Source: Acidobacteriota bacterium (GTDB taxonomy: Bacteria > Acidobacteriota > Blastocatellia > Pyrinomonadales > Pyrinomonadaceae). Taken from it: a stretch of 49,389 bases of DNA. Position numbers and translations under genes: made by a program. The DNA lies in NCBI GenBank assembly GCA_020199995.1, contig JAIVJM010000015.1, positions 1 through 49,389 of the forward strand, given 5' to 3'. The notes under the pieces were generated by a model that saw nothing but the letters and a program-made list of their open reading frames with translations, did no database searches and was not told the DNA's origin. Below are positions 1 through 49,389 of this stretch, piece after piece. How positions within the stretch are numbered: position 1 is the stretch's first letter; each line of letters starts with the position of its first letter.

Positions 1-2
1 AG

Positions 3-1247
3 GTGAGGTTCAAGGAGGGCGACACGGTTGAGATCAACACGGTCGTGGCTCTCATCGGCGACGGCGCGGCAGCCCCGCCCCCTCCGACCGAAGCGCCCGC
101 GGCCACGTCCGAAGCCGCGCCCGCTCCGCCGCAGGCTCCCGCGAGTCAGGCCGCCGTCTCCGCGCCCGCTCCGCCGCCGCCCCCCACCACCGCGCCACAA
201 CCGCAGGCACAGCCGCCGCAGGCACAGCCGCCGCCGCCCGCGCAGTCCTCGACGCCCGCCGTCGCTCCGCCGCCGTCGGACGCCCTGAGCCGCGCCGAGC
301 AGACCGCCGAAGAGTTGCGCCGCACGCGTTCGAGCCCGCTGGTGCGCAAGATCGCCGCCGAGCACCAGATAGACATCACGCGTCTCGAAGGCACGGGCAC
401 GTCGGGCCGCGTCACCAAAAACGACATCCTGAGCTTCATCGAACAGGGCGGCACCACGGCGACGAGCGCGCCCGCCGCCGGAGCTGCCGACGCACGGCCT
501 TCTGCGCCTCCGGTGCAAGCCCCGCCCGCCCTCCAGCCGGGCGCGAACGACCGCGTCGAGCCGATGAGCGTCATGCGCAGGAAGATCGCCGAGCACATGA
601 CGATGTCGCAGCGCACCTCGGCGCACGTCGCCACCGTCTACGAGATAGACATGACGAGAGTCCACCGCCTGCGCGAGCAAAACAAGGCCGCGTTCCAGCA
701 GAGCGCGGGGACGAAGCTCTCCTACATGCCGTTCATCTTTCAGGCCGTGACGCAGGCTATCCGCCAGTTCCCGATCTTCAACTCGCAGGCGTCCGGCGAC
801 CGGATCATCTACAAGCGCGACATCAACCTCGGGATGGCCGTCGCGCTCGACTGGGGGCTCATCGTCCCGGTCATCAAGCGCGCCGACGAGCTTTCAATCG
901 CGGGACTGGCACGCGCCGCCAACGATCTCGCGGAGCGCGCCCGCGCCAAGCAGCTCAAGCCCGACGAGGTGGCGGGCGGAACCTTCACCATCACTAACCC
1001 CGGCGTCTACGGCGGACTCTTCGGCACGCCGATCATCAACCAGCCGCAGGTCGCCATCCTCGGCGTCGGAACCATCGAGAAGAGAACGAAGGTCATCACC
1101 ACCGACGAGGGCGACGACGTTATCGCCATCCGCCACATGGCCTACTTCGCCCTCAGCTTCGACCACCGCATCATTGACGGGGCCGACGCCGAACGCTTCC
1201 TCTCCCGCGTCAAGGAGATTCTGGAGGCCGGGCAGTTCACGGTCTGA
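3..1247 (+). CDS. 2-oxoacid dehydrogenase E2 component (dihydrolipoamide acyltransferase), 5' partial
   Basis: Transfers the acyl group from a lipoyl arm to CoA in a pyruvate, 2-oxoglutarate or branched-chain 2-oxoacid dehydrogenase complex in the cytosol. The open frame enters from the window edge. Visible residues 1-20 are the end of a lipoyl domain (EGDTVE... VALIGD), so the lipoyl lysine is off the window. A Pro/Ala-rich linker follows (about 21-105, with a short PQAQP repeat), then an E3/E1-binding domain (110-148), a second linker and the catalytic domain (about 186-414). The catalytic motif DHRIIDGAD is intact (His388, Asp392). Substrate specificity cannot be decided; the catalytic core resembles the BkdB/SucB side of the family. 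The lipoate genes lipB and lipA lie 4-6 kb downstream on the same strand. The GTG at 3 is only the first complete codon, not a start. Confidence 0.95.
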   Translation: MRFKEGDTVEINTVVALIGDGAAAPPPPTEAPAATSEAAPAPPQAPASQAAVSAPAPPPPPTTAPQPQAQPPQAQPPPPAQSSTPAVAPPPSDALSRAEQTAEELRRTRSSPLVRKIAAEHQIDITRLEGTGTSGRVTKNDILSFIEQGGTTATSAPAAGAADARPSAPPVQAPPALQPGANDRVEPMSVMRRKIAEHMTMSQRTSAHVATVYEIDMTRVHRLREQNKAAFQQSAGTKLSYMPFIFQAVTQAIRQFPIFNSQASGDRIIYKRDINLGMAVALDWGLIVPVIKRADELSIAGLARAANDLAERARAKQLKPDEVAGGTFTITNPGVYGGLFGTPIINQPQVAILGVGTIEKRTKVITTDEGDDVIAIRHMAYFALSFDHRIIDGADAERFLSRVKEILEAGQFTV

Positions 1248-1250
1248 CAA

Positions 1251-1365
1251 ACAGTAAGCCTCAAAGCAGTCGAGATACATAACCGGTCTCGACTGCTTAT
1301 TGCTTACTGCTTTGCGGCTTACTCTTGAGACGCCCTCTATCACGGCCCGGGCTTGCGACCTTAAA
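1251..1365. repeat. Heptad hairpin (AGCAGT family) plus degraded CGCCCTC/GGGCTTGCG box
   Basis: Left heptads (gtaagcc, aagcagt) pair with right heptads (actgctt, ggcttac) around a loop with cgaga...tctcg at its base. The right side continues into a degraded copy of the outer arm of the compound palindrome at 19746-19906 (cgccctc..cacgg..gggcttgcg). It starts just after the E2 stop codon. The spacer 1248-1688 otherwise holds the promoter candidate at 1441 and no supported gene. Confidence 0.75.
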
Positions 1366-1440
1366 TATTGCGGACGGGTGGCGATTCCGTAATAAATGCC
1401 CCGTGCGCAACCAAAACAGACTTTTCCCCGTCACACCCTC

Positions 1441-1469
1441 TTGACTTGCCTTTTGGGGTTCGATAAGAA
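1441..1469 (+). promoter_or_regulatory. Possible sigma70-type promoter for the OmpA gene
   Basis: TTGACT at 1441-1446 and TAAGAA at 1464-1469 are separated by 17 nt. The -35 is good and the -10 weak. If used, the mRNA would carry a leader of about 210 nt before the ATG at 1689. Confidence 0.35.
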
Positions 1470-1688
1470 TCCAGGTGATTCGGGAAAACGAAACAAACAA
1501 CCTCGCATGGTTTCAAGGACGGGCGGGACTTGATCAAAGCGCCCGGTCGCCGGAGACTTACGGGCGGCACACTCGTTAAGTCCGGAGAGTGTGGGCGGGC
1601 TCATCCGTCGCCGCCGTGGCGGCATCCGGCGGCAAATGGGGGCGCGCGAAACTTCCCGACAGACTTTCGCACGATGGAGATAAAAAAG

Positions 1689-2723
1689 ATGAGTAACGAT
1701 TCCACCAGAGTCAGATTGATCGGATTCACCTTCGCGCTCGTGCTGGCACTCGCGCCGGCGGCGCTCGCGCAGGGCGGGATGGATAACTCCGGCGCCAACA
1801 CGCGTTCGGTCGCCGCGGGCCAGAAGATGAAGGTCAAGGGCGTCGTCACCAGACGCGACGCCGACACCTTCGTCGTGCAGGACGCCAACGGCGTCCAGAC
1901 CACCGTGGCCTTGGGCAACAACACCAGCGTCAAGACCAAGGGCGGCTTCCTCCGTGGCGGCACCAACTACGGCGTGACCGCCATCCTCCGCGGCCTCAAC
2001 CTCGAAGTCGAGGGGCGCGGCGACGGCTCGGGCAACCTCGCCGCCGAGAAGATTCGCTTCAACGAATCAGACCTCCGCACGGCCCGCACCGTCGAGGCCA
2101 ACGTCACTCCGGTCGAGAACCGCGTGGGCGCGGCTGAAGGGCGCATCGGTCAGGTCGAGCAGAATTCGCAGCGGCTCTCGGGACAGTTGGACGAGTTGGC
2201 CGCCATCTCGAACGCGGCACGCGGCGGCGCGAAGGCCGCGCAGGAAACCGCCGACGCGGCCATCGGCGGCGTCAACGCCACCAACGAGCGTATCTCGGCT
2301 TTGGATGACTATCAGGTGCAGAACAACACGGCCATCCTCTTTAAGGTCGGCAGTGCCGTCTTGTCGCGCGACTCGAAAGCACAGCTCGACGAGATCGCGC
2401 AGCAGGCGCTCAACGCCAAAGGCTACGTGCTCGAAGTAGGCGGGTTCGCCAGCTCGGACGGCTCGACGGAAGCTAACCGCCGCCTCAGCCAGCGCCGCGC
2501 CGACACCGTCATCCGCTACCTCGTCGAGACGCACAACATCCCGCTGCGCCGCATCGTCACGCCCTACGGCTACGGCGAGGCTCAGGCCGTGGCCGACAAC
2601 GCGACCCGCGCGGGCCGCGAGCAGAACCGGCGCGTCGAAGTGAAGGTGCTCGTCAACCGCGGCCTCATGCAGGGCGCGCCGACCATGACCCGCCCCTCGA
2701 CGGACAATCCTGAACTCGAATAG
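1689..2723 (+). CDS. OmpA-family outer membrane / peptidoglycan-binding protein
   Basis: Likely anchors the outer envelope to peptidoglycan. The ATG at 1689 gives a clean signal peptide (hydrophobic FTFALVLALAPAALA, cleavage near AQ) and has GGAGA at 1676-1680, 9 nt upstream. In-frame codons further upstream give no signal peptide. Of 344 residues, about 45-125 form a small beta-rich domain like DUF5666 (VKGVVTRRDADTFVVQD). About 135-210 is an Ala/Glu/Gln-rich helical, probably coiled-coil, segment. The C-terminal 110 residues are an OmpA-C domain (ILFKVGSAVLS, GFASSDGS, NRRLSQRRA, NRRVEVKV) with the diaminopimelate-binding pattern. No beta-barrel is evident, so it is a periplasmic OmpA-C protein rather than a classical porin-like OmpA. 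A hairpin terminator follows. Confidence 0.9.
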   Translation: MSNDSTRVRLIGFTFALVLALAPAALAQGGMDNSGANTRSVAAGQKMKVKGVVTRRDADTFVVQDANGVQTTVALGNNTSVKTKGGFLRGGTNYGVTAILRGLNLEVEGRGDGSGNLAAEKIRFNESDLRTARTVEANVTPVENRVGAAEGRIGQVEQNSQRLSGQLDELAAISNAARGGAKAAQETADAAIGGVNATNERISALDDYQVQNNTAILFKVGSAVLSRDSKAQLDEIAQQALNAKGYVLEVGGFASSDGSTEANRRLSQRRADTVIRYLVETHNIPLRRIVTPYGYGEAQAVADNATRAGREQNRRVEVKVLVNRGLMQGAPTMTRPSTDNPELE

Positions 2724-2746
2724 ACGCCTCCGCACTTGACCCCTCT

Positions 2747-2794
2747 GACAGGTGGTGTGGCACACACGCGTGGCGCACCACCTGTCATTTTCTT
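2747..2794 (+). terminator. Rho-independent terminator after the OmpA gene
   Basis: An 11-bp stem (gacaggtggtg 2747-2757 with caccacctgtc 2776-2786) is followed by attttctt. It lies 24 nt after the stop codon. Confidence 0.8.
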
Positions 2795-2884
2795 GTGGGC
2801 GGCAGTTAGGCCCGGCGGTATTTTCGGAAGGGCGGTTTTGCATCCGTCTTGTTTCGCGATTCGACACGGAGGAGGGCTGACAAG

Positions 2885-4168
2885 GTGTTTCACTTACCCG
2901 ACACGACGAGAAGGGCCTGCGGCTTAATGCTCCTGCTGGGAGTGCTCGTGTCCGCGCTCCCGGCGGCGGCGACGGCTGCCGCGCAGAAGACGCGCCGCGC
3001 GCGCCGCACAGCCGCGAAGCCCGCGCCGAGTCCACTGCCGACGCCTATCGTCGTCCCGCAATTGAATCGGTCTGCCGCGCGGCCCGCCAACACCGCGGTC
3101 GCCCCCTCGCAGCAGCCGCCGCAGCCGGGCGCGCCCGCGCCGCAAACGACACAGCCGATGCCGACGCCCCGGCCCGCGCAGACGCCGACGCCTCAGCCAG
3201 CGACGACTCCGGCCCCGTCCGAGGAAGCGATTGACGAAGACGAAGTGGTGCGCGTGACATCGAATCTGGTGGTCGTGCCCGTCTCGGTGACGGACGCGGG
3301 CGGCAACGCCGTGCAGGGCCTCAAGGTCGGCGACTTCAAGCTCGAAGAGGAGGCGCGCGCGCAGGAACTGTCGGCGGTCGGCGACGCCGATCAGGTGCCG
3401 CTCGACATCGCCATTGTCTTTGACGTGTCGTCGAGCGTCACCAAGAATTTTGAGTTCGAGAAAAAGTCAGCGGCGGGTTTCCTGAAGCAGGTCTTGAAGC
3501 CGATTGACCGCGCGGCGGTCTTCAGCATCACCGAGAAGCCGCGCCTCGAACAGGCACTCGCCTCAGCCGAGAGCGCGACGGCGAAGCTGCTGACAATCCC
3601 CGCCCCGAGCGAGAAAACCGGGACGGCCTTCTACGACACCGTCGCGGCGGCGGCGAAGTATCTCGCCGCGAACGCGCCCGAGCGAAACCGGCGCGTCATC
3701 CTCGTCATCTCGGACGGTGAGGACAACTTCAGCGACCGAGTGCGCGACGCGACCGGCGCGGAGGTCGCGGGCGGCGGGAACCTTCTGACGGCGGCGGAGA
3801 AGTACAAGGCGCTGCACCAGAGGGCCTTGCAGGAAGTTTTGCGCGAAGTGCAGCGCGCCGACGCCGTCTTCTATTCGATCAACCCGAGCGGGCCGGGCCT
3901 CCGCCTCAACGTCATCAGCCAGCGCGCGCAGGACCAGATGCGCCTCATGGCCGAGACGACGGGCGGCAACGCCTTCGTCCCCGAAAAACTCGAAAGCCTC
4001 GACGCCGTCTTCCGCCAGATCGCCGCCGAGCTGCGCGCGCAATACCTCCTGCAATACCTCTCGAACAACGACGCGCCGAAAGGCAAATTCCTCAAGATCA
4101 AAGTCCTCGCCCCCGCGCGCCCGGAGCTGCGCATCCGCGCGCGTCAGGGCTATTACAAGAAGGGATAA
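2885..4168 (+). CDS. Secreted VWFA-related domain protein of the acidobacterial type
   Basis: Exported protein with a von Willebrand A domain; role unknown. The GTG at 2885 is preferred over the longer TTG frame because GGAGGAGGG lies about 8 nt upstream and it places a signal peptide at the N-terminus (LMLLLGVLVSALPAAATAAA). A Pro/Thr/Ala-rich low-complexity stretch (about 30-115) precedes the domain opening VTSNLVVVPVSVTD..GNAVQGL, which is the hallmark of the acidobacterial VWFA-related family. The metal site DxSxS is present (FDVSSS) and a second-strand motif reads VILVISDGEDN. The C-terminal ELRAQYLLQY..NND and RARQGYY are typical of the family. It is 427 aa long. The family occurs in many copies per acidobacterial genome, so the gene supports the taxonomic call. 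It is followed directly by a hairpin shared with a convergent gene. Confidence 0.92.
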   Translation: MFHLPDTTRRACGLMLLLGVLVSALPAAATAAAQKTRRARRTAAKPAPSPLPTPIVVPQLNRSAARPANTAVAPSQQPPQPGAPAPQTTQPMPTPRPAQTPTPQPATTPAPSEEAIDEDEVVRVTSNLVVVPVSVTDAGGNAVQGLKVGDFKLEEEARAQELSAVGDADQVPLDIAIVFDVSSSVTKNFEFEKKSAAGFLKQVLKPIDRAAVFSITEKPRLEQALASAESATAKLLTIPAPSEKTGTAFYDTVAAAAKYLAANAPERNRRVILVISDGEDNFSDRVRDATGAEVAGGGNLLTAAEKYKALHQRALQEVLREVQRADAVFYSINPSGPGLRLNVISQRAQDQMRLMAETTGGNAFVPEKLESLDAVFRQIAAELRAQYLLQYLSNNDAPKGKFLKIKVLAPARPELRIRARQGYYKKG

Positions 4169-4248
4169 AAGCCGTCAATCATCAATCGTAAGTCGTGAAT
4201 AGAAAATCAATATTCTTTCTATTCACGATTGACGATTGACGGCTTTTA
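4167..4248. repeat. Heptad hairpin (GAATCGT-like family) between convergent genes
   Basis: aaaagccgtcaatc... pairs with ...gattgacggctttt; internal units approximate 7 nt (tcaatcg, gtcgtga). It overlaps the VWFA stop codon and ends 2 nt before the stop of the opposite gene. It may act as a bidirectional terminator. A second copy of this family is at 40797-40892. Confidence 0.8.
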
Positions 4249-4249
4249 C

Positions 4250-4750
4250 CTACATCTCTGTAAGCACGTCGGTGAGGCGGTTGGAGACTTCGAGGAGGAC
4301 GCGGCCCGCCCGGTCGTAGCGGTTGGCCGAGACGTGCTGCGCGGCCTCGTCGGCCCGGCGCGAGATGCCTTGCAGCAACTGATACTGGCGCTCGAGCCCA
4401 CGCGTGAAGCGGAACTGCCCTTCGAGCTGATCGAGCCGGTCGCGCATCGCCCCCACGCTCTCCAGCAGCGCCGCCTTCGACCGGCTCGCCACCTCAGCCG
4501 ACTCGGACTGCGCGCCCGTCAGCTCCAAATCCTTCGAGAGCCGCCCGTAGAGATAGAGGAAGCGCGTCAGGTCTTTGTTGAGCCCGGCCAGTTGCAGGCG
4601 CACGCCGTTGAACTTCGTCTGGTTGAGCGAAGACGAGGCGGGCGCGCGGCGCTTCGGCGGCGTCGAGCGGCGCGTGCGCGTCTGCGCCGAGAGGGGCGCG
4701 GAGCAGAGTAAGATCAGGCACATCGTTGCCGTGGCGATAAAAGTTCTCAC
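4250..4750 (-). CDS. Small exported helical protein of unknown function
   Basis: I do not recognise a family. The GTG at 4750 is chosen because GGGAGGA lies about 5 nt upstream and the product then begins with a signal peptide (FIATATMCLILLCSAPLSA, then Q). An upstream ATG in frame would add 17 polar residues before it. After a short basic Arg/Pro/Ser linker, about 130 residues are predicted to be helical, rich in Leu, Arg, Glu and Gln, with heptad-like spacing (LNKDLTRFLYLYGRLSKDLE, then a RLDQLEGQF segment), so a periplasmic coiled-coil helper is plausible. It runs convergent to the VWFA gene and divergent from lipB. Confidence 0.7.
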   Translation of the reverse strand: MRTFIATATMCLILLCSAPLSAQTRTRRSTPPKRRAPASSSLNQTKFNGVRLQLAGLNKDLTRFLYLYGRLSKDLELTGAQSESAEVASRSKAALLESVGAMRDRLDQLEGQFRFTRGLERQYQLLQGISRRADEAAQHVSANRYDRAGRVLLEVSNRLTDVLTEM

Positions 4751-4986
4751 AAGTGTCCTCCCGAAACTGGTCTCGTTAATCTTACTTCCTGAGCGGCGCA
4801 CGTGTTTCTAGTCCCGAAGCAGGGGCGGCGAAAGCGTGAGGCCGTGAACCTCATTGTATCGTTCGCCTCACAAACTATTCTCGTTCGCCGTGCGAGGTCA
4901 AGCGGGGAGGCCCGGCAGCGCGCCTCTGCTACAATGTGCGCGTGAGGAGACGGCCCGGCGGCGCGCGACACCGGAGAAGTCTTTCG

Positions 4987-5736
4987 ATGCTCTCAAAAAC
5001 GCTCAAAGTTCGCCGTCTGGGCAGGCTCGAATACGGCGAGGCGTACCGGATTCAGAAGGAGACGGAGCTGGCCGTCCGCCGCGGCGAGTGGCCCGACACG
5101 CTGCTCCTCGTCGAGCACCCGCACGTCATCACGAGGGGGCGGCGCGCGGAGCGCGACGGCGGCATCCTCGCCGCCCCGGAGACTCTGGCAGAGCGCGGCG
5201 TCGCCGTCTTCGAGACGAACCGCGGCGGCAAGATGACCTACCACGGCCTCGGCCAGCTCGTCGGCTACCCCATCATAAATTTGAGCCCCGACCGCGAGGA
5301 CGTGCACCAATACGTGCGCGACCTCGAAGAGACGCTGGTACGCGCGCTCGGCGATTTCGGCATCGAAGGCTTCACCGTCGAAGGTCTGACCGGCGTCCAT
5401 ACCTCTGAGGGCAAGGTCGCCGCCATCGGCATCCACATCGCGCGCTGGGTGACGACGCACGGCTTCGCTTTGAACATCAACACCGACCTCGGCTTCTTCG
5501 ACCTTATTGTCCCCTGCGAGGGCGAGCCCGTCGCCTCGTTGAAGGGGATTCTCGGTCGCCAGATTCCGCTCGGCGAAGTCGAAGACCGCCTCATCGCCCG
5601 CTTCGCGGAAGTGTTTGAGATGACACCGGAGGAAGAAGAGTCCGGAGTCCGGAGTCCGGACTCTGGAGCCGGAGAAAGACGGACTCCTGCTCCGGCTTCC
5701 GACCTCGAACTTCCGGCTCCAGACTCCAGACTCTAG
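4987..5736 (+). CDS. lipB: Octanoyltransferase LipB with a repeat-derived C-terminal tail
   Basis: Transfers octanoate from octanoyl-ACP to lipoyl domains, the first step of lipoate synthesis. The ATG at 4987 has GGAG at 4973-4976; a longer in-frame start lacks support. Family motifs are intact: RGRRAE near residue 50, TYHGLGQLVGYPI (84-96), the GKVAAIG lysine (Lys143) and the thioester cysteine in IVPC (Cys177). The core ends near residue 215. The last ~35 residues (Ser/Pro/Glu/Arg-rich, ESGVRSPDSG...LPAPDSRL) are encoded entirely by a heptad hairpin that has run into the 3' end, making the protein 249 aa instead of the usual 210-230. A TACAAT box at 4930-4935 may be the -10. lipA is two genes downstream. 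Confidence 0.95.
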   Translation: MLSKTLKVRRLGRLEYGEAYRIQKETELAVRRGEWPDTLLLVEHPHVITRGRRAERDGGILAAPETLAERGVAVFETNRGGKMTYHGLGQLVGYPIINLSPDREDVHQYVRDLEETLVRALGDFGIEGFTVEGLTGVHTSEGKVAAIGIHIARWVTTHGFALNINTDLGFFDLIVPCEGEPVASLKGILGRQIPLGEVEDRLIARFAEVFEMTPEEEESGVRSPDSGAGERRTPAPASDLELPAPDSRL

Positions 5737-5742
5737 ACTCTT
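5635..5742. repeat. Heptad hairpin (GAGTCCG family) inside the lipB 3' end
   Basis: Units gagtccg gagtccg gactctg on the left and gctccagactccagactct on the right form complementary arms; the outer ends are gaagagt and actcttc. The element covers the last ~35 codons of lipB, its stop codon, and ends 7 nt before the next start. Related copies lie at 31825-31892 and 47018-47109. Confidence 0.85.
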
Positions 5743-5749
5743 CCTGATT

Positions 5750-6706
5750 ATGTTGACGCTCGAAACCATCCGCGAGGCGCACGCGCGCATCAGCCCGCAA
5801 GTCCACCGGACGCCGGTCGTCACTTCGCGCACGTTCGACGCGGCGGCGGGGGGCCGTGAAGTCTTCTTCAAGTGCGAGAACTTTCAGCGCGGCGGGGCCT
5901 TCAAGTTCCGCGGCGCGACGAATAGAATTCTCTTGTTGGACGAGGACGAGCGCAGCCGCGGCGTGGTCGCATTCTCTTCCGGCAATCACGCGCAGGCGGT
6001 GGCGCTTGCGGCGCGCGATGCGGGCGTGCGCGCCGTGATCGTGATACCGGACGACGCGCCGCGCTCGAAGCTAGCGGCGACCCGTGGGTACGGCGCGGAC
6101 GTGCGCATCTACGACCGGCAGCGCGACGACCGCGAGGCCGTGGCGCGCGACATCGCGGAGCGCGAGGGTCTCGTGCTCGTGCCGCCTTACGACGATTACC
6201 GCATCATGGCCGGACAGGGGACTTGCGCGCTCGAACTTCTGGAAGAGGTGCCGGACTTGGACGCGCTCGTCACGCCCTGTGGAGGCGGCGGGCTCTTCGC
6301 GGGCGCAAGCACGGCGGCGAAGGCTTTGCGCGCTGAGATTCGCTGCTTCCCCGTCGAGTCCGAACTCTCGGACGACACGCGGCAGTCCTTCGTGAAGGGC
6401 GAACGCGTCTCGATCCCTCCTCCGCCGACCATCGCCGACGGGATGCGCACGCAGTCGCCCGGCGCGCTCACGTTCCCCGTTCTGCAACTGACGGCGGAAG
6501 ACGTTCTGACCGTGACCGAGGACGAGATTGTCGAGACCATGCGCTTCATCGTCTTCCGCATGAAGATGCTCGTCGAGCCGACCGGCGCGGTCGCCGCCGC
6601 CGCCGTCCTCTTCAATAAACTGCCGCCCGGCATCACACGGGTCGGCGTCGTCCTCTCCGGCGGCAACGTTGACCCCGAAGCCCTCGCCCGAATCATCCAG
6701 ACATAA
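5750..6706 (+). CDS. PLP-dependent threonine/serine dehydratase or serine racemase family enzyme
   Basis: Fold-type II PLP enzyme acting on L-threonine, L-serine or a hydroxyaspartate, by deamination or racemisation. The Schiff-base lysine is Lys52 in GGAFKFRGA. SSGNHAQ (76-82) binds the substrate carboxylate, and the phosphate-binding glycine loop is CGGGGLFAG. At 318 aa it is the catalytic domain alone, without the C-terminal ACT-like domains of biosynthetic IlvA, so it should not be subject to isoleucine feedback. It cannot be told from sequence whether the main reaction is ammonia-lyase or racemase. The start follows the lipB stop by 13 nt with the repeat in between; no Shine-Dalgarno is clear. 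It sits between lipB and lipA without an obvious metabolic link. Confidence 0.88.
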   Translation: MLTLETIREAHARISPQVHRTPVVTSRTFDAAAGGREVFFKCENFQRGGAFKFRGATNRILLLDEDERSRGVVAFSSGNHAQAVALAARDAGVRAVIVIPDDAPRSKLAATRGYGADVRIYDRQRDDREAVARDIAEREGLVLVPPYDDYRIMAGQGTCALELLEEVPDLDALVTPCGGGGLFAGASTAAKALRAEIRCFPVESELSDDTRQSFVKGERVSIPPPPTIADGMRTQSPGALTFPVLQLTAEDVLTVTEDEIVETMRFIVFRMKMLVEPTGAVAAAAVLFNKLPPGITRVGVVLSGGNVDPEALARIIQT

Positions 6707-6708
6707 AT

Positions 6709-6804
6709 GGAGGGGCAGGAGAAGTCCGCGGCCCGCGCAACATTGATTGCTTTCGAGTTTGATTCTGAGCAGAGGCGCGGCCCGCGGACTTCTCCTGCCC
6801 CTCC
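6709..6804. repeat. Long inverted repeat, 30-bp arms with one mismatch
   Basis: Arms 6709-6738 and 6775-6804 match at 29 of 30 positions (outer ggaggggcaggagaag; inner gtccgcggcccgcgc). The loop is 36 nt. It begins 2 nt after the dehydratase stop and ends 64 nt before lipA. It does not show the 7-nt periodicity of the other hairpins and has no T-run, only aaaaga on the + strand. Confidence 0.9.
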
Positions 6805-6868
6805 AAAAGACAATCCGATGAGCGGGTGTTAAAATATCCTCACGTTCGGAATCATCGGAGAAAATATT

Positions 6869-7828
6869 TTGAGTCGAGAGCTGAGAGTCCTGAATAACCC
6901 CGCGCCGCAGCGCCCGCCGCGCGGGCCGAAGCCCGAGTGGTTGAAGATACGCATCGGCGACCCGTCGAACCAGAACGCGGTGCTCAAGCTGATCGAGGGC
7001 TTGAATCTGCACACGGTCTGCCAGGAGGCGCGCTGCCCGAACATCTTCGAGTGCTGGTCAGACCGCACCGCCACTTTCATGCTCGCCGGCGACATCTGCA
7101 CGCGCCACTGCGGGTTCTGCGCGGTCGGCAAGGGGCAACCCGGCGCGCTTGACGCCGAGGAGCCGCGACACGTCGCCGAGGCCGTCCGACACCTCAACCT
7201 CGCGCACGCCGTCATCACCTCGGTCAACCGCGACGACCTCGCCGACGGCGGCGCGGCGCACTGGGCCGAGACCATCCGCAAGGTGCGCGCCTTAAACCCC
7301 GAGTGCAAAATCGAAGTCCTGATCCCCGACTTCAACGGCGACGAGCAGGCACTGAATACCGTGCTCGACGCGCGGCCCGACGTGCTCAATCACAACACGG
7401 AGACCATCGCGCGGCTCTACCGGCGCGTGCGCCCCGACGCGAAGTATGAGCAGACGCTGACGCTGCTGCGCCGCGCCGCCGAGAGGCGCGAGCGCGAGCG
7501 CTCCGGCATGCTCACCAAGAGCGGCATCATGGTGGGCCTCGGCGAGACCTTTGACGAAGTGGTCGAGCTGATGAGGGACTTGCGCGCCTCGCACTGCGAC
7601 ATCATGACCATCGGCCAGTACCTCCAGCCGCACGCGCGCCGCCTGCCCGTCGAGCGCTACGTCACGCCCGAAGAGTTCGCGCGCTGGCGCGAGGTCGGCA
7701 TGACGCTCGGCTTCCGCCACGTCGAGTCGAGCCCGCTCACGCGCTCCTCCTACCACGCGCGCCAGCAGACCGGCGACGGCGCGGGGACGGCGCAGGCCGA
7801 AGACGCGAGTCTTCCTCAGGCGAATTAA
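6869..7828 (+). CDS. lipA: Lipoyl synthase LipA
   Basis: Radical SAM enzyme inserting two sulfurs into octanoyl groups already attached to lipoyl domains; completes the pathway started by LipB. The TTG at 6869 is chosen because GGAG at 6857-6860 lies 8 nt upstream. Both iron-sulfur cluster motifs are complete: auxiliary cluster cysteines Cys51, Cys56 and Cys62 (CQEARCPNIFEC) and the radical SAM cysteines Cys77, Cys81 and Cys84 (CTRHCGFC). The C-terminal RSSY (292-295) that ligates the auxiliary cluster is present. The length of 319 aa is normal. Downstream is a large nested palindrome with no terminator of the usual kind. Confidence 0.97.
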   Translation: MSRELRVLNNPAPQRPPRGPKPEWLKIRIGDPSNQNAVLKLIEGLNLHTVCQEARCPNIFECWSDRTATFMLAGDICTRHCGFCAVGKGQPGALDAEEPRHVAEAVRHLNLAHAVITSVNRDDLADGGAAHWAETIRKVRALNPECKIEVLIPDFNGDEQALNTVLDARPDVLNHNTETIARLYRRVRPDAKYEQTLTLLRRAAERRERERSGMLTKSGIMVGLGETFDEVVELMRDLRASHCDIMTIGQYLQPHARRLPVERYVTPEEFARWREVGMTLGFRHVESSPLTRSSYHARQQTGDGAGTAQAEDASLPQAN

Positions 7829-7857
7829 TCAAGAAGCTGTTTGGAAAGTAATCCGTC

Positions 7858-8061
7858 AGCCCCGGTTAAGGGGCGACAGAGTTGAGCCCACGGCGTGGGC
7901 CATGGGTCTCGGGCAAGGCACATATCTGAGCCCCTGAAAGGGGCAAAAGACTTTCAATCTTCGATGTCTGTCGCCCCTTTCAGGGGCTCACCAATCCACC
8001 CCGATGCGCCGTCCCGCGGCCCAGCGCCGTGGGCTCAATTCTATCGCCCCTTTGAGGGGCT
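7858..8061. repeat. Nested REP-like palindrome, about 200 bp
   Basis: Outer arms carry agcccc..ggggc, gttgagcccacggcgtgggc and their complements (gcgccgtgggctcaattct, gcccctttgaggggct). An inner palindrome gagcccctgaaaggggc...gcccctttcaggggctc sits inside. The whole spacer between lipA and the oxidoreductase (7829-8092) is this element. The same architecture recurs at 35206-35422. Confidence 0.85.
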
Positions 8062-8092
8062 TTTTCAAATCGAAAAAACTAAAATCGAAAAT

Positions 8093-9124
8093 ATGAAAGC
8101 AGTCATCTTCAACGAGCACGGCGGCCCCGAAGTGCTCCGCTACGAGGAGCGGCCCGAGCCGTCAATGAGGGCCGATGAGGTGTTGGTGGAGGTGCGTGCC
8201 TGCGCGCTCAACCACTTGGACGTGTGGGCTCGCAAAGGAGGTCTGCCCGGCGTCGAGATTAAGCTGCCGCACATCCTCGGCAACGACGTCGCGGGCGTGG
8301 TGCGCGAGGTCGGGGAGGTGGTGGACTGGGTGAGCCCCGGCGATGAGGTGCTGTTGCAGCCGGGGGTCTCGTGCGGCCACTGCCGCGAGTGCCTGCGCGG
8401 CGCGGACAATCTCTGCGCGCAGTACGACATCCTCGGCTACCGGCGCGACGGCGGCTACGCCGCGCTCGTCGCCGCGCCCGCCGTCAACGTGATCCCGAAG
8501 CCGACGGGTCTTACTTGGGCCGAGGCGGCGGCGCTCCCGCTCGTGACCGTCACGGCGTGGCACATGCTCGTCACGCGCGCACGCGTGCAGCCGGGCGAAG
8601 ATGTTCTGATTCATGCCGCGGGGAGCGGCGTCGGGTCAATCGGCATCCAGATCGCGCGTCTGCGCGGCGCGCGCGTCATCGCCACCGCCGGCTCGGAAGA
8701 GAAGTTGGAGAAGGCGCGCTCTCTCGGCGCGGACGAAGTCGTCAACTACACGCGCGCGGACTGGCCGAAGGAGGTCAGGCGTCTGACGGAAAAACGGGGT
8801 GTTGACGTCGTCATGGAACACACGGGCGCGGAGACGTGGCCGGGCTCGATCCTCTCGCTCAAAAGGGACGGGCGGCTCGTCACCTGCGGCGCGACGAGCG
8901 GCTACGACGCGCGCACAGACCTCCGGCAGGTCTTCTACCGCCACTTGAACCTGCTCGGCTCTTTCATGGGGTCGAAGTCGGAGCTGCTGGACGCGATGGG
9001 GTTCGTCGAGAGCGGGCGGATTCGCGCCGTCGTCGACCGGACGCTGCCGCTTGCGGAGGCGCGGCTCGCGCACGAGCTGATGGAGGGTCGCGCGCAGTTC
9101 GGAAAACTTGTGCTGGAAGTGTGA
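8093..9124 (+). CDS. Zinc-type medium-chain dehydrogenase / quinone oxidoreductase-like protein
   Basis: NAD(P)H-dependent oxidoreductase of the MDR superfamily; substrate unknown. The ATG at 8093 gives the canonical N-terminus MKAVIFNEHGGPEVL. The frame stays open upstream only because it reads through the palindromic repeat, so the longer version is rejected. The structural zinc lobe is present (cysteines in CGHCRECLRGADNLC, about residues 95-109). In the catalytic lobe the usual Cys-Gly-x-Cys-His is replaced by CALNHLDVW, as in the Zn_ADH_like1 / quinone oxidoreductase group. A Rossmann motif HAAGSGVGSIGIQ begins near residue 168. The length of 343 aa is typical. No ribosome-binding site is visible; the leader derives from the repeat. 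Confidence 0.88.
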   Translation: MKAVIFNEHGGPEVLRYEERPEPSMRADEVLVEVRACALNHLDVWARKGGLPGVEIKLPHILGNDVAGVVREVGEVVDWVSPGDEVLLQPGVSCGHCRECLRGADNLCAQYDILGYRRDGGYAALVAAPAVNVIPKPTGLTWAEAAALPLVTVTAWHMLVTRARVQPGEDVLIHAAGSGVGSIGIQIARLRGARVIATAGSEEKLEKARSLGADEVVNYTRADWPKEVRRLTEKRGVDVVMEHTGAETWPGSILSLKRDGRLVTCGATSGYDARTDLRQVFYRHLNLLGSFMGSKSELLDAMGFVESGRIRAVVDRTLPLAEARLAHELMEGRAQFGKLVLEV

Positions 9125-9274
9125 GGCTCTCGGGCGTAGAATGGGGCCGCCGCACTTCACCCTCAAAGTTCAGCGGCCCCGTGGCATGGATCACCACCCG
9201 CCTGACTGGTGCATCCATGCCTTCGGGATGCGCGCGCACATCCCGAACTCAAGCTGTGACCCAGTCCCCACCCT

Positions 9275-11173
9275 TTAAGGCTCTTTCACGCCCGCGAGCA
9301 GTCGCCGGATGGTGTCGGCGAGCGCCAATACGTCCTGCGGTTTGTGCAGAAAGGCGTCCACGCCCGCCGCGCGGGCCTCGCTCTCACAGTCCGAGGCCGA
9401 GAGCATGAGCATCGGCGTGTGCCTGTGCCGGGGCAGAGCGCGAGCGCGCCGCACGATCTCGACCCCGCGCATACCGGGCAGCTCGTCGTCGAACAACAGC
9501 GCATCGAATGGCGCGTCGCTTTGAACGCGCCCGAGCGCGACGGCCCCGTTGGCGCAGGTCTCGACCCTCCAGCCCTCCAACTCCAAAGTCTCCTTCACCG
9601 CGGCGGCGACCATCTGATTGTCTTCGACGTGCAGAATGTTGATCGAACGCATAGCTTCGACCACCGCGCCGCGCCGCGCGCCCGGCCTTTCGCGCACCTT
9701 GATGATGCTGCGTCGCCGCGCCAGCACCGGCGTGCGCTCGGAGAGCAGGTTACGGTGTCGCCGGTTGAGCATCGAGACGAGCCCGTTGTGATACCTGATG
9801 CCGAGCAACTGCGCCGCGCGCGTGACCTGCCCGCCCGCGTCCCTCAGGGCCTTCTCGATGAGCCCGGCCTCGAAGCGTCGAATCGCCTCCGTGAATGAAA
9901 AGCCGTTCCAATCGGGCGGCGCAGGATGCGCCCCGAGCAGAAAAAGCGTGCGCCGCGCGCACGCGCACAGACGCCCCAGAGTGGCCGGGTTCTGCGAGCC
10001 GGAGAGCAACTCGGCGGCGCGCTCGTAAGTGGCGCTCAGCTCTTCGCCGGACAGGCTCGCGCCCAGCTCTTCGATGAGGGTGAGCGCGGCGCGGCCCGCG
10101 CGCTCGGGGTCGCCCGCCTCCGGCGCGATTTCGACGGCCTTCCGCAAGACGCGTCGTGCCTCCCGCACAAGCCCCAGCCGCGAGAGCGCGAGCCCGTGCG
10201 TGTTCAGGGCTGCGGCGAGAAGCGAGTGCTCGCCGCCATTTCCCAGAGTCCAGACCGCCGCACGCGCGAGCTTCTCTGCTTCGTGGACACGCCCCTCGGC
10301 GAGGAGGACGCGCGAGCGCGTCTCTTCAACCTGCGCGAGATGGACGCCGTCCTCGAGTTCTTTAAAAAGAGCGCGTGCGCGGTCGAGGTGCGCGTGTGCC
10401 TCCTCGTATTTGCCGATGCTGAGAAAGAGATATCCGAGGTTGTTCTCGACGCAGGCGTGGTAGCGCGCGTGCCCGGCCTGCTCGAAGTGATAGGCGGCGG
10501 CGGTGAACTCCAACAGCGCGCGGTCAAGGTAATCCGCACGGTTCCACGCCTCGCTGAGGAAGAGCAGCAGGTTGGCATAGCCGACGTGGAACCTCCCCTT
10601 GAGCGAGTGGCTCCCGAGCCTTTCAAAGTAAGGGGCGGCCTCGGTATGAATCCTCAACGCGACGTCGAATCGCCCGGCTGATCTTTCGACGATGGCGCTG
10701 CGAATGAGCGCGACCGCGCGCACCTCGCTCTCGACTTCGCCGAGTTCGCGCAACACCTCTCCCAGAAGTACGCGGGCCTCGTCGAACGTCCCCTGCCGCC
10801 AGTAACAGACCGCCAACTCGACCCGTGCTTCGGCCACTCTCTCCGGTTGCCGCAACTCCTCGAACCTCAAAATGCTTTCGCCGATGAGGTCCTTCGCCAA
10901 CTCCTGCAAGCCGTCGAGCTGACGCGCGCTGCCGAGCCAGCCTGTCAACACTCCGACGCACAGCAGTACGCCCGCGCCCGCCGGCTCGTCCAGCCCGTCC
11001 AACGCCGGACGCTCTCCGACCCCCGCCCAAAGCTCACCCAGAGCCTCGCGCGCCGCCTCGTAATCGCCCGACTCTTCGAGCCGTCTGGCGAGCGCGCAAC
11101 GCAGCCGGGCGCGTTCCTCGGGGCTGCCCGCCGGGTCGGCTATCTGGCTCATCAGTTCTTCGGCTAAACTCAT
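9275..11173 (-). CDS. TPR - Fis-type HTH - receiver fusion regulator
   Basis: Cytosolic regulator of unknown target. The ATG at 11173 (MSLAEELMSQ) is preferred; the frame extends 48 codons further but with a basic, unstructured sequence running through the palindromic intergenic region. Residues about 10-400 are TPR-like helical repeats (GDYEAAREALGEL, GKYEEAHAHLDRA, GLVREARRVLRKA). About 425-478 is a Fis-type HTH (FEAGLIEKALRDAGGQVTRAAQLLGI). About 508-628 is a CheY-like receiver with acidic pocket (HVEDN), phospho-acceptor aspartate in LLFDDELPGM (near 559) and the conserved lysine (HKPQD). The receiver is at the C-terminus, the reverse of most response regulators. The gene is divergent from a small secreted peptide gene, with a perfect 12-bp palindrome between them. 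Confidence 0.88.
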   Translation of the reverse strand: MSLAEELMSQIADPAGSPEERARLRCALARRLEESGDYEAAREALGELWAGVGERPALDGLDEPAGAGVLLCVGVLTGWLGSARQLDGLQELAKDLIGESILRFEELRQPERVAEARVELAVCYWRQGTFDEARVLLGEVLRELGEVESEVRAVALIRSAIVERSAGRFDVALRIHTEAAPYFERLGSHSLKGRFHVGYANLLLFLSEAWNRADYLDRALLEFTAAAYHFEQAGHARYHACVENNLGYLFLSIGKYEEAHAHLDRARALFKELEDGVHLAQVEETRSRVLLAEGRVHEAEKLARAAVWTLGNGGEHSLLAAALNTHGLALSRLGLVREARRVLRKAVEIAPEAGDPERAGRAALTLIEELGASLSGEELSATYERAAELLSGSQNPATLGRLCACARRTLFLLGAHPAPPDWNGFSFTEAIRRFEAGLIEKALRDAGGQVTRAAQLLGIRYHNGLVSMLNRRHRNLLSERTPVLARRRSIIKVRERPGARRGAVVEAMRSINILHVEDNQMVAAAVKETLELEGWRVETCANGAVALGRVQSDAPFDALLFDDELPGMRGVEIVRRARALPRHRHTPMLMLSASDCESEARAAGVDAFLHKPQDVLALADTIRRLLAGVKEP

Positions 11174-11206
11174 GTGAGGTCTAGGGTTCTTCTGGTATGA
11201 CAAAAA

Positions 11207-11218
11207 CTTCTTAAGAAG
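11207..11218. promoter_or_regulatory. Perfect 12-bp palindrome in a divergent promoter region
   Basis: cttcttaagaag lies 34 nt upstream of the regulator start and 130 nt upstream of the peptide gene. It is a candidate operator for the adjacent Fis-HTH protein. Nothing in the sequence proves binding. Confidence 0.3.
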
Positions 11219-11347
11219 GCGGAGCGGGCGCGTCTCCCCCGTCTCTCGGGTGTTAAGATGCGCCCGCACAACTCGTTCCCGGTGGTCTGGTAAGGCTCCC
11301 ATTTTACCGTCCAGCATGACCTTCTACATCAACTTTCGGAGAACAAT

Positions 11348-11596
11348 ATGAGGAACCTGAAAAAGCACTTTGCTGCGGTCGTGGTCACTCTCGCGCTCGC
11401 AATGCCGGCGTCCGCGGCGGGGATCATTGAGTGCCCTCTGCCAGCGCCCCCGCCCTCCTCTCCGGCAATGAGCCAGAGCGACACAAACTTCGATACGGTT
11501 TCGACAGAGGCCGGAAGCGTCGAGTCGAAAGAGAACAATTCGTTGATAGAGGCCGCTTTGAACCTGCTCGAAGGCGTCGTCCCGACGCTCTTTTAA
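11348..11596 (+). CDS. Small secreted peptide precursor
   Basis: I do not recognise a named family. The 82-aa product starts at an ATG with GGAG 6 nt upstream (11338-11341). It has a clear signal peptide (KKHFAAVVVTLALAMPASA) leaving about 58 residues. The mature part begins Pro-rich (IIECPLPAPPPSS), has an acidic/Ser-rich middle and ends in an amphipathic hydrophobic segment (SLIEAALNLLEGVVPTLF). One cysteine remains after cleavage. A good ribosome-binding site, a well-formed signal peptide and a stop soon after the hydrophobic end argue for a real gene. It is transcribed away from the TPR/HTH/receiver regulator, which suggests a regulatory relationship. Confidence 0.72.
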   Translation: MRNLKKHFAAVVVTLALAMPASAAGIIECPLPAPPPSSPAMSQSDTNFDTVSTEAGSVESKENNSLIEAALNLLEGVVPTLF

Positions 11597-11674
11597 CTGC
11601 CGCACCAATCCCGAATATTTTCAGCCGCCGCGCGTTGAGCCACGGGCGGGTTGAGCGACGTGTATCTCTTGGGT

Positions 11675-11715
11675 TGAGTGCCGGAAAGCCGAGATGCCCG
11701 GCGAGGAGGCACTCA
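11675..11715 (+). other. Nested stem-loop, possible RNA structure
   Basis: tgagtgcc (11675-11682) pairs with ggcactca (11708-11715), enclosing gccg...cggc. No T-run follows, so it is not a standard terminator. It could be structure in the 3' untranslated region of the peptide mRNA; no known riboswitch is recognised. Confidence 0.35.
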
Positions 11716-11840
11716 GGGCGCGAAGAGTAACCCGCGTTGATGTGTAAAGCAATGGATGTGTTTCGCCCGCCGGAACGTGTTTAAAAGACTTACCGCTCAT
11801 TGCAAAAAAAATGACATACGTGGGCAGACTTTTAGGCGGA

Positions 11841-11935
11841 AGCCCGACCGTGAGGGAGCGCCGTCCGCGACAGTCGGCAGTAAGCAGTAGGCCGCAAGGC
11901 AGTCAAAACCGGGTCTGCGTCTTGAGTGCCTTTTG
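11841..11935. repeat. Degraded compound repeat (CCCGACCGTGAGGG box plus AGCAGT heptads)
   Basis: aagcccgaccgtgagggag is followed by gtccgcgacag, gcagtaagcagta and then caaaaccgggtct...cttgag, in the same order as the left arm and loop at 19746-19840. The right heptad arm is missing or eroded. Confidence 0.7.
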
Positions 11936-12067
11936 GAGGGCTGAGGGAGTAAGGACGGAGGCGGAAGACGGAAGGATAAAGTTAGAACCCGAAGGTCGGA
12001 GAGCCGGGCTTTCATCCTCCGACGCGCGGCGCCCCGGCCTCGATTTTCGGTCGGTCGGGTCTGTCGC

Positions 12068-13771
12068 CTACGGGCGCGCTTCATTCGCCACGGCGTTGTC
12101 GTCGGGCTCGTCTTGTGTCTGTTCGTCGTCGTCGCCGCCTTCGTCGGTGCGCGGCCCGCCGGCCGGCACGTTGTCGGGCCACGGGTCGCCTCTGGCTTCG
12201 CGGACGCGCAGGATGGTGCAGTCTGCGTCCTCGTAGGCTAAATCGAACCAGCCGCTGTCGAGCGCGTTGTTGACGAAATCCTTGTGCTCATGGTCGGTGA
12301 AGGCGTAGCGCGCACAGCGTCTGGCTTCGCCATCGCCGGTGCAGAAATTGTCACGGATGAGCGCGCCCATTTCCGCCACTTCCTGCTCCGACAATTCGCT
12401 GCTGATGCTGACCTTCGCGTAGAGGTCGGAGAGCCTTTTGTCCTTGTCGAGCAGGTAGGTCGGGTCGAGACCCGAGACGTATGCGAGGTCAGGATTGTAG
12501 AAGAAGAGCTTGGGGAAGTCGTCCCAGTCGGTGTTGAAAATCAAATCGCCCTTCGCGGTGTTCTTGCCGAGCCATTCCATGCCGCCCCTGTAGAGTTCGG
12601 GGCCGGCCATTCCGGCGATGTCTCTGGCGGTGACGCGCGCGTACCAGATCAAAGGGGCGGCGAGCAGGATGAGGGCCGTCCCGACGAGCACGAATTCCGT
12701 GACGCGCGCGCGCTCAATGCTCTCAAACGTGCGGCGCCAGCGCGCGTTGACGAGCATCAGAAAGGTCGCGAAGAGGAGGAGGAAGAGCGAGCGTTGCGAC
12801 TCCCTGCGGCTCGCGCCGCGATAGGCGATGTAGCCCGCGACCATCGCGACGGCGGCGGTGGCGCAGTTCCCCAAAAATTCCCAAGTGCTGTAGGGATACC
12901 ACTCGCTGCCGACCGCCGTCGAGAAGTCGTTCGCCGTGACTTTCATCAGCGCGTGCTCGTAGTAGAGGCGGATGTTGAGCGGGAAGTAGGGGTTGATGAT
13001 AAAGCCGGCGGCGGAACCGGCGGCGACAAGGGCGAGGGGCCTCCATTCAAAGCGCCGCTCGCTCCAGAGCATGACCAGCGTCCAGACGCCGGTCGCCACC
13101 CACAGCAGCGCGACCATGTCGTAGGCGAGCGCGAAGATGTATGAGAGCGGCAGGAGCCAGCGGTACTTGCGCTCGAACAAAAGGTAGATGCCGACGACGA
13201 GCAGGACGATTGAGACGCTCATCGCCTTGCCCATGTGAATCCGGTAGAGGAAGGGGGCGGAGCTGCCGAGGATGGCGAAGAGCCAGACGAACGGGTAGCT
13301 CAGGCGCGAGCGCACCGTCAGCCAGTAGCAGGCGTAGACGGCGAGACAGGCGAAGAGCCACGTGCCGATTTTCGCGCCCGTCTGGAAGTCCGAGAAGAAC
13401 GTGAAAGGAGCCTGGAGGATGTGGAAAAGGAAGTGATGGTCAACGTAGTCTTGCGGGCCGAGCGTGGTGAGCGGCAACGCATTGAAGGCCGGGGGGAAGC
13501 TGCCCGCACGGAGTCCGTCCCACAGCATCCTGCTCCAGCGGAAGTGGTAGTAGGCGTCGTAATCGCCGCAGCAGATCGAGGCGGTCGAAAACTGTAGATA
13601 CCAGAATGTCGCCCCGATGACGAGCGCGCCCGAGAGCAGCAGCCACATGCGCCCGCTCAAGACTGCCGTCCGGGTCTTCCGCGCCGCGGGCTCGGGCTGC
13701 GCGTCCTCCGACGCCGCTGCCGGCGTCTCCTCCGCGGCGGGCGCGCTCGCGCCTTCGCTAACGTTTTCCAT
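12068..13771 (-). CDS. STT3/GT-C-like polytopic membrane protein
   Basis: Multi-spanning inner-membrane protein that resembles the oligosaccharyltransferase STT3/PglB and other GT-C glycosyltransferases. After a cytosolic Ala/Glu/Pro-rich N-terminus (about 1-38) and the first membrane span, the first external loop carries GDYDAYYHFRW (about residues 69-79), matching the D-x-D plus YYH motif of STT3 that binds metal and lipid-linked donor. About ten more hydrophobic segments follow to residue ~380. A soluble domain (about 385-530) holds WLGKNTAKGDLIFNTDWDD, and an acidic tail ends the protein. The WWDYG signature of true STT3 is not seen, so it may be a dolichol/polyprenol-sugar-dependent transferase of other specificity. 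It is 567 aa. No glycan cluster is next to it; it is convergent with the small peptide gene. Confidence 0.78.
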   Translation of the reverse strand: MENVSEGASAPAAEETPAAASEDAQPEPAARKTRTAVLSGRMWLLLSGALVIGATFWYLQFSTASICCGDYDAYYHFRWSRMLWDGLRAGSFPPAFNALPLTTLGPQDYVDHHFLFHILQAPFTFFSDFQTGAKIGTWLFACLAVYACYWLTVRSRLSYPFVWLFAILGSSAPFLYRIHMGKAMSVSIVLLVVGIYLLFERKYRWLLPLSYIFALAYDMVALLWVATGVWTLVMLWSERRFEWRPLALVAAGSAAGFIINPYFPLNIRLYYEHALMKVTANDFSTAVGSEWYPYSTWEFLGNCATAAVAMVAGYIAYRGASRRESQRSLFLLLFATFLMLVNARWRRTFESIERARVTEFVLVGTALILLAAPLIWYARVTARDIAGMAGPELYRGGMEWLGKNTAKGDLIFNTDWDDFPKLFFYNPDLAYVSGLDPTYLLDKDKRLSDLYAKVSISSELSEQEVAEMGALIRDNFCTGDGEARRCARYAFTDHEHKDFVNNALDSGWFDLAYEDADCTILRVREARGDPWPDNVPAGGPRTDEGGDDDEQTQDEPDDNAVANEARP

Positions 13772-13867
13772 AAAGCAAACTCACAATTCCTCTCTCTGAA
13801 GGCACGGGCAGAGATTTTTTTCGAAGGGCGAGAACGGAAAACATAGCACGAAGACGCGCCCCGGATG

Positions 13868-13970
13868 AAGTAAGCAGTGAGCAGTAAGCAGTGAGCAGTC
13901 AAGACAGTTCGGTCAACCGTCTTGACTGCTCACTGCTTACTGCTCACTGCTCACTGCTCACTGCTCACTG
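13868..13970. repeat. Heptad hairpin (AGCAGTG family)
   Basis: Tandem 7-nt units gtaagca gtgagca on the left and tgctcac tgcttac on the right enclose a central hairpin gtcaagac...gtcttgac. It lies between the STT3-like gene start and the receiver gene stop, ending immediately at that stop codon. The right arm has more units than the left. Confidence 0.9.
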
Positions 13971-14468
13971 TCAGACCAGCCGCTTGACCACGTCGAGGAG
14001 GTCGTCGGGGTTGATGGGCTTGGTGAGAAAATCGTTGAAGCCCGAGCTGAGGGCGCGCGTGCGGTCGTCGAACATCGAGAAGCCGGTCACGGCGATGAGC
14101 GGCACGCCGGAGTAGGCGGGCAGCGCGCGCAGCGCCTCGGCCAGCTCGTAGCCGTTCATCCCCGGCATCCCGATGTCGGAGATAACGACGTCGAAACGGT
14201 CTGCGCGCGCCACGTCGAATGCTTCGGCGGCGCTGAACGCCGTGACCACGTCGTAGCCGGCGTAGCGCATGAGCATGCCGATCATCTCGGTGACGTCGGG
14301 CGCGTCGTCAACGACGAGTGCGCGGAGCCTGTCCCCTTGCGCCGCCGCATCACCGCCCACGTGGGGCAAGGCGGCGGCCCGGTTGTCGAAGTCGCCGGAC
14401 ATCCATTGGCCGGTGTTGCTCGTGGCGGCGGAAAACGGGACGGCGTGTGTCGCGTGTGTCGTGTGCAT
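13971..14468 (-). CDS. Stand-alone receiver (CheY-like) protein
   Basis: Single-domain response regulator. The ATG at 14468 (MHTTHATHAVPF) gives 165 aa; an alternative ATG at 14402 (MSGDFDN) is possible, and the frame also stays open upstream, so the start is uncertain. The receiver domain occupies the C-terminal 120 residues: acidic pair in VVDDAPDV, phospho-acceptor in VVISDIGMPGMNG, switch threonine in IAVTGFS and lysine in TKPIN. No output domain follows. It lies 177 nt downstream of the hybrid kinase gene on the same strand and its receiver resembles that kinase's own C-terminal receiver (SDIGxPxxxGYEL), so it is probably a phosphorelay partner of that kinase. Confidence 0.88.
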   Translation of the reverse strand: MHTTHATHAVPFSAATSNTGQWMSGDFDNRAAALPHVGGDAAAQGDRLRALVVDDAPDVTEMIGMLMRYAGYDVVTAFSAAEAFDVARADRFDVVISDIGMPGMNGYELAEALRALPAYSGVPLIAVTGFSMFDDRTRALSSGFNDFLTKPINPDDLLDVVKRLV

Positions 14469-14644
14469 CACTGGTCGAAATACCTCGGGCCGCGGCTCGC
14501 GGAAGCCGCAGGGCCTGTTCGAGTTCAAATTCGCCGGAGAGACTTTGCAGAGACCTCGGGGGCCGATGCGAGAAGCTCGCAGGTCGGCTCCCACGGTCTC
14601 GACGAGCGAACAGGAGATATGCTCGCGCGCGCCCTTGCGGCCCC

Positions 14645-17600
14645 TCACGCTTCGGTCTCTTCCGGGCGCACTTTCTGTTGCAGAAGCTGCTCGATCTCTT
14701 CCGCGAGGACGGACGGGTCAACGGGCTTCGGGATGTGCGCGTCAAAGCCCGCGGCGAGCGCCGCCTCGGCGTCCTTCGAGGCGGCATAGCCCGTGAGCGC
14801 CACTGCCGGCGTGTCGCTCAAGTGCGGCAAGCGTCGCAGACGCCGGATCAGCTCGTAACCATCAAGGTGCGGGAGACCGATGTCGGAGACGATTATATCA
14901 AACCGCGACGACTCGGCAATCCGCAGCGCCTCTTCCGCCGTGGCGCAGGTCGTGGTGCGGTAGCCGCGCGAGCCGAAGACCACGCGCAGCATGTCGAGCG
15001 TGTCGCGCGAGTCTTCGACGAGGAGCACGTGGCACGACTCGCCGACCTCGCACGACGACGCCTCCTCATCCTCCTCCGAAGCGCGCTCGGCGGGCGGCGC
15101 GCCTTCAGTGGGCGCGTGCTGCAGAAGCGGCAGCGAGACGGCGAAGCGGCTGCCGCGCCCCTCGCCCTCGCTCGCGGCTCCCACGGTTCCGCCGTGCGCC
15201 TCGACGAAGCTCTTGACGAGCGCGAGGCCGATGCCGAGTCCGCCGTGCGAGCGCGTGGTCGAGCCGTCCGCCTGCCGGAAACGCTCGAAGACGTGCGGGA
15301 GAAATTCCGGCGGGATGCCCTGCCCCTCGTCCGAGACTTCGACGCGCGCCGAGGCATCGTCGGCGCGCCACTCGATGCGCACGCGCCCGCCCTGCGGCGA
15401 GAACTTGACGGCGTTGTTGAGGAGGTTCCAGAAGACCTGCACGAGGCGCGTGCGGTCGCCGGAGACGCTGAAGGGCGCGTCCCCTTCGCTCGCCGCGATA
15501 TCGAACGAGACGCCGCGCGCCTCGGCCAGCGGGCGCGTGGTCTCGACGGCCTCGCGCACGACCGAGCCCAAGTCCACCGCCGCGCTCTCGATGCGCATCT
15601 TGCCGCTGAGGATGGAGGACATGTCGAGCAGGTCGTTGATGAGGCGCGAGAGCGCCTGCGAGTTCTTGTCAATCACGCGCAGGCCATGCGCGGTGTCCGG
15701 CGCGTTGATGTGTCCGCTGCGGAGCATGTGCGTCCAGCCGATGATCGGCGTGAGCGGCGTGCGCAGCTCGTGCGAGAGCGTGGCGAGGAACTCGTCTTTG
15801 GCGCGGTTGACCTCGCGCGCGCGACCATAGAGCCGCGCGTTGTCAATGGCGAGGGCGGCGAGGCGCGCCAGCTCTTCGGCGAAGGAGACTTCGGTCGGCG
15901 TGTGGGCGCGCGCCGCACGGGTGAGCGCGAAGCTGAGCGCGCCGATGGCCCGCCCGCGCGTGACGAGCGGGACGATGATGAAGGATTTGAGCCCGAGCCG
16001 CAGCAGCACGTCGGCGTGCTCGGTGTCGCGCGCGAGCCCGCGCAGACTCTCCTCCGTCACGAGCGGCGTGATCTCGGTGCGGCCCGTGCGCAGGGCTTTG
16101 GCGACGCCATGGCCCGCGGCGCCGGGGTCGGGCGGAAAGCGGCGCAGCTCGGCGGTCAGCTCTTCCTTCGAGGGGTCGCGGTGGGCGGTCGCCACGCGGC
16201 GGATGGAGGCGTCGTCTTCGACGACGTCAATGACGCAATAGTCGCCCAGCGCCGCCACGCCGAGGCGCGCGAGGCGCGCGAGCGTCGCTTCATAGTCGAG
16301 CGAGGAGGCCAGAAGCGCGCCCGCCTCGGCGAGGAAGCGGAGGCGCTCTTCGGCCTGCTTCTGGTCGTGGATGTCCGTGCCCGTGCCGAACCACTTGACG
16401 ATGCGCCCCCCGGCGTCGCGCAAAGGCTCGGCGCGACCGAGGTGCCAGCGGTACTCTGCATCGGAAGCGCGGCGGAAGCGGTACTCGATGCGGTAGGGCT
16501 CGCCCGTCTCGATGCTCGTCGCCCAAGTCCGCAGCGCGTGCTCCACGTCGTTGGGGTGCAGCACGGGCTGCCAGCCCCACCCGCGCGTCTCCTCGAAAGT
16601 CTTCCCCGTGTACTCGAACCAGCGCCGGTTGTAGTAGTCGAAGTAGCCGTCCGGGCGCGCCGTCCAGACGATCTGCGGCATGGCGTCGGCCAGCGCGCGG
16701 TAGCGCCGCTCGCTCTCGCGGATCTCCTCTTCGGCGCGCTCGCGCGCGGTGATGTCCATCGTCACGCCGCGCATCCCGACGGGCTCGCCCCGCTGGTCCC
16801 GGATGACGACGGACTGGGTCTCGACGGGGATGACGCGCCCGTCCTTCGTCACCCAGCGGAAACGGTTCGTGCCGCCCAGACCGCTCTCGAACTTCCGGCG
16901 GGCCTCGGCGGCGGCGTGCTCGCGGTCTTCCGGATGGACGATTGAGAGCCAGAAGTTCGGCGTCGAGACCCATTCTCCGACCGTGTAGCCGAGCATCTCC
17001 TCGACGTAGTCGCTGACGAAATCTATCCGCTGGTTGGCGGCGTCGGGCACGCCCCACGCCTCCCACACGACGCCGGGGACGTTGCCCACGATATCGCGCA
17101 GTCGCCGCCGCTCGCCCTCGATCTGCGCGCCGAGTTGCTCGCGCTCGACCTCGGCGCGCGTGCGCTCCGTCACGTCGCGCGCAACGCCGGTGAAGAAGTG
17201 TCTGCCGTTCCGGACGAACTCGGCGAAGGAGACTTCGAGCGGGATTTCCCGACCGTCCTTGTGCAGGCCCGGCACCCTCACCGATTCCCATGAGATGTGC
17301 CTGCGGCCCGTTTCGACGTACCTGCCGAGCGCCTCTTCGTGGACGCGCCGGAGGTAGTCGGGCATCAGCATGGTGAGCTGCTGGCCGTCCATCTCCGCGC
17401 GCGCGTGCCCGAAGATTTTCTCGGCGGCGGAGTTCGTAAACAGCATCCGGCTCTCTTCGTCAATCGTGATGATGGCATCGGACGCGGTCTCGGCGATGGC
17501 GAGGAGTCGTTCCTCGCTCTCGCGCCGCGCCTCCTCGGCCTGCCGCCGCGCGGTGACGTCGCGCGTGAAGCAGCGCGTGTGGATGAACTCGCCGTCGTCG

Positions 17601-18688
17601 CCCCACATCACGTTCGAGTTGATCTGCACATAGCGAGCCGAGCCGTCCTTCGCGCGGAGCCGCGCGTCGTATTCGTGCAGCGCTTCATTGCGCGTCAGCC
17701 GGTCGAGGATGTCGTCAATGATGGGGCGGTCGGCGTGGAACTCGACGATGTTGTGGCCGATATATTCTTCGGCGTCGTAGCCGAGCATCTCCAACTCGGC
17801 GCGGTTGGCCCACAGGATCGTCCCGTCCGCCCCGACCCAGTGGAGCCCGACGGTGGCGTTCTCGACGAAGTCCGTGAGCTCGCGCTCGCGCCTCTGGAGC
17901 GCCGCCTCGCTCTTCCGCCGCTCGGTGATGTCGTGGAAGACGAGGACGACGCCGACGACATGCCCGCCCTCGTCGCTGATGGGCGCGCCGCTGTCGTCAA
18001 TGGGTATCTCTCTGCCGTCTTTCGCGAGCAGGACGGTGTGGTTGGCGAGTCCCACGGCCCCGCCTTCGCGCAGCACCTTCGCGACGGGGCTCTCGACGAC
18101 GGCGCGCGTCTTTTCGTTGACGATCCTGAAGACCTCGGAGAGGTCGCAGCCACGCGCCTCATCATCAGTCCAGCCGGTCAGCTTCTCGGCCACCGCGTTG
18201 AGGAAGAGGACGCGTCCCTCAACGTCGGTCGTGATGACGGCATCGCCGATGCTCTTGAGCGTGGTGGCGAGCGACTCCTCGCTCCGGCGCGCCACCTCTT
18301 CCGAGCGGCGGCCCTGCTCCGAGAGGTAGACGAAGAGGAGCGCCACCGAGACGAAGAGGAGCGTCTGGACGACTAAAGTGAGTTCGAGCGAGGGAAAGCC
18401 GTAAGGAGAGAAGAAGCGGAAATTGCCGACGACCGCCGAGAGCGCGATGGCGAGGAGGCCCGGCCCGAGCCCCCCGCGCCGCGCGCTCAGGAAAACGGCG
18501 GCGAAGTAGAAGACGAAAACGACGCCCATGCTCCCCGCGCCGACCGCCGCGTAGAGCGCGTAGGTGAGCATCGTCGCCGCCGCGACTGCCGCGAGGGCGA
18601 GCGCGTAGCGCGACCACACGGCTCCGCGCGCCGAAGTCCCGGCTGAACGTTCTTGAGGGCGAGGGATCGTGTTTGCCGGTCGGGACAT
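14645..18688 (-). CDS. Membrane hybrid histidine kinase with five PAS domains, GAF and receiver
   Basis: Sensor kinase of 1347 aa. Order: hydrophobic membrane-anchoring segments (about 27-125, DUF4118/KdpD-like, including ARRGGLGPGLLAI); PAS1 (about 139-255); PAS2 (about 270-385); PAS3 (about 392-515); PAS4 (about 528-650); PAS5 (about 660-775); GAF (about 786-935); HisKA with phospho-accepting histidine in LSHELRTP (near 971); HATPase with N box NNAVKFSP, G1 DEGQGIPP and G2 GGLGIGLAL; and a C-terminal receiver with phospho-acceptor in IIVSDIGLPHLDG (near 1269). PAC ends such as DITERRKSEAAL separate the PAS units. No heme- or flavin-binding residue could be assigned, so the signal is unknown. 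All catalytic motifs are intact. The next gene downstream is a lone receiver protein. Confidence 0.95.
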   Translation of the reverse strand: MSRPANTIPRPQERSAGTSARGAVWSRYALALAAVAAATMLTYALYAAVGAGSMGVVFVFYFAAVFLSARRGGLGPGLLAIALSAVVGNFRFFSPYGFPSLELTLVVQTLLFVSVALLFVYLSEQGRRSEEVARRSEESLATTLKSIGDAVITTDVEGRVLFLNAVAEKLTGWTDDEARGCDLSEVFRIVNEKTRAVVESPVAKVLREGGAVGLANHTVLLAKDGREIPIDDSGAPISDEGGHVVGVVLVFHDITERRKSEAALQRRERELTDFVENATVGLHWVGADGTILWANRAELEMLGYDAEEYIGHNIVEFHADRPIIDDILDRLTRNEALHEYDARLRAKDGSARYVQINSNVMWGDDGEFIHTRCFTRDVTARRQAEEARRESEERLLAIAETASDAIITIDEESRMLFTNSAAEKIFGHARAEMDGQQLTMLMPDYLRRVHEEALGRYVETGRRHISWESVRVPGLHKDGREIPLEVSFAEFVRNGRHFFTGVARDVTERTRAEVEREQLGAQIEGERRRLRDIVGNVPGVVWEAWGVPDAANQRIDFVSDYVEEMLGYTVGEWVSTPNFWLSIVHPEDREHAAAEARRKFESGLGGTNRFRWVTKDGRVIPVETQSVVIRDQRGEPVGMRGVTMDITARERAEEEIRESERRYRALADAMPQIVWTARPDGYFDYYNRRWFEYTGKTFEETRGWGWQPVLHPNDVEHALRTWATSIETGEPYRIEYRFRRASDAEYRWHLGRAEPLRDAGGRIVKWFGTGTDIHDQKQAEERLRFLAEAGALLASSLDYEATLARLARLGVAALGDYCVIDVVEDDASIRRVATAHRDPSKEELTAELRRFPPDPGAAGHGVAKALRTGRTEITPLVTEESLRGLARDTEHADVLLRLGLKSFIIVPLVTRGRAIGALSFALTRAARAHTPTEVSFAEELARLAALAIDNARLYGRAREVNRAKDEFLATLSHELRTPLTPIIGWTHMLRSGHINAPDTAHGLRVIDKNSQALSRLINDLLDMSSILSGKMRIESAAVDLGSVVREAVETTRPLAEARGVSFDIAASEGDAPFSVSGDRTRLVQVFWNLLNNAVKFSPQGGRVRIEWRADDASARVEVSDEGQGIPPEFLPHVFERFRQADGSTTRSHGGLGIGLALVKSFVEAHGGTVGAASEGEGRGSRFAVSLPLLQHAPTEGAPPAERASEEDEEASSCEVGESCHVLLVEDSRDTLDMLRVVFGSRGYRTTTCATAEEALRIAESSRFDIIVSDIGLPHLDGYELIRRLRRLPHLSDTPAVALTGYAASKDAEAALAAGFDAHIPKPVDPSVLAEEIEQLLQQKVRPEETEA

Positions 18689-19084
18689 CGCGCTTCCCTT
18701 TACTCGATTTTGACGGTTAAAACCTCGTCGGGCCGGAGCCCTTAGGTCAGGCGATCTGGCCGGCCTGCTGGCCGCGGAACAAAAGAGCGTTTGAGAACAT
18801 CCAGACAGACGCGTGGGCCGCGAGACGCCGCTCGCCGGGGCCTCGGCGGAAACCCTTCACCCTGATGCTTCTCAGCCTCCGCCGGTCCCTGCGGACAATC
18901 TTCTCCCGCCGCCGGAGATTCGATGTGGTTAAGTAGGTCAGCTCCCGTGAAAAAACTTACTGCTTCGGGCATGCCAAAGTCAAGATGCTCGGCAAAAACG
19001 GGTGACGGGTGTTAGGTGTCGGGTATCGCTCAAAGCTATCATGCCTTCGCCGACACTTGAAACCCGACTCCAGACCCGTTTTTT
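18689..19084. other. Intergenic region between divergent genes, no supported gene
   Basis: This 396-nt region separates the kinase and hydrolase starts, so it should hold both promoters. No strong -35/-10 pair stands out. A 76-codon frame on the minus strand has no ribosome-binding site and no recognisable product. The last ~85 nt are a degraded heptad hairpin. Confidence 0.6.
18998..19082. repeat. Degraded heptad hairpin (GGGTGTC-like units)
   Basis: gggtgac gggtgtt aggtgtc gggtatc on the left faces gccgacacttgaaacccgac and cagacccg on the right. Units are 7 nt with several mismatches. It ends 2-3 nt before the hydrolase ATG. Confidence 0.6.
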
Positions 19085-19741
19085 ATGTATCCGTCCGGCA
19101 ATCTTTTCATCGAAGCCCCGCACGGGCGCATCGAGGCGATTCTGAAGGAGCCGCGCGTCGAAGGCGGCGCGTCGCCGCGCGGCGTCGCGCTGGTCCTGCA
19201 CCCGCACCCCCTGCACGGCGGGACGATGCACAACAAGGTAGTCTTCCGCGCCGCGCGCGGCCTGAACGACGCCGGGCTCGTCACGCTCCGCTTCAACTTC
19301 CGCGGCGTCGGGCACTCGACCGGCGAGCACGACCACGCGCGCGGCGGCGAGCAGCAGGACGCGCTCCTCGCGCTCGATTACCTCGCGGAGAAGTATCCGC
19401 ACCTCCCCGTCACGATTGCCGGATTCTCCTTTGGCGCGCGCGTCGGCCTCGATGTCGGCACGCGGGACGCGCGCGTTTGCCGCCTCGTCGGCATCGGCAC
19501 GCCCGTCGGCATGAGTGAGAGGGACTACGACTTCTCCTTTCTCCGCGAGTGCCGCAAGCCCCTCCTCCTCGTCCACGGCGAGCACGACGAGTTCGCCACT
19601 CCCGACGCCGTCCGCGCGCTCGCCTCCCAACTCCCCCCTGAAGCACGCGTCCGCGTCCACGTCATCCACGGCGCGGGTCACTTCTTCGACGACCAGTTGG
19701 AAGAGCTGCGCCGCGTCATCGCGGAGTGGGCGAGCGAATAA
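19085..19741 (+). CDS. Alpha/beta hydrolase (COG2945-like)
   Basis: Small serine hydrolase of 218 aa, likely cytosolic since no signal peptide is seen. Motifs: HPHPLHGGTMHN (oxyanion strand, about 39-50), NFRGVGHSTG, nucleophile elbow GFSFGAR, acid in VHGEHDEFA and histidine in GAGHFFDD. The pattern is that of the COG2945 'predicted alpha/beta superfamily hydrolase' family; substrates are unknown. No Shine-Dalgarno precedes the ATG, which follows ttttt of the upstream repeat. It is convergent with the acyl-CoA ligase gene, with a 161-bp palindrome between them. Confidence 0.88.
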   Translation: MYPSGNLFIEAPHGRIEAILKEPRVEGGASPRGVALVLHPHPLHGGTMHNKVVFRAARGLNDAGLVTLRFNFRGVGHSTGEHDHARGGEQQDALLALDYLAEKYPHLPVTIAGFSFGARVGLDVGTRDARVCRLVGIGTPVGMSERDYDFSFLRECRKPLLLVHGEHDEFATPDAVRALASQLPPEARVRVHVIHGAGHFFDDQLEELRRVIAEWASE

Positions 19742-19745
19742 ATAG

Positions 19746-19906
19746 AGGCCGCAAGCCCGACCGTGAGGGAGGGCGTCCGCAACAGTGAGCAGTAAGCAGT
19801 AAGCAGTAAGCAGTGAGCAGTCAAGACCGGTTAGCCGTCTTGACTGCTCACTGCTTACTGCTTACTGCTTACTCTTCGCCCTCCCTTACGGTCGGGCTTG
19901 CGGCCT
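19746..19906. repeat. 161-bp compound palindrome: CCCGACCGTGAGGG arms flanking an AGCAGTG heptad hairpin
   Basis: Outer arms aggccgcaagcccgaccg... (19746-19774) and ...cggtcgggcttgcggcct (19878-19906) are complementary over 29 nt with one change. Inside are heptads (cagtgag cagtaag) and a central caagaccgg..ccgtcttg hairpin. It starts 4 nt after the hydrolase stop and overlaps the acyl-CoA ligase stop codon. This is the best-preserved copy; partial copies are at 1251-1365, 11841-11935 and 22551-22579. Confidence 0.92.
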
Positions 19907-21797
19907 AACTCTCTTCGTACAGCTTATCAATCACGCCCTTGTATTTTTCGTCCACGACGCGGCGTTTGACTTTGAGGGTCGGGGTGAGCTCGCCGCCTTC
20001 GATGGTGAGTTCTCTCTCGATGAGCGCGATTTTTTTGACGCGCTCGTATTTCGAGAGTTCGGCGGTGAGTTCGTCCACCTGTCGCTGGAGGAGGTCGAGG
20101 ATACGCGGGTGGCGGCAGAAGTCGGCGGGGGCTTTGAGGCCGAGGCCCTTGAGCTGGGCGTAGGAGCGGAGCATCTCCCACTCGGGGACGATGAGGGCGG
20201 CGGGGAACTTGCGGCCCGCGCCGACCAAGACTACCTGATTGACGAAGCGCGACTCCTTGATGCGCTGCTCGATGGGCTGCGGGGCGACGTACTTGCCGCC
20301 CGAAGTTTTGAAGAGCTCCTTCTTGCGGTCGGTGATCGAGAGGAAGCCTGCGGAGTCGAGCGCGCCGATGTCGCCGGTCTTGAACCAGCCGTCGTCGGTG
20401 AAGACCTCGCGCGTCGCCTCGGGCTTGTTGTAGTAGCCGAGCATGATGTTGGGGCCGCGCGCCTCGATTTCGCCGTCGGGGGCCGTCCGCACCTCGACGT
20501 TTCTGATCGCACGGCCCACCGAGCCCATGCGGTTCTCTTCGACCGTGTTGGAGGCGATGACGGGCGAAGTCTCCGTGAGCCCGTACCCTTGGAGGATGGG
20601 GAAGCCCGCGCCCGCGAAGATGTAGCCGATCTCTTCGGGGAGCGCCGCGCCGCCCGAGACGAACAGCCGCACGCGCCCGCCCACGCCCGCGTGCCATTTC
20701 GAGAAGACGAGCCGGGTGGCAAGCATGTGTTTGAGTTCGAGCAGCGGCGGCATGGGCTCTGCGTTGAGCTTCAGTCGCGCCCAACTCTTACCCACTTCGA
20801 CCGCCCACGTGAGGAGCGCCGCCTTCACCTTGCCCCCGGCGGCCCCGCGCTCTTTAATGCGCGCATAGATTTTTTCAAAGAGGCGCGGCACGGCGACGAC
20901 GATGGTGGGCCGCGCTTCGCGCATGTTGTCGCCGACCTTCTCCAGAGATTCGGCGTAGAAGACGGTCATGCCGTGCGAGATGTACATGTACATCGCCACG
21001 CGCTCGAAGACGTGCGAGAGCGGGAGCACGGAGAGCGAGGTGTCGCGCTCGCCGAATTCGAGCCGCTCGCCGCTGTCAATCATGTTCGAGACGAGGTTCG
21101 AGTGCGTGAGCATGACGCCTTTGGGCTCGCCCGTCGTCCCCGAAGTGTAGATGATCGTCGCGAGGGCTTGCGGCTCGACCGAGCGCGCCAACTCTTCCGC
21201 AAGACCGGGCCGCTCGGCTTCGAGCGCGCCCCCCATCTCTTCGAGCCGCGCGAAGGTCAGAGAGTTCGGCACCACATCCTCATTCTCTTCCGTCTCGAGC
21301 ATGAGGACGACGTGCGCGAGCGCGGCGCAGCCTTTGATCGCTTCGGCGACACGGTCGAAGGCGGCGCGGTTCTGGATAAAGAGAACGCGCGCGCCGGAGT
21401 CTTTGAGGATGTAGCAGACCTGCGGCGGGGCCTGCGTCGGGTAGACTGGCACGTCTATCACGCCCGAGAGCTGGCACGCGGCGTCGGCGAGCGTCCACTC
21501 GGGGCAGTTCTCCGAAAGAATCGCGACGCGCTCGCCGTGGCCGACGCCGAGCGCATGGAGGCCGAGCGCGACACGGCGCGCGCGCCGCAGGAACTCGTCT
21601 GAAGAGATCGAGCGCCATTCGTCGCCGCGCTTGTAGTTGAGCATCCCGGCCTTGGGGTGCTCTCGCGGGACGCGCTCGAAGACCTCGGCGAGCGTGCGCG
21701 GCTCGTCCGCGTGGAGCGGGACGCGCGGCGGGTGTGACGAGCGCACCTTCAACTCGCCGGCGGCCTGACTCTGCGCCTGTTCCTTCGAGTCCATCAT
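19905..21797 (-). CDS. Long-chain fatty acid--CoA ligase (AMP-forming, FadD15-like)
   Basis: Activates fatty acids with ATP and CoA. Of 630 aa, the P-loop-like motif A3 reads IIYTSGTTGEPKGVMLTH; the adenylate-binding motif is YGLTETSP and the hinge region reads WFKTGDIG..DSAGFLSITDRKKELFKTSGGKYVAPQPIE. This long form with the K-T-S-G-G-K-Y motif is typical of the FadD15/long-chain synthetase branch. The gene starts at ATGATG, overlapping the TGA stop of the upstream TetR gene, so translation is probably coupled. A FadR-like operator stands in front of the pair, consistent with control by acyl-CoA. The stop codon lies inside the compound palindrome. Confidence 0.94.
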   Translation of the reverse strand: MMDSKEQAQSQAAGELKVRSSHPPRVPLHADEPRTLAEVFERVPREHPKAGMLNYKRGDEWRSISSDEFLRRARRVALGLHALGVGHGERVAILSENCPEWTLADAACQLSGVIDVPVYPTQAPPQVCYILKDSGARVLFIQNRAAFDRVAEAIKGCAALAHVVLMLETEENEDVVPNSLTFARLEEMGGALEAERPGLAEELARSVEPQALATIIYTSGTTGEPKGVMLTHSNLVSNMIDSGERLEFGERDTSLSVLPLSHVFERVAMYMYISHGMTVFYAESLEKVGDNMREARPTIVVAVPRLFEKIYARIKERGAAGGKVKAALLTWAVEVGKSWARLKLNAEPMPPLLELKHMLATRLVFSKWHAGVGGRVRLFVSGGAALPEEIGYIFAGAGFPILQGYGLTETSPVIASNTVEENRMGSVGRAIRNVEVRTAPDGEIEARGPNIMLGYYNKPEATREVFTDDGWFKTGDIGALDSAGFLSITDRKKELFKTSGGKYVAPQPIEQRIKESRFVNQVVLVGAGRKFPAALIVPEWEMLRSYAQLKGLGLKAPADFCRHPRILDLLQRQVDELTAELSKYERVKKIALIERELTIEGGELTPTLKVKRRVVDEKYKGVIDKLYEES

Positions 21798-22408
21798 CTG
21801 GCGCTCACCCCGTTGAGGAAGATGTCGAGCACTGCGTCGGCCAGCGGCGCGAGCTTGTAGCGACGCTTCGAGAGAATCCAGTTGGTCGCCATCTCGTCGA
21901 GCGCGCCGAAGAGAATCTTGGCGACGAGCTTGGCCTTCAAGTCCGCGCGGAAGACGCCCTCGCGCTGCCCCTCCTCGAAGACCTCGCGGATGAGTCCGAG
22001 GTAGGCGGCGAGTCCCGCGGCTGAAAACTCCTCCATGAACTTGGTCGAGCCGCGCAGCTCGACCTGAAAGACGACCGCCAGATCGCGGTCGGCCCCGAGG
22101 CGTTCGAGGTGTTGGCGCGCGATGCGCCGGAGCTTCTCTCGCGCGTCCGAGATGCCCGCAAGGCTCTCGCGCCCCTCGGCGACGGCCTCGCTCGTGTTGC
22201 GCTCGAAGATCGAGCGCAGGATCTCTTCCTTGCTCTTGAAGTAGAGGTAGACGGTGCCGTCGGCGACGCCGGCGACGCGCGCGATGTCGGCGACCTTCGA
22301 GTTGAAGTAGCCGTTACGCGCGAAGACGTGCGTCGCGGCTCTCAGGATGGCCTCGCGCTTGTCGCCCGTTGCCGGGCGCGTCGTCTGGAGGGAACGTGCG
22401 GAACGCAT
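21794..22408 (-). CDS. TetR-family regulator, FadR-like (fatty acid degradation)
   Basis: Transcription repressor of 204 aa. The N-terminal HTH reads REAILRAATHVFARNGYF...VADGTVYLYFKSKEEIL, as in Bacillus-type FadR of the TetR family. The C-terminal half is helical and ligand-binding (VELRGSTKFMEEF...LFGALDEMATNW), resembling TetR_C_33-type FadR domains. It is co-transcribed and overlaps by 4 nt with the acyl-CoA ligase. 47 nt upstream of its start is a palindrome with TGAATG and TCATTCA half-sites, the sequence recognised by B. subtilis FadR. Autoregulated repression relieved by long-chain acyl-CoA is the likely mode. The start has no strong ribosome-binding site within the normal distance. 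Confidence 0.9.
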   Translation of the reverse strand: MRSARSLQTTRPATGDKREAILRAATHVFARNGYFNSKVADIARVAGVADGTVYLYFKSKEEILRSIFERNTSEAVAEGRESLAGISDAREKLRRIARQHLERLGADRDLAVVFQVELRGSTKFMEEFSAAGLAAYLGLIREVFEEGQREGVFRADLKAKLVAKILFGALDEMATNWILSKRRYKLAPLADAVLDIFLNGVSAR

Positions 22409-22454
22409 AAAGGGGAAATCGGCTCCGTGCTTCGCTGGTGGAAGGCCCGGCGGC

Positions 22455-22472
22455 TGAATGGTCGTTCATTCA
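22455..22472. promoter_or_regulatory. FadR(TetR)-like operator
   Basis: tgaatggtcgttcattca is an 18-bp near-palindrome. From memory, the B. subtilis FadR consensus is TGAATGA-MTAN-TCATTCA; here both outer half-sites fit and only the centre differs. It lies in the promoter region of the TetR-acyl-CoA ligase operon. Confidence 0.75.
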
Positions 22473-22550
22473 GTGCGGGCGGCTCATAGACTACCCTCGC
22501 GCGCGCGTTTCTGCAACGAATGGATGCGTCGGACGCCCTCCTTCACACTC

Positions 22551-22579
22551 GGACGTCCCTCCCTCACGGTCGGGCTTCC
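22551..22579. repeat. Half copy of the CCCGACCGTGAGGG box
   Basis: ggacgtccctccctcacggtcgggcttcc reads like the right arm of the compound palindrome. It forms the last five codons and stop region of the MscS gene (product ends VEARP). No opposing arm is adjacent. Confidence 0.7.
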
Positions 22580-23649
22580 ACCCCGCGGCTCTCCGGTTCT
22601 TCCGCCGCGCCGTCGCCTTCGGTCAGCAGTCGTCCCCCGCGCGGCTCGATGCGGACGGCCCCGCCGCGCAGGTTGAGGTCGCGCTGCGGGAAGGGAATCT
22701 CGATGCCCTCTTCGAGGAAGAGGCGGCGGATGCGGTAGTTGATGTCGCTCCTGATCTGCGGGTGTCGGCGCGGGCGGGCGGTCCAGACGAGCAGGCGGAA
22801 GTTGAGAGACGAGTCGCCGAAATCCATGAACTGGACGCTCGGCTTCGGCTCGGGGAGGACGTGGTTGACGCCCTCGGCGGCGCGCAGAAGCGTCCGCGTG
22901 ACCACGTCCACGTCCGTTTCGTAGGAGACGCCGACCGGAATCGAGATGCGCGAGCGCCTGCCCCGGTAAGACCAGTTGATGAGATTCTGGTTGGTGAGCT
23001 TCGAGTTGGGGACGATGACCGAGACGTGGTCGTTGGTCTGCACGATGGTCGTGCGCAGGTTGATCGAGACGACCTTGCCGTCCGTGATCTTGTTGTCCGG
23101 CCCGGTCACGCTGATGAAGTCGCCGACGCGCACCGGGCGCTCGAAGAGCAGGAGGAACCCGGCGGCGAGGTCGCCCGCGATGAACTGGAGGCCGAAGCCG
23201 ATGCCGACCGAGAGCGCCGTGAAGACGACGGCGATGGAAGTGAGGTCGAGGTTGAGCGCGGTCTTGAGCGCGTAGAGCACGCCGACGACGATGATGACGT
23301 AGTTGATGAGGCGGAGGATCGTGTACTTGACGCCGGGGTCGAGCTGCGGGTGCGCCGCCATCCTCCGTTCGAGGAACGTGCGGAGGTAGCGCGAGACGAC
23401 GAGCGCGAGCAGAAAGATAATGAGGCCGAGCGCAAGGTCGGACGCCGAGAAAAGGAAGTTGCCGAGCTTCCAGCGGAAGTTAAGGTAGTAGCGTGCTGGC
23501 TCAGTCCAGCGCCACACTCGCTCCAGCACGTTCTCGTCCTGCCGCCAGAGCGCAAAGCCGGGAAGCGCGCAGCACGCCTTCTCCCAGACCCAACACGCGC
23601 GCGCCGCCACGACGGCTGCGCCCGACTCGATCAAAGACTCTCCGCTCAT
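22564..23649 (-). CDS. MscS-family mechanosensitive ion channel
   Basis: Inner-membrane channel that opens on osmotic downshock. The ATG at 23649 (MSGESLIESG) is chosen; an upstream in-frame start adds 14 charged residues. Three membrane spans lie at about 70-165, the last being the pore-lining helix with small-residue packing (FTALSVGIGFGLQFIAGDLAAGFLLLFE). The MscS beta domain follows (VRVGDFISV, then GKVVSINLRTTIV, VIVPNSKL) and the C-terminal alpha/beta domain ends with DINYRIRRLFLEEGIEIPFPQRDL, a family signature. The 361-aa length is usual for small MscS proteins. The final residues after about 335 are low-complexity and partly repeat-derived. Confidence 0.93.
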   Translation of the reverse strand: MSGESLIESGAAVVAARACWVWEKACCALPGFALWRQDENVLERVWRWTEPARYYLNFRWKLGNFLFSASDLALGLIIFLLALVVSRYLRTFLERRMAAHPQLDPGVKYTILRLINYVIIVVGVLYALKTALNLDLTSIAVVFTALSVGIGFGLQFIAGDLAAGFLLLFERPVRVGDFISVTGPDNKITDGKVVSINLRTTIVQTNDHVSVIVPNSKLTNQNLINWSYRGRRSRISIPVGVSYETDVDVVTRTLLRAAEGVNHVLPEPKPSVQFMDFGDSSLNFRLLVWTARPRRHPQIRSDINYRIRRLFLEEGIEIPFPQRDLNLRGGAVRIEPRGGRLLTEGDGAAEEPESRGVEARP

Positions 23650-23753
23650 CCCTTGCGCCCTCTCGCCTTCCCGCCCGGTCTTTCGCTGCAAACGAACGAA
23701 GCCGCCACGTCACACTGGGGTCGGGCGGCTCGCGCGTTCGGAAAAATTTAGTG

Positions 23754-23838
23754 TGGCGGAGGGGACAGGACTCGAACCTGCAAAGGATTTCTCCCGGTAG
23801 TTTTCAAGACTACTGCCTTGCCATTAGGCTACCCCTCC
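23754..23838 (-). tRNA. tRNA-Ser (anticodon UGA), CCA encoded
   Basis: On the minus strand, acceptor GGAGGGG pairs with CCCCTCC followed by G and CCA. The anticodon arm GTAGT-CTTGAAA-ACTAC has anticodon TGA. A long variable arm (about 15 nt, GGGA..TCC core) marks a class II tRNA, and the T arm is GCAGG-TTCGAGT-CCTGT. The D arm is short (GCC-taatggcaa-GGC). The 5' third of the gene is also the 3' end of an HNH endonuclease reading frame on the same strand, which is unusual. Confidence 0.88.
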
Positions 23839-24256
23839 ACAGAACCTCGTGACCTTTTACACCTAGAATGTCTCGAACATAATGGAGTGCGTTACAAACA
23901 CGGCAGAGGACATTATAATCGCTTAACTCTACTCTGCCGCTAACAATATCTCGATAGAGTTGGCGGTTCTGTCTTACCTTTGCTGCTGCTCGACCGCCGC
24001 CATGGATATGATTAATCTCCAGCAAAGTAAATTCATCACATCCGCAGTCTGCACACCATTTCCCGCCAAGTAAGTCTATCGCTTTCTCTCTCACCCGCTG
24101 GTGCTGCTCGCGCCACTTACGCCTTTCTTCTTCCGGGTCATAATCACTACTTTGTTTGCGGCGTTCGCGATAGACAAGCATGTAATCCCGCATATATTCG
24201 CGGTGCTTCTGGCTTCCATTCGGGGTTGCCCGATAACGGTTGTGTTTCTCCGCCAC
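23810..24256 (-). CDS. HNH endonuclease, homing-type, overlapping tRNA-Ser
   Basis: DNA endonuclease of 148 aa. The HNH core carries a zinc-finger-like pair (CADCGCDEF ... CRVCN) around INHIHGGGR, with NVLCRVCNALHY at the end, as in free-standing phage and intron homing endonucleases. The N-terminal 60 residues are basic and helical (KHREYMRDYMLVYRERRK), likely DNA-binding. The gene is clearly lower in GC than its neighbours, so probably acquired. The last ~10 residues (WRGSLMARQ) and the stop codon are encoded by the 5' half of tRNA-Ser. 25 nt upstream of the start is a partial tRNA 5' half, suggesting the gene arrived by insertion at a tRNA gene. Confidence 0.85.
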   Translation of the reverse strand: MAEKHNRYRATPNGSQKHREYMRDYMLVYRERRKQSSDYDPEEERRKWREQHQRVREKAIDLLGGKWCADCGCDEFTLLEINHIHGGGRAAAKVRQNRQLYRDIVSGRVELSDYNVLCRVCNALHYVRDILGVKGHEVLWRGSLMARQ

Positions 24257-24280
24257 ACCACAAGTATAACAAACAAGCCA

Positions 24281-24306
24281 GCCGTGACCAATTAGGCTAC
24301 CTCTTC
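24281..24306 (-). other. tRNA 5'-half remnant
   Basis: gaagaggtagcctaattggt (minus strand, then cacggc) looks like acceptor strand, TA, D stem GCC and D loop with GG, then GGC. It shares GGTAGCCTAAT with the intact tRNA-Ser at 23838. No matching anticodon stem, T arm or acceptor 3' strand follows. Confidence 0.55.
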
Positions 24307-24346
24307 GTCACTGCCCTTTTACCCTTTTCCTTTGTCCTCTAAAAAT

Positions 24347-25133
24347 CTACTTCATCAACTTGCGACGCGAGATGAACTCCGAGAGTTCGCGGTTGAACTC
24401 GGCGGGCCTGTCCATCATCAGGAAGTGGCTGGCGCCCTCCCACATCCGGTAGTCGAGTTCGGGCGCGAGCTTGCGGAAGCGCTGCTCGTTGTCCGCGGGC
24501 CAGAAGGGCGAGCGCGCGAGGACGGCGAGGACGGGGACTTTGATTTGATCCTCGGTCCAGACCGCGTCGTCGGCCATGCCCTCCATCGCGCTCACGGCGA
24601 CGTGCTGCGGCGTCGAGAGCATCGCCGCCTTGACCTCGGCGCGCAGGGCCGCTGGCTGCTGCGACGTCATGCCGTCAATCATCTTGCCCGCGATCTCCCT
24701 GTAGTTCGCGCCGCGCAAAGGGGCGAGGAACGGCTCCATCGCGGCGCGCGGCGCGAAGGGATAGAGCGCGCCGTCCACGCTGACGAGCGCGAGCGTCTTC
24801 TCGGGGTACTTGCGGTAGAACTGACGGACGACGGGCATGCCCATGCTGTGCCCGACGAGCACGGCGCCCGTCGAAGGCCGGGAACTGCATCCGCCAGAAA
24901 TTGAGGTCGCACGTCCAACCGTGGACGAAGATGAGCGCCTCGCTCCCTTTGCCGTAACTCCGGTAGTGGACGCGCATCGCTTCGAGCTTCGCGAAGCGCT
25001 CGACGCCCCGAGGCGCGCCCGGCTTGTCTCGCGGCGGCGCGGCGGCGGCAGCCGGTATTGAGGGGAGCGAGAGCAAAAGAATCGCGCAGGCGAGTCGCAA
25101 GGATGCGCGCTTGAGTGTTGTGTTTGAGTGCAT
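24347..25133 (-). pseudogene. Secreted alpha/beta hydrolase, broken by an out-of-frame internal deletion
   Basis: The 5' part (from 25133) encodes a signal peptide (LRLACAILLLSLPSIPAAAAA) and the oxyanion strand FVHGWTCDLNFWRMQFPAFDG. At about 24865-24885 the frame switches straight to AVLVGHSMGMPVV (nucleophile elbow) and the rest of the hydrolase fold, ending with WEGASHFLMMDRP (histidine) at 24347. Members of this family normally have about 45 residues between these points (the DLPGHGxSD region and the next helix). The junction therefore looks like a deletion of roughly 130-140 bp that also shifted the frame. An assembly error is possible. Each half is otherwise undamaged, so the event is recent. 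Confidence 0.8.
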
Positions 25134-25254
25134 GGCTTAATTCGTCGTGCCTTTCCGTGAAATTAATTCTCAGACCTTGAACGTAGATACGCGTGCGGCA
25201 CGCAGAAGGTTACCGCCGCGGGCGTGAGTGGAGAGAGGAGAGCCGAAACCCGTC

Positions 25255-25357
25255 TCAAGTCGTCAGCCGCCGATAGATGGCGGGCATGCGTTCGGGCATG
25301 TTGAGCACATCATCAATAATCGTATAACCCACTTCGCCGTAGAGGTCACGTATCTCA
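25255..25357 (-). pseudogene. Displaced 3' end of the CbbO/NorD-like VWA gene
   Basis: This strand reads [18 protein letters not shown], then [15 protein letters not shown] and a stop. The intact gene at 27625 ends [33 protein letters not shown] and a stop. DNA identity is visibly high (shared agcacatcatcaataatcgt). The remnant begins exactly where vsr stops, so it marks the far edge of the defence island. Confidence 0.88.
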
Positions 25358-25762
25358 GGAAAGAAAATTTCTCAGCATCGGTCCCAGTTGCTCGGGCGTC
25401 CGCGTCTGACACTCCCAGACCTGAAGCACTTTCCATCCTGCCTGTTCGAGCGCGGCGACATTCCGCTGGTCGCGCTCGACGTTCGAGAGCCTTTTGGCGC
25501 GCCAGAATTCGGCGTTCTGTTTTGGCGTCACGTTGCCATAACGGCAGTCGTGCATGTGAAAGAAGCATCCGTGGACGAAGATGATTTTGCGGCGCGAGGG
25601 GAATACAAGGTCGGGTTTGCCGGGCAGGTCTTTGCGGTGCAGGCGGTAGCGGTAGCCCATGCGGTGAACCAGCGAGCGCACGACCATCTCGGGCCGCGTA
25701 TTACGGTTGCGGATGCGCGACATGTTGAAGCTGCGCTGGGCGGGCGTGTGTACGTCCGTCAT
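25355..25762 (-). CDS. vsr: Very short patch repair endonuclease Vsr
   Basis: Nicks next to T in T:G mismatches that arise by deamination of 5-methylcytosine in Dcm-type sites. The 135-aa product matches the family throughout: [30 protein letters not shown] with the catalytic aspartate, [14 protein letters not shown] with zinc ligands, and WKVLQVWEC. The start ATG overlaps the stop of the upstream EcoRII-type nuclease gene (4 nt), so the two are coupled. Vsr is expected beside a C5-cytosine methyltransferase, but none is in the window. Confidence 0.96.
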
Positions 25763-26322
25763 GGTGCGTGCAGACGCTTCACGGAAGCGATGAAGGAATC
25801 GAGATCGAGGATCGTGAGCTTTCTCTGGCCGGGATATTTTTTATGGAGCGGTTTGGGGACGATAAGCGTCACGTTGGCCTGTCGCATCTCTTCAAGCTGT
25901 TTGGAGGAGACTCCCTCCTGAAGTGTGAGGATGTGCTTGATGGGGATTCGCGGGGCCTCTTTCGTGACCTGTCGCCACCTGTCTTTGCAGGTCGTCTTCA
26001 CGCCGATCATCATCAGCTTATGCAGAGGGTAGGCCGGGTCATTGTAGGCGGTCTTATTGGGGATGATTACGTCCGGGCGCGTCTCGTCCACGAGCTGTCG
26101 CATCTGGAAAGGGAGACCCGCCGCCGTGAAAAGGTGTTCGACGTGATTTTCCAGCGCGCGCCCGGCGCGCGATCTGCGCGCCTGAAGAATCTTCATCGCC
26201 GTCTCGATGAAGTCGTCGAGCGAGGCGAACAGCCGCTGCACTTCGGGTTGAAAGACCTTACGCTCAATCATTTTGAAGAGGCGGAATTCCTCTTTGACGA
26301 TTTTCAGCAACTGATCGTCCAC
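25759..26322 (-). CDS. EcoRII-type restriction endonuclease, C-terminal catalytic domain
   Basis: Type II nuclease of the EcoRII-C family (CCNGG/CCWGG-like sites). The catalytic region reads ENHVEHLF, then RPDVIIP and GVKTTCKDRWRQV, the family's D...VKxxxxxR signature, followed by KHILTLQEGVS and VTLIVPKPLHKKYP. EcoRII itself is about 400 aa with an extra N-terminal effector domain; this protein has only the catalytic part. The annotated start is GTG at 26322 with no ribosome-binding site. The frame continues upstream with sensible sequence (REAILDCIPQFGSVSV), while an ATG at 26386 (MFTSR) is in another frame because of 7 extra nucleotides, so the N-terminus may be frameshifted. The cognate methyltransferase is not in the window. 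Confidence 0.85.
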   Translation of the reverse strand: MDDQLLKIVKEEFRLFKMIERKVFQPEVQRLFASLDDFIETAMKILQARRSRAGRALENHVEHLFTAAGLPFQMRQLVDETRPDVIIPNKTAYNDPAYPLHKLMMIGVKTTCKDRWRQVTKEAPRIPIKHILTLQEGVSSKQLEEMRQANVTLIVPKPLHKKYPGQRKLTILDLDSFIASVKRLHAP

Positions 26323-26525
26323 CGAGACAGAGCCGAATTGCGGAATGCAGTCCAGAATCGCCTCGCGCGTCGCGCGAGGTGAACATCTGCATGCGGAGAG
26401 CGGCAGGTGTAACCCGCAGGGAAGATGTTGCTAAATGCGTGGTGGAATGTAAGGAGGAAAGAGTTGAAGAGTCGTTCCAGGTTTTGCCGAGAAGATCGAA
26501 AGGACGGCGAGTCGAAGTTTAAGAT

Positions 26526-26795
26526 TTACATCTCCTGCCGCGGCTCCCGAAACTGATCATCTATTTTTTCTATGATGTCCCTGAAGTGCCGGGCGATTTC
26601 TTTAGCCTCATCCGCGTCGCGACATTCTTCCGGGACAAAGAAGCTATCTAAAGCATCTTCGCCCTCCGTCAGTGGTACTTCTTCCCCTCTGAACAGTGCC
26701 GCAGTTTTCTCATACGCCACGGCTCGGCTCTCCAACGCGTCCAAGAGTTGAAGCACATCAATTGATTCGAGAGTGAAGGTAATCGTTCTCGGCAT
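26526..26795 (-). CDS. Small acidic protein of unknown function
   Basis: I do not recognise a family. The 89-aa product is acidic and mainly helical, without a signal peptide or membrane span (FTLESIDVLQLLDALESRA near the start, EIARHFRDIIEKIDDQF near the end). A GGGGGA stretch about 9 nt upstream supports the ATG at 26795. It begins 20 nt after the HNH nuclease stop, so the two are probably co-transcribed. Its position inside the island suggests an accessory or control role, but there is no direct sign of one. Confidence 0.65.
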   Translation of the reverse strand: MPRTITFTLESIDVLQLLDALESRAVAYEKTAALFRGEEVPLTEGEDALDSFFVPEECRDADEAKEIARHFRDIIEKIDDQFREPRQEM

Positions 26796-26815
26796 TTTTT
26801 TGCGTCCCCCTACGG

Positions 26816-27598
26816 TCAGTTCCGAAAAATCTTCTCCCGATGATAAGCCAGAGCCACGGGATCGGGGAGAAACCTTTTCGGCAAGGAAAGCGGCTGCCCG
26901 TCAACGTCTATTAGAGCCACTTGGTGCAGCCGCCCGGAAGCTCTCGCTTTTGCTCGTCCTGAAATTAGCACGTTGAAAGATTCATTGACTGTGAGGAGAC
27001 CGCGGTCAAACGCGCGGTCGTGTATGGCGCAGAGCGCCAGACCATTGCGCGGGTCTGCGCGACGAGCGACGCTACTCCTCCACGGAATGATGTGGCTAGC
27101 GCTCAGTAACTCAAGCAGGTCAAGGCGGCAGATTGCGCAGCGATACTCGTAGCTGGCAAGAACCGCGTTACGAAAGAAATTCTGCACGAGTCTGACCCGA
27201 ACAAGGCGCGTGCTTTCGGTCGGCCTCGAACGCAAGAGCGTTTCATCCCACTGTTCCGACGGAGAGCCACCCGTAAAATCGGCAAGGATGCGGCTATATG
27301 CCTGTTGACTCTCGTATGCCAGCAGCTCTGGGTTCGCGATGAACTCGTCCCAAACTGCACGATCTGCGCGGCTGGCATTACTCAATCCACGAACATTTCT
27401 CGACTGATGTAACGGGTCGAAGCTCGCAAAGTTCACCGCCTTCATCGCCACGGCACTGGCGGTCCGATTGAGTTTTTGAGCGAGTGCAACGATTTCAGGG
27501 TTATTACGGTGGAGCCGTCCGAAAGGTGTGCGGCAGTACAAGTTGAAGGTAAGGAGAAGTTCGTCTCTCGTCCAGCCTTTGCGAGTCAATGTCTGCAC
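26816..27598 (-). CDS. HNH nuclease of putative restriction type
   Basis: The 260-aa protein has a C-terminal HNH_2-type nuclease: YRCAICRLDLLELLSASHIIPW followed by DPRNGLALCAIHDRAFDRGLLTV (about 155-205). This form is common in stand-alone and methyl-directed restriction proteins. The N-terminal ~60 residues (TRDELLLTFNLYCRTPFGRLHRNNPEIVALAQ, split here at TFNL) resemble a domain found with such nucleases and may bind DNA. Base composition is below the local average. It begins 26 nt after the VWA stop codon and heads the island. No methyltransferase partner is seen. Confidence 0.82.
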   Translation of the reverse strand: MQTLTRKGWTRDELLLTFNLYCRTPFGRLHRNNPEIVALAQKLNRTASAVAMKAVNFASFDPLHQSRNVRGLSNASRADRAVWDEFIANPELLAYESQQAYSRILADFTGGSPSEQWDETLLRSRPTESTRLVRVRLVQNFFRNAVLASYEYRCAICRLDLLELLSASHIIPWRSSVARRADPRNGLALCAIHDRAFDRGLLTVNESFNVLISGRAKARASGRLHQVALIDVDGQPLSLPKRFLPDPVALAYHREKIFRN

Positions 27599-27624
27599 TC
27601 CTATTGCTATTCGGGTCTGCGTTG

Positions 27625-30600
27625 TTATGTCGTTAATCTACGGTAGATCGCTGGCATCCGCTCGGGCAGTGATAGCACATCATCAATAATCGTGTAGCCG
27701 ACTTCGCCGTAGAGGTCTTTGAGTTCGGCTTCGGAGTCGCGGTCAATGGTGATGCAGAAGGGGGTGATGCCTTCGAGGCGTGACTGACGGAGCGCCTCGC
27801 GGGTGTCTTCGCGGGCGTAGCGGGCGTCGCCGTAGTCGTGGTCGTAGGGCCGCCCGTCGGAGAGGACGATGAGGAGGCGCGTGCGCGCTTCCTGACGGCG
27901 GAGCTTGGCGGCGGCGTGGCGGATGGCCGCGCCCAATCTCGTGTTGTTCTGGTAGTTGATGCCGCCGATGCGCCGCTCGACCTCTTCGTCGTAGCGCTCG
28001 TCGAAATCCTTGACGACGTAAAACTTGACGTTGCGGCGGCCCTCGCTCGTGAAGCCGTAGATCGAATAGGGATCGCCCACGGCTTCGAGCGCCTCGCTCA
28101 TCAGCACCAAGCCCTCCTTCTCGATCTCGATGATGCGGCGACCGGGGTGCGTGTAGGGCTGGAGCGGGTGCCGACCGATGGTGCGGGCGGTCGAGCTGGA
28201 CTGGTCGAGCAGAAACGAGACGGCCACGTCGCGCTCGCGCCGCAGCCGCTTCGTGTAGAGCCGTTCGGACTGCCGACCGTCGGCGCGGCGGTCAATGACG
28301 AAATCAATGAGGGCATTCAAGTCGTAGTCGTCGCCGTCAAGCTCGTTCCAGACACGCTTGAGGCTCTCGGGCCTCATCAACTGAAATTGATGCCGGATCG
28401 AGGAGATAACGCCGCGATAGCGCGAGCGCGTCAACTCGACGAACGAGCGCTCGCCGCGGCGCACGCGCTTTTCGACAACGCGGCACCAGCCGACGCGCGT
28501 GTCCGAGAGGTCTCTGTCCCATTCGTCATACTCGAAGGCCGTCTCGTCCGGCTCCAGCGTCTGCTCCGCCGACTCGCTCGAAGTCCAACGCTCAGCGCCC
28601 GTGAAGGACTCCTCGCCCTCGGTCTGCGACTCAAGCCCCGCCCATGCGTTGAAGAGGTCGCGCGCGTCGCGCCGCCCGTCGCCCTCGCGCCTCTCGCCGT
28701 CGGGTCGCTCGTCCGGCTCCTCTTCGCGCTCGCGCGGCAGGTTCGACTGCGCGCGTCCGTCCTCCGCCTCCGCGCCCTCCTCCTGCGTTTGAGATTGCCG
28801 CTCACTGCTCTCGGGCACGACCGACTGGAAGAGCGTGTAGACGCGGCTCGTCGCCATGAGGGTGTCGGCGACCGAAGAGCGCGCGCCCGCGAGATAGTCC
28901 GAGACGATTGATTCGAGCTCGGAGACGATCTGGCCGTAGGCAGAGCGCGCGTCGTCGAGCGCGCCGCCGCAGAGCGTGATCTGGAACAAAAGCTCGAAGG
29001 GCACGAGCGTCAGGGCCACACCCGCGATGCGCGGACGCCCCCCCCGCAGGTGCTCGCGCACGAGGTCGAGGTCGCGCCCGAGGCCGCGGTAAGCGTGGCG
29101 CAGGCGGCGGTCAATGCGCCCGTTCTCCAGCGTGCCGAAGATGCGCGCCGCGAGGACATTCTGCGGGAAGAGCGCGAGCACGGCGCGGTAGTCGCCGTCG
29201 GCGGGGAGTGTGGGCCGCGACTCGCTCTGTCTGCGCGCCTCCTCTGCGGGCGGGAGCGCGCGCTCGCCGCGCTCAATGTCGTTGATATAGCCGTCGAGCG
29301 CGAAGGCGTCGAGCGCGTCAACGTTCTCCGGCGAGTAGAGTTCGCCGATTGACTGATAGGCCGCGCGGAGGTCTGCGGTGGCGCGCTCGTGCGTGCCAAA
29401 CTCGATCTGCCCGGCGGCGTGCGCCGCCAGAACTTTGTAGAGGCGGAAGTCGAGGTCGTCCGAGCCGAACTCGGAGACGGTCGAAGGCAGGTGAATCGTG
29501 CGCCCGTCGCCGATGCGCGCCTCGTCGGGGACGGCGGCGAGCGGAGCCACTTCGACGGCGCGGCCCGTCAAAGCCTCGACGTAGAGCCGCAGGGTCTGCG
29601 CCACCTCTTCGAGCGCGAGTCCCGCTCCGCCGCTCCGCAACTGCTCCTGACTCCGGCGCGTCTCGAGCGCGTAATAGCCCCGGCGCGCGCGGGCCGTCGC
29701 CCCCGCGTTCGCGAGTCCCTCGGCGGCCCACCGCTCGAACTGCTCGATGGTCGTCGTGCGCAGCGCCAGCGGGGCCGCGCGGAAACACGAGATCGCCGCC
29801 TCCGCGTCAACGCGCGCCACCTCGCGCACCGAGGCGAGCACGCGCCGCACGACCCCCGCGACGTGTCCACGCTCGGCGCGGCCCTGCCGCATCGAGCGGA
29901 AGAACGAAGGACTCGTCCGCGCCAGCGCCACCAGTCCCGCGTTGCTGTGCTCGGCCACGGCGTGCAAAAGCCCCGCCCAGTCGTCGAAAACTTCGGGCAA
30001 CACCCGCAGCACCTCGCCGCCCGCGACTGTCGAGTGCAGCGCCGCCGCCCCGCCGCGCCCCAAAAATTCTCTGGCGTGCCGGAACAGTCGGAGCGAAGCC
30101 TCCGCGCTTAAACCTTCCAACGCGGCGGGCAGCGCCGCCCACAAGTCCGCCGCGATGCCGCCCGCGCGCAGAGCAAACTCCCGCGCCGTCTCGACCGCCT
30201 CGCGCCCGACCTCCGCAGATACACGCACGACGCTTTGACTCTCACGCGCCGCGCCCTCTTCGTCCATGCTCTCCGCGCTCCGCTCCTCGACGGAAACGCC
30301 CGTCGTCGGGGTGCGCGCGTCCGAGTCGGCGAGCCGCTCGAAGACGCGCGGCGTCGCCGCGACGAAGTCCGCGCTGTGCCGAGCCGAGCGGCGCGCGACC
30401 TCCAACGCGACCTCGAAGACCGCGCCGAGCAGCTCAGCGTCCCCCACGGCGCGCGCCACCTCCGGCGCACGCTTGTAGGTTTCGAGCGCGACCGAAGTCG
30501 AGAGCGACAACTGCCGCCCGCAGACCTCGAACAGAAGCAGGCGCGCCCCGCGCGGCACCTCGCGCAGACCCTCGACGCCCTCCGCGAAGAACCCCGCGCC

Positions 30601-30945
30601 CGTCTCCGCGTCGGCCATCGCCAGACGCCGCCCCATCTCGCCCCACGCGCGCAACTCCTCGGCGTCGAGCACCTGCGCGGCCTCCGGCACGACCCGCAAA
30701 AAATCCACGCCCGCGCGTAAGGAAACACCCGCCAATCCCGCCGTCACCTCCAGCGCCGCGCGCGCCACGTCGCCCGGCAGCTTCCCGATTTCGCGCGCCA
30801 GCCCCGCAATCGTCCGCCGCTCCGAGGCCGAGCTGACCGAGCGCAGACGCTCGCGCAGGGCCTTCTCCAAAGGCTCTGCCCCTGCTTCGGTCTCGCATCC
30901 CTCGACTTTCGGGTCGAAACCTTTATCCTCGTCTTGCCTGCTCAT
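27625..30945 (-). CDS. CbbO/NorD-like VWA-domain protein
   Basis: Large 1106-aa protein that partners the AAA+ ATPase encoded just upstream; such pairs (CbbQ-CbbO, NorQ-NorD) remodel or activate metal enzymes. Residues 1-650 are helical and repetitive (Ala/Arg/Glu-rich, HEAT-like). About 700-800 is an acidic, disordered linker ([12 protein letters not shown]...). The C-terminal VWA domain (about 890-1106) has the MIDAS motif FLLDQSSST and [17 protein letters not shown]. The protein ends [25 protein letters not shown]. No rubisco or nitric oxide reductase genes are nearby, so the client is unknown. A second copy of the last 33 codons lies 2.3 kb downstream, beyond the inserted defence genes. 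Confidence 0.9.
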
Positions 30946-31000
30946 CGGAATATTGTGCCGCGCCCTAAAGCGGCCCCGACCTTGAAGCCTCCTTGCCGTC

Positions 31001-31804
31001 TCAAATCACCGTCGTCACGATCTCGCGGATGCTGCGCTGGAGTTCGCGGTCGTCGGTGATGGGTGAGCAGAGCGCGACTTCGGCGGCGGCGATGGGGGCG
31101 ATGCCGCGGGCGATGAGTTGGGCGGCATAGATGAGGAGGCGCGTCGAGACGCCTTCTTCGAGGCCGTGGCCGCGCAGGTTTCTGACCTTCTGGCCGATGA
31201 GCACGAGGTCGCGCGCGCTCTGGAGGTCAACGCCGCCTTCGCGGGCCACGATCTCGGCTTCGAGGTCGGCGGGCGGGTAGTCGAACTCAAGCGCGACGAA
31301 GCGCTGGCGCGTGGATTGTTTGAGGTCTTTAAGAATTGATTGATAGCCGGGATTGTAAGAGACGACGAGCATGAAGTCGGGCATCGCGTCGAGGATGGTG
31401 CCGCGCTTCTCGATGGGGAGGCGTCGGCGGTCGTCGGTCAAAGGGTGGATGATGACGACGGTGTCTTTGCGCGCTTCGACCACTTCGTCGAGGTAGCAGA
31501 TCGCGCCGCCGCGCACGGCGGCAGTGAGCGGCCCGTCGTGCCAGACAGTCTCGTTGCCTTCGAGCAGGAAGCGCCCGACGAGGTCTGTGGACGAGAGGTC
31601 TTCGTGGCACGCGACGGTGATAAGCGGGCGCTGCAACCGCCACGCCATGTGCTCGACGAAGCGCGTCTTGCCGCAGCCCGTCGGGCCTTTGAGCATGACG
31701 GGGAGGCGCGCGGCGTGCGCCGCCTCGAACAACTCGACCTCACCCGCGACCGCGAGGTAAAAGGGCTCGTCCCCGACGGTGTATTCTTCGATGGCTCGTT
31801 CCAT
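31001..31804 (-). CDS. MoxR-class AAA+ ATPase, CbbQ/NorQ subfamily
   Basis: Hexameric AAA+ motor expected to act with the VWA protein encoded 55 nt downstream. The ATG at 31804 ([10 protein letters not shown]) is preferred; an upstream ATG would start inside a heptad hairpin. Walker A is [10 protein letters not shown], Walker B is [11 protein letters not shown], and SYNPGYQ is the sensor-1 region. The C-terminal ~80 residues ([24 protein letters not shown], split here) match CbbQ_C. At 267 aa it is the usual size for CbbQ/NirQ/NorQ. The leader contains little but the hairpin, and no Shine-Dalgarno is evident. Confidence 0.93.
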
Positions 31805-31824
31805 AATCAAAAACAATAAAGTCC

Positions 31825-31892
31825 CGAGTCTGGAGTCCGGAGCCAAAGAGCTTCTTTTCTTTCCTGCTCCAGACTCCAGACTCCAGACTCTT
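31825..31892. repeat. Heptad hairpin (GAGTCTG family)
   Basis: gagtctg gagtccg gagccaa on the left faces gctccagactccagactccagactc on the right. It sits 20 nt upstream of the MoxR start codon in the divergent spacer with mnmA. Confidence 0.85.
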
Positions 31893-32013
31893 CTGAGAGG
31901 CTGACGTTCGTCCCCGATTCGGGTATCCTTAAAAGCGCTGAAAAATCAGCGTTGACGATCAAACAAGGCATCTTAGCACCTGCCGCAAAAGGGCGGCAAA
32001 CGGAAGGAAAAAC

Positions 32014-32086
32014 GGTAAATAGTAAATGGTCAATGGTAAATAGAGACTGTTTTTTACCATTCACCATTGACCATTTACTATTTACC
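32014..32086. repeat. Heptad hairpin (AAATGGT family) abutting mnmA
   Basis: ggtaaatagtaaatggtcaatggtaaa pairs with tttaccattcaccattgaccatttactatttacc. Units are 7 nt (aaatagt, aaatggt, caatggt). It ends 4 nt before the mnmA ATG. Confidence 0.9.
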
Positions 32087-32090
32087 AATC

Positions 32091-33209
32091 ATGAAGATTG
32101 CAGTAGCCATGAGCGGCGGCGTTGATTCTTCGGCGGCGGCGGCGATTTTGCGGGAGGCCGGGCACGAGCTGGTCGGCTTCACGATGCAGTTGTGGAATCA
32201 GCGGCGGGGCTTGAGCGTGGACGCGGAGGGCGAGCCCATGCCTTCGCGCTGCTGCTCGCTCGACGATGTCTACGACGCGCGGCGTGTGGCCGGGGATTTG
32301 GGTTTCCCCTTCTACGTCCTGAACCTCGAACGCGAGTTCGAGCGCGATGTGGTCGAGCCCTTCGTCGCCGCTTACCTCGACGGCGAGACGCCGATTCCGT
32401 GCGTGGCGTGCAACAGCCGTTTGAAGTTCGCCTCGCTCGACCGGCTGGCGCAAAGCCTCGGCTGCGAGAAAGTGGCGACGGGCCACTATGCGCGCGTGCA
32501 GTTCGACGAAGAGACGGGGCGCTACCGGCTGCTGCGCGGGCGCGACGCGCGCAAGGATCAGACTTATTTCCTCTGGGAGCTGACGCAGGAGCAACTCTCA
32601 CACGCGCTCTTTCCGCTCGGCGAGATGTCGAAGGGCGAGGTGCGCGGCGCGGCGCGTGAGGCGAGGCTCTCGGTGGCCGAGAAATCAGAGTCGCAGGAAA
32701 TCTGCTTCGTGCCCGATGGCGACTATGCTGGCTTCATTGACCGCTACCTCGCGGCGGAAGGTAAAGAAGACCTCGCGCCGGGCCGGGGCGAGATCGTCAA
32801 CACCGGCGGCGAGCGCGTAGGCGAACACGGCGGCATCCACCGCTACACCGTCGGGCAGCGACGCGGCATCGGCATCTCGAATCCGCTGCCGCTCTACGTC
32901 GTGCGCGTTGACGCCGCCGAGAACCGCGTCGTCGTGGGCGGAGAGGACGAGCTTCTCAGCGCGGAGTTCACGGCGGCGGGCGTCAACTGGGTCGCCTTCG
33001 ACGAGCCCGAAGGCGCAGTGCGCGCCGACGTCCGCGTCCGCTACCGGCATGCTGAAAGTCCCGCCACCGTCGAGCCGCTCGGGGGTGGCCGCGTCCGCGT
33101 CCGCTTCGACGAGCCGCAGCGCGCCATCACGCCCGGACAGGCGACCGTCTTTTATCGCGGCGAAGAGGTCTTGGGCGGCGGGTGGATTGTGAAAGAGAGT
33201 AAGCAGTGA
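32091..33209 (+). CDS. mnmA: tRNA-specific 2-thiouridylase MnmA
   Basis: Thiolates U34 of tRNA-Lys, -Glu and -Gln. The ATG at 32091 gives the canonical N-terminus [14 protein letters not shown], with the PP-loop at residues 8-14. The catalytic cysteines are Cys104 (TPIPCVACN) and Cys205 ([11 protein letters not shown]). GHYARV and [11 protein letters not shown] are family motifs. The 372-aa length is normal. There is no Shine-Dalgarno: the whole leader up to 4 nt before the ATG is a heptad hairpin. At the other end, the final codons and stop (SKQ, TGA) are supplied by AGCAGT heptads. A terminator follows. Confidence 0.96.
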
Positions 33210-33232
33210 GCAGTAAGCAGCAGTAAGCAGTG
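33198..33232 (+). repeat. Single-arm AGCAGTG heptad run at the mnmA stop
   Basis: agtaagcagtgagcagtaag and then cagcagtaagcagtg have no opposing arm nearby. The mnmA stop TGA is inside the second unit. Confidence 0.85.
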
Positions 33233-33242
33233 AAGGATGAGA

Positions 33243-33274
33243 GGCGGACGGATTGGAAACGGCGTCCGCCTTTT
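33243..33274 (+). terminator. Rho-independent terminator after mnmA
   Basis: ggcggacg (33243-33250) pairs with cgtccgcc (33263-33270), followed by tttt and gttctc. Confidence 0.8.
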
Positions 33275-33387
33275 GTTCTCTAAAAACCTTTTAGCCTTGC
33301 ATCGCGTAACTACAACGGCCTCCCCGCAAGAAGGGTAATAGTCTAAATTCCAACAGTTTCGGTCGAAATACTCGGGTCAAAATATTT

Positions 33388-35190
33388 ATGGCAATGTCAC
33401 GTGGACGCAAAGTAGCTTTAATCATCGGCGGCATCCTTTTGGCGCTCGTCGTGCTGGTGGTCGGCGTCGTCGCCCTGCTCGTCATGTCGTTCAGGGACGA
33501 GCCGGACATTCGGGACAAGAGCGTGCTGGTTCTGAAGGTCGAAGGCGCGCTGCCCGACTATACGAACGCCGACCCCGTGGCCGCGCGCTTCTTCGGCGGC
33601 GACACGAACTCGCTCTCGAACCTGCTCGCGCAGCTCCGCAAGGCGAAGGCCGACAAGCGCATCGGCGCGGTGCTCCTCGACGTCGGCTTCCTCGGCGCGG
33701 GGTGGGCCAAGGCCGACGAGATTCGCGACGCGGTCGCCGACTTCCGCGCCTCCGGCAAGCCCATCTACGCCTACATGGAGCTGGGCTCGGACAAGGAGTA
33801 TTACGTCGCGACCGCCGCCGAGCGCGTCTACATGGCGCCCATCGGCGACCTCTTCATCAACGGGCTCGCCGCCGAGGCGATGTTCTTCCGCGGCTCGTTC
33901 GACAAGCTCGGCATCGAGTGGGACTCGTACCAGATCGGCAAGTACAAGAGCGCGCCCGAGCACTTCACGCGCAAAGACATGTCGGAGGGCGAGCGCGAGA
34001 ACCTCAACTCGCTCCTCGACGAGATTTTCAACCGCTATGTCCAGCGGGTCGCCGAGGCGCGCGGCAAGTCAATCGAAGACGTGCGCGCGCTTATTGACAA
34101 CGCGCCGCACAACGCGCACGAGGCGCTCGCCGCCGGGATGATTGACGGCGCAGAGTACCGTGAGGACATCGAGAAGGAACTCAAGAAGCGGCTCGGCTAC
34201 AAGGACGACGAGAAGCTGCGCAAGGTCTCGGCGGGCGAGTATCGCCGCGTCACGCCCGAGTCGCTCGGACTCAATCAGGGCGAGCGCATCGCGGTCATCT
34301 TCGCCGCCGGTCCCATCGGTCAGGGCTCATCGAGCGACGGCTCGTTCGGCGGCGAGCAGAGCATCGGCTCAGACACCGTCGTCAAGGCCATCAACGACGC
34401 GCGAGACGATAAAGGCGTCAAGGCCATCGTGCTCCGCGTGGACAGCCCCGGCGGCTCGATCTACCCCTCGGACTTCATCTGGAAGGCGGTCGAGGAGGCG
34501 AAGCAGAAAAAGCCCGTCGTCGTCTCGATGAGTGATGTCGCGGCCTCTGGCGGCTACTACATCTCGATGGGCGCGAGCAAGATTGTCGCCGAGCCTCTGA
34601 CGCTCACCGGCTCGATCGGCATCTACGCCTACAAGCCGGTGATGACGGGCTTCTACGACTGGATCGGCGTGACCAGCGAGTACGTCCTGCGCGGCAAGAA
34701 CGCGGGCCTCTTCCGCGAGACCGCGAAGTTTACGCCCGACGAACGCGCCCGCTTCGAGGCGATGCTCAAGCACTCCTACTTCGACGAGTTTTTGAAGAAG
34801 GCGGGCGCGGGCCGCAAGCGCGACCCCGAGTACATCCATTCGGTCGGCGAAGGGCACGTGTGGACGGGCGCGCAGGCCAAAGAGCGCGGGCTGATTGACG
34901 AGTTCGGCGGCCTCGAACGCGCCGTCGAAGTCGCCAAAGAGCTGGCTGGCATTCCCGCCGACAAGGGCGTCCGGCGCGTCGTCTACCCCGCGCCGCGCAA
35001 CTTCTTCCAGCAGATGTTCGGCGGCGGCGATGAAGGCAACGCGAGCGTCAAGGCGCGCCAGCAGCAGGAGGCCTTCATCAACGCCGCGCCCAAGGAGACG
35101 CGCCGCGCCCTGCGCTACGCCGCGATGTTCGAGCGCATGAAGGCGGGCGAGGCGCTCTTGATCCTGCCGTTCGATTTGAAAATAGATTAA
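33388..35190 (+). CDS. sppA: Signal peptide peptidase SppA, long (67K-type) form
   Basis: Membrane-bound serine protease that degrades cleaved signal peptides at the periplasmic face. One N-terminal membrane span (about 9-34) is followed by two tandem SppA/ClpP-like domains. The catalytic dyad is Lys187 (IGKYKSAPEHF) and Ser387 (SDVAASGGYY). Their spacing of 200 residues is the same as in E. coli SppA (209 and 409), which supports the assignment. DSPGGSIYPSD and LTGSIGI are further family motifs. At 600 aa it is full length. A second ATG two codons later is an equally possible start. It is followed by a nested REP-like palindrome. Confidence 0.95.
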   Translation: MAMSRGRKVALIIGGILLALVVLVVGVVALLVMSFRDEPDIRDKSVLVLKVEGALPDYTNADPVAARFFGGDTNSLSNLLAQLRKAKADKRIGAVLLDVGFLGAGWAKADEIRDAVADFRASGKPIYAYMELGSDKEYYVATAAERVYMAPIGDLFINGLAAEAMFFRGSFDKLGIEWDSYQIGKYKSAPEHFTRKDMSEGERENLNSLLDEIFNRYVQRVAEARGKSIEDVRALIDNAPHNAHEALAAGMIDGAEYREDIEKELKKRLGYKDDEKLRKVSAGEYRRVTPESLGLNQGERIAVIFAAGPIGQGSSSDGSFGGEQSIGSDTVVKAINDARDDKGVKAIVLRVDSPGGSIYPSDFIWKAVEEAKQKKPVVVSMSDVAASGGYYISMGASKIVAEPLTLTGSIGIYAYKPVMTGFYDWIGVTSEYVLRGKNAGLFRETAKFTPDERARFEAMLKHSYFDEFLKKAGAGRKRDPEYIHSVGEGHVWTGAQAKERGLIDEFGGLERAVEVAKELAGIPADKGVRRVVYPAPRNFFQQMFGGGDEGNASVKARQQQEAFINAAPKETRRALRYAAMFERMKAGEALLILPFDLKID

Positions 35191-35205
35191 AGCCGAAAGC
35201 AGTAA

Positions 35206-35422
35206 AAAGCGCCCTCAGGCGCGGAAGAATTTAGCCCACGGCGCGCGCCGTGGGAACGAGCACCAACAAAACATAGAAAGCCCCGGAGGGGCGAAAGATA
35301 TTCAAGCTCGAGCACCAACGCCGCTTGGATTTCTTTCGCCCCTCCGGGGCTTAATTTTCTACTGCGCCTGTGACCCACGGCGCGCGCCGTGGGCTAAATT
35401 CTTCCGCGCCTGACGGCGCTTT
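35206..35422. repeat. Nested REP-like palindrome, about 217 bp
   Basis: Outer arms aaagcgccctcaggcgcgg and complement (ccgcgcctgacggcgcttt) enclose aagaatttagcccacggcgc...gccgtgggctaaattctt and an inner gccccggaggggcgaaag...ctttcgcccctccggggc. Same plan as 7858-8061. It fills most of the sppA-serS spacer. Confidence 0.88.
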
Positions 35423-35449
35423 CATGTCGGGATAACTTTCATCCTTGAC

Positions 35450-35492
35450 GCCTTACTGCTCACTGCTCACCGCTTACTGCTCACTGCTTCCT
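35450..35492 (-). repeat. Single-arm AGCAGTG heptad run at the serS stop
   Basis: cttactgctcactgctcacc, gcttactgctcactgcttcc on the + strand. Read on the minus strand it provides the last codons (RKQ) and TGA of serS. Confidence 0.85.
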
Positions 35493-36776
35493 ACCTTCTA
35501 TCTTCTCCAAGCCCCCCATGTACGGGCGCAGCGCTTCGGGGATCAGGACCGTGCCGTCGGGCTGCTGGTAGTTTTCGAGAATCGCGAGCCATGTCCGACC
35601 GACGGCGAGCCCCGAGCCGTTGATCGTGTGGACGTACTCGGGCTTCGCACCGCCGCCGCGCCGGAAGCGTATCTGCGCGCGCCGCGCCTGAAACGACTCG
35701 AAGTTGGTGCACGAAGAGATTTCGCGGAAAGTGTTCTGCGAGGGCAGCCACACCTCGATGTCGTAAGTCTTCGCCCCGCCGAAGCCCATGTCGCCGGTCG
35801 AGAGCGTGACGACGCGGTAGTGCAGACCCAGACGTTGGAGAATCGTCTCGGCGTCGCGCGTCAGGGCGTCCAGCTCTTCGTAAGAGCTTTCGGGAAGCGC
35901 GAGCTTCACCAGTTCCACCTTGTCGAACTGGTGCTGGCGGATGACGCCGCGCGTGTCGCGACCGTAGGAGCCCGCCTCGGAGCGGAAGCAGGGCGTGTAG
36001 GAGACGAAACGCATCGGCAAATCCGAGGCCTCGAGAATCTCTCCGCGGTGGATGTTGGTGACGGGCACTTCCGCCGTCGGGATGAGATAGAGGCCGCGCT
36101 CGTCCGTGAGCTTGAAGAGGTCTTCCTCGAACTTCGGCAGTTGCCCCGTGCCGAAGAGCGAGTCGCGGTTGACGATGAAGGGCGGCAGCGTCTCTTCGTA
36201 GCCGTGCTCGCTGGTATGTATGTCGAGCATCAAGTTGATGAGCGCGCGCTCCAGACGCGCGCCCGCGCCCTTGAGGATGGCGAAGCGCGCGCTCGCGATC
36301 TTCGCCGCGCGTTCGAGGTCGAGGATGCCGAGCCGCGTGCCGAGGTCTACGTGATCCTGCGGCTCGAAGTCGAACCGCGGAGCCTCACCTACGCGGCGCG
36401 CCTCCACGTTGGCCGCCTCGTCCGCGCCCACGGGCACGCTCTCATGCGGGACATTCGGCAGCGTCGAGAGAAGTTCGCGCATGCTCCGCTCGGCCTCGTC
36501 CCTCTCGCGTGTGGCGTCGGCGATCTGCTCTTTTAACCGGGCGACCTGTGTGCGTCGAGCGGCGGCTTCCTCGCTTTGTCCCGACTTCATCAACGCGCCG
36601 ATCTCTTTGCTCGTTTTGTTAAGTTCGGCGTTGTGGGTGTCGGACTGTGAGATGGCACGGCGCCGCTGGCCGTCGAGCGTCACGAATTCGTCGAGCGCGG
36701 AGACGGGAAAGTTACGAGCTTCAAGCGCCGCGCGGACGCGCTCAAGATTCTCGCGGACGTAGTTCAGGTCGAGCAT
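35481..36776 (-). CDS. serS: Seryl-tRNA synthetase
   Basis: Charges tRNA-Ser, including the UGA isoacceptor at 23.8 kb. The 431-aa protein has the N-terminal two-helix tRNA-binding arm (about 30-105, heptad-rich) and the class II catalytic core: [13 protein letters not shown], motif 2 [21 protein letters not shown] (split across the loop) and motif 3 near the C-terminus ([17 protein letters not shown]). The N-terminus [14 protein letters not shown] is canonical. The stop codon lies within AGCAGT heptads. It is followed downstream only by repeats. Confidence 0.97.
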
Positions 36777-36818
36777 TGGCCGAGAAATTACCTTTACGGA
36801 TGAAGTGTCTTTAAACTC

Positions 36819-37592
36819 TTACGCCGGCTCCGCGGAGCCGCTCACACGGGGCCGCGCGAAGATTCGGTTGGCCTCTTCCAGCGTCTCTTTCGAGCCGACA
36901 TCGTACCAGAGGCCCGGCACTTTCCATGTGTAGAAGGGCGTCCGCCGGTACATCCACTGCACGAGGCGGCCCGGCTGATCCGGGTTGTTCCCCTCCGCGA
37001 TGTACTCGCGGATGTGCGGCAACGCGGACTTCGGATAGTAGTAGAGCGCGATTCCCGTGAGCGTGCTCTTCGGCTCCTTCGGCTTCTCCTCGAAGAAGGT
37101 GATGCGCCCGCCCTCGTCCACCTCGATGGCGTTGTACTTTTTGATCTCTTCGAGGTCGCCGACATCGTAGACGGCCAGCACGGGCGCGCGTCTTTCGCGG
37201 CAGAACTCGCCGAACTCGCCGAGGCTGTCGCTGAAAAGATTGTCGCCGGCCACGACCACGATGTCGTCCTCTACCTGCGCGCGTGTCAGCACGAGGTGCA
37301 GGTCGCCGATGGCCCCGAGCTTATTGGAATCGTCGGTCGAGTGGTCGTTGACGATGGTGAAGCCGACCCCGTCCCGACGGCCGCTGTAGCCGTCCGCCCA
37401 GCGCTGGAAGTGTTCGGCGAATTTCGCGTTGGTGACGACGTAGACATGATCTATCTCGCTGATCGGCGCGAGATTGTCCAGGACGTGCTCGATCATCGGT
37501 TTGCCGGCCACCGCGAGCAGCGGCTTCGGCTGGTTCAGCGTGAGCGGGTAGAGCCGCGTCGCGTAACCCGCCCCCAGAATGATTAGCTTCAT
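36819..37592 (-). CDS. Sugar-1-phosphate nucleotidyltransferase
   Basis: Forms an NDP-sugar from NTP and a sugar 1-phosphate, for envelope or exopolysaccharide synthesis. The ATG at 37592 has a strong AAGGAGGAG just upstream, so the 42-codon upstream extension is rejected. The N-terminal signature GAGYATRLYPLT (7-18) and QPKPLLAVAGKPMI fit the RmlA/GlmU-like superfamily; the G-x-G-T-R motif is modified to GAGYATR. VVVAGDNLF is the metal-binding aspartate strand. At 257 aa there is no acyltransferase tail. The exact sugar cannot be told; dTDP-glucose-type enzymes are closest in pattern. It sits 42 nt after the serS start in the same direction. Confidence 0.88.
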   Translation of the reverse strand: MKLIILGAGYATRLYPLTLNQPKPLLAVAGKPMIEHVLDNLAPISEIDHVYVVTNAKFAEHFQRWADGYSGRRDGVGFTIVNDHSTDDSNKLGAIGDLHLVLTRAQVEDDIVVVAGDNLFSDSLGEFGEFCRERRAPVLAVYDVGDLEEIKKYNAIEVDEGGRITFFEEKPKEPKSTLTGIALYYYPKSALPHIREYIAEGNNPDQPGRLVQWMYRRTPFYTWKVPGLWYDVGSKETLEEANRIFARPRVSGSAEPA

Positions 37593-37798
37593 GCTCCTCC
37601 TTACGCTGCGCAACTCTCGCCGCTTTTTAAGACTCGCCGGGCGACGGCGCGGCGCGGGGCCCGATAGACGACGGCCCGCTTCGTCCTTTAGTTTTTCGTC
37701 GGTTGACCTCTGCCTCATGTTTACATTAAAACTGTCGCGCCGACAAACAGAGCAGTGCCCGAGTGAGCCTTGCTTTCCCGAACGGAGGACGAACAGTT

Positions 37799-38560
37799 TT
37801 GAGTGACGAGTCGAAAACGTTCTCGGGCCGTGCGGCCATCGTGACGGGCGCGACGCGCGGCATCGGTCGCGCCATCGCGCTCGAACTCGCGCGCCGCGGG
37901 GCGTCCGTCGCCTTCAACTACGCGCAGAGCGCGGACGCCGCCGAGACGCTCAAGGGCGAGCTCGAAGCCCTCGGCGCGCGGGCCGTCGCCTCGCAGTGCG
38001 ACGTGGCGAGCACGGATGCCGCCGCCGAGATGGTCAAGCAGACCATGAGCGACTTCGGGCGCATAGATTTCCTCGTCAACAACGCCGGCATCATCCGCGA
38101 CAACCTGATCCTGCGCATGAAGGAGTCGGACTGGGACGCCGTCATCGACACGAATCTCAAGGGCGCCTGGAATTTTTCGCGCGCTGCGCTCAGGCACATG
38201 CTGCGGCAGGAGGGCGGCGGCTCGGTCTTGAACATCGCCTCGATCAGCGGCGTGGTCGGGATGGCGGGGCAGTCGAACTACTCCGCATCGAAGGCCGGGA
38301 TGATCGGCCTCACCAAAGCGCTGGCGAAGGAGGTGGCGAGCCGCAATGTCTCGGTCAATGCGCTCGCGCTCGGGCTCGTCGCCACCGAGATGTCGCAGTC
38401 GCTCGACGAAGGCTACCGGCAGAAACTGCTCGAACAGATTCCCATGAAACGATTCGCCGAACCCTCGGAGGTGGCGCGCATCGCCTGCTTCATGCTCTCC
38501 GACGACGCGCGCTATATCACCGGTCAGGTCATTCAGGCCGATGGCGGGTTGGCGATGTAA
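37799..38560 (+). CDS. fabG: 3-oxoacyl-ACP reductase FabG
   Basis: NADPH-dependent reductase of fatty acid synthesis. The TTG at 37799 is chosen because GGAGG lies about 9 nt upstream and the protein then begins just before the Rossmann fold. Motifs: TGATRGIG (16-23), NNAG (94-97), and catalytic Ser148, Tyr161 and Lys165 (YSASK) with the normal Ser-Tyr spacing of 13. The C-terminal DDARYITGQVIQADGGLAM is characteristic of FabG rather than other short-chain dehydrogenases. The 253-aa length is typical. No acpP, fabD or fabF is adjacent, so this may be an additional copy. Confidence 0.9.
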   Translation: MSDESKTFSGRAAIVTGATRGIGRAIALELARRGASVAFNYAQSADAAETLKGELEALGARAVASQCDVASTDAAAEMVKQTMSDFGRIDFLVNNAGIIRDNLILRMKESDWDAVIDTNLKGAWNFSRAALRHMLRQEGGGSVLNIASISGVVGMAGQSNYSASKAGMIGLTKALAKEVASRNVSVNALALGLVATEMSQSLDEGYRQKLLEQIPMKRFAEPSEVARIACFMLSDDARYITGQVIQADGGLAM

Positions 38561-38565
38561 GAAAG

Positions 38566-38676
38566 CTTTTAGCTGTGAGCATTTAGCTTTCAGCTCTATT
38601 CATCTTCAAGCAAGCAATCTCGACGAATTTCAAAAAATTAAGCTAACTGCTAAGAGCTAAATGCTCACAGCTAAAA
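38566..38676. repeat. Heptad hairpin (TTTAGCT family)
   Basis: cttttagctgtgagcattta gctttcagct on the left faces agctaactgctaagagctaa atgctcacagctaaaa on the right; units are 7 nt. It begins 5 nt after the fabG stop and ends at the T-rich tail of the terminator of the opposing transcript. Confidence 0.9.
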
Positions 38677-38715
38677 TGAAGGAGCCCCACCGGTCTTGGG
38701 GTAGACCGGCGGGGC
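38672..38715 (-). terminator. Terminator for a minus-strand transcript
   Basis: On the minus strand, gccccgccggtct pairs with agaccggtggggc (38715-38703 with 38696-38684), 13 bp including one G-U, then tccttcatttta. On the plus strand the same position is an A-C mismatch, so the minus-strand RNA is the more stable. Confidence 0.65.
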
Positions 38716-38962
38716 AGAACTTTGGGCAGGCTCGGAGATTCAGGGTGGCGTTGACAATTTGCTGGAGATCGTCACATACGGGCGATCCGGCTATAAGGCG
38801 GTCGTTTTGGGATGGGCGAAAAAAATAGCAAAATAGCTTGTTCAATCTTCGCAGGAGCTTAAAAATCAAGAATTCGCTCGGGCCCGGAAGACTGAATTAA
38901 CCCAACCAGCCGCTCGTTTCAATCATCATGAAGCACCGCTAAATTGTCTGCTTCGTAAGTTG
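38672..38962 (-). ncRNA. Predicted non-coding RNA of about 290 nt
   Basis: The interval lies between a near-perfect sigma70 promoter (38996-38969) and the terminator at 38715-38672, inside a 537-nt spacer with no supported gene. It is lower in GC than its surroundings. I do not recognise 6S, tmRNA, RNase P or SRP RNA. A 10-codon frame (MMIETSGWLG) near the 5' end and a 70-codon TTG frame that runs through the terminator are present but unconvincing. It could instead be an mRNA for a very small peptide. Confidence 0.5.
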
Positions 38963-38968
38963 TAGGAA

Positions 38969-38996
38969 ATTATACGGATTTTTCGTGACCTGTCAA
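38969..38996 (-). promoter_or_regulatory. Near-consensus sigma70 promoter
   Basis: TTGACA (38996-38991) and TATAAT (38974-38969) on the minus strand, both perfect, 16 nt apart. It points away from the acyltransferase gene and into a gene-free stretch. It is the strongest promoter match I see in the window. Confidence 0.8.
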
Positions 38997-39097
38997 GCAC
39001 AAATCGCAAATATTTCTACACAATTTCGTAACAGACTCTAGCCGCAGAAGTAAGTCGCTGAGATTACGCAGGTTACGCCTCTAAGAAAATTCCTCAT

Positions 39098-40093
39098 TCA
39101 GGTCTTTAATATCTCTTCGGGCGGCGTGTCGTGGGTTGCGCTCGTGATCGTGTGATTTTTTACGGGTCGGGCGTAGATGTCCGACTCTCCGGCGGGGCGT
39201 GTCTTCCAGCGTTTGTGAATCCAGAGCCACTGATCCGGGTAGGCGCGGATGTGCCCCTCGATGGCGGCGGTGAAACGCTCGGTGTTGATCTCCACGTCGC
39301 GAGCCGCGTCGCCGGTGCGGACGAGTTCGATGACGGGGCCGCCGTGGAAGACGAAGCGGCGGCGCTTCTCATCCCAGGGTGCGCAGACGGGGATGACCGT
39401 GGCGTCCGTGCGCAGGGCGAGCGTCGCCGCGCCGGCGGTCGTGCAGGCGAGGTGCCCGAAGAAAGGGACGAAGACGCCCTCGCGCTCCTGCGTGTTGAGG
39501 TCGGCGAGGACGCCGAGCGTGCCGCCCTGCCGCAGCAGTCGCATGGCCGTGCGCGCGGCGGCCTTTTTGTCTATTGGCTGATTGCCGAAGCGCGTCCGCA
39601 GGCCCTCGACCAACTCCTCGATACGCGGGTTGTCAATCGGTCGCACGAGGAAGCTGAGCGGCTCGTAGAAGACTGAGTGCGCGAAGCAGAGAATCTCCCA
39701 CGCGCCGAGGTGTGAGGTGAGGAAGATGACGCCGCGCCCGCGCTCGCGCGCGAGGTCGAGCAGTTTGACGTCCTCGCTGTCGTACTCGACGACGGCGCGC
39801 AGGCGCTCGGGCGTCGCGCGTGGGAACTGGCTGACTTCGCCCAACTGCCGGCCCAAACTGACGAAAGAGCCGCGCAGAATTTCCTTCCGCTCCTGCACGC
39901 TCTTTTCGGGGAAGGCCAGTTCGAGATTGCGCAGGCCGGTGCGACGAAGGCCTCCCGCAAGCGCGTAGGCGGCATGGCCGATTCCGCGCCCGACGGCGGT
40001 GGCGAGCGGCCTCGGCAGCATCCCTAAGCCGGAGAGGAACGCGCGCGCCGCCGCGTACTCGATAAAGATTTGCGCTTTTCCTTTTTTACCCAT
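39098..40093 (-). CDS. Lipid A biosynthesis acyltransferase (LpxL/HtrB family)
   Basis: Adds a secondary acyl chain to lipid A at the inner membrane; its presence argues for a lipopolysaccharide outer membrane. The catalytic HxxxxE motif reads HLGAWE, and further family motifs are LRQGGTLGVLADLN, VFVPFFGHLACTTAG and AYPDQWLWIHKRWKTRP near the C-terminus. The 331-aa length is typical. An amphipathic N-terminal segment (FIEYAAARAFLSGLGMLPR) probably anchors it. The start ATG at 40093 gives MGKKGKAQ. Which acyl chain or position is used cannot be told. Confidence 0.93.
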   Translation of the reverse strand: MGKKGKAQIFIEYAAARAFLSGLGMLPRPLATAVGRGIGHAAYALAGGLRRTGLRNLELAFPEKSVQERKEILRGSFVSLGRQLGEVSQFPRATPERLRAVVEYDSEDVKLLDLARERGRGVIFLTSHLGAWEILCFAHSVFYEPLSFLVRPIDNPRIEELVEGLRTRFGNQPIDKKAAARTAMRLLRQGGTLGVLADLNTQEREGVFVPFFGHLACTTAGAATLALRTDATVIPVCAPWDEKRRRFVFHGGPVIELVRTGDAARDVEINTERFTAAIEGHIRAYPDQWLWIHKRWKTRPAGESDIYARPVKNHTITSATHDTPPEEILKT

Positions 40094-40173
40094 AGGCGTT
40101 GAGACGAGGGCGACAGTGTATCGCGCCGCAAACGGTCAGGCAAACCACTGGCCTTGCGTGCCGGGCACATGCT

Positions 40174-40265
40174 ATAAGCAGAGGCTGGAGGCTGGTGGCT
40201 GGAGGCTCGTGAAAGACAAAAACTACTTGCTAGCCTCCAGCCTCTCACCTCCAGCCTTTGCTTAT
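40174..40265. repeat. Heptad hairpin (GAGGCTG family) covering a start codon
   Basis: ataagcagaggctggaggct ggtggctggaggct pairs with agcctccagcctctcacctc cagcctttgcttat. The final at is the beginning of the ATG of the next gene. Confidence 0.9.
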
Positions 40266-40797
40266 GCCTTCGGGAAAGACACATGACGCGATCACGCTGT
40301 TGCTGGCGCCGCCGACGTTCGCGGCGGGGTGGGGCTTGACGGGCGACTGGACGATGGCGACCGCCGCGACATGCGCGATGCTGTTCGGCGGTCTGATGTT
40401 CGGCCCCGACCTCGACATTCAGTCGCGGCAGTACACGCGCTGGGGTGTCTTCCGCTTCCTGTGGTTCCCTTACAAGGTGATGTTCCGCCACCGCTCGCGC
40501 TGGTCGCACGGGATAATTTTCGGGACGCTGATCCGGGTCGTCTACTTCGCCGCCGTGTTGACGCTCGTGGCGTGGGGCGGCGTCTACCTGCGCGCGGTCT
40601 TTCTCTCGGGGGGCACGCCGCCCGGCTGGGGCGACGTGTTACACGCGTGGCGCGTCATCGAAGAGCAGGCCGCTGCCTATGGGGTCGGCGCCGACGTGCT
40701 GCTCGCGGTCTTCGCCGGGCTGTGGTGGGGCGCGGCGACGCACACCCTCACGGACGTAGGCTGGTCGGTTGCACGCAAAGGCTCGGAAATCTTTTAA
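40264..40797 (+). CDS. DUF2227 putative metal-binding membrane protein
   Basis: Role unknown. The 177-aa product (from ATG at 40264) has histidine motifs of the DUF2227 family: SGKTHD at the N-terminus, FGPDLDIQSRQY, HRSRWSHG in the middle and HTLTDVGW near the C-terminus, which together could bind metal. Hydrophobic segments (about 12-45, 80-105, 135-155) suggest two or three membrane spans. The start codon is part of a heptad hairpin and no Shine-Dalgarno is available, so initiation could be poor or structure-dependent. The stop TAA leads directly into another heptad hairpin. Confidence 0.85.
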   Translation: MPSGKTHDAITLLLAPPTFAAGWGLTGDWTMATAATCAMLFGGLMFGPDLDIQSRQYTRWGVFRFLWFPYKVMFRHRSRWSHGIIFGTLIRVVYFAAVLTLVAWGGVYLRAVFLSGGTPPGWGDVLHAWRVIEEQAAAYGVGADVLLAVFAGLWWGAATHTLTDVGWSVARKGSEIF

Positions 40798-40892
40798 AGG
40801 CCGTAGAGGCCGTGAATCGTAAATCGTGAATCGTGACAAGAAAGAATGGGATTTTCTTGTCACGATTCACGATTTACGATTGACGGCCTTTA
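40797..40892. repeat. Heptad hairpin (GAATCGT family) between convergent genes
   Basis: aaaggccgt...gaatcgt aaatcgt gaatcgt gacaaga pairs with tcttgtcacgattcacgatt tacgattgacggccttt. It overlaps the stop codons of both the DUF2227 gene and the HEAT-like gene. It belongs to the same family as 4167-4248. Confidence 0.92.
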
Positions 40893-42098
40893 CTGTGTAC
40901 GTGCGGTCGTGAGGCGGACGGCCTGACGGCGGACGGCGTCGGAGACGTTGCGGTTCTGCGAGATCGTCTTGAGGTCTTTGGTGTAGAGGCGCGTCAGGAT
41001 TTGCATGGCCGTCCCGAGCGGCGTTCGCGGGTTGCGCGCGAGGTTGTGGATGATGGGGTAGGAGCGCGCCCACGCGCGGCTGAGGCCGATGAGGCGCAGC
41101 ACCTCGTCCGAGATGGTGCGCATGGCGGCGATGGCCTCGACCTCCTGATCGGTGATGCGCGGGTTGTGGATGACGGCGGTGGCGACCACCTTGTTGGAGT
41201 CGCGGATGAGGATGGCGCGGGCCTCGCGGTCGCCCTTCATGGCGAGCTTGATGCGGTCTTTGACCTTCATCAGCATGACGCGGCGGATGAGGGCCACGCG
41301 CTTGGGCGCGGCGTCGCCGGCCTCGGCGCTCGCCTCGGAGATGAGTCGTTCGGCGGCGGCGGTGCGCTGCTCGAAGGTCTCCTCGATGAGCTCTTCGAGC
41401 CACTCCGAAGGGAGCCACGAATCGTCTATCTCGTCGTCGGAGACTTCGATGTGCTCGGCGATGAGCCACGCGTCCTCGACCGTGAGTCCGTCTTCGGCCC
41501 CGACCGACTCAGCCGCCTCGACGAACTCCGCCGCCGCGTCGAGCCCGCGCGCGCGCATCTCCTCGGCGATCTGCTGGACGCCACGCTCCTTCTCGAAGAA
41601 CTCGCGCTGCGTCTCACGCGCACGCCGCTCGGCCTCCGGGGTGCGCGCCGTGTTGGAGAGCAGCGCCTCGATGATGGCGGGGGCGCGGATCAGTCGTTGC
41701 TGGTTGATCGAGATGAGTTCGAGCACCGTGCCGTCGGAGGTGACGCGGGCGAGGGCGGCGATGGCCTCGTCGGGTGTGAGCGCGTTTAAGGCGAGCGCCT
41801 CCTGCGTCGCGCGGCCCGAGTCGGGACGTCCGGCGAGGTAGGAGAGGACGGTGGGCGCGGTCTCGCCCGAGGCGGCGACCGCCGAGAGCGCGTCGGGGGG
41901 CTGCTCGTCGAGCGTCGCCACTGCCGCGCGCGAGACCTCCGCGTCCTCGCCCGCGCTGAGGGCCACCAGCACCTCGATCATCTCGTCCTGCGGGAGCGGG
42001 AGCAAGCCCCGAGCGGCCATCATCCGCGCCTGCTGCGGCGCGCGGCCCGACAGGATGGCCTGAACGATGGGGTTTGTGGATTTGGTGTCGGCAGTCAT
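40890..42098 (-). CDS. Conserved HEAT-like repeat protein
   Basis: Function unknown. The ATG at 42098 (MTADTKST) gives 402 aa; an ATG ten codons upstream is the alternative. The protein is all-helical with repeats of about 35-40 residues. The N-terminal part reads like HEAT/DUF2336 units (ALSAGEDAEVSRAAVATLDE). An acidic middle (about 185-245, VEDAWLIAEHIEVSDDEIDD) separates it from a conserved basic C-terminal half (VMLMKVKDRIKLAMKGDRE, NKVVATAVIHNPRITDQE, LARNPRTPLGTAM). No enzyme motif, signal peptide or membrane span is seen. Similar proteins are, to my knowledge, conserved in Acidobacteriota and deltaproteobacterial groups, often near TPR/TonB-like genes as here. Confidence 0.8.
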   Translation of the reverse strand: MTADTKSTNPIVQAILSGRAPQQARMMAARGLLPLPQDEMIEVLVALSAGEDAEVSRAAVATLDEQPPDALSAVAASGETAPTVLSYLAGRPDSGRATQEALALNALTPDEAIAALARVTSDGTVLELISINQQRLIRAPAIIEALLSNTARTPEAERRARETQREFFEKERGVQQIAEEMRARGLDAAAEFVEAAESVGAEDGLTVEDAWLIAEHIEVSDDEIDDSWLPSEWLEELIEETFEQRTAAAERLISEASAEAGDAAPKRVALIRRVMLMKVKDRIKLAMKGDREARAILIRDSNKVVATAVIHNPRITDQEVEAIAAMRTISDEVLRLIGLSRAWARSYPIIHNLARNPRTPLGTAMQILTRLYTKDLKTISQNRNVSDAVRRQAVRLTTARTQ

Positions 42099-42152
42099 GA
42101 AAGAGTGCGGCGGCGATGCGGGCTGCAAAACCTGTTGGGCGCGGCGGGCGCT

Positions 42153-42857
42153 TCAGCCTTTAAGCACGATCACGCCTTTGACCTTGCCGTCCGCGCCGAG
42201 CAGCGCGCGCAGGCGGACGAGGCCGGAGATTTGTCCGCGCCGCGCCCGCTCGGTGTACATCGGCTCGGGCTTGCGCAGGATGGCCGCCCTCGTCGCAAAG
42301 TCGGCGAGACGGAAGGGCCGGGCCTCGAACTTCGGGTCGGCGGCGGCCTCCGCGTAGAGGCGCAGCGTCGCGAGCCACTCCTGCCAGAGTCCCGCGTCCT
42401 CGGGGCCGAGGGTGAGGTAGGCTTCGACGCTCTCGGCGAGCGCGCCGGTTTTGGCGGCAAAGCGTGTGCGGCGCGCGGCACTTTCAGCCGCGCTCGACTC
42501 GCCGCCGGCGGTGCGCTGGATGTTGAATTCAAAACCGAAGACTCTCGAACGCAATTCCAGCGCGTGTTCCAGAGCCTTGAGGGCCTCGCCGCTCTGACCG
42601 GCGCGGGCAAGCGCGATGCCGAAGTAGTGCCACGCGGCGTCGTCATACTTGTCGCTCTCGGCGGCCTTGCGCAGGATTTTGAGAGCGCCCTCGGCGTCGC
42701 CCTCTTCCAGCAGCTTTTTGCCTTCGGCGACCTCGGCGCTTAGGAGTCTGAGCGTCGGTTCTTGAGACGCCCCGGCGCCAGACTGCGCCGCGGAGCCGAA
42801 AACAGCGGACAAAGTCGCGGCGAGCAGGAACACTTTGATGTTCAGGGGTGCGCGCAT
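42153..42857 (-). CDS. TPR protein with a truncated TonB-C domain
   Basis: Exported protein of 234 aa. The ATG at 42857 has GAGG 7 nt upstream and begins a signal peptide (NIKVFLLAATLSAVFGSAAQ). Two TPR units follow (AEVAEGKKLLEEGDAEGALK; AWHYFGIALARAGQSGEAL). The end has the first part of a TonB C-terminal domain (RKPEPMYTERARRGQISGLVRLRALLG, split here) but stops at DGKVKGVIVLKG. The neighbour at 42928 continues this domain for a further ~40 residues (LRHGLTERAV ... ILEYNFNIY), so this copy lacks the second half. It may be a decaying paralogue or a deliberately short form. Confidence 0.75.
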   Translation of the reverse strand: MRAPLNIKVFLLAATLSAVFGSAAQSGAGASQEPTLRLLSAEVAEGKKLLEEGDAEGALKILRKAAESDKYDDAAWHYFGIALARAGQSGEALKALEHALELRSRVFGFEFNIQRTAGGESSAAESAARRTRFAAKTGALAESVEAYLTLGPEDAGLWQEWLATLRLYAEAAADPKFEARPFRLADFATRAAILRKPEPMYTERARRGQISGLVRLRALLGADGKVKGVIVLKG

Positions 42858-42927
42858 GTCGAAGCCTCGTCTAAAAAAATCTCCGCCAAAAAAGCGACGC
42901 CGCCGCGTGCGTCGCAAGGACCTCCGG

Positions 42928-44022
42928 TCAGTAGATGTTAAAGTTGTATTCAAGGATGACGTACTGCGAGACGGGCGCGCCGCCCACCACCGCCGGTCGG
43001 AACCTGATCCTGCGCGCCGCCGCGACCGCCCTCTCTGTGAGGCCGTGGCGCAGAGACCTGAGGATGAGGATGTATTTCACTCCGCCGTCGGCGGCCAGCA
43101 CCGCACGCAGCCTGACGACTCCGGTCTCGCCCGCGTTGCGCGCTTCCTCCGTGAATCCGGGCTCGGGCTTGCTCAGGATGAGTGCCTTGGTCTCGACTTC
43201 CGAGTTGCTGAAAATTTTTTCACCCCGCGCGTCCGCCCCACGCGCGTAAAAGCGGAGCGCTTCGAGTTGTCCGAGCACGAACTCGCGGTCGCCCGCGCGC
43301 GGCTTGAGGCTGAGATACTTTTCAAAACTGGCGGCGGCCTCCTCGTACCTCTTCCGCGTGCTCTCGCGGGCCGCCTGTCGCTTGCCCTCATCCGGCAACC
43401 GAGGGCGCGAGTCGCCGAGGAAAACACCGAAGGGCAGCGCCCTCCGTTCCGGCGGCGTATCGACGAGGAGCGCGAGGGCTCTGCGCATGTGCCAGCGCGC
43501 GTCGTTGGGCTTCTTCGCCAACTCCCGTTCGGCCTTCTCCATCTCGCGCGCCGCCTCCAGGCCCTGGCGCTCCGTCTGAATCATGGCGCTCACGGTGTAA
43601 GCCACGTAGTCATCTTGATTGCGCACGCGGCGGGTGGCTTGCACGGCCTCCTTCTCCGCCTCCTTTAATTTACCTTGGGTGAAGAGCGTGTAGGCCGCGC
43701 CCGCCCGCGCCGCGACGAAGTCGGGACGCAGTTTGAACGCCTGCCTGAAGGCTTTGAGGGCCGCGCCCGCGTCGCCCGCGTCGCCGTGGGCGACGCCGAG
43801 CCGGAGCCACGCCTCGGGGTCTTTCGCGCCTTCGCCCGAAACCGCCTGAAGCGAATCCTGAACGGACTTCCGTGTCTCGCCCGGACGGGCAGCAGGCGCA
43901 GTAGTCTCCTGCGCGCGTGCGGCAAGGTCCGGCACGAAGACGGAATGACTGGCGTTCACGGGAGACCGGACGCAGAGAACGAGAGCGCCCGTGAACAACA
44001 AAGCGAGATATTTAGGATTCAT
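42928..44022 (-). CDS. TPR protein with C-terminal TonB-like domain
   Basis: Exported 364-aa protein. A signal peptide (YLALLFTGALVLCVRSPVNA) is followed by TPR units (DPEAWLRLGVAHGDAGDAGA, FVAARAGAAYTLFTQGKL, RWHMRRALALLV) and a complete TonB-C domain at about 285-364 (KPEPGFTEEARNAGETGVVR, then RAVAAARRIRFRPAVVGG and VILEYNF). In TonB this domain contacts outer-membrane transporters. Here, with no N-terminal anchor like TonB, it may act as a periplasmic adaptor. Its shorter paralogue lies 70 nt downstream, likely in the same operon. Confidence 0.85.
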   Translation of the reverse strand: MNPKYLALLFTGALVLCVRSPVNASHSVFVPDLAARAQETTAPAARPGETRKSVQDSLQAVSGEGAKDPEAWLRLGVAHGDAGDAGAALKAFRQAFKLRPDFVAARAGAAYTLFTQGKLKEAEKEAVQATRRVRNQDDYVAYTVSAMIQTERQGLEAAREMEKAERELAKKPNDARWHMRRALALLVDTPPERRALPFGVFLGDSRPRLPDEGKRQAARESTRKRYEEAAASFEKYLSLKPRAGDREFVLGQLEALRFYARGADARGEKIFSNSEVETKALILSKPEPGFTEEARNAGETGVVRLRAVLAADGGVKYILILRSLRHGLTERAVAAARRIRFRPAVVGGAPVSQYVILEYNFNIY

Positions 44023-44158
44023 GGGTTTAGAACGCTCCCGGACGCGAAAGGGCGGGAGCTACTGGGCGACAGTCTAGCGGACGCAGGCGGTAAAATGAAA
44101 GCGGGGCCGAGCCACCGGCCCCACCCCGCCATAGTAAGGAGCGCCAGCCGCGCGGCGT

Positions 44159-46996
<2,838 letters not shown>

Positions 46997-47017
46997 GGCT
47001 CAAATCCTCAGAAAAAG

Positions 47018-47109
47018 AAGTCTGGAGTCTGGAGTCCGGAGTCGGGGGCGGGAAAGAAAAGCGGTCTTCCTTTTCCTGCCCCGGACTTCAGACTCCAAAA
47101 CTCGCGACT
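47018..47109. repeat. Heptad hairpin (GAGTCTG family) upstream of secA
   Basis: agtctggagtctggagtccg gagtcggggg on the left faces cctgccccggacttcagact ccaaaactcgcgact on the right, with erosion in the right arm. It lies 22 nt upstream of the secA start, within its leader. Confidence 0.8.
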
Positions 47110-47210
47110 CGCGCGTAAGTTAAGCGCAACACGCGATTGTAATGTGAGCGGGGAACGTCAGGCAAGCGAGCGGTTTGCGGTGAGCGCGGCTCGCTCTGGC
47201 CCGATGCGCG

Positions 47211-47924
47211 CTAGTTCGGCGTGATCTGCTTGAGGAGGATGTTGCCCATCGCCTCGCGGGTCGTGTCGAGGTTCATCACGAGCTGCTTGCCGCTCGCGGA
47301 AATCTTCATGTTGTTGAGGACGACCGCCTCGTCGTCGCCGCCGCGCTTGAAGAGGCGCGCGAGGTTGACCATCGAGCGGTAGCCGCGCGCCATCTCCACG
47401 GCCCGCGCCTCGGTGGGCGCGTCGGCGTGGCTGAGCATCTTGAAACGCTCGCCGTCGAGCGCGAAGTCCAGACGCACGCGCGAGACGCCTTCGAGGAAGT
47501 GCAGGGCGCGGCTCTCGTTGAGGGCCGAGACGAAATCCAGCGCGACTTTGCGGAAATTCGGGTCGGCGGCGGACTCGCCCGTGATGACGGCATTCGAGAC
47601 CGTGCCGTCTTCGTTGCGGTTGGCCTCGACCGTCAACGCGCGCGGCTTGCTCAGGTCGAGCTTGCCGTCGTCCTTGAGCTTCTTCGAGCGGCTGAGGAAG
47701 GCTTTGAACGGAGTGGTGTTGACCTTGACGGGCTTCTTCACCGCGGCGCTCACGCCCGCGTCCGGCTTCTGCGCCTGCGCGTCGAGCGCGAGGCCGTCCG
47801 CCGGGGCGGGGATGACGCCCAGCGTAAAGACGCCGAGCACCAAATAGATCAACTGGCTCGTGCGTCGCGTCTGCTTCCGCGCCGCGCGCGCGCCCTCAGT
47901 CGTGTCGGAAAATTTAGTCGCCAT
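47211..47924 (-). CDS. Envelope protein of unknown function, paralogue of the next gene
   Basis: Not recognised by name. The 237-aa product has one N-terminal hydrophobic segment (LIYLVLGVFTLGVIPAPADG), a short Ala/Pro/Lys linker, and a domain at about 72-237 starting TPFKAFLSRSKKLKDDGKLDL. The same domain, with conserved points (KLDLSKP versus QLDLKDT, ANRNEDGTVSNAV versus ADLKEDGTLENVV, GYRSMVNLARLFKRG versus GYSAMIAGARLFKKG), is found in the protein encoded at 48058. The domain is thus probably periplasmic. The two genes lie 133 nt apart in the same direction upstream of secA. Confidence 0.75.
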   Translation of the reverse strand: MATKFSDTTEGARAARKQTRRTSQLIYLVLGVFTLGVIPAPADGLALDAQAQKPDAGVSAAVKKPVKVNTTPFKAFLSRSKKLKDDGKLDLSKPRALTVEANRNEDGTVSNAVITGESAADPNFRKVALDFVSALNESRALHFLEGVSRVRLDFALDGERFKMLSHADAPTEARAVEMARGYRSMVNLARLFKRGGDDEAVVLNNMKISASGKQLVMNLDTTREAMGNILLKQITPN

Positions 47925-48057
47925 AATCTTGAACTTCGACGCTCGCCCGCTGGCCGCGCCTTCCCGCCCCCCCCCAACTCGGATTACCGCCTGCCCGTCC
48001 GAAATTCTACACGATAACCCGGCTCGCGCGTCAGCCGCGGCGGGGTTTGAAACAGAC

Positions 48058-49092
48058 TCACTCGGTCGTCTTGACCTTCGCGAGCATCGCGCCCGCCAGC
48101 TCGCGCGACATCTCGAACTTCATCAAGACCTGCTTGCCTTCGAGCGTGACGTTCATGTGGTTGAAAAGCTCGCCCTCGTCCGTCCCCTTCTTGAAGAGGC
48201 GCGCGCCCGCGATCATGGCGCTGTAGCCCTTCTGCAACTGCGAGGCGCGGTCTTCGTTGTTGGCCTCGGTGATGACACTGACGACGACGTTCTGCTGGTC
48301 GAGCTTGACGGACATGACGAGGTGGCGTGTGTCCGAAAGGAATTTGAGGGTCGTGCTCAGGCTGAGCGCGGTGACCAGCTTCTGCGCCAGCAGATACGCG
48401 TCCGGGTCGCCCTTCGGGTCTTTGAAGACGACGTTTTCGAGCGTGCCGTCCTCCTTGAGATCGGCATCAACCGTGACCTCGATAGTATCCTTGAGGTCGA
48501 GCTGGCCGCTCGCCAGCATCTCCTTGGCGTCCTTCAAAACGTCCTTGAGCGGGAGGAGGTTGACCTCGTCCGCGGCGGGCGGGCGCGGCGTGTTGTTCTC
48601 CTTCGCGATGCGATTCAACTCGTCTTCGGCCTTCTGCTTCTCGGCGTCCACGCCCTTGGCGACTTCAGGGGTTGGCGTTGGCTCCGGCGTAGCCTCGGGC
48701 GTCGGCGTCGGAGCGGGCCTCACTCTGCGTGCGCGCGGCTGCCGCATGATGACGGTCGGGGGGGGAGGCTGTACCTGCTGGACGACCATCGCGTCGGGGG
48801 CCATCTCGGGGGGCGCGCCGAAGTAATCGGTCGGGTAGTAGAGCGTCTGGTAGGGTTCTTTGACGTTGATGAGCATGGCGCGCTGGCCGATGAGCGTCGG
48901 GTCGTAATCCCTGTCGACGAACTTCATGCCGGCGAACGAACCGGCGACGTGGAAGATACTTTGGAGGGCCGGAATGTAGACGACGGCCACGAGCAGCAGC
49001 CCGTGCAGCACGACCGAGAGCGCCACGAGGCGCGAGAGCAGCGGCCAGCGCGGCGCTCGGTTAAGCTCGTATCTGTCGAAAAGTTCCGCCAT
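48058..49092 (-). CDS. TonB-like architecture envelope protein of unknown function
   Basis: The ATG at 49092 (MAELFDRYELN) is chosen; a TTG three codons upstream is the alternative. Of 344 aa, a basic cytosolic N-terminus leads into a membrane anchor (LVALSVVLHGLLLVAVVYI, about 22-40), a loop rich in Tyr/Asp, a Pro-rich periplasmic linker (about 115-150, PTPEATPEPTPTPE), and the C-terminal domain shared with 47211-47924 (about 180-344). This resembles the plan of TonB (anchor, Pro-rich stalk, globular end) but the globular domain is not TonB-C. I have seen similar proteins only as hypotheticals in acidobacteria. Confidence 0.78.
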   Translation of the reverse strand: MAELFDRYELNRAPRWPLLSRLVALSVVLHGLLLVAVVYIPALQSIFHVAGSFAGMKFVDRDYDPTLIGQRAMLINVKEPYQTLYYPTDYFGAPPEMAPDAMVVQQVQPPPPTVIMRQPRARRVRPAPTPTPEATPEPTPTPEVAKGVDAEKQKAEDELNRIAKENNTPRPPAADEVNLLPLKDVLKDAKEMLASGQLDLKDTIEVTVDADLKEDGTLENVVFKDPKGDPDAYLLAQKLVTALSLSTTLKFLSDTRHLVMSVKLDQQNVVVSVITEANNEDRASQLQKGYSAMIAGARLFKKGTDEGELFNHMNVTLEGKQVLMKFEMSRELAGAMLAKVKTTE

Positions 49093-49245
49093 AACCCTCA
49101 AGTCCAGCCCGGCACGGCCCCACGCGGCGCGTGCAAGTGCAAAAGTCTTAGACGCTTAACGCGTGCGGTGCGTTGCGAAGCGCCACACAAAAGTTACCAT
49201 TACGAAGGCGCTTTCCACAAAGTTCGTGGGGTAGAATGTCGCCAT

Positions 49246-49389
49246 ATGGCGCGCGCAGGCAAAGGCGGACGCGGCCCCCGTCGGGGCTCGCGCGGAGGCT
49301 CGAAGGGGCGTCGGGACGGCGTGCGGGACGGTGTGCGGGCTGAAGGGAATGAGCACGCCGGGCGGGCGGGCGGGGGCGCGGCGGCGCGC
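49246..49389 (+). CDS. Possible 5' end of a gene running off the window
   Basis: From an ATG at 49246 the frame is open to the window end (48 codons): MARAGKGGRGPRRGSRGG and on, Gly/Arg/Ala-rich. Such basic, disordered N-termini occur on RNA-binding enzymes, but no domain is visible. In DNA this GC-rich an open frame of 48 codons is weak evidence. A tagaat box (49232-49237) lies 8 nt upstream of the ATG, too close for anything but a leaderless or very short leader. Confidence 0.35.
   Translation, partial: MARAGKGGRGPRRGSRGGSKGRRDGVRDGVRAEGNEHAGRAGGGAAAR

Follow-up and report, generated by a model that had tools for sequence, protein, structure and literature searches.

Homing endonucleases are usually found in introns, inteins and the gaps between genes. 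The nearest structural parallel to the locus considered here is found in the mORFs of the fungal mitochondrial genes atp6, atp9, cox2 and nad3 (Allomyces, Glomus), where an endonuclease gene inserts, the native gene end stays behind and the nuclease gene brings a foreign version of it, giving a hybrid gene (PMC3630166). The mORFs concern protein genes, their C-terminal ends and mitochondria, whereas the present case concerns tRNA genes, their 5' ends and bacterial chromosomes, with bases common to the open reading frame (ORF) and the tRNA; the protein-coding mitochondrial target that is a criterion for mORFs is absent, the target being a bacterial tRNA gene. As regards the target, the nearest parallel, judging by the accessible portions of the sources, is SegB of phages T4 and T6, a free-standing homing endonuclease located in the tRNA region, which cleaves tRNA genes (PMC13096335, PMC2988022) and whose 3' end has microhomology with the 5' end of tRNA-Tyr (PMC13096335). 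SegB, however, is a GIY-YIG enzyme of phages, and those portions contain no report of a left-behind tRNA half combined with a replaced 5' part. The enzyme I-Ssp6803I, according to a title cited in PMC3984707, is encoded in a group I intron of tRNA-fMet and is specific for the anticodon region. In the case of T4 I-TevI, a homing-site look-alike overlaps the promoter of the nuclease and acts as an autorepression site (PMC2988022), and in phage Aeh1 the insertion of the HNH homing endonuclease MobE splits the essential gene nrdA, which is still functional (PMC2988022). Here, likewise, an HNH homing endonuclease would interrupt an essential gene that stays functional, but nrdA stays in two pieces, while in the present case one complete tRNA is re-formed. 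No published description of free-standing nucleases that split and rebuild chromosomal tRNA genes of bacteria was found, with most subscription journals lying outside the search. The reading favoured below, and considered probable, is that of a free-standing HNH homing-endonuclease gene that splits tRNA-Ser(TGA) and carries a replacement for its 5' part; cleavage and homing are inferred.

The window, i.e., the whole analysed stretch of 49,389 nt of the contig JAIVJM010000015.1 (Acidobacteriota, Pyrinomonadaceae), contains on the minus strand, in this order, a tRNA-Ser 5'-half fragment, an HNH endonuclease ORF and a complete tRNA-Ser(TGA). The tRNA (23754–23838, minus strand), which has an acceptor stem GGAGGGG/CCCCTCC, an encoded CCA and a short, unusual D-loop TAATGGCAAGG, is supported by its fold, was called by ARAGORN and matches Rfam family RF00005 with 61.4 bits against a gathering score of 29. 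The ORF (23810–24256, minus strand; 148 aa, GTG start) runs into the tRNA, as the first-pass annotation, made from the sequence alone, had stated, and ends at a TAG stop within the anticodon stem; nt 1–29 of the tRNA (23810–23838, minus strand) form the tail (W)RGSLMARQ-stop, the T of the W codon lying at position -1, which makes nine codons plus the stop in the tRNA and not ten as had been counted. The left-behind fragment GAAGAGGTAGCCTAATTGGTCACGGC (24281–24306, minus strand) has an exact 18-nt core AGAGGTAGCCTAATTGGT (24287–24304), which corresponds to nt 3–20 of the tRNA-Ser(TGA) of other genera of the family (18/18) and shows a mismatch to the window's own tRNA in the D-loop. The fragment, already recognised in the first-pass annotation, is separated from the HNH start codon by 24 nt, and not by the 25 nt given there. 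The low GC content claimed for the element was borne out (~0.48–0.52 against 0.62–0.70 in the surroundings). There is no recombinase or integrase gene between the repeats, and the element consists of a single HNH ORF.

The HNH core (residues 68–125; 23882–24055, minus strand) includes two CxxC pairs and the motifs NHI, YNVLC and CNALH; alignment showed the conservation of C68, C71, C118, C121, N82, H83, N115, N122 and H125 in all six homologues described below. The assignment to the HNH group is based on these Cys, His and Asn residues and on matches to PHROG HNH families (best E-value 2e-6). Profile searches with the ORF found no matches in Pfam or NCBIfam, and it does not meet the criteria for the GIY-YIG nucleases of the SegB family or for the PD-(D/E)XK family PF11645 (PDDEXK_5). 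A PDB profile search gave no match, and the AlphaFold model had a mean pLDDT of 48, too low for a fold search. A candidate promoter of the HNH gene (24263–24290, minus strand; TGGTCA-16-TATACT, with TG before the second hexamer), supported by the consensus match only, has its first hexamer within the left-behind tRNA fragment, and it would probably serve the tRNA too; the overlap of a tRNA fragment and a candidate promoter is reminiscent of the I-TevI operator, with no binding or repression data.

Downstream of the tRNA lies a gene of an MscS mechanosensitive channel (22564–23691, minus strand; Pfam), whose position after tRNA-Ser(TGA) is, by synteny, conserved in part of the family; upstream of the element there is an alpha/beta hydrolase ORF (24347–24862, minus strand; Pfam). 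Near the HNH gene, Pfam searches indicated overlapping genes for a Vsr mismatch endonuclease and an EcoRII-C restriction protein (25355–25762 and 25759–26322, both on the minus strand). Elsewhere in the window, Rfam revealed two Acido-Lenti-1 RNAs in opposite orientation, 120 nt apart (35208–35254, minus strand; 35374–35420, plus strand), and ARAGORN called a tRNA-Arg(TCG) (30369–30453, minus strand) inside a 1106-aa ORF, which has no Rfam support and is probably a false positive. A second tRNA-Ser(TGA) is present in the same genome within a tRNA array, and the indispensability of the rebuilt tRNA is therefore not secure. This dense array (L039, G000:C160) comprises 23 tRNAs and another one (L040, G000:C340) 18 tRNAs; both contigs are possibly mobile or foreign.

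Protein and profile searches found the HNH gene in six of the 119 genomes of the family, belonging to five genera (the window and loci L032, L033, L034, L086 and L087), and each copy lies immediately 5' of tRNA-Ser(TGA). In four of the six (the window, L034, L086 and L087), the ORF overlaps the tRNA in the same frame, with the W codon TGG taking tRNA bases 1–2; the presence of this overlap in three further genomes, which represent two additional genera, excludes an assembly artefact. The ORFs of L032 and L033 end ~40–50 nt short of the tRNA, which may have its own promoter there. The gene is under purifying selection (pN 0.12–0.29, pS saturated); the ORF of L087 has an N-terminal frameshift and may be inactive. 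No close homologue was found in ~300 other genomes of the phylum, in viral contigs (searched with a single protein and a profile) or in plasmids; in phages, only weak matches to HNH proteins of Arthrobacter phages appeared, and the one inspected was not at a tRNA.

Fragments of tRNA were found in four loci (the window, L032, L033 and L034), at -54 to -21 from the HNH start codon. The score of the window fragment was reached by none of 200 mononucleotide shuffles compared with 32 tRNA types (P<0.005) and by none of 1000 shuffles compared with the window's own tRNA. For L032, P was 0.01 against its own tRNA and 0.05 against any type, for L033 0.01 against any type, and for L034 0.004 and 0.06, respectively; L086 and L087 have no significant tRNA fragment upstream of the HNH gene. 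The L034 fragment GGAAGCATAGG is equal to nt 1–11 of the tRNA at that locus, and the L033 fragment GGTAGCCTAACTGG mismatches the tRNA now present there, which is of the TTGGCAGAACGG type. In L032 and L034, a promoter-like stretch with conserved TTGAG and GTGCGG is followed by the tRNA 5'-end fragment and then by the HNH gene, which indicates that the tRNA gene was broken by the insertion close to the 5' end; the fragment stands directly behind a TTGAG..GTGCGGTATATTG stretch resembling the one that precedes empty tRNA-Ser genes, and it looks like the old tRNA 5' end behind an apparently native tRNA promoter. A different origin of the 5' half of the window's tRNA is inferred from the mismatch between the fragment and the present tRNA, with no genome of the same genus compared. 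Decayed tRNA 5' halves between the HNH gene and the tRNA in L032 and L033 were not significant (in L032, P was 0.03 under loose scoring only).

The position of the tRNA-Ser(TGA) gene was established for 107 of 118 genomes of the family, and ~95 loci without the HNH gene were read and oriented; absence of the gene is the rule, and most empty loci have a TATATT-like -10 box ~20–25 nt before the tRNA. Sporadic presence (6/119) at a fixed target with empty alleles in relatives is what is required of a homing element. The filled locus L086 has a near-identical empty sister, L158, with both flanks 94–96% identical, and in L086 the intergenic region has been replaced together with the native promoter; the tRNA 5' halves of the two loci are the same, and replacement of the tRNA is consequently not visible at L086. 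L158 also carries an intergenic repeat of ~290 bp with inverted ends, roughly 100–390 nt upstream of the tRNA. Another locus, L174, is a loss scar with only the last 23 HNH codons left.

The best evidence for the replacement comes from L087. Among the HNH-free tRNAs of its genus, 561 of 630 pairs have the same D and anticodon arms and no pair shows more than 4 differences, whereas in L087 these arms differ by 6–8 nt from all 37 other tRNAs of the genus and are identical (38/38 nt) to those of the tRNA of L175, from another genus. Its variable arm is identical to that of five tRNAs of its own genus. The L087 tRNA is thus a chimera of a foreign 5' half and a native variable arm, which supports insertion with replacement of the tRNA 5' part and suggests co-conversion from the nuclease side, of which such a product would be expected. 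The hybrid-gene pattern known from mORFs, a native end left behind and a foreign replacement end supplied by the nuclease ORF, is fulfilled by the fragments in four loci and by the chimera in L087; the two ends together, with significance, were observed only for another nuclease (L059 and the tRNA-Gly loci, see below). The first-pass annotation had proposed entry into the tRNA gene at its 5' part and rebuilding of the tRNA from the element's own end, and had named orthologous loci without the HNH gene and other HNH genes with 3' ends overlapping tRNAs as checks. Entry agrees with the empty loci in most relatives and with the fragments in L032 and L034, and rebuilding is supported best by L087 and by the like arrangement in the second nuclease family, with cleavage still inferred; both kinds of loci exist, with L158 as an empty sister and with overlaps in L034, L086 and L087.

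The D-loops of the linked tRNAs are also unusual. After the statistics, calculated initially for 72–78 loci, were changed to the larger set, which applies here, the consensus D-loop occurred in 60 of 95 other loci against none of the six HNH loci (Fisher 0.0035), a D-loop longer by one (+1) in 3/4 overlaps against 5/95 (0.0014) and an in-frame stop in 4/4 overlaps against 28/95 (0.0096), all uncorrected for kinship. In all four overlapping cases the ORF stop codon comes from the tRNA D-loop or anticodon stem, and +1 D-loops are present in some empty loci as well. It is a guess, and no more, that the altered D-loop shields the resident tRNA from the enzyme.

A second element surfaced in a control, in which the sequence preceding loci taken to be empty was scanned for stray 5' halves of tRNAs. 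L059 and L060 contain, at the same tRNA-Ser gene, a PD-(D/E)XK gene unrelated to the HNH gene (in L059, PF11645 with an E-value of 7e-17; in L060, frameshifted); upstream there is a tRNA-Ser 5' half, exact for nt 1–36 (36/36) and ending at the anticodon TGA, and downstream a complete tRNA of a different type. The L059 ORF stops at nt 8–10 of the tRNA, and L057 and L162 resemble scars left by deletion of this element. PF11645 is the Pfam family that includes I-Ssp6803I, the enzyme from the tRNA-fMet intron; the companion nuclease of L059 belongs to the same family but has no intron, is free-standing and has a replacement tRNA end, and the HNH protein of the window is not a member.

Relatives of the L059 protein turned up in 22 of 118 family genomes, and a same-strand tRNA starts within -120 to +400 of the ORF end in 19 of 23 resolved loci, against ~0.4% expected per locus; these tRNAs are tRNA-Gly(CCC), Ala, Pro, His and Ser. 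In three tRNA-Gly loci, nt 1–30 of the predicted tRNA encode the ORF end SGSGAMVAH/Q-stop; one of these loci is L249 in the window's own genome (G000:C46), where the PD-(D/E)XK ORF 1495–1929 ends inside tRNA-Gly(CCC) 1900–1974. The tRNA-Gly fragment left behind at L243, L246 and L247 agrees with the tRNA of other genomes at 24/25 positions but with the adjoining tRNA at only 20/25, and the two tRNA types exchange roles between these loci. Many other PF11645 loci have no significant tRNA fragment. A constant linkage of PF11645 to tRNAs was ruled out by genome G233, which served as a negative control and has copies without a following tRNA in resolved loci. This genome, acidobacterial and from another family, contains fifteen PF11645 paralogues (L269, L272–L285), and the expansion is unexplained. 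The PD-(D/E)XK ORFs of L248, L250 and L258 run through the whole tRNA-Ala gene before the stop, the translation of these tails not being established, and the PF11645 ORF of L268 (G061) overlaps tRNA-Ala(GGC) on the opposite strand, possibly as a 3'-end version.

Other explanations can be set against these data. In phages, HNH genes often lie close to tRNAs, and an ordinary HNH gene may by chance have come to lie upstream of a tRNA and to read into it, the fragment being a chance match, as the lack of significant fragments in L086 and L087 would allow; nevertheless, the same isoacceptor in six cases out of six, one frame in all four overlaps, the 18/18 fragment, the chimeric tRNA and the 36/36 fragment that accompanies an unrelated nuclease at this very tRNA gene largely refute this by recurrence and leave it scarcely tenable. 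Little more can be said for the remnant of a group I intron that carried an endonuclease and sat in the anticodon loop of the tRNA, a possibility suggested by the intron-encoded enzymes within PF11645 and by the end of the L059 fragment at the anticodon: Rfam scans of the window, L059, L060, L057 and L162 found no group I intron, the downstream part is a complete tRNA and not a 3' exon, and the insert is taken up by the ORFs, without space for a ribozyme. With the HNH ORF standing alone outside any intron or intein, this explanation, very improbable on that evidence, was rejected.

Classic attachment sites are provided by tRNA genes, and a direct repeat flanks the unit, so that a recombinase may be considered which acts in trans and site-specifically and would have brought in a small element, the fragment and the tRNA being two copies of the attachment site and the HNH gene being cargo; yet no recombinase gene lies between the repeats, the repeats are non-identical within one locus and match tRNA types of different genera, and the genes recurring at the sites are two unrelated nucleases, not recombinases, which makes this explanation rather improbable. 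It is also unlikely, though it cannot be dismissed, that the gene is no longer mobile and is a vertically inherited nuclease with another purpose (e.g., defence or a link with tRNA processing), which deletion has removed in most cases. Three HNH loci have the MscS neighbour in common, the gene is under purifying selection, a loss scar exists, and the HNH tree is not clearly incongruent with the SecA tree (AU P 0.05 for DNA and 0.17 for protein), so vertical inheritance is not rejected and the HNH tree alone is no proof of horizontal transfer. The patchy occurrence, the different neighbourhoods of L034, L086 and L087 and the foreign 5' half in L087 speak against it.

For the favoured reading, a homing-endonuclease gene with its own replacement tRNA end, the genome comparisons demonstrate, at the level of sequence, insertion at one tRNA gene, left-behind 5' fragments, a tail conserved in frame, at least one chimeric tRNA, recurrent loss and convergence of two families. 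The inferred first step would be a cut within an empty tRNA-Ser(TGA) gene, in its 5' half, with repair from the element-bearing allele copying the element in. Judging by the genome comparison, the old tRNA 5' end of the recipient stays behind, and the tRNA 5' part of the nuclease gene is joined to the tRNA 3' part, re-forming a complete tRNA that in at least one case is a donor/host chimera. At the overlapping loci, the promoter of the element may drive a tRNA needed for UCA codons, which would make imprecise loss costly, and RNase P, by cutting where the tRNA begins, would deprive the ORF of its stop codon and may thereby keep the nuclease low. More broadly, these loci may represent a class of small mobile endonuclease elements of bacterial chromosomes with at least two unrelated nuclease folds (HNH and PD-(D/E)XK), which invade tRNA genes, turn the old 5' half into a relic and bring a replacement 5' part that would act as repair patch, coding end, stop codon and possibly cleavage-resistant allele, repeated invasion and loss leaving chimeric tRNA genes and driving tRNA gene evolution; so wide a reading is about as likely as not.

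The removal of the nuclease's stop codon by RNase P is a candidate for a self-limiting expression circuit, and the pairs of empty and filled sites are a resource for finding site-specific nucleases aimed at conserved tRNA sequence. The nucleases appear to persist in the middle of a tRNA gene by bringing a repair patch, with bases common to nuclease and tRNA, and this offers a testable route by which selfish genes may exchange tRNA gene halves between bacterial genera.
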